Source: Watersipora subatra (lineage: Eukaryota; Bryozoa; Gymnolaemata; Cheilostomatida; Watersiporidae). Taken from it: a stretch of 64,000 nucleotides of DNA. Positions 1 through 64,000 of the stretch are shown here, in pieces. Within the stretch, counting starts at the first letter, position 1; every line of letters begins with the position of its first letter. The notes under the pieces were generated by a model. It searched no databases. It saw nothing but the letters and a program-made list of their open reading frames with translations, and was not told the DNA's origin. The DNA is taken from positions 56,628,010 through 56,692,009 of the forward strand of contig NC_088712.1 in assembly GCF_963576615.1 (NCBI RefSeq). Reading direction: 5' to 3'. The translations under genes were made by a program, and so were the position numbers.

Positions 1-420
1 ATCTGTATTCATAAGCAGTATACAATGATAGTTGTGCTCCTCAGCGTTGCCCAGGTAATAAAAAGTCTTTGGTCAGAAAATTGATTTGTATTTAACATAT
101 AACAACATTTGCCATTCTAACTTTCAAACTACATGTCATGAGAAAAGTGTTGTGGTGTAATTGAAATAAATTAAAAGAGTAAATAAAAGCAACTGTAAAA
201 GTTTTCAAACTTTGTCAAACAAATTTTAAACTTCATATCATGAGGAAAATGTTTCGTGCAGGTCAAATAAATTAAAAAAAATAAAACACCTATAAAAAGG
301 TTTAGATGTAAATGTAAAATAATTAGCAAGTAATAGCTAAATTAAGTCAGCTTTGCTACGATTACAATAAAAGATGATTCGGTAATGATGCAATAAATAT
401 GAACTGAGAAAACAAAATAA
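1..420 (+). repeat. Dispersed repeat, family R, copy 1
   Basis: This stretch aligns by eye with 60855-61230, and in reverse with about 8255-8455. All copies share a head close to CCCGGCATTGCTTGGGTAAT followed by AAAAAGTCTTT, then AACATATAACAACATTTG, CATGAGAAAAGTGTT and AAATAATTAGCAAGTA blocks. There is no convincing coding content. It is an interspersed repeat of unknown class; the left end may lie outside the window. Confidence 0.7.
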
Positions 421-1010
421 AAATCCTGAATATGTAAGCTCTTTCCATAGAGATGATATAATTGTCCACATGAGACGAATTGGCCTTGACCCCAGATATA
501 GTAATGGAACCTTACAAAAAATATTTCTTAACAGGAGCATCGTAAGCCTGGCCGCATTGGTAAAATAATCAGCATGCACTATAGCTATAGCTGGAATGAC
601 AGATCTACAGGTCCACAGACATACTTTAAAAAATATATGTGATATATGTAATATACATATTTATATATATATGCAGTGTATATATATATAGAAGAAGCAC
701 ATATGAAAAGGTGGAAGGCATTTTGTCTCTTACTTCTGAGGCTTCCCTGTATATCACTGTTTTCATGATGCGCAAGTTTGAACCAATCTGCAAGCCATCT
801 GCATCATAGAAGCAGCATAAATCCCCAAGCTAAACGGGTTTTGCTACTCTCACATCTTTATCAGATATTTCTTCCTTGCGATTGACGGAGTCGGCACTTG
901 CAAATGTGTTACATTAAAATACTGTGCAAGCTATTCCATTCTAAACATTTTCACAATTCATTCGTTTTTATTTTGATTCCGATTGGGCTAATGTTTGGTA
1001 TGCTGCTAAG

Positions 1011-1083
1011 CGTGAAAAGACTGTGTCGCTATTTATTGACCTGCAGGGTCAATTATTAGCGACACAGTCTCATCTTTTCACCT
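1011..1083. repeat. Inverted repeat (hairpin)
   Basis: GTGAAAAGACTGTGTCGCT is followed after a short spacer by AGCGACACAGTCT and CTTTTCAC. The two arms are nearly complementary around a GACCTGCAGGGTC centre. It looks like a small fold-back MITE or its remnant. Nothing else was recognised in 420-1010 apart from ATATAT runs near 650-690. Confidence 0.65.
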
Positions 1084-1434
1084 AAGCCGTGCGGTGTCAT
1101 TAAATGGCGGTGTGTGACCGTCTATTGAAACACTTGATTGCACAGTAACTCACAGGCCTGTATTCCCTGGTTGCAAGATGGGGCTGCAAATGTTAGGCAA
1201 CTGGTTATGAACACCTTTGGGTTTGGGGGCGGTGTAAGCCCCCCATCGGGGTTCGGAAGCTCTAGACCTTCTAAGCATCAACAACCCCCAAAGTATGCAT
1301 AAATGCAATCCATTGTAAGCGTCAAAATCTACATAAGTATATTGTTTATGGTTTATGTTAGGTTTATTCAACGGATGGTATAAAACTCATGACACTACAG
1401 ATTTCTGTAAAGGACATTGACAGAAAAAGAGCTA

Positions 1435-1692
1435 TTACTTATTTACTGCAATAGCTCTTGTTCTGTCAATGTGTCCATGGCAGAAATCTTTCACAGCTGA
1501 TTCTGCATCTATTAGAACATCTTTATATATATGTAATATTAGAAGATTATTTAGACGAGTCTGCCTCGTAGTCCTCCTCACCGACGTTTTGATTCGCTTC
1601 AATGCAGAAAAGGATCTCTCACTCACTGCATTAGTAACAAGCAAAACCAATACTAGATTAGTGAGCCTCTCCATTTCATCGCTAGAGCGCAA
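1435..1692 (-). pseudogene. hAT transposase C-terminal dimerisation fragment
   Basis: The minus-strand frame of 85 residues contains TNAVSERSFSALKRIKT, then TRLNNLLILHIYKD. This is the conserved C-terminal hAT dimerisation region (pattern NAxSERxFSALKRIKT, then RLNxLxxL). Only this last ~85 residues remain; the catalytic part is absent, so it is a non-functional remnant inside the 1153-1902 element. The coding tail is repeated in inverted orientation at 1400-1436 versus 1450-1488, so the 3' end folds back on itself. Confidence 0.75.
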
Positions 1693-1785
1693 CTAGCGCT
1701 AGTTGCGTTAGCGTTAGAGCAACTAGCGCTAACTAACACTAATTGCACTAGCACTTGCGCTAGAGCTAGTTGATCAGTTGTTGAA
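1687..1785. repeat. Low-complexity ACTAGCGCTAGT cluster
   Basis: Repeated short palindromic words such as AACTAGCGCTAGTT and GCGCTA fill this stretch inside the hAT remnant. No gene is seen. Confidence 0.55.
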
Positions 1786-4003
1786 AATTCCAAGTGAATG
1801 AGCTTATACTGCAATTCTTAGTACTTAGCCGCCAAAGTTCATTAAAAGGATGGGGCGGCTCAGCCGCCCAGCCACCCAGCCACCACAGGGAATACGGGCC
1901 TGGTAACTCAACTCGTGCACAACTCTAAATGAGCATCATGAGTGTCATAAAAACATAGTAACATAGTTTAGGTAAGGAAAGGTAAAGGAAGCTCGCCTTC
2001 ACCGCAGGCCTGGCGGGTCTCTTTGTTCTCTGGCGGTTTAAACAAACCAAGTCTAGAGCCAAGTCAAAAGTCAGCATAAACTTATAGGGCCATCTAGATC
2101 CAATTCAAGTATTTCGGCATCTCAGAAACAGTTTCTACAATCAAGAAGACACAATTGATAATCGTAAGGAGTCAGAACTAATAACATTAGTATGAGACTT
2201 TTGTTGTTGCTGGTAGGACTGCCTTCATTTCCTCAATATTCTCAAAACATTTCTCCAGTGTTGGATTATTTACCAAAAACCTCTTGATCGTAGAGTATCT
2301 TGCAAGCAGTTGTGGTTTTGCGATTCTTGATTCAATGAGGGTTTTTTATACTGGGTGTTGCAGACTACTTTGATTAGTATATTACAATTGTCTTTCTGCT
2401 AATATTTTCTAGTATCTCTGGTTTTCTTGTTCTAAACTACTTCATTGCCTTTGCTACACTTAATCTTCATCCTAAAACCTGGTGAGTGTGTGCACTACAT
2501 AATTTTCAGATCTATTAGGTAGACAATAAATCCATCCTGATCTACAGATAATTACCTCCTTGGTCGCTATTACTTTTGTAGTATATCTCCAGCCACCATT
2601 GAAGTTGTTTTTGAGGAGCTGCTGTTTATAAAAATGCTACTGAAGCATAGCAAGCTCTCACCACAGATGGTTGTTTTTATAACTGTAGTTTGTAGAGTAC
2701 TACCACCTGTATGATGACCAAAAGTTTTTGCAATGTAACACAATAATATTTCTCCTCAGGAAAGATAGTGATGGACTGTTTGGAGACCAGTAGTTCATGT
2801 TTGACTTGCTCTTAAAGTTTGGTTTCCATATCGAATGCGAAACTCCTGCAGTGATCTCGTGCAGAAAAACACTTGCGGCACTAAGCTCAACGGCTAATGT
2901 TCACATAAAGCTGCGTTGCTGGTGATTGCATAAAAAATGGCAGCTAGCCATGCTGTCTCGAATGTGCTGACTTTCACATGTACAGTCCATTTTGGGAAGG
3001 CTTTGCCTGCGGCTTTTCGCAAAAGTTGAACACTGCTGAACTATTGTGTTGGCCGCGCCAGCTACTCGCGGAACACGGGGCGTAGAATTACATTTTACCG
3101 CTGAGAGCACTGTGATGCTGTAGCCAGTTCTTGCGACATATTTGGAAACCAGGCTTAAGAGTAGATGGCTGCAAGGCTTATTTTATTGACAGCTGCACCC
3201 AGACTGAACTGTAGCTAATAGTCAGTGTGAGCTAGAACAGATGCAGTCACTTGATATCCTTTAGTGCTTGCTTCGGATGCTTACTGTCATTCTAGGCACT
3301 AACTAAAGGAACTGTTCTGTAAGCACAGTGGAATCAGAGGTTGCTCTGCTCTGGAATACTTGCAGATGAGTTGTCTGTGGCAATTATCAGCACCCATGAA
3401 GGCTCAGACACCTTGTAAAAGTATGTTTTAGGGCCTCCTTTTTTTGAAGAGCTATGTCGCGCTCTTCTGGCAAACAAGTTGGATTTTTGGTTTCGAGCCG
3501 AAGGTGGGCTTTTTTCAACTCATGGATACTTTCCTCAGTCTGCATATGTGAGTGTCTGGGTCTAGGGCAACTGCAATGATGTTGTTTAAATAGACTGCAG
3601 AGTTCCCAGAGTTTCTTGGGTCGTCTGTCTGTTTCTAGATTGCACAACATTTAAAGATGAACTTACACAAAAATATTAGTACATTTTATTAAAAAGTATG
3701 AGTCATTTTCTATCATTTGCGATTGTTCTTTGATGTTCAAGGTGATCTGATAGCCAGGATATTTTAAGATTAAAACCGATAAAACTCTATCGTAGTTAAA
3801 ATACTCAGACCAAGTGAAATGCAACTATAACGTCTATATTTGCAAAGAGACTGACAGAATGGAGACACGTAATGCAGTCACATTAGCCGGTATCAACTAT
3901 CGCAACAACAACAACTAATGAGATCATTTCGCACATATTTTTCTCCTTAGCGTTTTTATAGTGATCAAGTTTTGTTGAGGTTAATCCTGGCCAGCAGATC
4001 ACC

Positions 4004-4213
4004 TCAAACATTAACACCAATTACAAATAATAAAAAATACTGATACTTTCTAACAAAATTTCCAAAAATTTTATTTAAGTTTATCTTCAAGGCCAAAGTA
4101 GCGAAAATGGTGAGGGAGAGTGGCGCTATGAACTCTTCTATGGCTTCCAACTGTTTGAAATCAAGTGAGGAGTGAAAGCTGCAAGCATATACTAAATGGA
4201 ACAAAAAGTACAT
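4004..4213 (-). other. Unrecognised antisense reading frame, conserved in both duplicates
   Basis: A 69-residue minus-strand frame (…FATLALKINLNKIFGNF…) has a counterpart at 45074-45403 (…[17 protein letters not shown]…). Other minus-strand stretches in 2200-3650 are also shared between copies. I do not recognise a family. It may be a decayed mobile-element gene that was duplicated with the block; frame retention in both copies is weak evidence of coding. Confidence 0.25.
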
Positions 4214-5325
4214 AAAGAAAATGGCTGCAAATTCTCACAGAAACATAGGATGTTGAGACACAACATTTCTAACTTAATTGTCTCAGCAATCTTTACCAAT
4301 AATTGAAATTAAAATCAAAGTTATTAGGCAGTTTTTTTAATCACATGAAGCCCATTTTATTTTCAATAAATGTTTTGAATGAACTACAAATGAGTTTTTA
4401 TCTGCAGAAAGTAAAACACGTTAAACAATGTTTAGCTCACTATTGCTGATCTACACTAGTGATTTCGAACCAGTATGCTGGGCACACTAGCGTGTCATGA
4501 GAAATAGTCAGACAGGTCGTGGGAAGTTATCAATAACACGCCTCTTTTTAAGCTTCATTCATATTAGTATTGGTTGCTCTTCATTAATCTGCAAACTTTT
4601 GATTATAAAGCACAGAGAAGTACTTGAACAATTATTCTTTAGTAAAGGTATAATGTAGGTTGCTGCTTAGTGCAGTTTGTCAAAGTGCCAGTGTGCCAAT
4701 CATAATGCCATGGGTTCAAACTCCTTAAGAAAGAGTTTTTTTTCTCAAATTGGCATTATTATTCTGAGGCTTTGGGAGGTGGCTGAGAGCTTCATGTGTT
4801 TTTTGCTATTTCTGCTAGGATATCCAAGTTGTCTTCATTGAAACAAGAGCAGATTTTACACCGAGTGAACATATAAATGGAAGGAAAAACTGACTAATTT
4901 TATGTGTAACTGTATTAGAGTGTCATTCTGTATCATTTTGTTTAGTGGTGTGCCTTGAGTTTTGTAAATGTAAAGAGTGTGCTACGGCTCAAAGTAGGTT
5001 GAAGCTATTGATCTACACAATATTTGCAACCTAAAAGTTCTCTATTGTGTTGAGTGCTAATTAATACTATGCTTGCATTTTTAAATACAACAAGCAGAAA
5101 AAGTTTAATTCCTTTAGAAAGCTAATTACATTGGCTTCAAATTTTTAAAACCAAATCAATGCATTTGCATCTACAGTATAGCATTTAATGTACCAAAGAG
5201 CTTCATGAAGTTTAATGCCGACGATTGGTTATTTCTCTGGGTTTCCATGAATTTCAATGCCAAAAACTCAAACAATAAAAATATTATGTTCCTTAATCTT
5301 TTGTACTATAAAAATAGACAAAAAG

Positions 5326-5408
5326 AGAGCACGATACAGGATTTGAACTCTGACCTAGCAGAATGGTAGACCTACACTCTCACAACTGCCCCACTCGGTC
5401 AGCCGTTT
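5326..5408 (-). repeat. tRNA-derived SINE head (minus strand)
   Basis: Read on the minus strand it has a box A-like TGACCGAGTGG and a box B-like AGTTCAAATCC about 50 bases apart, as in a Leu/Ser-type tRNA with degenerate stems. It most likely is a SINE head, not a working tRNA gene. Confidence 0.5.
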
Positions 5409-5520
5409 AAGATTTCCGAATAACTGTGCAAAGACTCATTACTAATGCCAATCTTTTACTGCTCACTAAACTACCATGGTACTAGTATGCATATAATTTC
5501 TGACTTCTTTGTGCTTGTAG

Positions 5521-5910
5521 GAAACGAAGTTAGATTGTCCATAGAGACATTCGGGTACCCTGGAACCTTCTACAGAGATGAGCGGATAAAAATATCATGC
5601 GCGGCTATTGGAGAGTCTGAAGTTACAGCTGTGTACTTGGTCAATGGGGATAATGTGGCTAGCCCTAGAACTGCTTGCCGTTATGACGTTAATACCAACA
5701 AATGGCTACCTGTTAATGAGCTGCTTATAACAAAGATATCCGCACTCACAGAAGCATACTGTCAACTTGTTGCAGCTTCTGCCCCTCCATATGTTTTCTC
5801 TTTAATAGGAACTGTTTCAACAGAGCTGCTTGGTATTAGCTTCAAATGCTTCGCTGAGTTCTCTTCTCAGCGTGCCAGCTCTATCACCGTGCGTGTCTCG
5901 ACTATTCAAG
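5521..5910 (+). CDS. Extra Ig exon present only in copy 1
   Basis: The 390-bp exon is phase 1 on both sides, with acceptor GTGCTTGTAG and donor GTGAGT. It encodes about 129 residues with candidate disulphide cysteines in ISCAAIG and FKCFAEF and a V-type-like length. In copy 2 the matching genomic segment (about 4790-6440 here) is deleted, so that paralog has one Ig domain fewer. Phase symmetry means its loss keeps the frame. Confidence 0.75.
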
Positions 5911-8900
5911 GTGAGTTTGTTTTTAGATTTTTCTTTATTTTTCTCGTAATGTAATGAGAGTACTTTTTATTTCTGCATGTCTAAATTTCAGTGTTTGTCT
6001 GTTTGTTGATCCATTGCCAAGTGTCCAGTGAGAGATCATCACGTGTAACATAACGATTATTAAACTGTCTTCAGACATTACTATTATTATAGCAAGATTT
6101 AGACCAGATTAAGTTATTTATTTGTATCAAATTTATTGGGTAATTATTTTATTAATATCAATTCGGGCATTCAGCTAGTTGTATAAACTTAATGTTTCTA
6201 ACATGTATGTTTCTTAAATGTATGTATAAACTTATAGTTTCTAACATTTATTTTTATATTTTCTTCTTGTCGTCTTGCCTATTGGTTGGTTTGCAAGTTA
6301 TTAAAATGATAAGAATATTCAATTGTTCATAAAATTACTCCAACAAGCAAAAAATAAATTTTATACTTACTCAATTTGTTCTATATCTTGTCAAATTATT
6401 TCATTTTGCTATATGGAAATTCAAGTCTGACTATCTAATTTCGTCTGATAAGTTTGGAAGTTTTTTGCAAGCTTTCATTTTAAGAAGTGCTCCTTTTATT
6501 TTCGCTTCCATTAACCAATATGCGCAATTTTCTGAGCTCCATAGCTCCCCTTTAACATGTTTTGTGACATATTTCAGTATTACATGTACGTCATCTTAAA
6601 AAAATCTAATCCGCTTGAACAGCCGGTATTTTGAATTGTATTATATTTGTATTGAATTGCTTTGGTTGGGCTATAATGAATTTGAAAAGTCATAGACTCA
6701 ACATTAATGAGTATTTTTTACTTTTTCATAGTATTCTGTGCTCTAGTATATGTATTTGTCTTAGTGAATTTTATTAACTAATTCAAAAGTAAAAGGTCTT
6801 GCATTGGATAAAATTATGAAACAAGCGGAACTACATTATATCTAGATGTAAGTAATAGTTACAGCAACATATTAAAGTTTTTTGCAGTCAACTTTTTCAT
6901 GAGTTTACTTTTTGTTTTTGGTTAAGGCCTGAATTTTGACACAGTTTAAATTGGAAGTTTAATGGCTGACCACGATTGACTTCAATGAATATTAAAATCT
7001 GTAAACCAGAATTTCCCAGCCTTGAGAATTCTAACATTGAGTCACGATCGAGCTGGCTCACCTCTACTTCCTCTCATCACTAAACAAATTTATCTCAAAA
7101 GGTTTTCTATTATGAAGTTGCTATTAGGTTAGAGTCTATAGAAGTAACTAGTGTTATGACAGTGGTATGTGCAGTGAAAGCACATCAAGTGAGCCAATAG
7201 GGCACAAGAATTTTGTTGTCCCAAAAAGTGAGCAATTGGAGAAGGTGATAGCGCGCTAGTTATAAAAGGTTGAGAGAATAGTTTTCCCAATCTCTAGCCA
7301 TGACTTTGAGCAGACAGACAGACAGACACAGCTCTCATTATAGTAAAGATTACAATTTATATGTGTAAGTCTGAATGTTTGTCTTTTTTCTTTTGTTTTT
7401 GGAAGTTTCTGTGTTTAGGAATAGAAATTCAAATCTAACAATGAAGAATCATGGGGTACTAAAATTGAACACACAGAGATTGCAACTTTAAGTATGCAAA
7501 TGTGCGAACCAAACCACAAGACTAAACCATTCTTATCTTATTTATCTATGGTAGCCTTATGGTGAATAAAGCCAAATATTTTTTGTTATGAATTAACATT
7601 AACTTTTGTGTTTGTTCTTCTTTCAAATTTTTTTTGTAGGCCATTTTATAATACATTGTTCATTTTTTTATTTGTAATTTTCAAATGTGCCATTTTAAAT
7701 TACAGTTAAGACTAAATTGTTGATTACAGTTAAAATTAAATGGAAGTTGTACCAATAAAGTGTAACTGTAAAAGCACAATGTCAGTCCTCAAATTTTAAT
7801 TATTGCAAAATGCAATCACTAGATATGGTAAAGCTGAAAAATATTCGCATGGACCTTCTCAATTATGAATTGCCTCTAAATTCTCTCTCTTTTCAGGCAG
7901 ACAAAGTACTCTCATACGCTCTACAGGTGTATTTAATTTTGACATCTCATTTTTATATTTGTGCCAGCATCATCAGGTACCAGTATCGTCATATTCAAAA
8001 TTGTGATGGATATATATGGGAAATAATTAGCAAGTAGTGGCTGGTGTAGGTACAAGAAGTAGGTGTATAAAAAGGTTACGATTTCTGCAGAAGCTATAGC
8101 TTCTGCAGAAATCGTAACCTTTTTATACACCTACTTCTTTGTACTCCTCGATATTATTATTTCAGCATAGTCATAAATTTTATTTTGGTATATCAGTTCG
8201 TTTTAATTGTATCAATATTAATTGCAATCATTGTAACAAAATTGTTTTTATCCAGCCACTACTTGCTAATTATTTCCCATTTAAACCCCTTTACAGTTGC
8301 TTTATTTTTCTCTTAATTTATTTTAAATGCACAACAAACTTTCCTCATGATATGAAATTTAAAAGTTATGCTGGTAAATGTTTCAAATGTTGAATAAAAA
8401 TAACTTTTCTGAGTAAAAACTTTTTATTAGTCAGGCAATGTCGGGCAATGTCGGGCATTCGACAATAATTTATTCATGAAGTGGGAAAGCAACTGAGTGG
8501 TGCATGTGCTAAGAGAGGTAGACGGGAAATCGGTGTACTTGAGTTTGATTCCTGTGTGAGACAATTTCCTTTTTTACCACTTTTACCGTGCCTTTGGACA
8601 GACGGATGGACCCTGCTACTATTATAGTAAAGATTGTGCATAATTATATTTTATTCCTGTAGGTTATTGACACACATGACAATCTCTCACAGCACGCACA
8701 ACTGCCAGGTTACTAGCTGTCATAATTTTTGCAGATATACCTAAGAAGTTGACGCTGAACAGTCCTGATAAAATAATTGAAGGTCAAGGGTTCACCTTTT
8801 CTTGCCAGTCTTCCGGAGGGAGTCCTGAATCTAATTTTTCCTATGGTTTGTAATGCAAATTAGTGGAGTAAGTGGTTGCACAGGCACTCACCCATCCAAT

Positions 8901-11900
8901 TGCACCAATCCTTTGAGTTTTAGTAGCTCTATAGAGGTAAATTTAATTAACAATTGTTCAATGCTTATAATGCTACAATATTATAATATTTTATTCTAAG
9001 TTGGGTTATTGTTGATACAAACAGCTTCTATTGACGCAAACAATAGCCTTAGAGCAAAAAGCTTTTTTAATGCTTCATAAAAATATATTGCTTTAATTTT
9101 TTCTTCATAAATCCTTGAAGCTGAGATAATAATTTTAAAGTATTCATTTACATTTTATTTTCAAATAAATCATTCTCATATTTCAACTAGCATAAATAGT
9201 TCTAATTACTGAATTTAGTTTAGTAATTCAGCAGTTTTATTTATTAGCTTGGCTTTTGAAAGTCACCACTTTCTCCTCCTTCAAAGTTTGTAATTAGAAT
9301 TTTCAAACTTTCCAAGTTTTAAAAATTAGAGTTCTAATTTTCAAACTGAGCAGCTCCGTATACTGGTACCATCGAACAGTTTTCCATACCACATACTATC
9401 ACGATATTTTTTTATTTAAATGCTTGAAGTATATTTCAAAAGCTGAATCTAAAACTTCTCATCGAGTTTTATTCAAATTTTATCTCAAAAAAATTTTATG
9501 TTAAATAATAATAAAAAAAATAAATTTCAGATTTTTTTAGAACTATTTAAGCAATATTCTTGAGTAACTTTTATTTTTAAATATAAATTAGCTAAGAGTT
9601 AAATTAATTCGATGTTATCAAAGAAACAACAGAATTAAATCATAAAAATACAGAACTACTAAATATTAGTCTCTCCACTGAATATCATTTAAAAACTATA
9701 GTTGTTTTTTTAGAAAAAGACTTAAAAATTGATCTTCAGTTACAATGAAATACATATTTTATATGCTACATGTAACTGTTTTTTTAATCATTTAACAGGT
9801 GTATTATTACAACATTTCAGCATATTAAGTCACGGGTCGTTTGAAGGCTCTGACTACATCTTGTGTGTTATGATGTATGATGCAATACTAAAAATATAAG
9901 CAACTCTTTTCAAATTCTACAGAGGTCTTGAGAGGAAATGAGGTAGTTGGGACAACCAATACATACGCCCCTGTTATAGAGGATAGAGGAGGGGTGACCT
10001 TGAGATGTAAGGACACAACTCATTCAGCTCTGGAGCATGTCTACCCTGATGTAATCGTTAAAACCAAAAACAAGATGCCTCACTGTAAGTTTAAATTATT
10101 GCTTTAAGTTAAATTATATAACGAAGTGTTGCTGAACTTGATTTCTATTAATAATGTCATCAAACTGAGTTTGATCAATCTCTAAATATGATGTTCAGTG
10201 ACCAATTACTACTATTAATAACTTTTATTATTATTGGTAATAACTATTATTATTGTTAATAACTATTATTATTATTGTTAATAACTATTATTATTAATAA
10301 CTATTATTATTATTGTTAATAACTATTACTATTATTAATAGCTATTATTATTGTTAATTACTTTTTTATTATTATGATTGCTATTATTATTATTATAGAA
10401 ATATGCCTTCACAACCGAGTGATTGGTAGTAAGTGAGTCTAGGTCTTAACTTAAAGCCGACTAGGTTATATCACTTTCATGATTTTCTTAAAACATTATT
10501 ATTTAACTATTGTTACATGATTATTATTACATTATTACCATTATTGATCTTTCTTAGCTTTTTGTCTGGTAATATACTGGTATCCGGTAAGGTCCCCTTC
10601 CTTCAGATATCCATTACTTCCGTAATGTCCTCGCAGATCCCAACAGAGCAGACAACCGCGCTTTGTCTATAATCTCTTTTCCCATTTCCAGCTTCCCTAA
10701 TTCCTCCCTTAGATTTTCCTTTGCCCACGCACTCCAATCACAACAGGTAGCACATTTACCAACATCTTCCACAGTTTTCCTATCTTTCTAAAAAAATTAT
10801 TATTATTCAAATTGTTAAAATTGTTATTATTTTTATTACACCAAAAACTATTATTTGGTTTCCTTTTTATAACAATTTAGTCATTATTAGACCCTTACCC
10901 TCTAAATCAGGCATGTCCAACATGAAGCCCTGAGGGCGCACCCAGTCTTCGGCTTGGATTTTTGTGGCCCCCGAAGGCCAGAATATTTACAAAAAATATT
11001 TACGAGTTTATCTCTGTTCTTAGGTTATAGTTAGCGGACACCGCAGTTATGGGTAGTGCGCATAAAAATACACCAACTAATAATATTGAAATTTTCGAAT
11101 TCCTTATTTGGTTTTTAGAAATTCTCTTACAGCTTTTATTTCTATTAGCTGATTGAACATCTCAAACGGGAATCTCCAATCTGACCTGAGGAATGCTCTG
11201 CGGCTTGCTGGATGCTAGCTCAATACGTATTGCTCAGTTACAATTATGGTCACATGCAGGAAGGTTTCAATATAGGTATTCAATAGCAGTTGGAAATCGC
11301 AATACTTTATCAAATACCACGGAGAGAGCCAAGCAATCTGCGTCATATGCAACCAAATATTTGCTGTGCTCAAAGAGTACAACATAAGGCAGCTCTATAC
11401 AACTCGTCATAGCGCATATGAGTAGAGCTGGAACGAGACAAAGGAATACCAGGTCGGGCCAGGCTCCGGGTCAGCAATGAGGGCCAAGATCGAGTTGGGC
11501 CGGGTCAGCACGCGCGATTTTGTTATTCATTTACGGTTGAGAGATAGTTCTATTACAGCCTAATGTTGTGACATGAATAAACTAAGATAAAAAAACCTAT
11601 TATCACACCAATCAATATATTTTGTGGCTTGGTTTGTAAATGCAATCTACAATTTATGGCTAGACATTCGTGGATCAATGCTAATCAATTTGTGATAGAT
11701 TAATGGCATGGCTTTGGCTACAGTTTTTATTACAGATTTTATTTTCGACTCTGCTATTATAATCAACAAGAAGAAATTAGTTAAATACTTTACAAATATA
11801 GAAATACATAACCCAGCATAGTGGAAAGCAAAAATCCATCACTTCCCTAAAACTTCTGGTATTAGTGAAAAAAACTAAAATAAAATAAATTTGCTGGATT

Positions 11901-14900
11901 GAAGGTTCTTAGACATGCTTTTAAAGGTTGACTTGTAACAAAATTCACATTACAGTTATTTGGTATCAAAAGCTTCACCATGTCTTACTCTGTTGTGTTG
12001 TAGGTGCCAAATGTGTAAAAAAGTGATTACAAGCTCTTAAAAGCTCAAACATGAAAAGCCGTCATAGATTTGAATCTATTTATTTCTCTGACGCAACCAC
12101 GTAATTTGTTTATCGTTTTGTCACGTATGTTCTCACGTGAATTGAAAGGCCAATAAAAAGCTCAATATAAAACCTATCGTAGTATTAGTTTATGACAAAC
12201 ACTTCCGGTTTTACCGAAGACCCCGTATCAAATATAGATGCTCGCTACTTTACAGTTTTGTTTCGGCATTATTCAATCGTCAAGTCGTTATCTGATCACG
12301 TGACCCAATACTTCGCAAATACATGTAAGTTTTGCAGCACTGTTCGATTATCACAGGTAACCAACAGGCTCGTCATGATTATCAGAGAATGATATGTATT
12401 CCTTCGAGCTAGGGTTAAAAAGTTTAACAATTTTTCACAGTAAGTTATAAGATATCACTGCTAAAAGTGACAACATTACGATGACGATAAAATAGACGCG
12501 TAAGAACAATAGACATAGTTTTATTGAACGCGTGAAGTATATTTGCGAAAATAATTCGACGAATAAGGTTGCAAGAAAGTGTAAATAGAAACCCATCTCT
12601 CCCAACTACATCACATTTGAGCCGTTTTGGAAAGGGAGCCCAAACTACGGCGGTCTCGTGTGGCTGCGATTTTCTCTTCGTTTTTGAGCTTTTAAGAGCT
12701 TGTAATCACCTTTCCACATATTTTGCACCTACAACACAACAGAGTAAGACATGGTGAATATTTTCATATCAAATAACTGTAATGTGAATTGTGTTGCAAG
12801 TCAACCTTTAATTAAGGTCCTCATGATGCCTTTGTTGTAAATGCCTCAATAGTATTGAGGTGGACTCTCCTTTGTAGCTCAACTTGCTTTCGCATATTGT
12901 ACAAATAACTTGGTATTTCCCTTTCGTGACTGGCTTCTTCATGAACTACCAGACTGCCAAAAAAACGTTACGAAACCTATAGTCCAAAGACTATTGTCGC
13001 AGACGTAAAAATATAGTCTTGATTCAATTTGTTTTATTTTTCCTGGTCCATCCGCACTAGGACTAAGCGCGACTCTATTTCAATCGCACTTGAAAAGCGA
13101 TACATAATCGCTCTCGTTTAGCCATAAATCTACCCGTGTCTTTGTATAGGAAGACCCGAGGGTCGGGTGGCCCGACCCGGGCACCTCTGACCCGGAGGGT
13201 CAAGACCGGACGAGCTACCCGTGCCAGCTCTACATATGAGCAATACTCAGGTCGTGACAGACAGGAGAAATCCGACTCGCTATCCTCCAATCTGCAGCAA
13301 CAGCACCAACATTTTACAAGATATGCAGAGATTAGTGAAAATGCCACAAAATGCAGTCTCACTATTGTTCAGCTAATTGGTCAATGACAACTACCATTTC
13401 AGCATGGAGAATTTGCTAAGGAGGTAAGCATGTTTTTAAATTTATGTCAGATAAGAGTTGCATGAAACAACTATAGGTGTGGAGTTGTAGACCTTATAAG
13501 ACAGAGGCAAGTTATAACTCTTTGCATAGTCTGATATATCTAAAGCTATAATAAAAATTTCAATAAAAGTTTGCATGGTTTGCCATTGTCATTGTTATTG
13601 TATTTTTGTAACTATCAATTACATTTATTTTAACCTTGCTTTATTATTTTAGGCACTGGCAGTGTTTGTGGATGAATTCTGCCTTGATAAAAAGAGCAAC
13701 TCAGAAAGTATTGCTCTGTCAAGAAACACCTTTGCATGAAGAGTGGAAAATCTGAATAAGGACATTCAGAGCTTACAATGAAAGTCCAGATTAAGAAGTT
13801 TGTTTATTTCAGCATAGCATTAGATGAGAGCACAGATCTGTCTGACAATTCTCAGCTTGCAATTATGATACGGCATTGATAATGAGTTTGGCGTTAACGA
13901 GGATTTCCTAACAATCAGTAGTCTTCATGCACAACAACTGGAAAAGATGTCTCTGAGAGTCTATTAAAAGAACTTGCTGAGTTCAGCCTACCACTGGAGA
14001 AGATGTCTGGCATCTGTACCGATGGAGCACCTGAAATGGCAGGGAAAAACACAGGACTAATAGGTCTTTTTCTCAGCTCTCACTGTCGGGATGTTCCTCT
14101 TGTGGTGTACCATTGTGTCATACATCAAGAAAACTTAGCAGCGCAAACTCTGAGGATGGATCATGCTATGGGTCTGGTTGTATCCAGTGTTAACTTTATT
14201 CGATCACGAGCATGTAACCCTCGACCATTTAAAATTATGCTGAAAGAGATAGAATGTGAATACAAAAATGTAGATTATTACTGTAAAGTCAGGTGGCTCA
14301 ACAGCACTAAAACACTGCGAAGGTTTTACTGTCTGCTACCAGAGATTCATTTATTTATGAGAAACAAGGGTCGAGAGTGTAATGAGTTCAAAGATCAATT
14401 CTGGATCATTGATTTGGCATTTCTAGCTGATATCACAGAGCATATGTCAGTAGTGAACCTTCAGCTACAGGGAAAGAAACAGGATATATCTCAACTCTGG
14501 AGATACATCACTGCTTTCAGGACAAAAGCTTGAGCTGCGGGAGCAGCAACTCCGAGAGGAGACTTATGCTCACTTCAAAACTCTGTCAGGGCGTCAGCAC
14601 AATGGCCAATGCGTTGAGGTCCACTCTGAGCAATACGCCAACAACGTTTCAGATCCATCAGCTGAATTTGCACAATGTTTTTCAGTCTGCAGAAACTGAT
14701 AAGAAGATGAAGATATTTGCCTATCGATTTTCTGTCAACCCTAGCAGTTTAGCAGCCAAGTTACAGATAGAGCTCATTGACTTGCAGGCGAACGAACGTC
14801 TCAAACAACAGCATCTCAGGCATGAACTCATAGTTTTATCATGATTTCTTTCCAGCTCTACATAAACATGCTCTTCAAATGGTCAGCTCCTTTGGCTCTA

Positions 14901-17900
14901 CCTACTTATGGGAGCAATTCTTCAGCCGCATGAAGCACACTAAAAACAAGTAACGTACCAGACTAACCGATGAGCATCGAGCTCAGAAGCTCATGATTTC
15001 ATTTTCAGACATTAAACCTGACCTAGACAAGATTGTATGAGAGAAGCAGTACCAAGTGGGTCACTGAGAGTAGACTACTCAGTACCATTACCAGTGAGAA
15101 CTTAGTACCACAATATCTCTTCAACAAGCACACTGCACATAAATTTCAAATGATGCTTTTTGGTATTACATGTATATGTATTTAAAACCAATATTTTGAC
15201 GCATAAATTTGTGATTTTGTAATTACATGTAGGTAAAGCCAATATATTGATGTATTTTTTTTGTAATTACATGTAGTTAAAATAAATAGATTGACTGGGG
15301 AGAATGAGAATTACACGTGATGGATGAAATCATGTTTTGCAATACATAAGATTATGGCTATTCAATTATTTGCAATATACGTAGCAGCTATGCGTGGCCC
15401 CAGTCTAGGCTTGACTTTACATACTGCCCCCCCCCCCTTTAAAACGGTTGAACACCTCTGCTCTAAATGCAACTATGAGTACATTAGCTTTTATTAGTGC
15501 AGCATAGAGCAAAGTAGTAGTTGCCTGCTGCTTGCCATTAGTCTGGCGCATTGCCAATGGAATATTCAAGTGAACTAGTATCCATATTGCTAAACTTACT
15601 AATAAGAGCCGTGGGAGCAAGCTTTAGTGACGTTGTGAAACGCAGAGTGCTATGTGCATTTCAACCTACATAAATGTTCATTTCGCCTATTGCAATAATT
15701 GCATCTCGCATGGCTTAGTTGGTAAGATTGTTACCAGTTCACCTTGAGGTTGCGAGACCAAATCCAGCACAAAGCAAATTTTTCATTCCTATGTTTTAAT
15801 AGCTATAGCTGAGCTATAGCTGAGACCAATTTATTTATATAGATGTGTATATCTTTTTCATGGATTATGAACAAAAAATGACATACATGTAGTTGCAGCA
15901 CTCATTTTTTCTTTAAATTGAAAAATTCAAAACAATGCATATCTCTATGAAAGCATATCTCTATGAAAGCATATCTCTATAGAAGCTGACAGAACTTAAA
16001 CTTGGCAAACTTTTAATAACCACCGCTCCTTTGTTATTTTTCATCATCTATTCTGGCAGTTGTTGAGATATAGTTTCTGATATCAAAGTTTTCCAAATAA
16101 GTCAAGTTAGATTGAACGAAGGACATTCCCTTTCAATACTTGGTATCAATGTTGACTTGAGTAAGTTTAACTGTCGAGACACGCATCTCAGTTGGGGTTA
16201 TAAAATGTGCGTCATATTCTTTTCTAGCTGACTAGATTTGAAATCACTGCTTGAACAGAAGTGGTAGAACAGTTTTCAAGCAATCAAACACTAAAAAACT
16301 AAAAGTTGTGTTTGTAAGGATTATAGCTAGTCATTTTATTTAAAAGAATGCCAACTCAAAGTTGACAACTTTTATTTCAGTTGCCTATGTAAATTTTATC
16401 AATAATTGTTCCAGATATTGACAATGAAATACAAAAGGAGATTTTGCTGGAGCATAAGCCTGGAGAGAATTTAACTTTATCATGTGATGTGCGAAGCAAT
16501 CCTAAACCACTCTACAGTTGGACATTTGACAAAGGGCTAAATACATCAGTAGCTCATGTGTCTATTCCTGATGTGGAGACTGTCAGCTGCACTGCCTATG
16601 TTGAGCGTGAGTGACTTTATCTATTCTTAGTAGCTATTACTATGTTTCTATGATGCAGTCAATCCTCAAGCTTGCGTTATCTGCAAATGGAAACTGAACA
16701 AAACTCGCAAGTATAGCGAGCTTTTTACTCCCAACGTTTTTATCGAATGTTTCATGTTTGGGTAAAATCGAAATGGCTCTTGTTAATAAATGGGCAAACA
16801 GTACCGCTCATGCTATTCACTGTTAAACACTTTTACGCTCAAGTCATCCCTATTTCAAAAGTGTGCCCTAAGTAGTGGTGCCACTACGACCTCAGGCATA
16901 AAATTCTTATCATTTTTTACAAAGCGTCTCCTTGTTAATCCACAACATGCCAAGGCCCATTGAAACACTTATTGTACAATCACTCAACGCGTGCACAGCT
17001 GTAAATCCTCGCCATCTGCACAGTATAAACATAGTGTATGAAGTTAATATCAGGTAGCTGTATATGAAGGCTATTAAATTTGCCTTGAGGTATTGGCCAG
17101 TTACTGAAAAGAAAACTTTTCTGTTGGCATTTTTATAAAAACTAGATAAAAGCCCAGCCCTGTACGGTAATAAAAAATGTTTTCCACAAAAAATATCTAT
17201 CTTTCATCAACATATACAGTACATGTAGTTGCACTCTTTTTATTGCATCTCAATTCAAGCTTGTTATGTTCAAAGGTCCAAAGGAACAGCATGGTTTAAA
17301 CTTTCTTCTTTTTATAGCCTTTGCACCTCTGACCATCACTTGGACTATCAACTGGACCCTAGATGCTGCCACCCCACCTAAAAACATTTCTGCATGTACA
17401 ACAACAACTCAAACGAAAGCAGCTGTAATAGTAGCAGCAAGTTTCACAGTCATTCTACTTGTACAGTCTGCTCTATTTTGTAGATGGAAAAAAAGAGCAG
17501 GTTTGTTCTTTTTAAGTTGTTTTTGTTAGACTACAGTCATCTAGTTTTCGCTGGTCTAGAATTAATGCTGTTTAGTTTGTATCTACATGCAAATTTTCAC
17601 CATAACTTTGTATTTACAAGTTAAGCAGATGCTTAGGCTAGTCTTAACGCTGTTTTGTGTAGTTTCACTTTACTATTTAAAATTATTTTCTGTTGACTGT
17701 ATGCTTTAGATGAAAAGATAAAATTCCTGGAGTCTCAAAAACTCAGGTAAGTTTTAGTGGGAAAAATTATTCTATTTGTTATATCTTCACAAACATTATC
17801 ATTAAGTTTTATCAGTAAAAAATCATGCTGTTACCAAAGTTTTGTAGTCGATTTTTATCTCACATTATCTTATCACTGAAAGGAAACTAGCAAACTAATA

Positions 17901-20900
17901 ACAAACTAAGCGAGTAGTATAGTGAGAGCAGATCTACACACCTTTGCACTTAAAGTTGGATTTTGGGTACATTTTAGCCCAAGAACCTCGGAGAATGGTG
18001 TTGTCTGATGGAAAGTTTGGGGGGGGTAGGTGTGTGAGTGTTGGGAGCTAAGGTTATGAAGTTTGAGAGGAATTGTGGGAAGGATGCGGTGCCGGTCTCG
18101 AGAGGAATCGCGGGAAGGATGACGTCAAGAGGGGCGACGGTTTCGCGTTTCGATGCGACGGGTTTGGGGTTTCGTCGACGTCGGCGACGACGACGTCGAC
18201 GAGTTGAGCGATCGAACGTCGAATGGTTGGGGTCGGGTTGGCGACCGGTGGGGTGAACGTTGTTATGTCGTTTCGGTTGAATGAACGCTGATGTTGGACG
18301 AGTTCGGGCGTGTCTATTCGTGGAATCGATTAACTGTCCATTCACTATTTATAAGTTAAGAGTTTTATATATATGAACATTATATCATTGAGAAGTTCAA
18401 CTAGAAGGAATATAAAATTATGGAAACTATTCATAAGGATAATTCTAAAGTTTACAATTCTTGTGAAGAAGAAAAAGATGAAACAGATGGATTAGTTGAA
18501 GAGGCTGTATTATTACATAATCATTTTGATAACATCACTAAATCTACATCAAAACCGCTTCGACAAAGTTTGCTTCAATTTTTTGGAGTGGTTTTAATAT
18601 TACTTGCAATAACTGTAGCTTCATCTTTGATTGAATATTTTTTTATTCGGATTACAGGAGAAAAGATGAATGCTACTGTGAACTATGTAGAAGTATTTTT
18701 TCAAAATCTTGTGAATAATGAAAGTATGATTTTTGAAACATCTCCTCATCATTATAATTAGTTTAAATGAAAACTTCAAATGTTAGTAATTATCAAAACA
18801 TGGAGAAAGACGGACTACAATCAATTGATGTGAGGTTACATTCTCCTTTCACATCTATGATAACAGGACCAACAGGATCAGGAAAAACTCAACTCGTTAA
18901 ACGGTTGATTGAACAATCTCAATTAATATCTGCTCCTCCTCCAATCGAAATTATATATTGCTATGGAATATGGCAGGAAGCTTTTGAGGATATGACAGGA
19001 GTGGAATTTCATGAAGGATTGAAAGATCCGAGTACTTTTCCCAAAGATGGAGAAAATAGATGGATGATCATTGATGATCTAATGGAGGAATTATCATCAA
19101 ATATCAAGATGGCTAACAATTTGTATACTCGAGAAAGTCACCATCTAAATATTAGTATTTTTACTATTACACAAAACTTATTCTTTGGTAAACTTAGAAC
19201 AATTTCGCTGAATAGTCACTATTTTTTTTATAGGAAAAAACCCCAGGGATTCTACATCAATCACATTTTTAGGAAAACAAGTTTTTCCTGGACAAGTTAA
19301 ATATTTTCAGGAATCCTACCGAGATGCAACATCTTCACCATATTCCTTCATGAGACTGGACCTCCGACAAGAAACCGATGATACAATGAGAATTATGGGA
19401 AATTTCCCTCCTGTTGACTCTACGCCTATGATTATTTATAAGCCTAATTAAGCAAACGATTTTGATTTGTATTCCATAATTAAATAAAACAAGTATATAT
19501 TCCAAGTTCTCTTTAAATATTCACCATACTACTTCTGTATCTTCCTCTGAGTGATTACTATAACATCACTAAAATTATCACATAGATATGGCTGAAACAA
19601 AAAGAATTCAACGAAATTTACTAACTTTATTATCTCTAGTTGGAGATTCTATTTCTTCTCAACAATCGATTATTAAAAATGCTAAAACGGATTTAATTTT
19701 AGCAATTATTGATTGTGTGAAATTACTCATTAAAAGAAAAGAACGACTAACTGATGCTCAGTATAAAGCTTTGAGTCGACAAAGTAAAAACATCGCTCGA
19801 CTGATTAGTCCTAGAACATCGAATTTGGAAAAGAAACAACTTTTGCAAAAAGGAGGGTTTTTATCGGCTTTACTAGGTCCGATCGCGGGTGCTATACTCC
19901 CAGGATTAGTTGAACCATTGCTCGGAGGATTGTTTAAAACACGAAGAAGAAAATAATTAAGTTATCATGGATAATTCTCCACTTTCTAAGAGAATGAAAA
20001 AAAAACAGAGTAATTCTGCAAATACTGAACGGTCTTACCGATGAACTTGCAAGTTCTGCTTTACCTCATATGAAAGAAGAAGTAATTAGAACATTACTTG
20101 AAATTGTTAAAAATATTATATATGGGAATGTACCTTTAACGAAAAATCAATACCATTCTCTGAGTCAACATAAAAAGGAGTTGATGAATATTATCGATGA
20201 AAACAAACCTCTTAAATATAAACGAAAGATTTTGCAAAACGGAAAAGGATTATTGAAACGGATTATAAAGCCATCCCTCAACTTGTATTAATCATTCAGC
20301 AGGAAGATGAGCTTTCCTAAGTATACAAAAAAATTTTTTTTGGTTTCTGAAGACGAGTACAAACGGAACCAATTTAAAAGTCAACAGGATTCAAAAATTA
20401 TCAATGATGGCTATAGTTCGTCACTTCGTTTTAATCCATTAGAAAATCCAAGAGTAAGTAAGGTTAAGAAGACCAGAGATAGGATGCGTCAAATTAATAA
20501 CGATAACACTATTTCAGACTATAACAAAGTTAATTTGTATGCAGCTGAACTTCAAAAATTTTTAGATGAAATGAATTCAATTCGGAGTTATCCAATTCAA
20601 CAGTCTCCGACTATTCGAAATCCGATTTCAATGATGTCACAAACACCTTCAGCTCCACAAAATTCAAAAGAAACTCTAAAGAAAGATACACCTGAATTAC
20701 CCGAAGATAATTCGTCTCAAGACTCTACAGTTTTAAAAGAATCGCCAAAAAAAGAAGACACATTATTACCACCGAAGTTAAACGAAGAAGAACCATCGTC
20801 AAATTCTTCTAGATCTTATTCCATTTCTTCAATAGTTGAAGACTTCGGTTCGATTTAGGATCGAACTAAAGCGAAAAATCTTCTGGAAAAATTGAAAAAG

Positions 20901-23900
20901 TCTGGGAATTATGATTCTTTAACCGGGAAAATAACAGGATCTACAGGAGAGATTAAACCTGAGAACTTACGAAATCTTCTTGAAAGAAAGATTCGAGTTA
21001 AAGATAGTTCAATTGTATCTTCTCCCTTTTCTCCAAGTTCATTTGAGAAACAATATAACTTATTTGAAAAAATTATCAAGGAGTCGAACTCGAATTTATC
21101 AAATAAATCAAAATCCAATTCGAATAGATCGTCTTCACGAAAACCTTATGTAGGAACAAGAGGAAAATGGACGACTTACTAAATGAATTCTATTATACCC
21201 CGGATCTACCATCTTCATTAGGTGGAGCACGAAAACTGAATGAAGCACTTCGGAGAAAAGAAAGCGAACAAGAAGTTAGAGATTGGTTAAGTGGTGAAGA
21301 TGCTTATACGTTACACAAACAAATAAAAACGAAATTTAGAAGAAGACCTACAATTGTTGCAGGAGTTGGTGAACAATTACAGGCTGATTTAATGGATGTT
21401 AGATCTCATCGAGCTGAAAATGATGGAATTACATTTTTACTTACAATGATTGATGTTTTTTCAAGAAAAGCATGGGTAGAGCCTCTTGTTAACAAATCAG
21501 GTATATTGGTAGCAAAAGCCTTAAAAAAAGTATTGGATGGAACTAATTATAGAGTTTTTCAAACAGACAAAGGAAAAGAGTTTAATAATCGAGATGTCAA
21601 AAAAGTTTTGAAAGAAAATAAAGTAAAATGGTTTACATCTGAGAATGAGACAATTAAAGCTTCCATCATAGAACGATTCAACAAAACATTACGGGTGAAG
21701 ATGTATAGATTCATGACATATTCGGATGATCGTAGATATATTGATGTTTTACCACAAATGGTAAAAGCATATAACAATACTATTCACACAACATTAGGAA
21801 TAAAACCGAATGATGTAAATTATGAAAATCAAGAAAGAATCTGGAATAGGATTTATGAAAATGGAGAATATAGTTCTGACAGTACTCCCAAATTCAATAT
21901 TGATGATTACGTTCGTATTAGTAAAGCTAGAACAGTTTTCGAAAGAGGTTTCACAATAAATTGGACAGTTGAAGTTTTTCAAATTACAGAAGTGCTTGAT
22001 TTTGAAAGACCGATTATCTATAAATTACGTGATTTAGCAAACGAACCGGTTGATGGAACTTTTTATGAAGATGAACTACAGAAAGTAAAAAAACCCGCAT
22101 TTTTTCGAATTGAGAAAATTCTCAAATCTCGGAAACGAGGAAGAACAAAGGAAATACTCGTTAAATGGATGGGATATCCTGATTCATTCAATAGCTGGGT
22201 CAATGAAAGAGATTTTGTTAAATAAAAGAGGATGATAAGGAATTGAACTTCATTGAAAGAATTGAAAATGTCGGAGTTCGTAACTCTTCCTTCTGATGCT
22301 AGTTTTAGTGACTTTCCTAAAAATACTAATTCAAACTTTACAGTTAGACTAGCCAGATATGTAGATTTTACAGAAGGACAATGGGAAGTTGCTCTAAAAG
22401 ATATATCGTTTTTAAATAATTGGCCAAATGTAGTAGGAGGAATAATAAGCATCACAAAAGCGGAACTTAATGGGAGATTTCGTCGTTTCGACATAAAAAT
22501 TGGAAATGGAAGATACGAAGATATAGATGAAGTAATTCAATGAACTCATGATGTTCTAAAATCCTTCAATCTCCATCCAACTATAGAATTCGGATACGAC
22601 AAAATATCCAACAAATCTATGTTGTATGTAAGAGATTCGAGTGTTCAGGTTTCGTTTTCACAAGATTTCGCAAATATCTTAGGATTAGATCCGAAGATAA
22701 TTTATAATGTGGGAAAACACGGAAACATCACATCTCCGGATATCAACTATGGATTTACATCATTATACGTATATTCATCAATTGTAAGTAACAGACTCGT
22801 TGGAGATGCAAATGTACGATTGCTACGAGTTGTCCCAGTAAGTGGAAAGAAGTTCTCTCGAGTTTATACAGAATTCAGTCAAGCGCATTACGTTGAAGTG
22901 GATAAAATTTCTACTGATGTGATAGAGACCCTTATAACAAGTGATGATGGAGAAAAAGTACCATTTGATGGAGGGAAGGTTATACTAACGGTTCATTTCA
23001 GAAAGAAACAATGAATTCCATATTAATTCCATATACTCCAGAAGACTCAAAAAACTTTTACATTCAATATTACACGTCTAATCAATCAGGAAATGGCGGA
23101 TTGACACCATATAAAGGAAAGAGAGTGATGGGAAATGGACGACTATCAGGAATATTTAAAAAATTAGCAAAAGCTGTTGCGCCTCTAGCAAAAAAAACGG
23201 CTATCTCATTAGGGAAAAAAGGGTTAGATGCTGCATCCAATTATCTTAATAACATGGTAGAGAGACCAAAAGAAGAAGAAGAAGAAACAGATGAAGTAGT
23301 AATTCCAAGAGTTAGAAAACCTGGGAAAAGAAAATTAAATAACCGTAGCAAACCTGCAAAGCGACGGAGAAAAGCCACTCCAAATATTTTTTTAAATTTG
23401 AAAATGCTTTATATATTATTATCTCAATATTTTTTAGTTCATTTCATTGACATACATCAATAGTGAAAGATGAGTTCTGGAGAGATTGGTTCAACAGGTT
23501 TAAAAATATCGGGTTCTCCTTTTACGATAAACGAAAGTTTGGGTATATTTGATGTTCCAGGCACACATAGTTCGGTGGAGCACGGATATTATAGTGAATT
23601 AGCTCCGTCACGTCTCAGTGAATATGGGCCAATTGAAATTGAAATACCTGGAGATGTAGATCACTATATCGATTTAAGTAATTCATATTTGCAAATCGAA
23701 GGAAAAGTAGTCAAGGACGATGGTTCCAATTTAGACAATACTGCTGCTAATGTAAATGTTGTACCAGGGGATGCGTTTTTTCATTCGCTAATCAAAACAG
23801 CAACATTCAAAATTAATGGATCTGTTGTTGAACATTCAAGTGATTATCCTATGAGATCGTTCATAGAAACCCTTCTCAATAATAGCAGAGAAGAAAAACA

Positions 23901-26900
23901 ATACCAATTAAAAGCAGAAGGATGGTTTCAAGATGATAATCTTGCAAAAGATGGTGCGGAATTCGATAATAGTGCGACTACAGCAAGAAAGAATCTTATT
24001 AGAGGTTCAAACACATTTGAGTTTTTTGGACGACTCCATCTTAGCATTTTTCAACAGGAAAGATATCTCATTCCAGGATTGAATTGTAAATTAGAACTAG
24101 ACCGAAGTAAACCAAGTTATTGTTTGATGGCAGCAACAGCTACTCCTGGAGGAGGGGGAAAAGTAAAGTTGACGAAATGTGTACTTCATCTTCGAAAATT
24201 AAAAATCAACCAAACAATTCAGCTTTTACATAACGAAAAACTACTTAATGGTGTTAATGCAAAGTATCCTCTTTCTCGGGTATACACCAGATCTTATAAT
24301 GTGAATACTGGATTAACCCATACTCAAATAAAAATTGCTGATAACACACTTAGACCAAATTTAATACTTGTTTCACTTTCATCACACGATGGAGAAAATG
24401 GATCATACAATCGTAATCCTTTCAAATTTGGTCATTACGATGTGAGTCATGTAGAACTACAAATTGATGGACTACCTTTTGGAAAACGATATACTCCAAA
24501 TTTTGTAAATAGAATGTATACTCGACCATATGTACAACTTCTAAATGCAATGGGAAAAGATCTTTCTTCTGAAGGAAGTGGAATTGGACTGAGTGAATAT
24601 GAAACTGGACTTGCAATATACGCTTTCAATTTGACAGGAGATCTCTCATCCGAAGGATTTCATTTAATGAGACATGTTTCACTAACAATCGATATCGGTT
24701 TTCGGGTTGCAACACCAGAAAATGTCTATCTTAATACATATATACAAAAAGATGGAATGATGGAAATCGCTTCTGACTTTAGCGTTCGACTCAGTGGTGG
24801 AAGCATATTCTAAGGATGAATACAGCAAATATTTTCGATGTTCTTTCCCAAGATCACATGACTAATAATCATTTTTTTGCTGTCTGTGCAAGAAATGAAT
24901 TTATAGAACAAGTTTTATCGAATGAAGGAATATATATTTTTAACACACACTATTCTTATCAACCAGGAGAACACTGGATAGGAGTTATTCGAACAAAATC
25001 CGAAATTAATTATTTCGATTCAACAGGACGAGATCCTTCAACATATCCAGATGTCGCTCAAATCTTAAAACTTTCTGGAATAAAGTTAATTAAATGGAAT
25101 GATGTTCTACTCCAAGGTTTTCTTTCAACAACATGTGGAGATTACTGTCTTCTCTTTGCAATATTTTGGAGCAGAGGATGTTCAATAGAAGATTTTCTAA
25201 CAGTTATGCTAAAAATTTCTGAATAAGATACACGAGATCATGTAGTTCGAAAAACTATACTAGATAGATATGATTGGAATGGAAAAATTAGTAAAAGTCT
25301 TAATAACGAAGAAAATGAAGGTATTGACAATGTACATATTCAAGGAACTTCCCAAATTGTTAAATTACTAGAAGAACTGACATAAAATTTTTTTTCTATA
25401 TTTTACAATTGAATATACATATATACTTTATATCGAAATAAACTTGGTAAAAAATACAACCGAATGTTATTTACTTTTTTGATATAAGTTTTATATATTG
25501 ATATACTCACGCTGAGTTGGAGTTATCCTCAAAATAATCCACATATTAATCCATGTATGCCTCTTTACTAGTTCATCATCTTCATCTATTTACTGGTCGA
25601 GAGACTGTTATGGAATGGTTAAGCCAAACCAAACAGGAGAATTCCATAGGTAAACCTAGGAAAACAATCAGGTCGAATGCCAAGGCGCTTCTCCACACAA
25701 CAGCCCCTGAAAACAGCGACACTCAACGAACTTAATCGCGAGTAGCCGACTAACAGAATTCTAGCTGAAGCATACAAGCCTTATGGTATCAACGCTCGAT
25801 CGACCCAAATTCTCAAATATAAGTAGGCATCAAGAGATGGTTAATGAGGCAGAATATTCCATCGGATCATGCAATGCTTATATAGTGAATTGAAGAATGA
25901 TGGGTGTGTCCAAAGGAATTAATGAGGCGAAAATAGCAAACAGATTTTCGCGAAATTGAATTTCGCAAAAGTTGACTATATAATATATATGATGTGAAAT
26001 TTCGCGAAATCCAATTTCGCGAAAGTTGACTATATAATATATATGATGTGAAATTTCGCGAAATCCAATTTCGCGAAAGTTGACTATATAATATATATGA
26101 TGTGAAATTTCGCGAAATCCAATTTCGCGAAATTCACTTTTCGCGAAATTCAATTTCGCGAAAGTTGACTATATAATATATATGATGTGAAATTCCGCGA
26201 AATCCAATTTCGCGAAAGTTGACTATATAATATATATGATGTGAAATTTCGCGAAATCCAATTTCGCGAAATTCACTTTTCGCGAAATTGAATTTCGCGA
26301 AAGTTGACTATATAATATATATGATGTGAAATTTCGCGAAATCCAATTTCGCGAAATTCACTTTCGCGAAAGTTGACTATATAATATATATGTGTAATTT
26401 CGCGAAATTCATTTTCGCGAAATTGTAAGCATAGAGAAATGTTTTGTAATCTATTTATAAATTTTCATTAAACTCACTCAAGCGTTTTACAGATGCTCAA
26501 CTATATAAAGCAATCGAGAACGAATCATTATTATCATAACACTCTTCATAAGCTAACAGAATTCTGAGAAGGGTAAAATGTCAGAAGGGAAATGTACAGA
26601 TAGTTGTGTTCAAATTTGGGCTACACCATGGGAATATTGTACACACGGACTACTTTCCTGTACATGTGGACATGTATATGATGGATTAGCACAATGTGTA
26701 CATTGGTAAGTACATTTTGAAATTTTAAATTCTAAAGTTTTATATGAATATATAATTATTCATTTTATATACATCATCTTTTCTCAATTTTCAATGGATT
26801 TTCAAAAAATTAAACAGGTATCAAGAAGATGGTGAGGAAAGTGATGAAAAAAACATCTCGAAAGAAACAAACTCTCAAAATAGTGAAACGGAGTTGCAAT

Positions 26901-29900
26901 TGGATTTACCATTGGATTATCCTATAGACAGATTACCTTCCTGCACATGTGGACAAGACGTATACGATGGCTTAGCTCAATGTATATTTTGGTAAGTAGA
27001 TTTTGAGAATTTTAAAACCAAAGATATATAGTTATCCATTTATTTCATCCTTTCTCATTCCTCAATGTTTTATATATTTAAACAGTGATGATGCAAAACA
27101 AAAAGAAGATGATGAGAAAAGCGAGTCAAGCAGCACATACTTCTTTCTCGATAAGAAAGAATTACAATATTCTGAAGTGACAAGCTCTTCATCTCCACAG
27201 AAAACTGACAATTAGTATTTATAAAAAAGATTTTTTTTTTTTTTTGAATGAATATATATGCAAATCAATAGAACCTTTAGAAATAAAATCTTCATCTCCA
27301 AAGATGGAGAATTTATATTTTATTGTATATTTTAAGATACTATTATTAAAATAAAATCAATACAATATTCACATATCATTTTCATTGTGGAATAAAAATT
27401 TAGGAAAGCATGATAATTAGATTACAACTTTAGCAGCAGCATGTGATTATGATAAAAAATTTCGACATCCTGTAATTTGTCTACAGAAAAACTTTCATTT
27501 CCATAGCCTCTTTCTTTATTACTTGGAGGGGTATTAGTTATATTTTCCTTAAGATTTTCAGATGATGGAAGAGTTGTGATTCCACTTGCTAGAATGATGG
27601 TAGCGAGTGTAGTTGTGGTGGTAGTAGGAATTGTACTAGCGAGTGTAGTTGTGGTGGTGGTAGGAATTCTGGATGTATGTGTAGTTCTGATGGTGGATCG
27701 AGTAGTGGAAGAATTAATTGGAGCTGTAAATCTACCATTATTTTCTTCGAATTGTGGATGATAACAAACAAACTTAATAGGCATTGATCTCCATCCACAA
27801 AAGTTTGAACGAGCTGAGTTGCCTACACAATATCTCGCTGACCGTGAAGATGGATTAGCCCATTGAACAAGTCGTTCAGTAATTCCCAACCTTTGAATAA
27901 TTTCATAACTAGCTATACCATAAGTACAATCCGAGGGGTTATGTTCAAATTGAATTAAATTTTGTAAAAATTCACCGTTAACCGGAAAAAATCCAAAACT
28001 AATAAATAGTATTGGAGAAATTTGAATTATATCATCTAGTTTTCTATAAAGACTCTTCATGTCTTCTCAAAAGAAATTTTTCATAATGAATAATTCATTC
28101 GACTTTCCCCTTTTTTATTACTCATCTTTAAAGAGTTTTATAACGAAGGGAGACTTAACCGATTCCACGAATAGACACGCCCGAACTCGTCCAACATCAG
28201 CGTTCATTCAACCGAAACGACATAACAACGTTCACCTCACCGGTCGCCAACCCGACCCCAACCATTCGACGTTCGATCGCTCAACTCGTCGACATCGTCG
28301 TCGCCGACGTCGACGAAACCCCAAACCCGTCGCATCGAAACGCGAAACCGTCGCCCCTCTTCACGTCATCCTTCCCGCGATTCCTCTCGAGACCGGCACC
28401 GCATCCTTCCCACAATTCCTCTCAAACTTCATAACCTTAGCTCCCAACACTCACACACCTACCCCCCCCCAAACTTTCCATCAGACAACACCATTCTCCG
28501 AGGTTCTCGGGCTAAAATGTACCCAAAATCCAACTTTAAGTGCAAAGGTGTGTAGATCTGCTCTCACTATACTACTTAAGCGTTAGTAACTCATTTGCAG
28601 TATATATGCATATATACTAACATGCTGAAATTATATACTAACATGTATGCTAACATTATATACTAACATAGATACTAACATATATACTAACATTATGCAA
28701 TCATTAAATACTAACATATATACTAACATATATACTAACACATTACTAACATTATATAATAACATAGATACTAACATATATACTAACATTATGCAAACAT
28801 TACATACTAACATATAAACTAACACATGTACCAACTTATATACTAACATATCTACTAAAATTATATACGAACCTTTATACCAGTGGTTCCCAACTACCTT
28901 GGAGCCATGGACCCCTGAGCTACTTATATAAAAGTCATGGACCCCTTTATAAACATCATAATATATTATGTTTATAACAATGTATTGTAAAGTGGATTGC
29001 ATTATAAATTAGAATAATATAAAAGTCAGCAGATTTGATGTGTTTCTATTTATTTACTTATATAAAGCAATGCTATACTAAATTGCTTTGACTGTTAATT
29101 TTCAGTAGTCAGTTTGTTAGTGGGATGGATTGTACTTCTTACCTTTCACCAAATTCTCAATCTTTGGGAAAATGGTTGACAAAGCGCATCGCATGTCGTC
29201 TTCAAGTCCCAGTCGGTTTCGTTGTTTCGATTTGAGAACAACCATGGAGGAGAAAGCGAACTCGATTAAGTATGTAGGCACAAATGGGAGCAGAGTTCGA
29301 AGGGCGGGTTTGGCTGTCTGTGGATATGGATGAATCATGGAAGGCCAAAATTTTTCAATAGTTTTATCTTCATAAACATCTTTGGTTATTTTACTGATCT
29401 GCTAATTTCATTTTGTTGTCAAATAAATATAGTTGCCAAATATTGTCACAATTATGATCAGTCAGTTGCCATTAACAAGCATTCATGATATTAATAGTTG
29501 CCATTGTGAAATTATCCAAATTTGGTTTTACATTTAGATTTTTAGCATGAAAACTACACTGCACAGCTTTGCCCGCTGTCCCATCTTATTGGCCAGGTCA
29601 AACAATGTGACAACGACAAAAGTCTGCCATTTTATATTAGAGGTGGAAAAATATTAATTAAAAACTAGGGAAAAAAGATCGTTGTTCGGGTGATTTCGGG
29701 TAAATTATATTTAAATTTAAGCATATACCAAGACCCCTAAAAACCTCAAAATTGGTAAAAATAAGTAAGTTGAAATGTTTTATTTTACATGGATCTTAGT
29801 ATATTGCTGAAATTGAAGAAGAAAAGAGAGAATCATGTGTTTGCTGGTTACAGGTTGTGTTGTTTTGTACTACTAACCGGAAATCAGGTAATATCCAGCA

Positions 29901-32873
29901 ATTGACGCATATAGGTGATAAAATCTAGACCCAAAAACCTAATAAGACAACGTGACCACTCCGCAGGAATTGCATTAGCCCTGAAACCCAAGCTAGCACA
30001 ATCCCAACAGACTTCGATCATTAAACCCCTCCCATATGATAGCCGTCGCTTATCCTTTTAGGGTTTTATATCATTGATCCAACCACTATGACAGAAATAG
30101 CTGTAAATATCTAGCTAGAAAAACCAATATTGGCACCAGCCTGTGGACCCTTCAAAACCTCCTGTAGACCCCTAGGGGTCCATAGACCACCAGTTGGGAA
30201 CCACTGTTTTATACTAACATATATGCTAACATATATACTAACATATATACTAACATTTATACTAACATTATGCTAACATTATATACTAACATATATACTA
30301 ACTTATATGCTAACATATATACTAACATTATGCTAACATTATATATTAACATATACACAGTCAAACACAGATCACTGGAACTTCACGGGACTGAGCAAAA
30401 GTGTTCGTGTTATCAGACCGTTCAAGTAATCAGAGCACTTTCACAAGTGTATGTATTTATCTGTAGATACATGTACATATACAAACTATATATAAAACAA
30501 AATCATATGTTGCTTGTTGCAAGTTAAAAAGCCACTAATGTAAAGTTTTAAAAAATTTTATCCGAAAGTATAGACATTTTTCTATCACTCGAGATTTGTT
30601 AGTCGTTTTAGATTATGTGACTGCCAGGACATTTTCAGATTAAAATTAGCAAAACTTGATTGCAGTTAAAACGCTAAAAAATACATATTTTTCTTTTGAA
30701 CAGTTTAACCAAGATCAGTTTTGCCGATTTTATTTTATGATTGTCCGTAGGTTTTCATTCTTTCCCTTGCTCACGATGGGCCATCGCAATGCTGATGCTT
30801 GGTAAAACTTGACCTTTTGCAAGCCTTTAGAATAGTCGTTAACAAAAATATTTTGCCAATGATGGTAATAACAACGCTTGAGAACTACTGAAAGCTGATG
30901 TTTACTTCCATGGCTTAGAATAAAGCAATATGCTAAAGTAATAACAACCAGCTTGGTAGCCATTGAGCAAAAGCTGTTCGAGGTAATGATGCCAAGTTCG
31001 AGCTAGCTAAAGCAATTTATCATTGCGTGGGAACAGGCGGAACAAATCCGTTTGAGTTAACAATGTATTTGAGCTATCCGTGTTTGACTTTATATACTAA
31101 CAAATATACTAACATTTTTACTAACACCATGCTAACAATATATACTAAAATATATACTAAAATATACTGACATCATGCTGACATTATATACTAACATATA
31201 ATATTATAATAATAACATAATATAATAATAATAACAATAACATAATAACATATTTTAACATTACTAAGTTGTGGAAGGGGACTTGAGTGAAAATAGTAAA
31301 GAGTGCTCAACGGGAAGTACGGAGCTAAATGTATACATAGTTTTATTACTTATTTGTTCAATTGATTTGTGTTTTTGCCATTATATGCTCCGTTCAGAGT
31401 ATTGAAAATATGATGCCAGGTTAGCAGAGTGTCAGTCTTATAAAGAGGTCAAACAGTTTTAGAGTTGTCTAACAGTAAAAAAATCACACATTGTATTTTC
31501 AAGCTTTCTTTAGTAATTTGATGCTAGCTTTATGAGCTTGATTTTAAGTAGCTTCCTTAAAGCTTAACTTGCAACAAAATTCACATTACAGTCAATTTGT
31601 ATCAAAAGATTCACCATGTCTTACTCTGTTGTGATGTAGGTGCAAAATATGTGAAAATATGATTACAAGCTTTTAAAAGCTAAAAAACGAACAGATAATC
31701 GCAGCCATCACAAAAATGTCGTAGATTGGAATCCCTTTCCAAAACGGCTCAAATAGGATGTAGCTGAACAATATGGCTTCTGTTTAAACTTTCATGCAAC
31801 CCGGTTCATCAAAATTTTTTCACAAATATACCTCATTCTTGCAATAAAACCATTTCTATTGTCCTTAGGTGTCTATTTCATTATCATTGTAATGCTGTCA
31901 CTTTGAGCATTAATATCTCAAAACCTGCCGTAGAAATTTGCCTAATCTTTTTAACCTTAGCTCGAAGGAGTGCATATCATCTTCTGATCAACTTGAGAAG
32001 CCTGTTGGTCACCTGTGATAATCGAGAAAAGGCTGCAGAGATTGTTCGCATCATTTGGCAGGAAGTATGGGTCACATTATCAGATTGCGATCAGATGATT
32101 AGACCAGGCCGAAACAAAACTGTAAAGTAGCGAGCATCTATATTTGATACAGGCTCTTTGGTAGAACCCAAAGTGTTTTTCATAAACCACTGTTATGGGC
32201 CGTTTTATATTGAGCCTTTTATTGGCCTTTTAATTTTACGTGATAACATCACGTGTCAAAACAATAACCAAAACGTTTGAGTATGTCGCCGAAATAAAGA
32301 GATTCCAAACTGCGGCGTTTTTGTGATGGCTGCGATTAACTTTCGTTTTTGAGCTTTTAACAGCTTGTAATCACATTTCCACATATTTTGCGCCTACAAC
32401 AGAGTAAGACATAGTGAGCCTTTTGATACGAATAACTGTAATATGAATTTTGTTGCAAGAAAACTTTTAAGAAGCTATGCAAAGACCAAGTTAGTCAAGC
32501 ATGATTAATCATCAATACATCAATCATCAATACATAAACCCTGCACTTTATTTATATTGGCAGTTCTTGATATTTTACCAGGTCAAATTCGACACGTGGC
32601 AGACGGTCAAACTTGACTAACACGGCAACTGCAGGTAATGACCACATTTATAAAGGATAAGACAAGGTTTTAATTTTATGTTGTCATTGAAAAGTAATAA
32701 TAGTCTCTAGAAGCAATAATAGTTTCCGAGTATTTGGTTTTTTGTTTCTAGGTGAAGAGACAGGCAGTTATGAAGTTTTAGCTTTAAACAGCAAAGTTGA
32801 CCATCCATACTCCATCGCAGTGGATGACCAACCTTATGAAGACATGGATGGATGGCATTCATCTACAATGTAA
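5521..32873 (+). CDS. Ig-domain transmembrane receptor, copy 1 (8 exons seen, first exon missing)
   Basis: Exons: 5521-5910, 8735-8845, 9923-10084, 16415-16606, 17318-17500, 17710-17746, 32582-32634, 32752-32873. All have AG/GT borders and join without a stop; the junctions are phase 1 except the one after exon 6 (phase 2). Exon 1 codes for an Ig-like domain. Exons 2 and 3 together code for a second one (Cys in FSCQS and in LRCKD). Exon 4 codes for a third (LTLSCDV … VSCTAYV). Exon 5 gives a membrane span (AVIVAASFTVILLVQSALF) followed by basic RWKKR. The tail has SYEVLAL, PYSIAV and PYEDMDG: a YxxL motif and a YxxM motif, the latter typical of PI3-kinase SH2 binding. A signal-peptide exon was not found in the window. 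The likely role is a type I cell-surface adhesion or immune-type receptor; ligand unknown. Confidence 0.8.
7130..7352 (+). repeat. Old SINE-like repeat with ATTATAGTAAAGAT tail
   Basis: It ends in a short GACAGACAGACAGACACAG run and CATTATAGTAAAGAT, the same tail as the tRNA-headed repeat at 8476-8640. The counterpart at 47080-47325 shows that it predates the duplication. The rest of intron 5911-8734 shows only AT-rich sequence and the repeats listed separately. Confidence 0.5.
8019..8280. repeat. Inverted repeat around a 95-bp near-perfect palindrome
   Basis: Bases 8050-8144 form a palindrome with 47-bp arms and no loop, centred on GAAGCTATAGCTTC. The arms differ only by one extra T near the right end. 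Outer arms AAATAATTAGCAAGTAGTGG (8020s) and its complement near 8255-8280 widen it to about 260 bp. The outer arms belong to dispersed family R, so this looks like a head-to-head, folded copy of that repeat. Confidence 0.85.
8255..8455 (-). repeat. Dispersed repeat, family R, inverted copy
   Basis: The complement of this stretch gives AAATAATTAGCAAGTAGTGG, a CATGAGGAAAGT block and AATAAAAAGTTTTT in the order seen at 1-420 and 60855-61230. It ends at a duplicated GGCAATGTCGG word near 8440. Confidence 0.55.
8476..8640 (+). repeat. tRNA-headed SINE
   Basis: Box A-like AACTGAGTGGTG and box B-like GAGTTTGATTCC are spaced as in a tRNA promoter. The tail carries GGACAGACGGATGGAC and ATTATAGTAAAGATT. 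A related copy lies in the paralogous intron at 47575-47715, so the insertion is older than the duplication. Confidence 0.6.
10205..10400. repeat. (TTATTA)n-type microsatellite
   Basis: Degenerate runs of ATTATTATTGTTAATAACT fill this intron segment. A shorter version lies at the paralogous place, 49450-49545, so array length differs between copies. Confidence 0.8.
11423..13232. mobile_element. Ac-type non-autonomous hAT nested in the Charlie-type hAT
   Basis: The ends TAGAGCTGGAACG and its inverted partner CGTGCCAGCTCTA, plus a perfect 8-bp direct repeat CATATGAG (11415-11422 and 13233-13240), define this 1,810-bp insertion. GC-rich GGGTCGGG/CCCGACCC blocks lie next to each end. No transposase is recognisable; the centre is occupied by a TTAA MITE. 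Confidence 0.88.
11925..12807. mobile_element. TTAA-flanked MITE, family T, copy 1
   Basis: The inverted ends AGGTTGACTTGTAACA and TGTTGCAAGTCAACCT sit between TTAA tetranucleotides (11921-11924 and 12808-12811), as in piggyBac-like insertions. Subterminal arms of about 130 bp are also inverted (CATGTCTTACTCTGTTGTG against CAACAGAGTAAGACATGG). Further copies are at 31561-32466 and, truncated, 41905-42066. The frames inside are not convincing genes. Confidence 0.85.
13650..15050 (+). pseudogene. Broken Charlie/GTF2IRD2-like hAT transposase
   Basis: The longest open part (14003-14533) reads CTDGAPEMAGKNTG, VYHCVIHQENLAAQ, KVRWLNSTKTLRRF and DLAFLADITEHM. This is the core of Charlie-type hAT transposases and their domesticated relatives (ZBED/GTF2IRD2-like). 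Upstream (ALDESTDLSDNSQLAI) and downstream (SSFGSTYLWEQFFSRMKHTKN, about 14880-14950) parts lie in other frames with stops, including TAA right after KHTKNK. Frameshifts occur near 13730, 13880, 14530 and 14830. It is non-functional and lies within the element defined by the 8-bp duplication. Confidence 0.85.
15707..15790 (+). repeat. tRNA-like SINE head
   Basis: A box A-like TGGCTTAGTTGGT is followed about 40 bases later by a degenerate box B (GAGACCAAATCC). The tRNA stems do not close well, so a SINE remnant is more likely than a tRNA gene. Confidence 0.4.
17907..17912. repeat. Polinton target-site duplication, left
   Basis: TAAGCG directly precedes the left TIR and is repeated exactly at 28577-28582. 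Six base pairs is the length typical of Polinton insertions. The paralogous, unoccupied intron at about 60305-60310 reads TAAGCA in the same context (AAACTAAGCA then ATAGTAAC), which fixes the borders. Confidence 0.93.
17913..18333 (+). repeat. Left terminal inverted repeat of the Polinton
   Basis: It begins AGTAGTATAGTGAGAGCAG and matches the complement of 28155-28576, with 5 substitutions and one G-run length change by hand count. It is far richer in GC and CpG than the element interior, with words such as GTCGACGTCG. A 123-residue stop-free frame on its minus strand (17974-18345) has an Arg-rich stretch, but I treat it as a by-product of composition. A G8 tract lies at about 18019-18026. 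Confidence 0.92.
18362..18374 (+). promoter_or_regulatory. Candidate TATA element for the left gene block
   Basis: GTTTTATATATAT lies about 50 bp upstream of the first ATG (18420) and just inside the left TIR. It is the only TATA-like word between the TIR and the first gene, so it may drive the left block. Confidence 0.35.
18420..18761 (+). CDS. Polinton small single-pass membrane protein
   Basis: The 113-residue protein starts at the first ATG inside the left TIR. The N-terminal ~50 residues are polar and acidic (EEEKDETDG). A strongly hydrophobic segment (FFGVVLILLAITVASSLIEY, about residues 54-73) should span a membrane, followed by a ~40-residue tail with two possible N-glycosylation sites (MNATV, NNESM). 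There is no signal peptide; type II topology is possible. It ends 6 bp before the ATPase start, suggesting co-transcription. I do not recognise a family; a membrane role in virion formation or exit is only a guess. Confidence 0.6.
   Translation: METIHKDNSKVYNSCEEEKDETDGLVEEAVLLHNHFDNITKSTSKPLRQSLLQFFGVVLILLAITVASSLIEYFFIRITGEKMNATVNYVEVFFQNLVNNESMIFETSPHHYN
18767..19451 (+). pseudogene. ATP: Polinton genome-packaging ATPase (FtsK/HerA, A32-like), frameshifted
   Basis: It hydrolyses ATP to move DNA into capsids in related viruses. Walker A GPTGSGKT is at residues 34-41, Walker B RWMIIDD at 98-104 and a conserved ITQN at 134-137. The frame opened at 18767 closes early at 19300. The conserved C-terminal part continues in the +1 frame from about 19240 to the stop at 19449-19451, so one extra base sits in the AAAAAACCCC stretch near 19233-19242. 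Both frames together would give about 228 codons, a usual Polinton ATPase length. This may be decay, a sequencing slip in a homopolymer or, less likely, programmed frameshifting. Confidence 0.88.
19483..19488 (+). terminator. Polyadenylation signal after the ATPase
   Basis: AATAAA lies 32 bp after the ATPase stop, before the 100-bp gap preceding the next gene. It suggests that the two left genes form a separate transcript. Confidence 0.5.
19588..19956 (+). CDS. Polinton small protein with LTxxQY motif and hydrophobic GG tail
   Basis: The 122-residue protein has an N-terminal helical part containing LTDAQYKALSRQSKN, then LLQKGGFLSALLGPIAGAIL, a hydrophobic/amphipathic segment of about 30 residues ending in basic TRRRK. 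Proteins with LTxxQYxxL followed by QxGGFLxxLL are a recurring minor component of animal Polintons. The KGG/F junction resembles an adenain-type cleavage site, and the hydrophobic tail recalls membrane-active minor virion proteins (inference). It has a paralog directly downstream (19969-20291). Confidence 0.7.
   Translation: MAETKRIQRNLLTLLSLVGDSISSQQSIIKNAKTDLILAIIDCVKLLIKRKERLTDAQYKALSRQSKNIARLISPRTSNLEKKQLLQKGGFLSALLGPIAGAILPGLVEPLLGGLFKTRRRK
19969..20291 (+). pseudogene. Paralog of the LTxxQY protein, frameshifted
   Basis: An ATG at 19969 opens a frame that soon stops. One base too many in the A9 run 19997-20005 separates it from the frame that continues to 20291. The downstream part has LTKNQYHSLSQHKKE and KRKILQNGKGLLKRI, clearly related to the preceding gene but without its hydrophobic tail. 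An internal ATG at 20070 could give 73 residues. The gap to its paralog is 12 bp, which points to tandem duplication inside the element. The role is unknown; the second homopolymer lesion raises the chance of sequence error. Confidence 0.65.
20307..21182 (+). pseudogene. Polinton Ser/Lys-rich protein with in-frame TAG
   Basis: One reading frame of 291 codons is broken only by TAG at 20856-20858. The first 183 residues are polar, with an N-terminal FPKYTKKFFLVSEDEYKRN and a Pro/Ser/Glu-rich disordered second half. After the stop the frame runs on with LLEKLKKSGNYDS, TGEIKPENLRNLLERKIR and an end in RKPYVGTRGKWTTY. That C-terminal layout (LLxxL, short β-turn, PxNLxxLL, basic end) is seen in uncharacterised Polinton proteins. 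It overlaps the integrase start by 16 bp. CAG to TAG decay is the simplest reading; readthrough cannot be excluded. Confidence 0.65.
21167..22225 (+). CDS. INT: Polinton integrase (DDE, with C-terminal chromodomain)
   Basis: The intact 352-residue retroviral-type integrase should insert the element by 3'-end joining, with 6-bp staggering. The catalytic triad is D74 (LQADLMDV), D134 (FQTDKGKEF) and E169 (SIIERFNKTL), with 34 residues between the last two. The N-terminal WLSGEDAYTLHKQ block is typical of Polinton integrases, and no HHCC zinc finger is seen. Residues about 312-352 form a chromodomain (FFRIEKILKSR … EILVKWMGYPDSFNSWV), expected to bind methylated histone tails and guide insertion. 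The start overlaps the preceding frame. This is one of the few core genes here without a lesion. Confidence 0.95.
   Translation: MDDLLNEFYYTPDLPSSLGGARKLNEALRRKESEQEVRDWLSGEDAYTLHKQIKTKFRRRPTIVAGVGEQLQADLMDVRSHRAENDGITFLLTMIDVFSRKAWVEPLVNKSGILVAKALKKVLDGTNYRVFQTDKGKEFNNRDVKKVLKENKVKWFTSENETIKASIIERFNKTLRVKMYRFMTYSDDRRYIDVLPQMVKAYNNTIHTTLGIKPNDVNYENQERIWNRIYENGEYSSDSTPKFNIDDYVRISKARTVFERGFTINWTVEVFQITEVLDFERPIIYKLRDLANEPVDGTFYEDELQKVKKPAFFRIEKILKSRKRGRTKEILVKWMGYPDSFNSWVNERDFVK
22268..23014 (+). pseudogene. Polinton minor capsid (penton-like) protein with in-frame TGA
   Basis: Single jelly-roll minor capsid proteins form the vertices of Polinton-type virions. The start MSEFVTLPSDASFSDFP and the following NFTVRLARYVDF and WEVALKDISF are the family's N-terminal signature. 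A TGA at 22541-22543 interrupts the frame; it stays open on both sides for about 248 codons in total. A CGA to TGA change at a CpG would explain the stop. ATG at 22268 is preferred because it begins the conserved block. The stop overlaps the next ATG (ATGA). Confidence 0.88.
23011..23463 (+). CDS. Polinton basic core-like protein
   Basis: The 150-residue protein overlaps the minor capsid stop by 4 bp and ends 6 bp before the major capsid gene. It has FYIQYYTSNQSGNGG and NGRLSGIFKKLAKAVAPLAK, an amphipathic basic helix, then an acidic run (KEEEEETDE) and a strongly basic KRKLNNRSKPAKRRRK likely to bind DNA or enter the nucleus. The place and pattern match the small glycine-rich basic virion protein commonly found beside the capsid genes in Polintons, likened to adenovirus core proteins. 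The SGN/G and GNG junctions are possible protease sites. The last 25 residues are hydrophobic and may be an extension due to a lost stop. Confidence 0.7.
   Translation: MNSILIPYTPEDSKNFYIQYYTSNQSGNGGLTPYKGKRVMGNGRLSGIFKKLAKAVAPLAKKTAISLGKKGLDAASNYLNNMVERPKEEEEETDEVVIPRVRKPGKRKLNNRSKPAKRRRKATPNIFLNLKMLYILLSQYFLVHFIDIHQ
23470..24813 (+). CDS. MCP: Polinton major capsid protein (double jelly roll)
   Basis: The intact 447-residue protein should trimerise into the hexon-like building block of an icosahedral shell. Family signatures in order are GPIEIEIPGDVDHYIDLSN (residues 53-71), YLQIEGKV, FFHSLIKTATFKINGSVV, SDYPMRSFIETLLNNS (about 134-150) and FFGRLHLSIFQQERYLIPG. The second roll follows, with LRKLKINQTI and YTRSYNVNTGL. 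The length is normal for Polintons. No lesion was seen, in contrast to its neighbours. It sits between the core-like protein and the protease with 2-6 bp gaps, which indicates one late transcription unit. Confidence 0.93.
   Translation: MSSGEIGSTGLKISGSPFTINESLGIFDVPGTHSSVEHGYYSELAPSRLSEYGPIEIEIPGDVDHYIDLSNSYLQIEGKVVKDDGSNLDNTAANVNVVPGDAFFHSLIKTATFKINGSVVEHSSDYPMRSFIETLLNNSREEKQYQLKAEGWFQDDNLAKDGAEFDNSATTARKNLIRGSNTFEFFGRLHLSIFQQERYLIPGLNCKLELDRSKPSYCLMAATATPGGGGKVKLTKCVLHLRKLKINQTIQLLHNEKLLNGVNAKYPLSRVYTRSYNVNTGLTHTQIKIADNTLRPNLILVSLSSHDGENGSYNRNPFKFGHYDVSHVELQIDGLPFGKRYTPNFVNRMYTRPYVQLLNAMGKDLSSEGSGIGLSEYETGLAIYAFNLTGDLSSEGFHLMRHVSLTIDIGFRVATPENVYLNTYIQKDGMMEIASDFSVRLSGGSIF
24816..25385 (+). 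pseudogene. PRO: Polinton adenain-like cysteine protease with in-frame TAA
   Basis: It is the maturation protease of the virion (ULP1/adenain fold). The catalytic residues are visible: H53 in GEHWIGV, D68 in YFDSTG, Q100 in LLQGF and C107 in TTCGDYCLLF. TAA at 25224-25226 stops the frame after 136 residues, but it stays open for 52 further codons to 25383-25385, which look like the normal C-terminal helix. All catalytic residues precede the stop, so the short form might still fold. It starts 2 bp after the major capsid stop. Confidence 0.88.
25437..25442 (+). terminator. Polyadenylation signal after the capsid-protease block
   Basis: AATAAA lies about 50 bp past the full-length protease stop, in AT-rich sequence, and should end the rightward late transcript. 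Confidence 0.5.
25443..25940. other. Non-coding interval between protease and palindrome array
   Basis: About 500 bp without a convincing gene. Bases 25560-25800 are less AT-rich than their surroundings and hold a 60-residue frame (25553-25735) that matches nothing I know. In many Polintons a large gene would be expected in a gap of this kind; here there is no room for one. A polymerase deletion scar could lie here. Confidence 0.4.
25941..26427. repeat. Array of TTTCGCGAAA palindromes in ~54-bp units
   Basis: By hand count about 19 perfect TTCGCGAA cores (plus two variants) occur here. The basic unit is about 54 bp: GTTGACTATATAATATATAT, GATGTGAAA, then two palindromes split by TCCAA. Some units carry one or two more palindromes joined by TTCAC. 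Each core, ATTTCGCGAAAT, is self-complementary and has TTTCGCG half-sites on both strands, close to the E2F consensus TTTSSCG. The array ends about 75 bp before a TATA box and 150 bp before the spliced gene. It could be an enhancer or a replication origin; it is not a CRISPR array. Confidence 0.9.
26502..26509 (+). promoter_or_regulatory. TATA box of the spliced Polinton gene
   Basis: TATATAAA lies 69 bp before the ATG at 26578 and directly after the palindrome array, giving a compact enhancer-TATA-gene layout. Confidence 0.65.
26578..27215 (+). CDS. Polinton three-exon gene with duplicated CTCG…YDGLAQC exon
   Basis: Exons 26578-26705, 26818-26991 and 27086-27215 join in frame (128+174+130 bp, 143 residues). 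Donors are GTAAGT and acceptors TTTAAACAG or TTAAACAG. Exon 1 ends in SCTCGHVYDGLAQCVHW and exon 2 ends in SCTCGQDVYDGLAQCIF plus Trp/Cys at the junction. The two introns also resemble each other, so an exon-plus-intron unit was duplicated. The third exon is acidic and Ser-rich. The paired cysteines suggest a metal-binding or disulphide mini-domain. There is no signal peptide and no LxCxE motif. The family is unknown; position behind the palindrome array suggests an early regulatory gene (inference). Confidence 0.75.
27282..27287 (+). terminator. Polyadenylation signal of the spliced gene
   Basis: AATAAA lies 67 bp past the stop. On the opposite strand, AATAAA at 27319-27324 serves the convergent gene, so the two transcripts end tail to tail within about 40 bp. 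Confidence 0.6.
27422..28060 (-). CDS. Polinton secreted or surface protein with mucin-like Thr repeats
   Basis: The 212-residue protein is the only leftward gene; it starts about 95 bp inside the right TIR. The N-terminus has a hydrophobic stretch (ISPILFISFGFFPVNGEF, about residues 13-30), a possible signal peptide or anchor. A ~80-residue domain follows with four to five cysteines (SDCTYGIASYEIIQ, ARYCVGNSARSNFCGWRS, KFVCYHP). Then comes a Thr-rich stretch with two IPTTTTTTLA repeats, expected to be O-glycosylated. The C-terminal ~50 residues are polar. No family was recognised; an attachment or surface glycoprotein is possible but unproven. Confidence 0.65.
   Translation of the reverse strand: MKSLYRKLDDIIQISPILFISFGFFPVNGEFLQNLIQFEHNPSDCTYGIASYEIIQRLGITERLVQWANPSSRSARYCVGNSARSNFCGWRSMPIKFVCYHPQFEENNGRFTAPINSSTTRSTIRTTHTSRIPTTTTTTLASTIPTTTTTTLATIILASGITTLPSSENLKENITNTPPSNKERGYGNESFSVDKLQDVEIFYHNHMLLLKL
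28155..28576 (-). repeat. Right terminal inverted repeat of the Polinton
   Basis: This is the complement of 17913-18333 with five substitutions and one extra C in a C9 run. It ends …CTATACTACT before the target duplication. A stop-free plus-strand frame (28059-28586) crosses it, but it mirrors the frame in the left TIR and is probably a consequence of CpG-rich composition. Confidence 0.92.
28577..28582. repeat. Polinton target-site duplication, right
   Basis: TAAGCG follows the right TIR and equals 17907-17912. The next bases, TTAGTAACTC, continue the intron as in the paralogous site (ATAGTAACAC at about 60311). Confidence 0.93.
28881..30206 (-). mobile_element. hAT (Charlie-type) deletion derivative in the satellite
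   Basis: The ends CAGTGGTTCCCAACTACC and the inverted CCAGTTGGGAACCACTG are typical hAT-Charlie termini. Flanks CTTTATAC and TTTTATAC agree in 7 of 8 bases, a slightly mutated 8-bp duplication. It contains the tail of a transposase on the minus strand (29117-29338). The rest is non-coding, AT-rich. Confidence 0.85.
29117..29338 (-). pseudogene. hAT transposase C-terminal fragment (ZBED/FAM200-like)
   Basis: The 73-residue frame reads YLIEFAFSSMVVLKSKQRNR, then LEDDMRCALSTIFPKIENLV. This is the C-terminal hAT dimerisation region in the variant seen in Charlie transposases and ZBED5/FAM200-like proteins. The catalytic core is missing. Confidence 0.75.
30357..31091. mobile_element. pogo/Tigger-like MITE in the satellite
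   Basis: The left end CAGTCAAACACAGAT and the complement of the right end, AGTCAAACACGGAT, form short TIRs of the type seen in pogo/Tigger elements, which insert at TA. Inside are a second inverted motif and a stretch related to 3690-3800 and 44790-44900 (…AGATTAAAA…GAAAACT…). No transposase is present. The exact ends are uncertain by a few bases. Confidence 0.6.
31561..32466. mobile_element. TTAA-flanked MITE, family T, copy 2
   Basis: TTAA flanks both ends (31557-31560 and 32467-32470). The ends AGCTTAACTTGCAACA and TGTTGCAAGAAAACTT and the inner arms match the copy nested at 11925-12807. It lies in intron 6 of receptor copy 1; the paralogous intron lacks it. Confidence 0.8.
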
Positions 32874-34560
32874 TAAGAAAAGTATTCATTTTGAGTTGTT
32901 CATTTTTAGTCTGGTTACACATTGTTATATATTATTAGTCATTTATTGATGATGATGTGTCTTAAAATCTATTTTTACTTTTTTAGTATATGATTTTTTA
33001 CCAGTTATCGGTTTTATATTTTGCTAAAAAGCATTCACCTTTGAAAACTTGTTTTACTCATGGATCATTGTTCTAGTTTAACTCATGTAAGAGCATACAC
33101 TCAAAGAGTGGTAACCAATAAATAGCCTCTTAACTAATTGCTAATGATGTGAATAAAATCCCTATAATCAACAATTTTATCGATTTGTTAATATAATTGA
33201 TTCATTAGTTTTTGCAGCAAGCCTTGATATTGAATCACCAGTATTGAGAACAACAACTCACTGATACATGTATGCACATGATGATCTTTATGAGTTGAAT
33301 TTTGGAACAACAGAAAATTACTAAAATTCTTTGCTTTGATTTATATCTAACACAAGAGAGATGACCAAATATGGTATCGGTATAAACGAAAGTTCTGTTG
33401 ACATAAAAAACCAGAAGCCTTCACTAAATGTAACGAGAACTACCAGTGTTTATGTAGAGAGACAACTCCCAGTTAGATATCTTGTAGTGCTGACAAGCTA
33501 AGCTGCCAATCTTCTAGCACTTTTGAATGATAGTCTATTAACTTGCAACCTAGTTGGGGACCACAACTCATGTGCTGAAATGTTTGGTTACATGGCTATG
33601 CTTTACTCTCAGGGCATCTTCCAAGCTGGCTTTGGTTTGACTTCATTGGTACATATACCTGATCAACTGTTGCTAAGCAACCAATAAATACTTTCACCCA
33701 TAGTATCATAGCGCTTGTCTATCTTTCAATGCCAGATGTACCTATGGATTGTGTAGGCAGCACAACTCCTTAGTGCTTTGTTTTGTTCCTGTGATCTGAG
33801 TGCCAACCTGTTTTTAGTCACCAAATGTCATTAAAAAATACCTGTAGGCAGTGACGCCTGTGTTTTTGTGAGCTCCCAGTGCTAAATGAGCTCACTTATG
33901 AAGCAAGAAAATATATCAATCGAAGCCAGGTTAACAACCACTGTTCTGGGTGATTTCACAATGAGTACAGAAGTGGGCAAGGTATGTAGCAACTACAAAA
34001 TATTTCTGAGCTCCTTTGTCTAATCATGCCCAGTCTAATCTCCAGTCATGCGCACTTGCTACTGATGTAAGCATGGCAAGTGTAAGAACTATTCTCTCAT
34101 AAAATGGTGGAGGCCCAAATTTGGTGGTCACTTCTAAAGATGTTTTTTTTATTCTGAGCATAATGATATAATAATTGAGTAATATTTAAAATGTTACTGT
34201 ACATACCGAACAGCTTGAACTATACTTGGCTGCTCAGACATGAATCATGCACCTACCATAGAAGATCACGCTCATATCCTGTGAGACTTCTTGTTTGGCA
34301 AAAACTTGAATATTAACACATAAATATTGAGTGAGAAGATATAATAGCTAGACATTTTTCTATTGATGTTTCTCTCTTATGTTGATGGTTTTTAGTCTGG
34401 TAACGCTGGACCAAGTCTAGATTTGAACATTGGCATAAACAGCCAAAATGAATATTTATGTGTTAGAAAGTTAGAAAAAAAGTAAGTGGAGGTTCTTCAT
34501 CGACTATCGATGCCTGAATGCCGTAACCAATCATAATGCTTACCTTCTTTCTTGAATCAA
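32874..34560 (+). other. 3' flank of receptor copy 1, no gene seen
   Basis: It aligns with 62250-63990 downstream of copy 2. AATAAA at about 33117 is a possible polyadenylation signal. From about 34130 to 34250 lies one arm of the fold-back repeat that is complete at 63517-64000. No coding region was recognised. Confidence 0.6.
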
Positions 34561-35100
34561 TAAAAACTTTGACAGCCTGCACAACAGCAGATTATATATT
34601 ATGCTGGATCTGGTCAGCGGCTACTCTCAAGTGCTCCTGAATGTTGATGCAAGAAGAAATCAGCATTTATATCACATTCCAGCCTTTGGAGGTGAAATTT
34701 CTTGCCCTTTAGGCAGAGCTCTACACTAGACATCTTTCAAAGTATGATGGAGCTGGTAATACATGGTCTTTAGGTAAAACCTCTGCTGCTCTATCTAGAT
34801 GACATCATCAGCATTGCACCAAACTTTGGAACTCGCTTGTACATGTGGAAGTGTTCCAATGGCTACAAGAAATGGGACTCTAGCTCAAACCAGCCAAGTG
34901 CACTTCTGAAGCTTCAATTTTGCTATATTAGTTATGTGGTTACCAAAGAAGGAGTGGATGCTGACCTTGAAAAAGTGCGGGCAGCCTGGGACTAGCCATA
35001 TCCTAGCGGCTCAGAAAGCCGGAAAGCTTCCTGGGTATGGTAGGCTATTACCATCAGTGCATTAGGAGCTTCACTATCATGTCCTGTGAGGCATAAGGCA
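34560..35100 (+). pseudogene. Decayed Ty3/gypsy reverse transcriptase fragment
   Basis: Translated in several frames it shows LDLVSGYSQVLLN, HIPAFGG, LLLYLDDIISIAPNFGT (the YxDD active site) and LKPAKCT, the order of gypsy reverse transcriptase motifs 3 to 6. Stops and frameshifts break every frame. No LTRs were found. Confidence 0.7.
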
Positions 35101-35301
35101 AGATAAGGTATCAAAGAAAAAGTAGATATCAAATATTTTGATATATTTATATATATCAAAATATTTGATATATATATTTATATATAAATATATATTTGCA
35201 CATGTTTGAAATATTTCATATCAAATATTTTAATATATGTTTATATATATTAAAATATTTGATATAATATATATATATATATATATATCGTAAAGTTTTA
35301 A

Positions 35302-35580
35302 TTGAACGCCATGGCGCTTTATTTTCCAAGTGCACTTCTGAAGCCTCAATTCTGCTATCTTAGTTATGTGGTTACCAAAGAAGAAATGGCTACTGACCTT
35401 GAGAACGTGTGGGCAGTCTGGGAGTGGCCATATCCTAGTGCTCGGAAATTTAGAAAGCTTTCTAGTATGGTAGGCTATTACTATAAGTGCATTACGAGCT
35501 TCACTATCAGGTCCTGTTCCAGCGCAAAGCGTCAGGCAATGGAAAGGCATCAAAGTAAAGATAGATATCAAATAGTTTGA
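35302..35580 (+). pseudogene. Second copy of the gypsy RT/RNase H junction
   Basis: A frame with CYLSYVVTKEEMATDLENVW, WPYPSARKFRKLSSMVGYYY repeats the sequence at about 34893-35085 with roughly 85-90% identity. It represents the segment after the YxDD box (YLGYVVTKEG…GMVGYYRKFI type). A local duplication is separated by AT-rich ATATCAAATATTTTGATATA repeats (35110-35290, 35570-35636). Confidence 0.65.
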
Positions 35581-36089
35581 TATATATTTATATATCAAAA
35601 AATTTGATATATATATATCAAATATATATATATATATCGTAAAGATTTTATTGAACGCAATGGCGCTCTATTTTTCAACTCCTCTTCTGTAGCGGCAGTC
35701 CATTGGAGGTGGCGTTCAAATAGAGGCTGGCAGTGTATTTTTCAAATGGCTCGTCAGAATTTTGAGAAGATAAATTTAACCCTTTGTTGGGCCAAAGCGA
35801 ATGTCGCTTATATTTTGCTCTCTCTCTTTCCGGTCAAACAATAATTTGGACAAACAATTATTAAACCTTTGGATAGAATAATTCTGGTAACTTACCTCCA
35901 ACTTGTCAAAAGATCTTTTGTTAGATCTTTCAATACTTGTTTCATTTTAAATTTGGAAACACTTTTTTTATTTTATATCTATATTTAACAATGTTTCATA
36001 AAAGCTCATTGCACTCAATGACATGTTTGCTACAACTTACAGTAAAGCTAGCATTTTATGCGTAATAGAAGTAAAATTACAAGCATCAA

Positions 36090-36211
36090 TAAATTGAAAG
36101 ATTGTAAAGAGAAAAAACGAGAGAAAGAGAGAAAGAAAAAAAGAGAAAGAGCAAATAAGAAAAAAGAAAGAATAAGAGAAAAAGAGAGAAAGCGAGAAAA
36201 AGAGAGAAGAG

Positions 36212-36268
<57 letters not shown>

Positions 36269-36332
36269 AAGAGAGAGAGAAAGGGAAAGAAAGGGAGAGA
36301 AAGGGAGAAAAAGAGAGAGCGAAAGAGAGAGC

Positions 36333-36381
<49 letters not shown>

Positions 36382-36500
36382 AGAGAAAGGAAGAGAGAAG
36401 GAGACATGGAGAGAGGGTGAGAGGGTGAGAGAGCGAGATAGCAAGAGAGCAGAAGAGCTATAAAGCTAAAGAAAGGAGATAGAGAGTGAGAAAGAAAGAA
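36090..36500 (+). repeat. GA-rich microsatellite, about 0.4 kb
   Basis: Runs of (GA)n, GAGAAA and GAAAGA make this strand nearly all purine. The long Arg/Glu/Lys frame and the opposite Ser/Leu frames are products of the repeat. Nothing else was recognised in 35640-37500. Confidence 0.92.
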
Positions 36501-37845
36501 AAAAGAAAGCTAGATGCAGGGGAAAAAAGAAATTTCTTACGCAGGTGCAAAGGTCAAAGTTTCATCAAATGTGTAATAAGATTTTTCTGTCTGTGCTGTG
36601 AGTGGGCTGTATGTCAAATGAAAACAGTTATATCAGTTTGTTTTATCCATTATTTTATACTAAGCGTGTTTTATCCTGCATACCACGTACTGAACCATTT
36701 TAAAGTCATTGTCGTTGCCTTAGACATACATGTAGCTCAAACTCCAACAACTTTAGTTATGCCACAGTTAGATGTTCATAAAGATTGTAAAGAATATTTT
36801 TATAAACATGCTGTGGTGAAATATGAATAGTGTTTTAACAAGTAAATGGAGAAATAGCTTGACTATTTAGACATCAAAAATCTTTTAGAATATTGACTTT
36901 GAAAACATTTTAAGCAGCTAAAAATTAATTCGCTCAATTTATAAAAAGAATTGGTCCATCACATCACGTTGGTGACTATTTACAAAAGGTTTGCATTGAC
37001 ATTTCACAAGCAGGTAAATCTGCACTAAGCAAGAACTTTAGCTCGAATATTTGAACACCTCACCATTTTATGCTGTATCAATATACATGCATTATGTTTA
37101 TTGGTATTTTGATATAGTTCCCTGCTTACTTTTTTAAACCCTTTCAACCTGTTACCACTACTTGGACTATTGAAATGGTTTGTGGTGTTTCCACCAAACC
37201 ACCAGAAACAACTGACAACAGCTGAGTTAATGAATCAAAGAAAAGTATTGTAATGCTAGCAATGAATTATTGTCTTTCTGTCTTTCGCGCTACTTAAATT
37301 TAGCATTGTCATAATTTATTAGGAATAAACTTTGAGCTTTTTAATATTGTAAAAAATAAACAGAGTAGATTGAGTACTTATTATACCCTATATTTTAAGC
37401 CTGCTGCATACTCATTTCTACAAAAGGTTTTAACCAGTAGGTAATATTTGCTGAGCTCACACAACGGCTCTATTAAATAAATTACCAATCTTGTTCATAG
37501 CTGTAATGTACCAAGGTTTGTATTTTTTGATTATTCATGATCATCACACCTGTATGTCACCTGATGCAGCACATTATGTGAATCAACAGTTTTTACAAGC
37601 TAGTGCAGAAATGTTTCTTTGTTATGCTTTCAGTGTAGCAGCCCATAATATTGTTTCTCTTATTGTGTGTCGTCTGATTCATTGCTGACTTGTTTGTGAC
37701 AAAATCTTTCAGTGAAATAAATTAGTCTAGTCTAGCACAGCAAACGGTTAGGAAGCTCCCTGTACATTTCTAATGATAATCAACGTATAAATGAATACAT
37801 TAAATTGGCGACGAAGGAAAAAGTTTTTACGCTAGCCTGGAAAAT

Positions 37846-38516
37846 ATGTCAGCAACAAGTGCAACCACAGCGTCAGCGGTTCTGGTGTATGGTGGGAAGG
37901 TGGAGACGTATTTGAAAAATTTGTGTTTCATGGAACCAAACCGGACAAGAAAAAACATGTGCTCATCATGGGACTGTCAAAAGAGCAATATGAAACGCTG
38001 GCCTGCCTAACTGTATCAAGGAAGCCAAAAGAAGTTGCAGAGGAGTTAATTGAGCTGCTACAAAGGCATTATGGAGCAACAATGAACAAGATGATGGAGC
38101 GGGTGAAATTCAGAGAGGTGAAAAGAAGTCCATCAGAGTCAGTTTCAGAGTTTGTGCTGAAACTACGATCTCAAGCTCGATTGTGTGAGTTTCAGGCTAA
38201 TTTGAAAAAAAATCTGCTAGAACAGTTCCGGATAAGTGTCAGTAGTAAAACAGTTCTGGACAGGACTTTATCAATGCCAGCTGACAGAAAAGCAGACCTT
38301 TCCGAAGCGGTAGCCATAGCTCGACAAGTGGAGATTGAAGAGAAATTAGACTTTATGAGTGTCACCACCCCACTCGCAGTCAATGTCTCAGCTGTAAGGA
38401 AGCAAAGGAGGCATGGTAAGAAATCGTCTACTCCTAGTTTTACAGTTAAGAAGAAAGCATGTTTCCGGTGTATGAGCGAGAAACATCTTAGCAGCAGTAC
38501 AGATTGACCAACGAGG
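37846..38516 (+). pseudogene. gypsy gag with zinc knuckle, frameshifted
   Basis: It starts at [12 protein letters not shown]. Compared with copy B it lacks about 15 bp near 37917, which shifts the frame; the main frame resumes at 37923. Conserved parts are [32 protein letters not shown] and the knuckle [12 protein letters not shown] at about 38505 cuts the knuckle before its last cysteine. Confidence 0.8.
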
Positions 38517-38601
38517 CACCGTAACTGTAACACATGCCACAAAAAAAGGAAACCTTGCGGGATCTAAATTCTGTAATGGAAAACCCAAAAAGTCTACTAG
38601 C

Positions 38602-39798
38602 GTGTCCGCCGTAAACAACCTTGAGTCAAGCGATAGTGACATGTATGCCATTCAGCATATTAGAAGTAAGATGCCTAGATGCTATATCAACATCATGGGT
38701 GAGAGAATTCCATTCGCTCTTGATACTGGAGCCTGCAGCAATATTATTGGTGTTGTCACTTATAATAAGCTGAAGTCCAAGCATAGCATCTCACTGCAAG
38801 CTGTCAATGATGATGACAATCTTTTCGGCTATGGCAGCAAGAGAAAATCCGATTTGTGTGGGTCATTCAGTGCTAATGTTCAATGTGGTCATAAAATGGC
38901 ACATGCTCTTTTCTATGTTTTCATTGGTGTGGCTAAATGCTTGTTATCACATGAAACAGCTGTTAGTCTGTCTTTAGTGTCATATAGTGATAATGTTTTG
39001 TGTAATATTTTTCCTGGCAATTCTGATGACATAATTAAAAGTTTTCCGACAGTTTTCCAAGGCTTGGGTAAGCTCGTAGGATATTACGTCAAATTCCACA
39101 TAGGCCCTACAGTAGAGCCAGTAGCTCAACCTCTTAGGAGAACTCCTTTTTGGAATCAGGGAGGGGTTACGTAGGAAATTAGATGCTATGGTGGGTGAGG
39201 ATGTCATAGAGCAGGTTGTGGGTGTCCCGTCTCAGTGGAGCAGTCCCCTGGTGTGTGTACCTAAAGACAATAGTGACATTAGGGTAATGGTTGACATGCG
39301 AAGGGCAAATAAAGCAATTACGCGTGAACGCCACCCCATTCCCACAATCAAGGAACTGCTTGCTAATTTAGAGGGAGGGAAGGCTCTCTCCCGTTTAGAT
39401 ATGAATCAGGGCTTTAATCAAGTAGAATTAGAGAAAGAATCAAGGATATTACCACTTTCTCCACTCCATTTGGCCTGTATCGCTACAAGCGGTTGACAAT
39501 GGGAGTCAATGCTAGCCCGGAATGTTTTCAGTATATCATCCAGCAGGTTTTGTCAGGTCTAGAGGGCATACAAAACATGGCTGATGATATCTTCTTACAA
39601 GCTAATTTGGTAGAGGAACATGATATAAGGTTGAAGGCTTTGCTTGAGCGACTCAGAGACATTGCTATAACCTTGAACGCGCAGAAATGCCAATTCCGTT
39701 TTAGCAAGGTTAAGTTTCTAGGTTTTATTGTCTCAGATAAAGGTATTTCGGCAGATCCTGAGAAAGTAGAAGCGGTAGTTATGCAACACCTTATGTGA
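38602..39798 (+). pseudogene. gypsy protease and partial reverse transcriptase
   Basis: The protease active site is FALDTGACSNIIG (about 38710-38750). The RT follows with WSSPLVCVPKDNSDIRVMVD, RHPIPTIKELL, LSRLDMNQGFNQVEL and, after a frameshift near 39480, the catalytic box NMADDIFL and FLGFIVSDKGI. A stop at about 39172 and the frameshift break it. The end is a deletion junction to the 3' LTR. Confidence 0.82.
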
Positions 39799-40973
39799 AT
39801 CAACAGTTTTTACAAGCTAGTGCAGAAATGTTTCTTTGTTATGCTTTAAGCGTGGCAGTCCATAATATTGTTTCTTTTATTGTGTGTCGTCTGATTCATT
39901 GCTGACTTGTTTGTGACAAAATCTTTCAGTGAAATAAGTTAGTCTAGTCTAGCCCAGCAAATAGTCAATAAGATCCCTGTACAGTTATAATGATAATCAA
40001 CGTATAAATGAATAAATTAAATTAGCGTACAGGACTATTACTCAGTTTAACACCTAAACACAATCAAGTTAGCTAAAAGGCAAGTACTAGGAGCATCATT
40101 AGCCTTAGTCCAATACAATAGCATAAGAGCGTAACAATAGAGTTACACATTTTTAATCTGAAGCTTTCTCATAGACTTAGAGGCTTATATCCAATCAAGA
40201 AGGAGTGTTACAAAACCAGCCTACACTCATGTCAACCTTTGTCTCTCTCCTTCCCAAAAAGCTAACTTATGATCTCTTTCATAGTGCAGTTCAGGTCAGT
40301 TAACCATGAATAGGCATTTTAGATTAGCTAAACATGATAGCTTTTGATCATGTCTATAAACACATTAGCCACAAGAAAAATGCCCAGTTCACTCAGTGAA
40401 CAATGACAAAAGATGACAAAACATCATGCATTCTCAATCATTGCTAATTATCTGAATAGGTAAAGAACTTTATTTCGATTTGCAGAGATTGTTAAAGTTC
40501 ATTTACACTGCACTAGACAAGTTGATGTCTCTTGCACATGGTACTTCCCTGTAGTAGTCAGATGAGACTTGCTAAACCAGAGGCTCTGTAAGATAGATCT
40601 TATCTCAAGGTTAGTGTGTTAATCCAACGTTTCTAATGTTTACTAATAAAAAAGTTTTGCAAACCTAATGTTATTACAATATGATTGCTTCGTTAACTGT
40701 GCTGTGATTATGTATTTACACTGCTTAGCATAACACAATGTTATTTTAGAAAGTTCTTTTTATGCGTCGGGGTAGCATATTCAGTAAGGTTATTGTATTT
40801 TTACTCGGTTAAAAGCAGGTAGTCTTTGGGAAAATCCCGATTTCCATCAAAATATTTGGTTAATATATTATTGAGTAAAAATACTTGTTAAAATAGTACA
40901 GAAGCAATTAATAGTGTGGTTGTACTTTTTATGGTCTGTGTTGCTAATATTGAAGTGGTGATCAAAATATTTC

Positions 40974-41057
40974 CTGTCTCTACTTGTTAGCCACCTGTCT
41001 CTACTTGTTAGCCACCTGTCTCTACTTGTTAGCCACCTGTCTCTACTTATTAGCCAT
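40974..41057. repeat. 21-bp minisatellite, four copies
   Basis: The unit CTGTCTCTACTTGTTAGCCA plus C occurs four times; the last has TTATT instead of TTGTT and ends in CCAT. Confidence 0.9.
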
Positions 41058-41838
41058 TGTATGAATTACTTTACAAAGAGTCTAATGAACAACACAGAAA
41101 TATTTACAACCTTTTGAAATGTTGTCGGCATATGCACTCTAAAAGCGTGTTTACATTTCTGAAATGTCATTTTATCAAAGTTTTGCTTAATGTTTTTACA
41201 TTTGCACTATGTTGCTGCCACTTTATACAATATATACATTTGTTTGCCATTGCAGTACAAACCGACAATAATAAAAGTCTATCATTATACTGTTATGGTT
41301 TCATAGCACTACTATTTGTATGAAAACATTTTGGCATTTTATATTTCATTGTCATGAGAATTTATCGGAAAACCCCAATAAATTTCAATAAACATGTCAA
41401 TAATATGTTATCGCAAATAATATTGCTCTTTTCTAACAAAAGAAAACAATAGAAATCTGTTATTGCATCTGTTAGTACGAAAAACCAGGACTAAGAAACC
41501 ATCCAAACATAATTATTATTATTTTCATAAATATGGTGTGTTTAAAAGAATTTGTAAAACTTTTTTACAGTTTTAAATTTGTGTATTTAAAATTGTTAAA
41601 AACCATAATCATTTTGCCAAAAAAAACATCTAATATTTGAAGTTATGTGTTCCCGTCACGCTAACTTCTGGCTCTGACATATCAGCTTTACAAATCAGTA
41701 ACAAACAAACTTTATTTGCTCTAATGTCTAAACTTTTTTTGTACATTGTTTGTAACCCTACAGTGGTATGACTATAAAATAGTGATATACTATACTATAT
41801 AGGGATTTACTATAATAACAGTGATATACTATAATATA

Positions 41839-41880
41839 ATAGTGATACTATAAAATAGTGATATTTTATAGTATCACTAT
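41839..41880. repeat. Short palindrome of ATAGTGATACTATAAAAT
   Basis: ATAGTGATACTATAAAAT is followed by a short loop and its exact complement. Degenerate TATACTATA words precede it. Confidence 0.7.
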
Positions 41881-41904
41881 TGATTATAGTATCACGATTC
41901 TAAT

Positions 41905-42066
41905 CTATGGCGGTTTTGTGATGGCGGCGATTAATTGTTCGTTTTTGAGCTTTTAAGAGTTTTTAATCACATATCCTCATATTTTGCACTTACAACACAA
42001 CAGAGTAAGACATGGTGAATCTTTTGATACCAAACAACTGTAATGTGAATTTTGTTGCAAGTAAAC
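41905..42066. mobile_element. TTAA MITE, family T, truncated copy 3
   Basis: This is only the right arm: CAACAGAGTAAGACATGGTG, then GTGAATTTTGTTGCAAG and a TTAA border at 42067-42070. The left half is missing. Confidence 0.75.
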
Positions 42067-42662
42067 GTTTAAAGGAAAGTTAATTTCCTAAAAACTGGAA
42101 AACTTGTCTTATCTCTGATTATGCTATTTATAAATTGAAAGTCCAAAGAGGCAAACTTTCAAGTGCTTATTTTATAATGATCAGATGTGATGCTTTCAGC
42201 ATAGCAAGGGCTGTTAAAAAGTGCATTAAAAATGAGATAGTTGTAACTTGTTTTCTGCATTCATATAGAGAGTTTATTTTCCTGTCACTTGATAATGTTC
42301 ATTCAGCCAAAGCTGCTAATTCCGATGAGCTGCAATTTTCAATTTATGCACTCAATGCTAAAAGTTCTATGAAACTAAAAAACGGAGGGTTTTCAGAAGT
42401 GTGCAGATAGATATTTCTGTTTTTCATAATTAGAAACAGGTAAATGGCAAAATTACTTTTAATTAGGTCATCACATTGCTTGTATTAGGCTGTTGAACAA
42501 AAAGTATTTCAGATTATAATTGGTGTGGCTTTATTAAGCTGAAACCTTTTCAAGCCTTTGTGCTGTTGGATTCAATTGGCGATTTGACATTTCTATAGAA
42601 CAACAATGAAATCCCTTACTCTTGCTAATAATACCTAACATCAATATTTTCTTAGGAGAGGT

Positions 42663-42720
42663 ATGCAAGGGCAGAGCAGGATTCTCCTTCTATTTTTTCT
42701 GCTGCTGAAAGCAAGCGGAG
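42663..42720 (+). CDS. Signal-peptide exon of receptor copy 2
   Basis: [20 protein letters not shown] has a classic n/h/c signal-peptide layout. The exon ends in phase 1 at a GTAAGG donor, matching the phase 1 start at 47736. It lies 0.7 kb outside the duplicated block, which begins at about 43398, so copy 1 must use another first exon or have lost it. Confidence 0.75.
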
Positions 42721-45700
42721 GTAAGGAGATTGAACTTTTCAGAAATACCTAATCATATTTCACATCCTATAATCATAGCTGATGAATCTACATGTACTTC
42801 ACTACATCATTGTTGGTCATCCTTTTTGAAGCCTTGAAATTTTATTTCCTATTAGTTTTATGTCTCTAGGGCTAGCTGTTTAACCTTTTGAACCCTAACA
42901 ACTATTATTCCAGCATTGCGCAGGGTCTGTCAGAAACCTTAACGACGGAATAACGGCTTTTACTTGGCTCTGTTTACAAAAGCTGCTTCTAAGTAACAGT
43001 GTAAACCCATCAATTTAATCCTTGCGCAGGGCATTAGATCAGAATTTTCACTTACATCTTTAACCTTTTTCAAATATTTTTATCTATTTCTTCGTTGTAG
43101 TGACAATTTTTATTGGAATGATATTCAAATATATATGATATATTTGTTTGTCGGTAGGTCATGGATGATTGTGATGCAAATGAAAATTTGTATGATAATA
43201 CTTATAACTTTTCAGTTTATTTCGAGTCATGAAAGAATGATGAACATGTGCTCGATTCATATGATGCTACTGTAAATATTTTTAAGAATTTTAAAAATTG
43301 TACGAATTTTTATGGTTTGTGCCCGAATAACAGTGAAACTTTTTTATGTTTGGTGTCGTTTGCTGTGTATTGCAAATGCACACAGTAAAACACAGGGCCT
43401 TCTGGCTCCCATTCAAGTATTTCGACATCTCACAAAAATATCTACAATCAAAGAGACACAATTAATAATCGTGAAGAGTCAAAAGTGATAAAATTAGTAT
43501 TAGACTTTTGTTGTTGCTGGTAGTACGGTCTTCATTTCCTTAATAGCCTCAAAATATTTCTCCAGTGTTGGATAATTTGCCAAAAACCTTTTCATCTGCA
43601 AGTGTCTTGCAAGCAGTTTTCTAATCACTTATTCTTGGTTCAACGAGATGTTTTATACTGGGTGTTGCAGAAAACTGTTTGCTTTGATTAGTATATTCCA
43701 ATAGTCTTTCTGCAATCTTTTCGAGTATTTCTGGTTGTCCTGTCTTAAAGTACTTCATCGCCTTTTCTACACCTAATCACTATTCTAAAAGCTGGTGAGA
43801 AGTGAGTGTGTGAGTGAGTGAGTGAATGAGTGAGTGAGTGAGTGAGTGAGTGAGTGAGTGAGTGAGTGAGTGAGTGAGTGAGTGAGTGAGTGAGTGTGTG
43901 TGTAAATGATTGAATGAGTGAGTGAGTGAGTGAATGAGTGAGTGACTGAGTGTGCGCACTAGATCTTCGGATCTATTAAATGAGCCATAAATCTCTCCTA
44001 ATAGACAGAGAGTTAGGTACTTTCTTGGTCATTATTACGTTTTTAGTAGATCTCCAGCTATCGTGCCAGCTGTTCTTGAGGATGTGCTGTTTACAACAAA
44101 GCTACTGATGCATAGTCAGTTCTTACTACAGATGTTTGTCTGTATAACTGTAGTTTATAGTGTACTGCTACCTGCGTGATGGTCAAAATTTTTTACAATG
44201 TAACACAGTAATTTCGCTCCCCAGACGAGATAGTCTTGGATTGTTTGCAGACCAGTAGCTCTTGCTTGACTTGCTTTTCAAAGCAGATGGCTTATTGTAT
44301 TGGCAGCTGTACCCAGATTAAACAGTAGCTAATAGCCAGTATGAGCTAGAATACTGTAGGCGCAGTCACTCGAGATCCTTTAGCGCGTCGGATGCTGACT
44401 GTCGCTCCAGATAACAACCAAAGGATCTGTTCTTTAAGCACCGAAGATTCAAAAGTTGCTCTGTCTTGGAATACTTCAAGATAAGTTGTTGGTAGCAGTT
44501 ACCGGCACCCATGAAGGCTCCCAAGCTTTGTGGAAACATTTTTATGGCATCTTTTTTTAAAGTTATGTCGCACTCTAGCAGCAAACGGGTTGCAGTTTGG
44601 TTATAGCTTGTGGGGCTCTTTTCAATTCATGGAATACCTCTTTCAGTCTCTATATGTGAGTGTCTAAGTCTAGGGCAAAACAATGATGTTGTTTCAATAG
44701 ACTCAAAAGTTTCTAGAGTTTCCTGAATTATCTGTAAGTTTCTGGTGGCATTACACTTGAAGATAAACTTACATAAAAGTTTTAAGAATTTGTATCAGAA
44801 AGTATCGGTACTTCTATCATTTGTGGTTGTTTTTAATGTTTGAGGTAATCTGACTACCAGAATGCTTCAAGATTAAAATTGAGAAAATCTGATTGCAACT
44901 AAAATGCTCAGATCAAGCAAAATTGAAATTATGACGTCTAAAATTGCAAAAAAGCCCAACAGAATAGAGAACGCAATAGCCAATATCAACTATCTCTACA
45001 ATAAAAACTAATGACATCATTTCACACGAATTTCTCTTCTGAGCATTTTAATTGTGATCAATTTTTATGGATTTTAATCTTGAAACATCTTGGCAAGCCG
45101 ATCACCGCAAACATTAAAAACAATTGCAAATGGTAAAAAATATTGATAATTTCTGAAAAAATTTCCAAAAATTCTGTCAGTGTTCATTTTTAAGCTCAAA
45201 GTGGCGAGGATGGTGAGGGAGAAGTAGCGCCATGAACTCTTCCATGGCTTCCAACTGGTTGGAATCAAGTGAGGAGTAAAAGCTGCCAGCATATACTCAA
45301 TAGCACAAAAAGTACATAAAGAAAGCGACTGCAAATCTTCACAGAAACTTAAGATGTTGGGACACAGCATTTCTAACTTATGTGTTTCGACAATCTGCAC
45401 CAATAGTTGAACTTAAAATTAAAGTTTTTTAAGTCACATGAAACCGATTTTATTTTCAATGAATTCTTTGAATGAACCAACCACAAATGAGTTTTCATCT
45501 GCAGAAAGTAAAACAGGTTTAACAATGTTTAGCTTACTACTGCTGATCTAGACTAGTGATTTCGAACCAGTATGCTGGGCACACTAGCGTGTCATGAGAA
45601 ATAGTCAGGCAGGTCGTGGAAAATTATCAATAATACTCCTCTTTTAAGTGTCATTTATATTATTATTGGCTGCTATCTATTAATCTGCTAACTTCTTGAT

Positions 45701-48700
45701 TGTAAAGCACAGAGAATAAGTATTTGAACAATTATTCTTTAGTACAAGTAGATCGCTGTTTAGTGCAGTTTGTCAAAGCGCCAGTGTGCAACCAGAATAC
45801 CATAGGTTCAAGCCCCTTTAGAATCAATTTTTTCTCGGATCGCCATAATTATTCTGAGGCTTCGAATAATTAATTTTTTATGAGTTTTTAAGTATTTTGA
45901 AGCACTTCATTTTACGAATTCTTTTTTTTATTTTTTTCCATAAACTGTGTTACATTCTGAGCTTCGTAGCTTTACTTTAACACAATTCAGTATTATGTAA
46001 TCTTTAAAAAATTGGTTTGCTTGTAATAGTCCTGTTTATGAATTGCATTATATTTGTATTGTCATGCTTCGGTTTGCTTAAAATGAATTTACAAAGTCAT
46101 TGTCTCAACCTTATTGCGTATTTTGTTTACTTTTTTTAGAACTTTTGTTTACTTTTTGTAGAACTTATTCTGTGTCCTAGTATATGTATGTATCCTAGTA
46201 GATGTTATAGAGTTCAAAAATCAAGGTTTTTTTCATCGGATAAAATTATGAAACATAATATGGCTACATTATGTTTAGATGTAAGCTATAGCTACTGCAA
46301 CAATTTAAACTTTTTTTTGCAGCCTAACTTTTAATGAGTTTATTTTTTTGGCTATTGTATTGGGAAGATTTTTCATTATGCCAAACATGAGCTTTGTTTA
46401 ATTTGTTCACTGTAACCTATTATAAAGCGTACGATCGTCACCACATCTATCACAAGGAATATCTACAATTGACGAAGTTATCATCACCTAGCAGCATTCT
46501 CAGGAGATGGAGTTGGAAGCTAGCCAGCATTCTCATTAGATAAAGACTTCGTTGTGTGCAGCGATTCAAACATTTGAATAGAAAGTCCGGATCAAAGCAA
46601 CGCTATGCTAAAGTGTGAAGAAAAGCGCAACACACGCACATTGATCAGTTTTAAAATAATCAAGCCTTAGTAAGTAGATGTTGGTCAGTTTTCCTAATTA
46701 AATGGAACTCTGAAAGGACCAGTAATTTTTGTAAGTAGAAACCAACTTTCTTATGTTTATGTAGCTTTGAAATTTATTATAGTTCTAACTGTGCGGTCAA
46801 TTTACCTGTATATTCAACTAATATGTTTGACAGCACGATGTGTTAAAATTAATAAATAACCAGAACATATATCTTACCACCTGTCAATTTTATTGGAGAT
46901 TTGAGGAGCTTCCATTACAGCTATATATAGAATGAAGTTTATTATTCAAATCGAGAGTTTAATGGCTAAACATGGTTGACTTCAACGATTTTTAATGGAA
47001 AGTCACAGACTGACTCACTTTTGCTTACTCCTATCATTAAACACACTTACATGTATCTCTAAAAGTTTTCTTTTATAAAGTTGCTATTAGGTCAGAGACT
47101 ATAGAAGTAACTAGTGTTATGGAAGTTGTGTGCCTATTGATAGATTGTCTGGTGTGCCAATAAAACACAATAATTCTACCGTTTCAAAAGGTGAGCAATT
47201 GGAGAAGGTAATAGCGTATTAATCATTAGAATTTGTGAGAATATTTTTTCTAGTTTTTAACCATGGCTCCGAGCTAACAGACAGACTGACTGACAGACAG
47301 GCACAGACCTTATTATAGTACAGCTAACAATTATTTACTATAATAAAAGCCATGTCCAGCCATTCATCTGTGCAAAGCCACAATTTATAGATGGGAAAAA
47401 GTATTACATCATACCAGACTATACCACACAACATTCATCTTTAGTTCTCAGCATGCTACCAATTGCGCAAATCATTTACCTTTCTTGATTTTAAAATTTC
47501 TAGTGCATTTAGAATTCTTGCACATCGTGAGAGATCGTAATGAGTAATCACTAGATGACTAATAAATGCATGTAGTGACAAGACAACTGAGTGGTGGAAG
47601 TGTGTAGAGTGCTGGACTGGAATATGAAGTATTTAAGTTCGATTTCTGTACAAGGTAATTTTCTTTTTTATCGCTTTTAGCATGGATGGACACTGCTATT
47701 ATTATAGCTCTTATTATTTGTCACAATCTTTGCAGATAGACCTAAAAAGTTGACACTGAACAGCCCTGATAAAATATATGAAGGTCAAGGGTTTACATTT
47801 TCTTGCCAATCTTACGGAGGGAGTCCGGCCTCTAAATTTGCCTATGGTTTGTAATGCATATCAGTAAATATACTTCGCTACCAGTACCAGAAAATGTTGC
47901 AGTAAGTGGTCGTACAGGCACTCAGCAACCTAATTATGGCAATGCCATAAGTTTGAGTAGCTCTATAGAGGCCAATCTAATAATTAACAACCATTCAATA
48001 CTTATAACGCTGTAATATTATAATATTGTATCCTAGGCTTAGTTAGTGTTGATACAAACAGCTTCTAGCCACACAATAGCCTTAGATCAATAATAAGCCT
48101 TAGATCATAAGTTTTTTTAATGCTTCACAAAGAGATATTGCTTTAATTTTTTCTCTATAAATCATAAAAACAGACGTTAGTTTAGACTGTTGTTTTTCAA
48201 CTAAATTAATTTCGTACTTTAGATAGCATAAATAATTATAATTACTGAATCTAGTTTGGCAACTCAACAATTTTATTTATTAACTTAATGGTCTCCAACT
48301 TTTCAGTTTTTCAAAATTAGGGTTCTGATTTTCAAACTGAGCAGCTCTGTATACTTGCAACATCACAGAGTCTTACATACCAACTGCCATCATGATTTTC
48401 TCTATTTAAATGCTTGAAGCATATTTTGTAGGTTAAATCTAAAATTTTCCCCTGTTTTTTACTTAAAGCTTATCTCAAAAACAATATTATGCTAACAACA
48501 ATGCAATAATAAATTAGAGGTTTATTTTTTAAACTACTTGAATAATTTTCTGATGTGAGTTTTATTCTTAAATACGATTAAGTTAAGAGCTAAATTAGGT
48601 TTATGCAGTTCAAAGAAACAACAGAAATGAATCGTAATAATAAATAATAATAATAATTATTATTATTATTATACATTATTAAATACAAAGAGCCATCTTA

Positions 48701-51700
48701 AGAACAGCTCACACTTTGAGGAAGGTCCTCTCTTAGTGGAATTGAGGAAGATATTGGATCCTTTGGCCTGTTGTTAAGACCCGGACTCAACACGGACTAA
48801 AACCAGTCACCTACCACCACACAACTGTAAAAAACAACTTTTAACAATAATAATAATTGTAATATTAAATAGTTCCCAAATATTTGTCTCTTAACTGAGT
48901 ACATATCATTGAAAAAATGTTTGTTTTTAGCAAATGGCTTAAAAATTGATTTATAGTCACAATAAAATAATTTTTTTAGTTTGACAAAAGAAATCTAGGG
49001 CTCCTTGATAACTGTTTTTTTAATCTTCCACCATATGCATTATTAAAACATTTCAGCATAGAGGGTCATGCTATGATAGAGTTGTTTGAAGGCTCTGACT
49101 ACATCTTGTGCACTATAATTACAATGTGGCACTAAAAATATATATATAAACAATATTCTCCATCTTCTACAGAGGTCTTGAGAGGAAATGAGGTAGTTGG
49201 GACAACCGATATATACACCCCTGTTATAGAGGATAGAGGAGGGGTGACTTTGAGATGTAAGGACACAACTCATTCAGCTCTAGAGCATGTCTACCCTGAT
49301 GTAATCGTTAAAACCAAAAATAAGAAGCCTCTCTGTAAGTTTAAGTTATTGCTTCAAGTTAAATTCCATAACAGAGTTTTACCGAATTTCATTTCTATTA
49401 ACAAAGTTATCAAACTGAGTTTGATCAATCCTTAACTATGAAGAGTGACCAGTTATTACTGTTAATGTTATTATTAATTTTATTATTATTACTGATAATA
49501 CTATTATTATTACTGTTAATATTATTATAATTATTATAAAACCATCTTCATAACCAAGTAGTCGGTAGTAAGTGAGCCCAGGTCTTAGCTTAAAGCCAAA
49601 GGGTTATCACTTAACTGATTCTTTCTAAATTAGTAATATTGAATTAATTTTACATGATTATTATTACATTATTACCATTGTTGACTTTTTTTAGCTTTTT
49701 AGTAGTACATTAGTATTTGGTAAGGTTCCTTTCCTTCAGATATCCAGTACTTTCCGTAAAATCCTTACAGATCTCAATAGAGCAGAAAATTGTGCTCTGG
49801 CAATCTCCCTTCTCCAGCTTCTCTAATTCCTCCTTTAGATTTGGTATCACCTCCAATGCTCTAATCACAACGGGCAGCACATTCACTGATGTCTTCTACA
49901 ATTTTCCTATCACTTTAAAAAAAATTCATTATTATTCAAACTATTCTTATTATGTTAAAAAATTGTTACTTTTTGGTTTCCTTTGTATAACATTTTAGTC
50001 ATTAACTAGTGGAATGTTTGGTGTTGCACGGGTATTAAGAAGCAGTTTAGAAACAGTGGTAGGGGATGTAGTTGCTTACCACTTTTCATTAGCGAGGCAC
50101 TTTGACATTTATATACATAGATAGACCTTTATCCTTTAAATACAAAAACAATATATACATAGATAGATCCTTATCCTCTAAATATTGTGGAGGACTGAGA
50201 TAATGTATACTCATTGTTTGCCGTATTTGTATCAATTATCGACTCTCATAGAATAGCAGGATAGCCTGCCCAAACTTGCCTGCATTATGTAATCTTTATA
50301 TTCCCTTTCATCAAATATGCATGCATACACTTATGTAATCTGTGTACATTCCTTTTATGGGCATAAGTAGAATAGTGGGCGGAGCGATGCCACTATATAA
50401 GCCAGTGCACGAGTTGCACTGGCTAATATAGCGGCATTACTGCAACCTTTATGCCTGGGTGGCATAAAGGTTGCAGAAAGCAGGCTTCAATCTAACATCA
50501 GACAGAACTGCCAGGGTGGATCTAGGGGGCTAGAGATTGGTCTACGCTTTAACTAGACCTGATCGGATATGCAAAGGCATACCCTAGGACACTTATATTT
50601 CGCTAGTATTTAGTTTCGTGAGTAGCACACAGAGTAAAATTTCGCTGCAACTTAATTTCGCAGCTCTGATGAGTGCGAAAATATAGTGGTGTGAAAATAA
50701 ATGCAGTGGAAAAAACATTACATTCCTCAGGTCCAGTTCACTAATAAGAAAAAAATTCAATTTGGGAATAGTTCGTATTTGTAAACCACAGGTTGAAACG
50801 TGTGGGTGAGATCGACAATTCAATTTGATCACTTGCTGCCATTTGTTTCTTAGACTATCAATGACGTCTAGGTCCCTCCCGCCGTGACTTTCACACTCGA
50901 ATCCCAAGAAGAAGAAAATAGATAGGTAACAACCAACTTCACAACCAAAACTGTATAACCCTTACGCTGCCATAAACGCATTTATGCGTTTTCTAGGGGC
51001 CACTGACATAAACGCATTTTCTGACTTTCTCAGCAATTGTCTGGTAACCTGATTTTATTATTTGTTGACCACATAACCCACGGTCTTTAAGTGTTATGAA
51101 ATTGACTGTGTTGTCCGAAGATTTCTCTATAAAATCAGCCTAAAACAACGAAGCAGTTTTAAACTTTTGTTTGAGAATTTCTATTCTAAAAACGAACATT
51201 GTTCTGTGAGTTCATTAACTACCCCGCGCGAGTCATAAAACAGGTAATTAGTTGTTGATGACATAATAGCCAGTTTAGATTTTCGTGATTATACAGATAA
51301 TTAAAGTAGAACTTGAAAAATACTGTATACATATCATGAAGCAATATCGGCAATTTCGGTAAAATGGCTGGCACTAGGCCGGTAACGAATTTGTACATGA
51401 TTGGCAGTGAAAGAGATAATGTGGTTGGACCTGATGAGGGTTGATATTGTTTTTGGATAGTAATAAAATTCATCACTGCAATAATTATTCTTCAATTTTA
51501 CGACTTCACCTAACAGACTTTCATCCTCATCAGTTACAAATTCGGTGACTAAACTGATATTGCTTTGCCATGCTGCTCAGTTGGTGTATTAGCTATAATG
51601 AGTTTACCAGAAATTTCCCATCTATCCTAACCACAGACGAAAGTTGCTTGCATTTATAATATTACGATTTTATTGTGGATATCAATGAACAAAGCTATTT

Positions 51701-54700
51701 AACTTCGCGTTTTCGCTCGTTCGTTATGATAGTTTAGTTTCGCTCATTAAATTTTCGCGAGAGGATTACACCGCGAAAATGCGAAAGTTAGATGCCGCGA
51801 ATACATAAGTGTCCTAGGGTAAGAGATCAGGCTTTAGAGCGAGCTGCTAGTAGACCTAGACTAGTCAATTATAGAGACACAGAAGGCAGGCTAAGTTGGT
51901 TTCGGAGTAAGCCTGACTGCTGGGTACTTATCGAGGATTGGCCTGACCCTTCGGGTGTGTCAGGCAGGCCCGGATAAAGGGTGCCCAGAGTTTAGGTTAC
52001 GTCCACCTGTTAGTGTGGTAAAGCTGACTCAGCTACCGGAATCAGGCTTTTGCAATAAAAGTATGTGTACATTACTATGTTACTCGGCATTATACAATAT
52101 AGTCATAGAAATGATGAAATACTCTGAGAAAGCTGAGAAATAGCTGAGAAATAGCTGAAAAAGCCAATCACAATTTTCAAGTGGTGCACTTTGCGTAAAC
52201 TGTCATAGAAACACTGCAGAAAACCAGAAAAGTTTTGTTGGTTGTAATTGCAATTACTGTGTGCGATTTTCTTGTGTCTTGGTGTGCTTTGTCTAGATGG
52301 ACCTTTGGACCTGTTATATTGCTATTTTGCTGACCTAGCTACAGCCAGGTCAGTTCAGTTTCAGTGATAAACCAGGCAAGTCCAGCTATCAATTTCAACA
52401 ATATACATAAAATATATATAATAAAATATAGTATATCAAATTCAACAAGTTTGCTGCTGCAATTTTTTCTACTTACTCGCATTTCCTTGGTGATGCCATT
52501 GATTACAATTCAAATAGTCTGTGAATAATCACCGAGAAGACTACTACTGACAACTAATTCGACCTACTGCAATACAGTATATACATATTTAAAGGCTAAA
52601 ACTTTCTATAATGCATTTCACATTAACCAAAAAAGCACTTTGTTAATACTTACAATTAGTTTGTCCTTTTCCTGAATTATGAAAAAAATGACATACAAGA
52701 GTTGCAACACTCCTTGTTTTTAGTTTAGAGTTTCAAAACTGTACATGTTTCTATAGAAGAACAGCTGACAAACCTTACACTTAGTATTTTTTGATAATTC
52801 TTTTATTTTTTACCACAAATTTTTTTTGTTCTAGCAGCCGTTGAGACATGATTTCGGATATCAAAATCATCTAAACAAGTAAATCTAGACCAAGTGAATG
52901 ACCTCTCCTCTCATCGCAATGACCTCTCATCTTCTCTCAATACCTGGCATCAATGTCGACATAAGTGAGTTTAGATAGCTGTTGAAACACGCGCAATTTT
53001 TACGGTTATAAAACATGCATCTTAATCTATTCCAGCTGAATTGATTTAAAACCGCTGATTGAACAGTAGTAGTAGAACAGTATTCAAGCAACAAAAACCA
53101 AAACACTAAAATTTCCCTTTGTAAAGATTTACAGTTAGTCATTTTCTTTAATAGGATGCCAAGGCAAATCTGACAACTCTTATATCAGTTGGTAAATGAG
53201 TTTTCCTAGTTAATCATTTTATTTAAGACAGTTATTTATTCAGCATGCTACGCTGTCCAACTAGGTATACCTAGTACCTACTAGGTACTAGTAGTACCTA
53301 GTACCTACTAGGTACTACTAGGTACCTAGTACCTATATACTACTAGTCCACTAGTAGCAGTAGTATACTAGTGTACTAAGTACTAGTACACTAGTAGTAG
53401 TAGTATACTAGTGTACTAGCACTAGTACCTAGTAGTATACTACTAGGTATACTATGAGGTAAATTGTGCACATATTCATTGTACATTTTAATCTATCATG
53501 GGGATATGCTGAACACTTCATTACTGGCCGAAAAATTGCTAAAACTGTTGGCCAAAACAAAATGTTTAAACTCGCATGAACAGCAAAAATATTGCAATCC
53601 GTAAAGAGCTGTAGCAGGCAATGCAGCCGGTACAGTATAAATTACACAGGAATAAACACAGTACACTGAAACATACACAATACGCATAAATAAACCAATG
53701 ACTTCATTTAAACATTAGAATGGTAGATTGTAATGTACCAATGTTTGTATTCTTTGATTATTTATGATCATCCCACCTGTATGTCAGCTGATTCAACACA
53801 TTATGTGAATCAACAGTTTTTACAAACTAGGGCAAAAATGTTTCTTTGTTATGCTTTCAATGTGGCAATCCAAAATATTGTTTCTCTGATTGTGTGTCGT
53901 CTGATTCATTGCTGACTTGCTTGTGACAAAACCTTCCAGTGAAATAAATTAGTCTAGTCTAGCACAGCAAACAGTCAAGAAGCTCTCTGTGCACTTATAA
54001 TGCTAATTAACATATAAATAAATACATTGGATTGGTGACAAAGGAAAAAGTTTCTACGCTAGACTGGAAAAGATGGCAGCAACAAGCGCAACCACAGCGT
54101 CAGCGGTTCCAGTGTTTGGTGGGAAAGTGGAGACGTATTTGGAAAAATTGGACAGTTACTATGCGTTTCATGGAACCATACCGGAAAAGAAAGAACATTT
54201 GCTCATTATGGAACTGTCACAAGAGCAGTATGAAATGCTGACCTGCTTAGCTGCACCAAGGAAGCCAAAAGAAGTTGATGTAGAGGATTTAATCGAGCCG
54301 CTGCGAAGGTATTATGGAGCAACAAGATGATAGAGCGGGCAAAATTCAGAGAGGTGAAAAAAAGTCCATCAGAGTCAGTTTCAGATTTTGTGCTAAAAAA
54401 ACGGTCTCAAGCTCAAATGTGTGAGTTTCAAGCTAATTTGGAAGAGAATCTGCTAAAACAGTTCCCGATAGGCGTCAACAGTACGACAGTGCGGGACAGA
54501 ATTTCAGCAATGCCAGCTGACAGACAAGCAGACCTTTCCGAAGTTGTAGCCATAGCTCGACAAGTGGAGATTGAAGAGAAATTAGACTCTATGAGTTTCA
54601 CCACCCCACCCGCAGCCTATCTCTCAGCTGTAAGGAAGCAAAGGAGGCATGGTAAGAAATCGTCTACTCCTTGTTTCACTGTTAAGAAGAGAGCATGTTT

Positions 54701-56327
54701 CCGGTGTATGAGCGAGAAACATCTTAGCAGCAGTACAGATTGTCCAGCCCTGCACCGTAACTGTAACGCATGCCACAAAAAGGACACTTTGCGGGATCTA
54801 AACTCTGTAAAGTAAAAACGAAAAGTCTACTACCGTGTCCGCAGTAAACAACCTTGAGTCAAGCGATAGTGACATGTATGCTATCTATGGCATTGGCATG
54901 GTTTCCAATCAGTTCAATTCCATTACCAAGCAGATTTTTCTTTGCTAGATTTTGATTGCTGTGACTGGACGCAGAGTGTACAAAAAACAAACACCGAAAT
55001 TTATATATAAAGTTAAAATTTAAAATAATGCCAGCTCAAAGTTGAAAACTCTTAAATCAGGTGGCAGAGTGAATTCCGTCAAGATTTTTTTCAGATATGG
55101 ACACTAGAATACAAAAGCAGTTTGTGTTGTACCGTAAACCTGGAGAAACTCTCACGTTATCATGTGATGTGCGGAGCAATCCTAAACCACTCTACAGTTG
55201 GACATTCGACAAAGTGGTGAATACATCAGTAGCCCGTGTTTCTATTCCTGATCTGGAGACGGTCAGCTGTACAGCTCGTGTTGAATGTGAGTAAGTTTAT
55301 GAATTCTAGATATCACTATATTTGTATGACGCATTTAATCCTTAAGTTTGCATCATCTTTAAATGGAAACTGCAAAGACCCGCAAGTCAAACAAGTTTTT
55401 TATTTTCAAGTTTTATCGGATGTTTCAAGTTTGGGTAAAATCAAAATGGCACTTGAAAATAAAGTGCCAAAAAGTACTTCTAAGCTATTCCATTTTAAAC
55501 GTTTTTACACTTCAGTTGTCTCTATTTCAAAAGGGTGCCCTAACCGAGACAGTATTGTGCCACTATGACCTCTGACTTCTGACATACAATTACTTATCTC
55601 TTTAACAGCTCCCTTGTTAATATGTAATATGCAAAGGCTCATTGAAACACTTAGTGCATGGTAACTCAGCGAGTACACAACTTCAAATCCGCGTTATCCA
55701 CATCATACTCTCAATAGAAACAGAGTGTATGAAATAAATTTCAGATAGCTGTTTAAAAGCTATTAAAACTGCCTGAGGTGTTGGCCAGCTCTTGAAAAAA
55801 AAAATTCTTGGATGTTTACAAAAAATTAGGTGAACACCTGGCATTGCACAAGTATTAAAAAGGTTTTTGCGCAAAAAGTTTATTTTTAATCAGCGTATAA
55901 AGCATTTACGATTTTAACTTTTGAATGAAGATGTTTTCTTTAATTCTGTGAACCATGTTTATTTCTGTGTAATTCATACTGTATTGGCTGCAACGCCTAC
56001 TACATATTTATACTTATTGCAAGAGTGTTGTTAGCCATGTGAGATTAAGCATTTTCATAATGATGGGCATGTACTTTTCTTATGGTATGGCCCCATGCAT
56101 AATGCTAGCTGCAGGGTTTAGGGAGAAGCCATGAAATATCGACATGTGTAATAAGTATGAGCCTAATTTATTCCATAGTATAGTCAGTTGGACAGTGCTG
56201 TGTATTAAATAAATGCCCTTCTGCAGAGCTGGAGATTATGAGTTTAAATCCAGGACGCATCAGGTTTTTCATTCCGAAAAGTTTATCTCTAAATAAACAT
56301 TCGAACTCACAGGTAAACATTGTGATT

Positions 56328-56363
<36 letters not shown>

Positions 56364-59300
56364 ATAATATATATATATATAATATATATATATAACGTGT
56401 ATATATATCTATACACAAAGGATGAACTGTACTTCTGATCAAAGATCCAACGCAGGGGCCGATTCTCAAGAACTATCGACCAATAGCGTGCTTGCCCACC
56501 ACCTGGAAACTGTTCTCAGGACTAGTTGCAGACAAACTGGAAGAGCACATGAGTCACTATATGACCAGTGCTCAGAAAGGAATTGGGCGCAACACCCGAG
56601 GAGCCAAACATCAGTTACTGGTGGATTGGTCGGTCTGTCAAGACAGCAGGAGAAAGCATACCAATCTTGCCATGGCTTGGATCGACTACAAAAAAGCCTA
56701 TGACTCAATTCCCCTTAGTTGGATACTTGAGTGCTTCAGTATGTACAATGTTCACCCTGCTCTTGTGGCATTCATCAAGAAGTCAATGACCAAATGGAAG
56801 ATGGAACTGGAGGCTAATGGCAAAAAGCTGGCGAGTGTAAAAATTAAGCGAAGCATCTATCAAGGTGACTCCTTATCACCGCTGCTCTTCTGAATATGCC
56901 TAAACCCTCTAAGCAATATGCTGAAGACTCAATATGGGTACCAGTTTAAGAGTGGCACCAAGATAAACTACCTCTTCTACATGGATGACATCAAGCTGTA
57001 CGCTAACAAAGAAAGGGACATTGATTCGCTAATACACCTCACTCAGGTATACAGCAAGAACATCGGAATGACTTTCGGTATTGAGAAATGTGGAAGGCTA
57101 ATTCTTAAGAAAGACCATTCTATGCTCACAGATGGCCTAAGAATGCCAAATGGTCCCATCAAAAATATAGAAGAAGGGTACAAGTACTTGGGAATTATGC
57201 AAAGCAACATTAACCACGAAGCCGAGGTACATCACAAAGCCATTACCGAATACAAGAAATGCCTTTGGCAGGTCTTACGGAGCCAGCTCAATGCCAAGAA
57301 CCAAGTCATGGCAATAAATACCTACGCACTGCCAGTAATAAGATATCCAGCAGGCATAATAAAGTGGACTGAGGAAGCCATCAAAGAAACGGATATAGCA
57401 ACTCGTAAACTGCTGACCATGCATGGAGCTCTCCACCCAAAATCTGATACTACTAGATTGTATCTTGATAGGAAAGATGGCGGTAGGGGACTCAAAAGTG
57501 TACAGCAGACAGTGAAGGAGGAAGAACAAAGCATCAAAGCCTATGCAGCCTCCATGGCCACTTCAGATAAGTTGCTAGCTGAATTTCAATCGGCTGCTCT
57601 GACAATGGAGCTTCGCTGTGATGATGAGGAAACTGACTGGCACATGAAACCTCTTCATGGTGCCTACTGTGCCGGAATAGAGTTCTGTGGGTTTGTCAAC
57701 AGTGACTTCCGAGGTTCTTTGATTGTGTACATTTATTACTGATCAGAAGAAGTTTGTGACCTAAACAGTGAATAAACTTATAAAAAACGTGAGACATAAA
57801 ACAATGTACACATGTGAAACAATGAACAACGATAAATTAAACTACATATGAAACACAAGACATGAGCTAAATACATGATAATTAAGAGAACATAAAAACT
57901 TACAAATAGTGAGGGAAGCGGAATCCTTCTGGCATAAAAGTATTAATATAGATATAAATTCGGCTTCTGGCGTGTGTGATAAAATCTGACAGTGATGCTT
58001 TAACGGTCGTCACTGTCAGCCAAAGCAGTTAAAAATGTTGCTGTTATAATCTCAAGATGTTATAAAACTGATTGTTGCACACAGCCAGATAAAAACTTGG
58101 TCAGCCGACACCTTGGTTAAAACTAACTTGGGTGTTGTACAAGATACACGAAAGCCTCAGCTTTATCTCTAATTGTATGACATAATTTAAAGGCTACAGA
58201 TAGCTATATTTATGCACACATATAATTAATAGATTTAAATATCTCCTTCGCATTAATACATGTAGCTATAAAGTTGGACAATAGACAAGACAAAATTAAA
58301 AAGTATGACACATTCTAATACACCTACCACCGATAAATATCTAAGGTTGGTGATCTTCACCAGACATATATGTGGCTGAACAATAGAAACCTAACGGCCA
58401 ATACAGAGTTGCTAATCATGGCAGCCCAGGAGCAAGTGCTCTCAACAAGGCAACTCCAAACAAAAATCTATCACACTAGAGTCGATCCTAGATGCAGATT
58501 GTGCAAAGATGCACCTGAGACCATCCAACACATCATCAGTGGATGCAAGCAGCTAGCAGGAAGCGCATACACTGAGCGGCATAATCATGTCGCAGGTGTT
58601 GTGTATAGAAGTCTATGTGATGAGTATGGCCTTAATAAACCACAACACTGGTGGGAAGCTCCTGGTAAGGTCAATGAAAATGACTGCGCTAAGATCCTCT
58701 GGGACTTCTACATTCAGACTGACAAGCATGTCCTAGCAAATTAACCAGATATAGTGGTGGTGGACCAGAAGAACAAGAGGGCTACTATAATAGATATAGC
58801 AGTACCCAATGACTACAATATAGCCAGCAAACAAAAAAGGTAGAGAAATATCTCCCTCTTGGAGAAAAAATAGAAAAATGCTGGAATGTAAGAACAACTG
58901 TAATCCCAATTTTTTGAGTGCAAGCCTAACGCACGAAACTTTAAGTAATAAAATGTTTTAACTAAACTTGTAGTTTTTTAGTACTCATAGTTTTATATAT
59001 ATATATAAAACTTTATATATTTATATAAACTTTATATATATATATATATAAATTTGGTAAAAAATCTATTAAAATTTGACTAAGCAAAAAATTACTAAAA
59101 GTTTCATATTACACAAAATGTGTGTAACACTCATAAGATAAAATGCTTAGATGCTACATAGAAACCTACCAACAACATAGAAACCTTCAAGTTTAAATCT
59201 ACTAAGTCACCACCTCAAATACAAGAACTACTGAACTTTGAGAAAAAACTTATACAAATGATAAGAAACATCAAAGTTAGAACGACTAACAACCAATTCC

Positions 59301-59554
59301 AAAGAAAACTGGCAACAGACCTGCGGAGGAAAATCAAAAATAACAGTAAATTAATTGTGCCTGCTGATAAAACATCAAATTTCTACACCATGAGTCCCGA
59401 GGACTACAACACACTGCTACTTAACAACATCACACAGACCTACAAGAAAATAGACAGTAGAGAGCTCAAGACTATTACAAGAGAAGCTAAATCTATAGCT
59501 AGAGATCTACTTTAGTATCGAGCACTTTATGCTGACTTTTAGCCTATACTTTAT

Positions 59555-59622
<68 letters not shown>

Positions 59623-62249
59623 AAAGTATACCCTAGTTCAAGTCTGTAATGATAGTAGGTGCACAGTAGCAGCACACTATAAATTCTGTTCTTTTTGTAG
59701 CTTTTGTACCTCTGACCATCACTTGGACTATCAGATGCACCCAAGATCCTGCCACTACGCAATCTCTCCCTCCAATCTGGCACCCTAAAAACACTTCTAC
59801 AGCAGCAATACAAATGAAGGCAGCTGTTATTGTAGCAGCAGGTTTTGCAGCACTTTTTCTTGTGCAGTCAATTCTATTCTATAGATGGAAAAGAAGCACG
59901 AGTTAGTTTTATTTAAGTTACTTCTGATAGATTACAGTCACCTAGTTTTCATCAGTTTGGAATTAACTTTGTTTAGTTTGTATCTAAATTTTGTCTGTTA
60001 TATCATTGTATTTACATATTAAAAATATGCTTAGGCTAGTTTTAGTGTTGTTTTGTATAGTTCTGCATCCATAATTGCAAGTTAATTTCTGTTGTTGGTA
60101 TGCTTTAGATGAAAAGATAAAATCCCTGGAGTCTCAAAAAGTCAGGTAAGGTTTACTAGGAAAGAATTGTTCTAGCTGCTTTATGTTCAAATAGATGATC
60201 ATTAAGTTTACTCAGTAAGCAATCATATATTCCACTACCAAATTTTTATAGTGCATTTTTGTCTCACATTATCTTATTACTAAAAAACTAAACTGCTAAC
60301 AAACTAAGCAATAGTAACACATTGTCTACATATGAAACATGTAAACATTTCAAGATTATCTTCAATACACTGTGCCTGTAAAAATTACGAGACAAAGTTT
60401 TATAAATTTACCGATTCCGTCATCTAGCTTCGCTGCCAGTCATCAAACAGTCATCCATAGTCACCATTTCCATGAATCGATGCTATGGAACCAACTACCT
60501 ATATATATGTTAAAAAACTTAGGACCATCTTCGAATTTAAAAAGAGTCTAAGAGTTCATCTTCTGGAACAGGAGTGAGAGTAAAATAACAGTCTAACAGT
60601 AAAATAAAATCACACATTCTATTTTTAAACTGATTTTTAGTAACTTTATGCTAGCTCTGAGTTTTGTTTCATTTGGCTTTGTAAAAGTTCAGGCAAGGAA
60701 TATGTTGTTCAAGTCTGCTTGATCGTCAATATATAAACACTGCACTTTATTTATGTTAGGAATTCTTTTTATTTCACCAGGTCAGATCCAACACGTGGCA
60801 GACAGTCAAAGTTGACAAACACAGCACCTGCAGGTAATGACTACATTTATAAATGACTAGCTGCACTACCCGGCATTGCTTGGGTAATAAAAAGTCTTTG
60901 AGCAGAACATTTATTTGTAATTAACATATAACAACATTTGCTATTTTAACTTTCAAATTAAATATCATGAGAAAAGTGTTTTACGTAGTTGAAATAAATT
61001 AAGAGAGAAAATAAAAACAACTGTAAAGGTTTTCAAACTTTGTCAAACAATTGTAATATTCAAATTTCACAACTTGAAAGAAGTGTTTTGATGAAATAAA
61101 TTAGGAGAAAAGATAAAAATGGAAAGGTAGTTAAACGTAAATGTGAAATCATTAGCAAGCAATGGCCAAATGTAGTCTGTTTTGCTGCGATTACAATGAA
61201 AAATGATTTGGTATACAATTATTATACGTTTTTAGTTTGTTTCAGTTTTGGCATACCAAAATTGGCATGTCAATTTTTGTATGCCAGTGTTGGCATGCGA
61301 AAATTATCTAATGCAGTCATCACCTGGTAAAAATCATCAAAGTCATCATCATTAAAAAATAGTAACAAAACAGTATGTTAACCTTAGTAACCATAGGTGC
61401 CTACGATGACTTTAGTGCACTTTGTGGTTATGATCTGCAAAATTATCCAACATTACAATGTACTACCTGGAGAGTTCTTACATTTGAGACAGGTGTTTGG
61501 CGTAAACGCTAAATCTAACTTAAATAAATTTAGCCTACTAAACACATACTTTAAGGTTTTAGTATGTATTTTAGTAAACCTCAAACTTTTAACGAAGATT
61601 TTATCATTTATTTGTTTGCGAGTCGTTTTTATCATAACGGATAACGCTAATCTCGCAATGGCAAGCAACGTATATATCTTAATAACATATATAATCAGTA
61701 CAGAAATCGCCAAATTTTAATTTCGAGAAAAATCGTTGTTGATATCGTGTAGCAGAAAAACTTCGCCCGGACAAAAAACAATGAAAAAGCATCGCGTTTC
61801 CCAAAGTTAGGCAAAAAACATTTTGTAACAGGAGCATAGTAACACAAGGGCGCAATGCTCAAATAATATGTCACTCAACGTGTGCATACGTTATGCGGTG
61901 TATGATAATGTCTTTTATCAATACACCTTGTATGGCTCAGTGGTAGAGCGCATGAATATAAAACTTGTGACAGTGATCTACATAATTTCAAATCTTTCGG
62001 AGTGCAGGATTTTAAATTCCTAGATTTTAGTAGCTTTAGCTGGACAAACACAGACACATACCAACTTTGAGAAATATATAGATAAGATGGAGTTTTAATT
62101 TTATGTTATCATTAAGTCTCCAAGTATTTAGCTCTTTCTTTCTAGGAAAAGAAAAAGAGAGATATGAAGTTTTAGCTTTAAACAGCAAAGATGACCATCC
62201 ATATTCCGATGCAGTAGATGACCAAGTTTACGAAGACATGGATGGATAG
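42663..62249 (+). CDS. Ig-domain transmembrane receptor, copy 2 (complete, 8 exons)
   Basis: Exons: 42663-42720, 47736-47846, 49173-49334, 55095-55286, 59701-59901, 60109-60145, 60781-60833, 62146-62249; 918 bp, 305 residues plus stop. All junctions have AG/GT borders and join in frame. Exon 1 is a signal peptide. Exons 2-3 form one Ig domain (FSCQS … LRCKD). Exon 4 forms another (LTLSCDV, SWTFD, VSCTARV). Exon 5 codes a membrane-proximal stalk and a membrane span ([20 protein letters not shown]), then RWKRS. The tail carries RYEVLAL, PYSDAV and VYEDMDG with YxxL and YxxM motifs. It has one Ig domain fewer than copy 1. The likely role is a type I surface receptor for adhesion or recognition; paired tandem paralogs are common in immune and allorecognition families. 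Confidence 0.85.
43801..43952. repeat. (GTGA)n microsatellite
   Basis: About 35 repeats of GAGT/GTGA with a few GAAT and GTGT variants. At the paralogous place in copy 1 (about 2481) only GTGAGTGTGTGCAC is present, so expansion followed duplication. Confidence 0.92.
45074..45403 (-). other. Unrecognised antisense frame, partner of 4004-4213
   Basis: The 109-residue minus-strand frame has [20 protein letters not shown] and [15 protein letters not shown] near its end. The corresponding copy 1 frame is shorter. No family was recognised; it may be a remnant of an old mobile element. Confidence 0.25.
47575..47715 (+). repeat. tRNA-headed SINE, paralogous to 8476-8640
   Basis: Box A-like CAACTGAGTGGTGG and box B-like AAGTTCGATTTC are spaced as in a tRNA. 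The tail ends in CTATTATTATAGCT. It lies just upstream of exon 2, as in copy 1. Confidence 0.55.
49450..49545. repeat. (ATTATT)n microsatellite
   Basis: Short runs of TTATTATTACTG follow exon 3, matching the longer array at 10205-10400 in copy 1. Confidence 0.7.
50186..52096 (+). mobile_element. Solo LTR with a nested MITE
   Basis: It starts TGTGGAGGACTGAG and ends …GGCATTATACA, flanked by ATAT on both sides (50182-50185 and 52097-52100). Without the MITE it is about 670 bp. It contains a TATA-like CACTATATAAG (50391) and, near the end, CAATAAAAG as a polyadenylation signal. Two GC-richer hairpins follow the TATA box (GCCAGTGCACGAGTTGCACTGGC; GCAACCTTTATGCC with its complement). No internal retroelement genes are present, which suggests LTR-LTR recombination. 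Confidence 0.7.
50582..51819. mobile_element. MITE with CCCTAGGACACTTAT termini
   Basis: CCCTAGGACACTTAT at the left is mirrored by ATAAGTGTCCTAGGG at the right, with TA dinucleotides on both sides, fitting a TA target duplication. Subterminal parts are rich in TTTCGCG-like words (TTTCGCTAG, TTTTCGCGAGAG). There is no transposase; the 104-residue frame at 50593-50907 is not recognisable. Confidence 0.78.
53261..53455. repeat. Palindromic TACTAGTA/GGTACC cluster
   Basis: About 200 bp consist almost only of CTAGTACCTA, TACTAGTA and AGTACTAG words in both orientations, able to fold into many hairpins. Copy 1 shows no such cluster at the matching place (about 16400). Confidence 0.85.
53729..54885 (+). 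mobile_element. Ty3/gypsy LTR retrotransposon B, 5' part only
   Basis: The LTR (53729 to about 54032) matches that of element A. It is followed by a TGGTGACAAAGG primer-binding site variant and gag (54073-54815). Homology stops at about 54885, just before the protease, so protease, RT and the 3' LTR are missing. Confidence 0.82.
54073..54815 (+). pseudogene. gypsy gag of element B, frameshifted
   Basis: [20 protein letters not shown] opens the frame, and [15 protein letters not shown] leads to a break at about 54327. The second frame continues with [20 protein letters not shown] and a complete zinc knuckle ([16 protein letters not shown], then [10 protein letters not shown]). One frameshift separates the two halves. 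Confidence 0.82.
56325..56415. repeat. (TA)n microsatellite
   Basis: ATATAT runs with short AATAAT breaks lie directly before the LINE fragment. Confidence 0.85.
56430..58860 (+). pseudogene. Non-LTR retrotransposon with RT and restriction-like endonuclease (R2/R4-type)
   Basis: RT motifs run from [18 protein letters not shown] (about 56465) and [14 protein letters not shown] to [12 protein letters not shown], then after a stop at 56891 the catalytic box [11 protein letters not shown]. The thumb-side segment ([38 protein letters not shown]) follows. After a 0.65-kb insertion come [20 protein letters not shown], a CCHC finger [18 protein letters not shown] and, behind a TAA at 58742, [11 protein letters not shown] and [12 protein letters not shown]. 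The latter looks like a PD-(D/E)XK restriction-like endonuclease. The 5' end is missing. Several stops make it inactive. Confidence 0.82.
57718..58362. other. Insertion of unknown type within the LINE
   Basis: The LINE protein homology breaks after [10 protein letters not shown] and resumes at MWLNNRNLT. The intervening ~0.65 kb is AT-rich and non-coding, without clear terminal repeats. The ends are approximate. Confidence 0.5.
59165..59515 (+). pseudogene. Retroelement polyprotein fragment
   Basis: The frame contains [38 protein letters not shown] and [20 protein letters not shown], then [20 protein letters not shown]. The VPADKTxNxY segment is common in invertebrate reverse-transcriptase polyproteins just before the polymerase domain. 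It ends in TAG at 59513-59515, and no RT follows. Confidence 0.55.
59560..59622. repeat. (TA)n microsatellite
   Basis: About 25 TA units flanked by TATTGTATATATA and its complement TACAATAAAGTATA, so the whole run is palindromic. Confidence 0.9.
60855..61230 (+). repeat. Dispersed repeat, family R, copy 3
   Basis: GCACTACCCGGCATTGCTTG marks the start. The block order equals that at 1-420. It lies in intron 7 of receptor copy 2 and explains much of the intron's larger size (1.3 kb against 117 bp in copy 1). Confidence 0.7.
61925..62030 (+). repeat. tRNA-like SINE head
   Basis: TGGCTCAGTGGTAGAGCGC is an excellent box A. The box B (TTTCAAATCTTT) is degenerate and the acceptor stem does not pair, so a SINE remnant is preferred over a tRNA gene. 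Confidence 0.45.
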
Positions 62250-63516
62250 CGTTTTTTCACAATGCCAACGTAACAAGAAGATTGGCCACATATTGTCAAG
62301 TTTATGTTTATTCTGATTACACATTTTTATTACTAATTGGTGATCGATGACAGGTCATAAAATTTATTTTTATTATATGATTTTTTACCAGTTACCTGTT
62401 TTATGTTTTGCTAAAAAGCATGCACCTTTGAAAACTTGTTTTACTCATGGATCATTGTTCTAGTTAAACTCATGTAAGAGCATACACTCAAAGAGCGGTA
62501 ACCACTAAATAGCTTCTTAACTAATTGCTAATGATGTGATTAAATTCCCTAAAATAAATAATTTTATCGATTTTTTAATATAATTGATTCGTTAGTCTTT
62601 TGCAGCAAGCCGTGCTATTGAATCACCAGTATTGAGAACAGCAACTCACTGATATGCACACGATGAGCTTTATTAGCTGAATTTTAAATATTATCCAAAA
62701 ATTACTAAAATTCTCTGCTTTGATTTACATCTAACAAAAGAGAGATGACCAAATATGGTATTGGTAAAAACTAAAGTTCTGTTGACATAAAAAACCAGAA
62801 GCCTTCACTAAATGTAATGAGAACTACCAGTGTCTATGTAGAGACAACTCCCAGATAAATATATTGTAGCGCCGGCAAGCAGAGCTGCCAAGATTGTAGC
62901 ACTTTTGAATGATAGTCTATTAACTTGCAACCTAATTGGGACCAAAACTCATATGCTGAAATGTTTGGTTACATGGCTATGCTTTACTCTCAGGGCATCT
63001 TCCAAGCTGGCTTTGGCTTGACTTCATTGGTACATATACCTGATCAACTGGTACCAAGCAAAAAAGAAATGCTTTTACCCATAATATCATAGTGCTTGTC
63101 TATCTTCATATGCCAGATGTTCCTATGGATTGTGTAGGCAGCACAACTCCCTAGTGCCTTGTTTTCTTCCTGTGATCTGAGTGCTAATCTGTTTTAGTTA
63201 CCAGATGTTATTAAAAAATACATGTAGACAGTGAATCCTGTGTTTTTGTGAGTTTCCACTGCTAAATGAGCTTGCTTGGGGAGTAAGAAAATATATCAAT
63301 CGAAACCATGTTAAGAACCTCTGTCCTGGGTGATTTCACAATGAGTACAGAAGTGGGTAGGTATGTAGCAACTACAAAATATTTCTGAGCTCCTTTGTCT
63401 AATCATGCCCATTCTAATCTCCAGTCATGCGCACTTGCTACTGATGCAAGCAGGGCAAGTGTAAGAACTATTCTCTCATAAAATGGTGGAGGCCCAAATT
63501 TGGTGGTCACTACTTC

Positions 63517-64000
63517 TAAAGATGTTTTTTTTATTCTGAGCATAATGATATAATAGTTGAGTAATATTTAAAAGGTTACTGTACATACTGAACAGTTTAA
63601 ACTATACTTGGCTGCTCAGGCATGAATCATGCTCTTACCATGGGATATCATTGGTAAAGATTTGAATATTAACACATAAATATTGCGGGAGAAAATATAT
63701 TAATTAGATATTTCTCTATTGTTCTGAATACTTCTATAGATGGTTTTTAAGCTGATAATGCTGTCCAAGTCTGCATTTGAACATGGACATATACAGCCAG
63801 AATGAATATTTACGTGTTCATATTCAAGTCTTTACCAAACAGGATGTCTTACAGTTTTTGAGCGTGATGTCCCATTGCAAACGCATGATTCATGTCTGAG
63901 CAGCCAGGTATAGCTCAAACTATTAGTCATGTTCTCTAACTTTTTAAATATTTCTCAATCATTATATCATTATGCTCAGAATAAAAAAAACATCTTTAGA
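63517..64000. repeat. Fold-back element, cut by the window end
   Basis: AAAGATGTTTTTTTTATTCT and the following ~110 bp (to about 63632) reappear inverted at about 63882-64000, ending AACATCTTTAGA at the last base. An inner inverted pair is GAATATTAACACATAAATATT against GAATATTTACGTGTTCATATTC. One arm plus the inner pair is also found in copy 1 (34130-34470), so the element predates the duplication. Confidence 0.85.

What the first reader, a model, noticed from the sequence alone, without database searches (positions are those of the whole stretch)
17913..28576. Compact Polinton with all virion and integration genes but no DNA polymerase B
Seen: precise borders (6-bp TSD, 421/422-bp TIRs) enclose ATPase, integrase, protease, major and minor capsid genes in 10.66 kb, and no frame carries family B polymerase motifs. 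Known: autonomous Polintons and adintoviruses encode a protein-primed polymerase. Inference: this is either a virion-competent but replication-dependent form that borrows a polymerase in trans, a satellite-like lifestyle, or a one-off internal deletion.
Basis: partly seen in the sequence, partly recalled or inferred. Interest (0 to 1): 0.88.

Follow-up and report, generated by a model that had tools for sequence, protein, structure and literature searches.

The report
Polymerase-less Polintons with capsid-less partners
This stretch is one of more than a hundred closely similar virus-like elements in one genome that carry genes for a virus shell and for inserting into DNA but no recognisable gene for copying themselves, and they share their ends with an even more stripped-down partner element, so they probably borrow the copying enzyme from something else.

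Summary
In detail: 17913-28576 is a 10.66-kb Polinton-type element with inverted repeats, a 6-bp duplication, integrase, ATPase, protease and capsid genes, and no detectable family B polymerase. It is not a one-off deletion: the census found 113 copies of its capsid gene at 94% identity or more; ten of ten inspected repeat pairs have matching 6-bp duplications, eight of them distinct; no PF03175 match lies within 60 kb of any of the 113. A second lineage (16 copies, 37-41% identical) is likewise unlinked. The window copy itself has interrupted ATPase, minor capsid and protease genes. New here: a second class with the same termini carries a conserved 208-aa ORF (135 close copies) and, in 32 of 32 delimited pairs, no capsid gene. 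Both classes split alike into young and old by terminus, with few exceptions. The AGTAGT//ACTACT ends match a Maverick motif tied to protein-primed replication (PMC8097293), so I favour a polymerase supplied in trans. No helper was found, polymerase detection is imperfect (6 of 15 control loci), and nothing shows present activity.

The parts
17907..17912 (.). left 6-bp target-site duplication TAAGCG
   Evidence: identical to 28577-28582
17913..18348 (+). left terminal inverted repeat, starts AGTAGTATAGTGAGAGC; (AGT)2 end motif
   Evidence: the 19-base terminus occurs 309 times in the genome, the pattern read backwards 0 times
18405..18758 (+). ORF of 118 aa, unknown function, left of the ATPase, where the first module of vertebrate Mavericks lists the polymerase
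   Evidence: module order from PMC8097293 passages
18767..19297 (+). packaging ATPase, cut short in this copy (177 aa; 227 aa in 12 of 15 loci)
   Evidence: Adeno_IVa2 E 1.2e-6; 8e-7 to the ATPase of a PolB Polinton
19573..19953 (+). ORF of 127 aa, unknown
19998..20288 (+). ORF of 97 aa, unknown
20292..21179 (+). ORF of 188 aa and, after an in-frame stop, ORF of 107 aa; unknown
   Evidence: not compared with other copies
21128..22222 (+). retroviral-type (rve) integrase with C-terminal chromodomain
   Evidence: 111 of 113 capsid copies have it within 3.5 kb
22247..23011 (+). minor capsid protein, interrupted by an in-frame stop in this copy (also in L061); 254-255 aa open in 25 of 30 loci
   Evidence: 0.004 to the minor capsid protein of a PolB Polinton
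22969..23460 (+). ORF of 164 aa with basic tail between minor and major capsid genes
23467..24810 (+). major capsid protein, 448 aa, open here
   Evidence: no stop in 81 of 94 scored copies of 188 candidates
24783..25223 (+). cysteine protease, cut short in this copy (147 aa; 200 aa in 27 of 30 loci)
25120..26425 (.). block shared with the class B element read: protease 3' end, spacer, and palindromic TTTCGCGAAA repeats (19 in the element, 0 in the rest of the window)
   Evidence: about 96% over 1.1 kb between B copy L068 and A copies L046/L060/L044
26578..27215 (+). possible small spliced gene with a repeated Cys-rich exon (read by eye, not tested)
27425..28066 (-). ORF of 214 aa with Thr-rich stretch, unknown; full length in 11 of 13 loci
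28140..28576 (-). right terminal inverted repeat, ends ...ATACTACT
28577..28582 (.). right 6-bp target-site duplication TAAGCG

Best explanation
The element belongs to a stable, high-copy lineage of Polintons without a DNA polymerase of its own (class A: virion genes plus integrase, about 10.6-11.2 kb where undisturbed). It shares termini with a second, still more reduced class (B: a 208-aa ORF, no virion or integrase genes in the copy read, 7.9 kb and up); the B copy read also has its TTTCGCGAAA block. Most likely cycle: (1) a protein-primed polymerase made by another element or by an infecting virus copies the linear DNA from the AGTAGT ends (inferred); (2) class A integrase inserts A and B DNA, making 6-bp duplications (duplications shown for A; that the integrase does it, and does it for B, is inferred); (3) class A ATPase and capsid proteins, where intact, package A and possibly B (inferred). 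What A and B have in common, the ends and the repeat block, are the likely cis signals (inferred). B would then depend on A, and both on a polymerase source: a nested satellite arrangement.
For: Census: 113 A1 capsid segments at 94-100% identity, 111 with the integrase within 3.5 kb. 10 of 10 A pairs with matching 6-bp duplications, 8 distinct. Nine A pairs among the listed exact termini measure 10.6-11.2 kb, which leaves no room for a polymerase gene beside the genes seen here. No PF03175 match within 60 kb of any of 113 A1 copies or within 284 kb of any of 16 A2 copies; 14 of 16 A2 copies have an integrase of their own within 3.5 kb, so lack of a linked polymerase is seen in two lineages only about 40% identical. 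B class: 135 copies of the ORF at 94-100% plus 15 at 72-74%, without stop in 122 and 14 of these (150 of 290 candidates scored). None of 32 terminus pairs enclosing the ORF encloses the capsid gene; none of 135 + 15 has a listed integrase within 8 kb (150 of 323 integrase candidates were scored); the B copy read has no significant capsid, ATPase or integrase match. A and B split in parallel on C1-C4, where all exact termini are listed: terminus near 8 of 8 high-scoring and 0 of 14 lower-scoring A copies, and near 31 of 31 high-scoring and 1 of 16 lower-scoring B copies (exceptions in the next field). Termini AGTAGT//ACTACT equal the commonest end motif of vertebrate Mavericks, which PMC8097293 ties to jumping-back in protein-primed replication (passages).
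Against: No helper with matching ends was found: none of 42 delimited pairs encloses a PF03175 match, and the ordinary Polinton at C5:27984196-28000201 has another terminus and no TTTCGCGAAA in the pieces read. PF03175 recall is limited: only 6 of 15 PF21738 capsid loci have a PF03175 match within 20 kb, so absence in A2, whose elements were not read, is weaker than in A1, where the window sequence is complete. The score cuts were set after seeing the gaps; two B rows in its low group are partial matches of 98% identity (one with, one without terminus), and one A copy not scored (C2:76135010, 97% over the segment) has the exact terminus at both ends. One B ORF lies 5.9 kb from an A capsid gene on C8, with two termini between them, so probably a neighbouring insertion. 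Substitutions among A copies chosen by their repeats show no purifying selection in three ORFs (ratios 0.85, 3.56, 1.04). No expression, particle or extrachromosomal DNA evidence. The end motif could be an inherited relic.
Confidence: 0.55

Rival explanations
1. Cut-and-paste: the rve integrase acts as a transposase, as in Ginger elements, and host replication and repair account for copy number; no polymerase is needed and the capsid genes are passengers or serve transfer between cells.
For: Ginger DNA transposons encode an integrase-like transposase and are classed as cut-and-paste; [quoted passage not shown] In the 39 integrase rows at 100% identity the frame is 365-368 aa in 38 and 330 aa in one.
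Against: PMC2836005 describes Ginger1 families as small with relatively low copy numbers, whereas here there are 113 A1 copies and 309 exact termini of both classes. The AGTAGT replication end motif is kept. An inverted-dimer B element (C4:53840235-53854341) looks like a template-switch product of replicating linear DNA, although its target duplication could not be read and a later rearrangement is possible.
Confidence: 0.2
2. Single deletion, then hitch-hiking: a full Polinton with these ends once lost its polymerase, and that defective form was amplified in one or two bursts by its own full-length parent, now lost or rare; the capsid genes are relics without function.
For: A1 copies are 94-100% alike over the segment and substitutions among copies show no purifying selection. 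Amplification of a non-autonomous form by an autonomous parent is ordinary transposon biology.
Against: The A2 lineage, about 40% identical in capsid and integrase, also shows no linked PF03175 match. Capsid frames are free of stops in 81 of 94 A1 copies scored, and 10 of 16 A2 rows have frames of 417-457 aa, which argues for selection between bursts. No parent with the same termini was seen among 42 delimited pairs.
Confidence: 0.2
3. A novel replication protein is encoded by the element itself or by class B (for example the 118-aa, 188-aa or 208-aa ORF), so A alone, or A plus B, would be self-sufficient with host polymerases.
For: The 118-aa and 188-aa ORFs have no Pfam match above cut-off, and the 208-aa ORF has no Pfam match, only two close relatives, and no convincing PDB match. 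The 208-aa ORF keeps its length in lineages about 27% apart.
Against: Nothing positive points to replication; the proteins are small for a polymerase or helicase.
Confidence: 0.1

Closest known systems
Polintons / Mavericks (Polintoviricetes), including adintoviruses
   Same: rve integrase, ATPase, protease, minor and major capsid genes; order integrase, minor capsid, small ORF, major capsid, protease as in vertebrate Mavericks; long inverted repeats; 6-bp target duplications; (AGT)2 ends
   Different: no pPolB and well below the 15-20 kb given in PMC4028283; a 118-aa ORF and a repeat block; a capsid-less partner class with the same ends
Polinton-like viruses and virophages
   Same: capsid genes, often without a Polinton polymerase; helper dependence known for virophages
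   Different: most such viruses without pPolB encode helicases or other replication proteins (PMC12747079 and PMC11071308 passages); none recognised here; rve integrase kept
Polymerase-less endogenous viruses of protists (Bellas et al. 2023, PMC10120064)
   Different: protist hosts; authors consider undetected replication genes possible; no capsid-less partner class in the passages seen
Non-autonomous DNA transposons (internal deletion derivatives)
   Same: class B keeps ends and an internal block but, in the copy read, no integrase
   Different: class B keeps an open 208-aa reading frame in two lineages
Ginger DNA transposons
   Same: integrase-type transposase and inverted repeats without a polymerase
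   Different: no capsid genes (recalled); Ginger1 copy numbers relatively low (passage)

Membership tests
Polinton/Maverick | long terminal inverted repeats with 6-bp target-site duplication | tested here: met
Polinton/Maverick | rve-family integrase | tested here: met
   (rve 8e-10, Chromo 9e-8)
[quoted passage not shown]
   profile match to a PF21738 capsid protein, E 7.5e-18; by sequence profile only, structure prediction was off
Polinton/Maverick | packaging ATPase and cysteine protease | tested here: met
   both cut short in this copy, full in most loci compared
[quoted passage not shown]
   so it is a polymerase-less relative, not a complete Polinton
Polinton-like virus | helicase or other replication gene in place of pPolB | tested here: not met
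   no helicase, primase or polymerase family above its cut-off among the 10 reading frames scanned with Pfam; the 97-aa, 107-aa and 164-aa frames were not scanned
Virophage | dependence on a giant virus | not testable with these tools
   no infection data
Satellite of Polintons | replication supplied in trans by a helper with compatible ends | tested here: inconclusive
   end motif of the protein-primed kind, but no helper with matching ends found

The most novel reading that the evidence does not exclude
A split-genome Polinton: the virus-like system is spread over separately integrated, co-amplifying modules with common ends, one carrying capsid and integrase (A), one carrying a conserved 208-aa gene (B), and a polymerase supplied from a third, dispersed source, for example the 29 of 35 PF03175 places without a detected double-jelly-roll capsid gene. 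All packaged modules would carry the same cis signals.
Probability: 0.25. Interest if true: 0.92.

Novelty: new variant of a known kind. Interest (0 to 1): 0.74.

Why it matters
Polintons are described as self-synthesizing. A lineage that kept shell and integrase but amplified to over a hundred copies without a recognisable polymerase, together with a capsid-less partner using the same ends, would be a helper-satellite hierarchy inside a nuclear genome. It makes testable which sequences a Polinton polymerase and packaging machine recognise, because the A and B copies compared share only the ends and one repeat block. It also warns that surveys that drop Polintons under 10 kb as incomplete (as PMC4028283 did, passage) may discard real lineages close to that size.

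Tried and rejected
One-off deletion or assembly collapse of this copy: rejected, many insertions with distinct duplications. Three C8 copies sharing AGCCTT were treated as probable segmental duplicates, and two of the three were dropped.

Longer copy on C7 (14.0 kb) as a possible full-length form: it is an A copy with about 3.2 kb of sequence unmatched in the window beside one end (L067). Longer B pairs: L069 contains a 596-aa frame that I take by eye for a Copia-type retrotransposon, and L070 is the middle of an inverted B dimer.

Selection on the capsid gene among 30 copies (28 nonsynonymous, 29 synonymous): not used, because those copies were picked by protein score. The set picked by repeats shows no purifying selection; a single B comparison (20 nonsynonymous, 5 synonymous) shows none either, but one of the two B copies is interrupted.

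Coupling of the older B2 lineage with A2 through shared ends: not shown. L071, taken upstream of a B2 ORF, matched 12 of 40 scored places next to B2, none near A2 or PF03175 places; only 40 of 664 candidates were scored.

Relatives elsewhere: three scans of viral contigs found none. Protein searches gave one near-identical capsid protein and ten of 27-33% identity on contigs up to 341 kb, without gene context, and only two for the 208-aa protein. Host not identified. The gene families PHROGs gave nothing beyond integrase-type matches.

Rows dropped before counts: of 135 rows, six partial rows were left out and 16 set apart as A2, leaving 113 A1. Second fragment rows of one place were left out. 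Of the 100 termini listed only the 50 beyond C5:43.68 Mb were classified. One search used the 22 A rows and the 47 close B rows that lie on C1-C4; one search repeats the A part with all 28 A1 rows on C1-C4 (9 with, 19 without the terminus).
Full report
What is there. Window 17913-28576 is flanked by TAAGCG on both sides and bounded by inverted repeats that begin AGTAGTATAGTGAGAGC. Inside lie, left to right, a 118-aa ORF, an ATPase, small ORFs, an rve integrase with chromodomain, minor capsid, a 164-aa ORF, the major capsid protein and a cysteine protease, then a block of palindromic TTTCGCGAAA repeats, a possible small spliced gene and a 214-aa ORF on the other strand. The capsid identification rests on a profile match to the PF21738 capsid protein of an ordinary Polinton of the same genome. 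That Polinton (C5:27984196 to about 28000201, 16.0 kb, repeats about 598 bp) has polymerase, integrase, capsid, ATPase and protease genes. The order integrase, minor capsid, small ORF, major capsid, protease follows the second module of vertebrate Mavericks (PMC8097293, passages). The polymerase, listed first in their first module, is absent; left of the ATPase stands only the 118-aa ORF.

Is this copy intact? No. ATPase, minor capsid and protease frames are interrupted in the window copy; full frames are seen in 12 of 15, 25 of 30 and 27 of 30 loci respectively (the window copy is one of the loci in each count). The major capsid frame is open here and free of stops in 81 of 94 scored copies.

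Is it one deletion? No. The 100-aa capsid census scored all 138 candidates and gave 135 matches: 113 at 94-100% identity (A1), six partial rows, 16 at 37-41% (A2). An integrase match lies within 3.5 kb of 111 of 113 A1 and 14 of 16 A2 capsid genes. Ten A1 repeat pairs fetched all have matching 6-bp duplications, eight distinct. Left and right repeats are 98-100% identical in the eight pairs measured, so the insertions are recent.

Where is the polymerase? PF03175 gives 35 places. The nearest is 224 kb from any of the 94 A1 capsid genes, more than 60 kb from all 113, and 284 kb from any A2. As a control, 6 of 15 PF21738 capsid genes have a PF03175 match within 20 kb, and 6 of 35 PF03175 places have such a capsid gene. 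The method finds linkage where it exists, but misses some or the polymerase is decayed there. Twenty-nine polymerase places have no detected capsid partner; ten of these rows report frames over 1300 aa, three of them with a stop inside.

A second class with the same ends. The 19-base terminus occurs 161 times forward and 148 times reversed in the genome, the backward control 0 times. Of 42 pairs among the first 100 listed, nine enclose the capsid gene, 32 a 208-aa ORF, none both, one neither; of 16 unpaired termini two lie near the capsid gene, nine near the ORF, five near neither. One such B element was read over its interior (L068). It has no significant match to capsid, ATPase or integrase, keeps the protease 3' end and the TTTCGCGAAA block (about 96% identical to A copies over 1.1 kb) and carries the 208-aa ORF, long minisatellites (68- and 110-bp units) and a 98-aa ORF. 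The 208-aa ORF has 150 scored copies of 290 candidates: 135 at 94-100% and 15 at 72-74%; 122 and 14 without stops. No Pfam family, no convincing PDB match and no relative beyond two close ones was found.

A and B change together. On contigs C1-C4, where all exact termini are listed, the capsid copies fall into two score groups, with the exact terminus near 8 of 8 in the upper and 0 of 14 in the lower; for B 31 of 31 and 1 of 16. The cuts were set at gaps seen in the scores. Exceptions: the B copy with terminus in the lower group is a partial match (98%) interrupted by a retrotransposon-like insert (L069); another partial 98% B row in the lower group has no terminus; and one A copy outside (C2:76135010, 97% over the segment) has the terminus at both ends (9 of 28 A1 copies on C1-C4 with, 19 without). 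On the whole both classes changed ends in step, as expected if one machinery serves both. Whether old A and old B share one older terminus was not tested.

How it may work. The duplications show integrase-type insertion. The ends AGTAGT//ACTACT are the commonest end motif of vertebrate Mavericks, and the authors connect such motifs with the jumping-back step of protein-primed replication (PMC8097293, passages). An element without polymerase that keeps these ends at many loci is most simply read as a substrate of a polymerase supplied in trans. The one ordinary Polinton examined ends in AAGAGATATAAAAAGC or one base inward, and no TTTCGCGAAA was found in the two pieces read, so it is probably not the helper. 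Cut-and-paste in the manner of Ginger remains possible (PMC2836005, passages). Substitution patterns among copies show no purifying selection, so any function is exercised by a few source copies, not by the bulk of integrated ones.

Against what is known. Polymerase-less capsid-bearing elements have been noted in protists (PMC10120064, passage), and one Polinton survey removed elements under 10 kb as incomplete (PMC4028283, passage). Eight text searches of the held open-access library listed, among the rows shown, no paper whose title or abstract start reports an animal Polinton lineage without polymerase, with or without a capsid-less partner. Subscription papers and Repbase were not searched, and two relevant papers (PMC8502044, PMC10748475) are not held.

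Noticed in passing
L068 (C2:10901640-10908800), 150-773 and 5863-6159: Class B element: conserved 208-aa ORF of unknown function and a 98-aa ORF between ends shared with the window element; 135 close copies of the ORF plus an older lineage of 15 among 150 scored.
   Followed up: yes
C4:53840235-53854341 (L070 is its middle): Inverted dimer of class B: a B ORF at both ends in opposite orientation and an asymmetric junction at the TTTCGCGAAA block; could be template switching on a linear molecule.
   Followed up: partly
genome-wide PF03175 places, e.g. C9:4771903, C10:40027538, C6:66297935: 29 of 35 family B polymerase places have no detected PF21738 capsid gene within 20 kb; ten of these rows report frames over 1300 aa. 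Possible helper source.
   Followed up: no
C6:5613901-5632785: Pair of exact termini 18.9 kb apart with neither the capsid gene nor a listed 208-aa ORF nearby; content not read.
   Followed up: no
L071 (C1:44310240-44310540): Sequence upstream of an older-lineage 208-aa ORF has 664 candidate matches genome-wide; of the 40 scored, 28 are not beside that ORF. Possibly a further large family.
   Followed up: partly
window 25480 region; L042-L047, L049-L054, L057, L060-L064: Two subtypes of class A differ by an insertion of roughly 185 bp downstream of the protease gene; the class B copy read carries the inserted subtype.
   Followed up: partly
C8:7983514, C8:9011828, C8:11118579: Three A copies share the same duplication AGCCTT, probably segmental duplications on one chromosome.
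   Followed up: partly
window 28602-28859: Minisatellite of ACTAACATATAT-like units directly beside the element.
   Followed up: no
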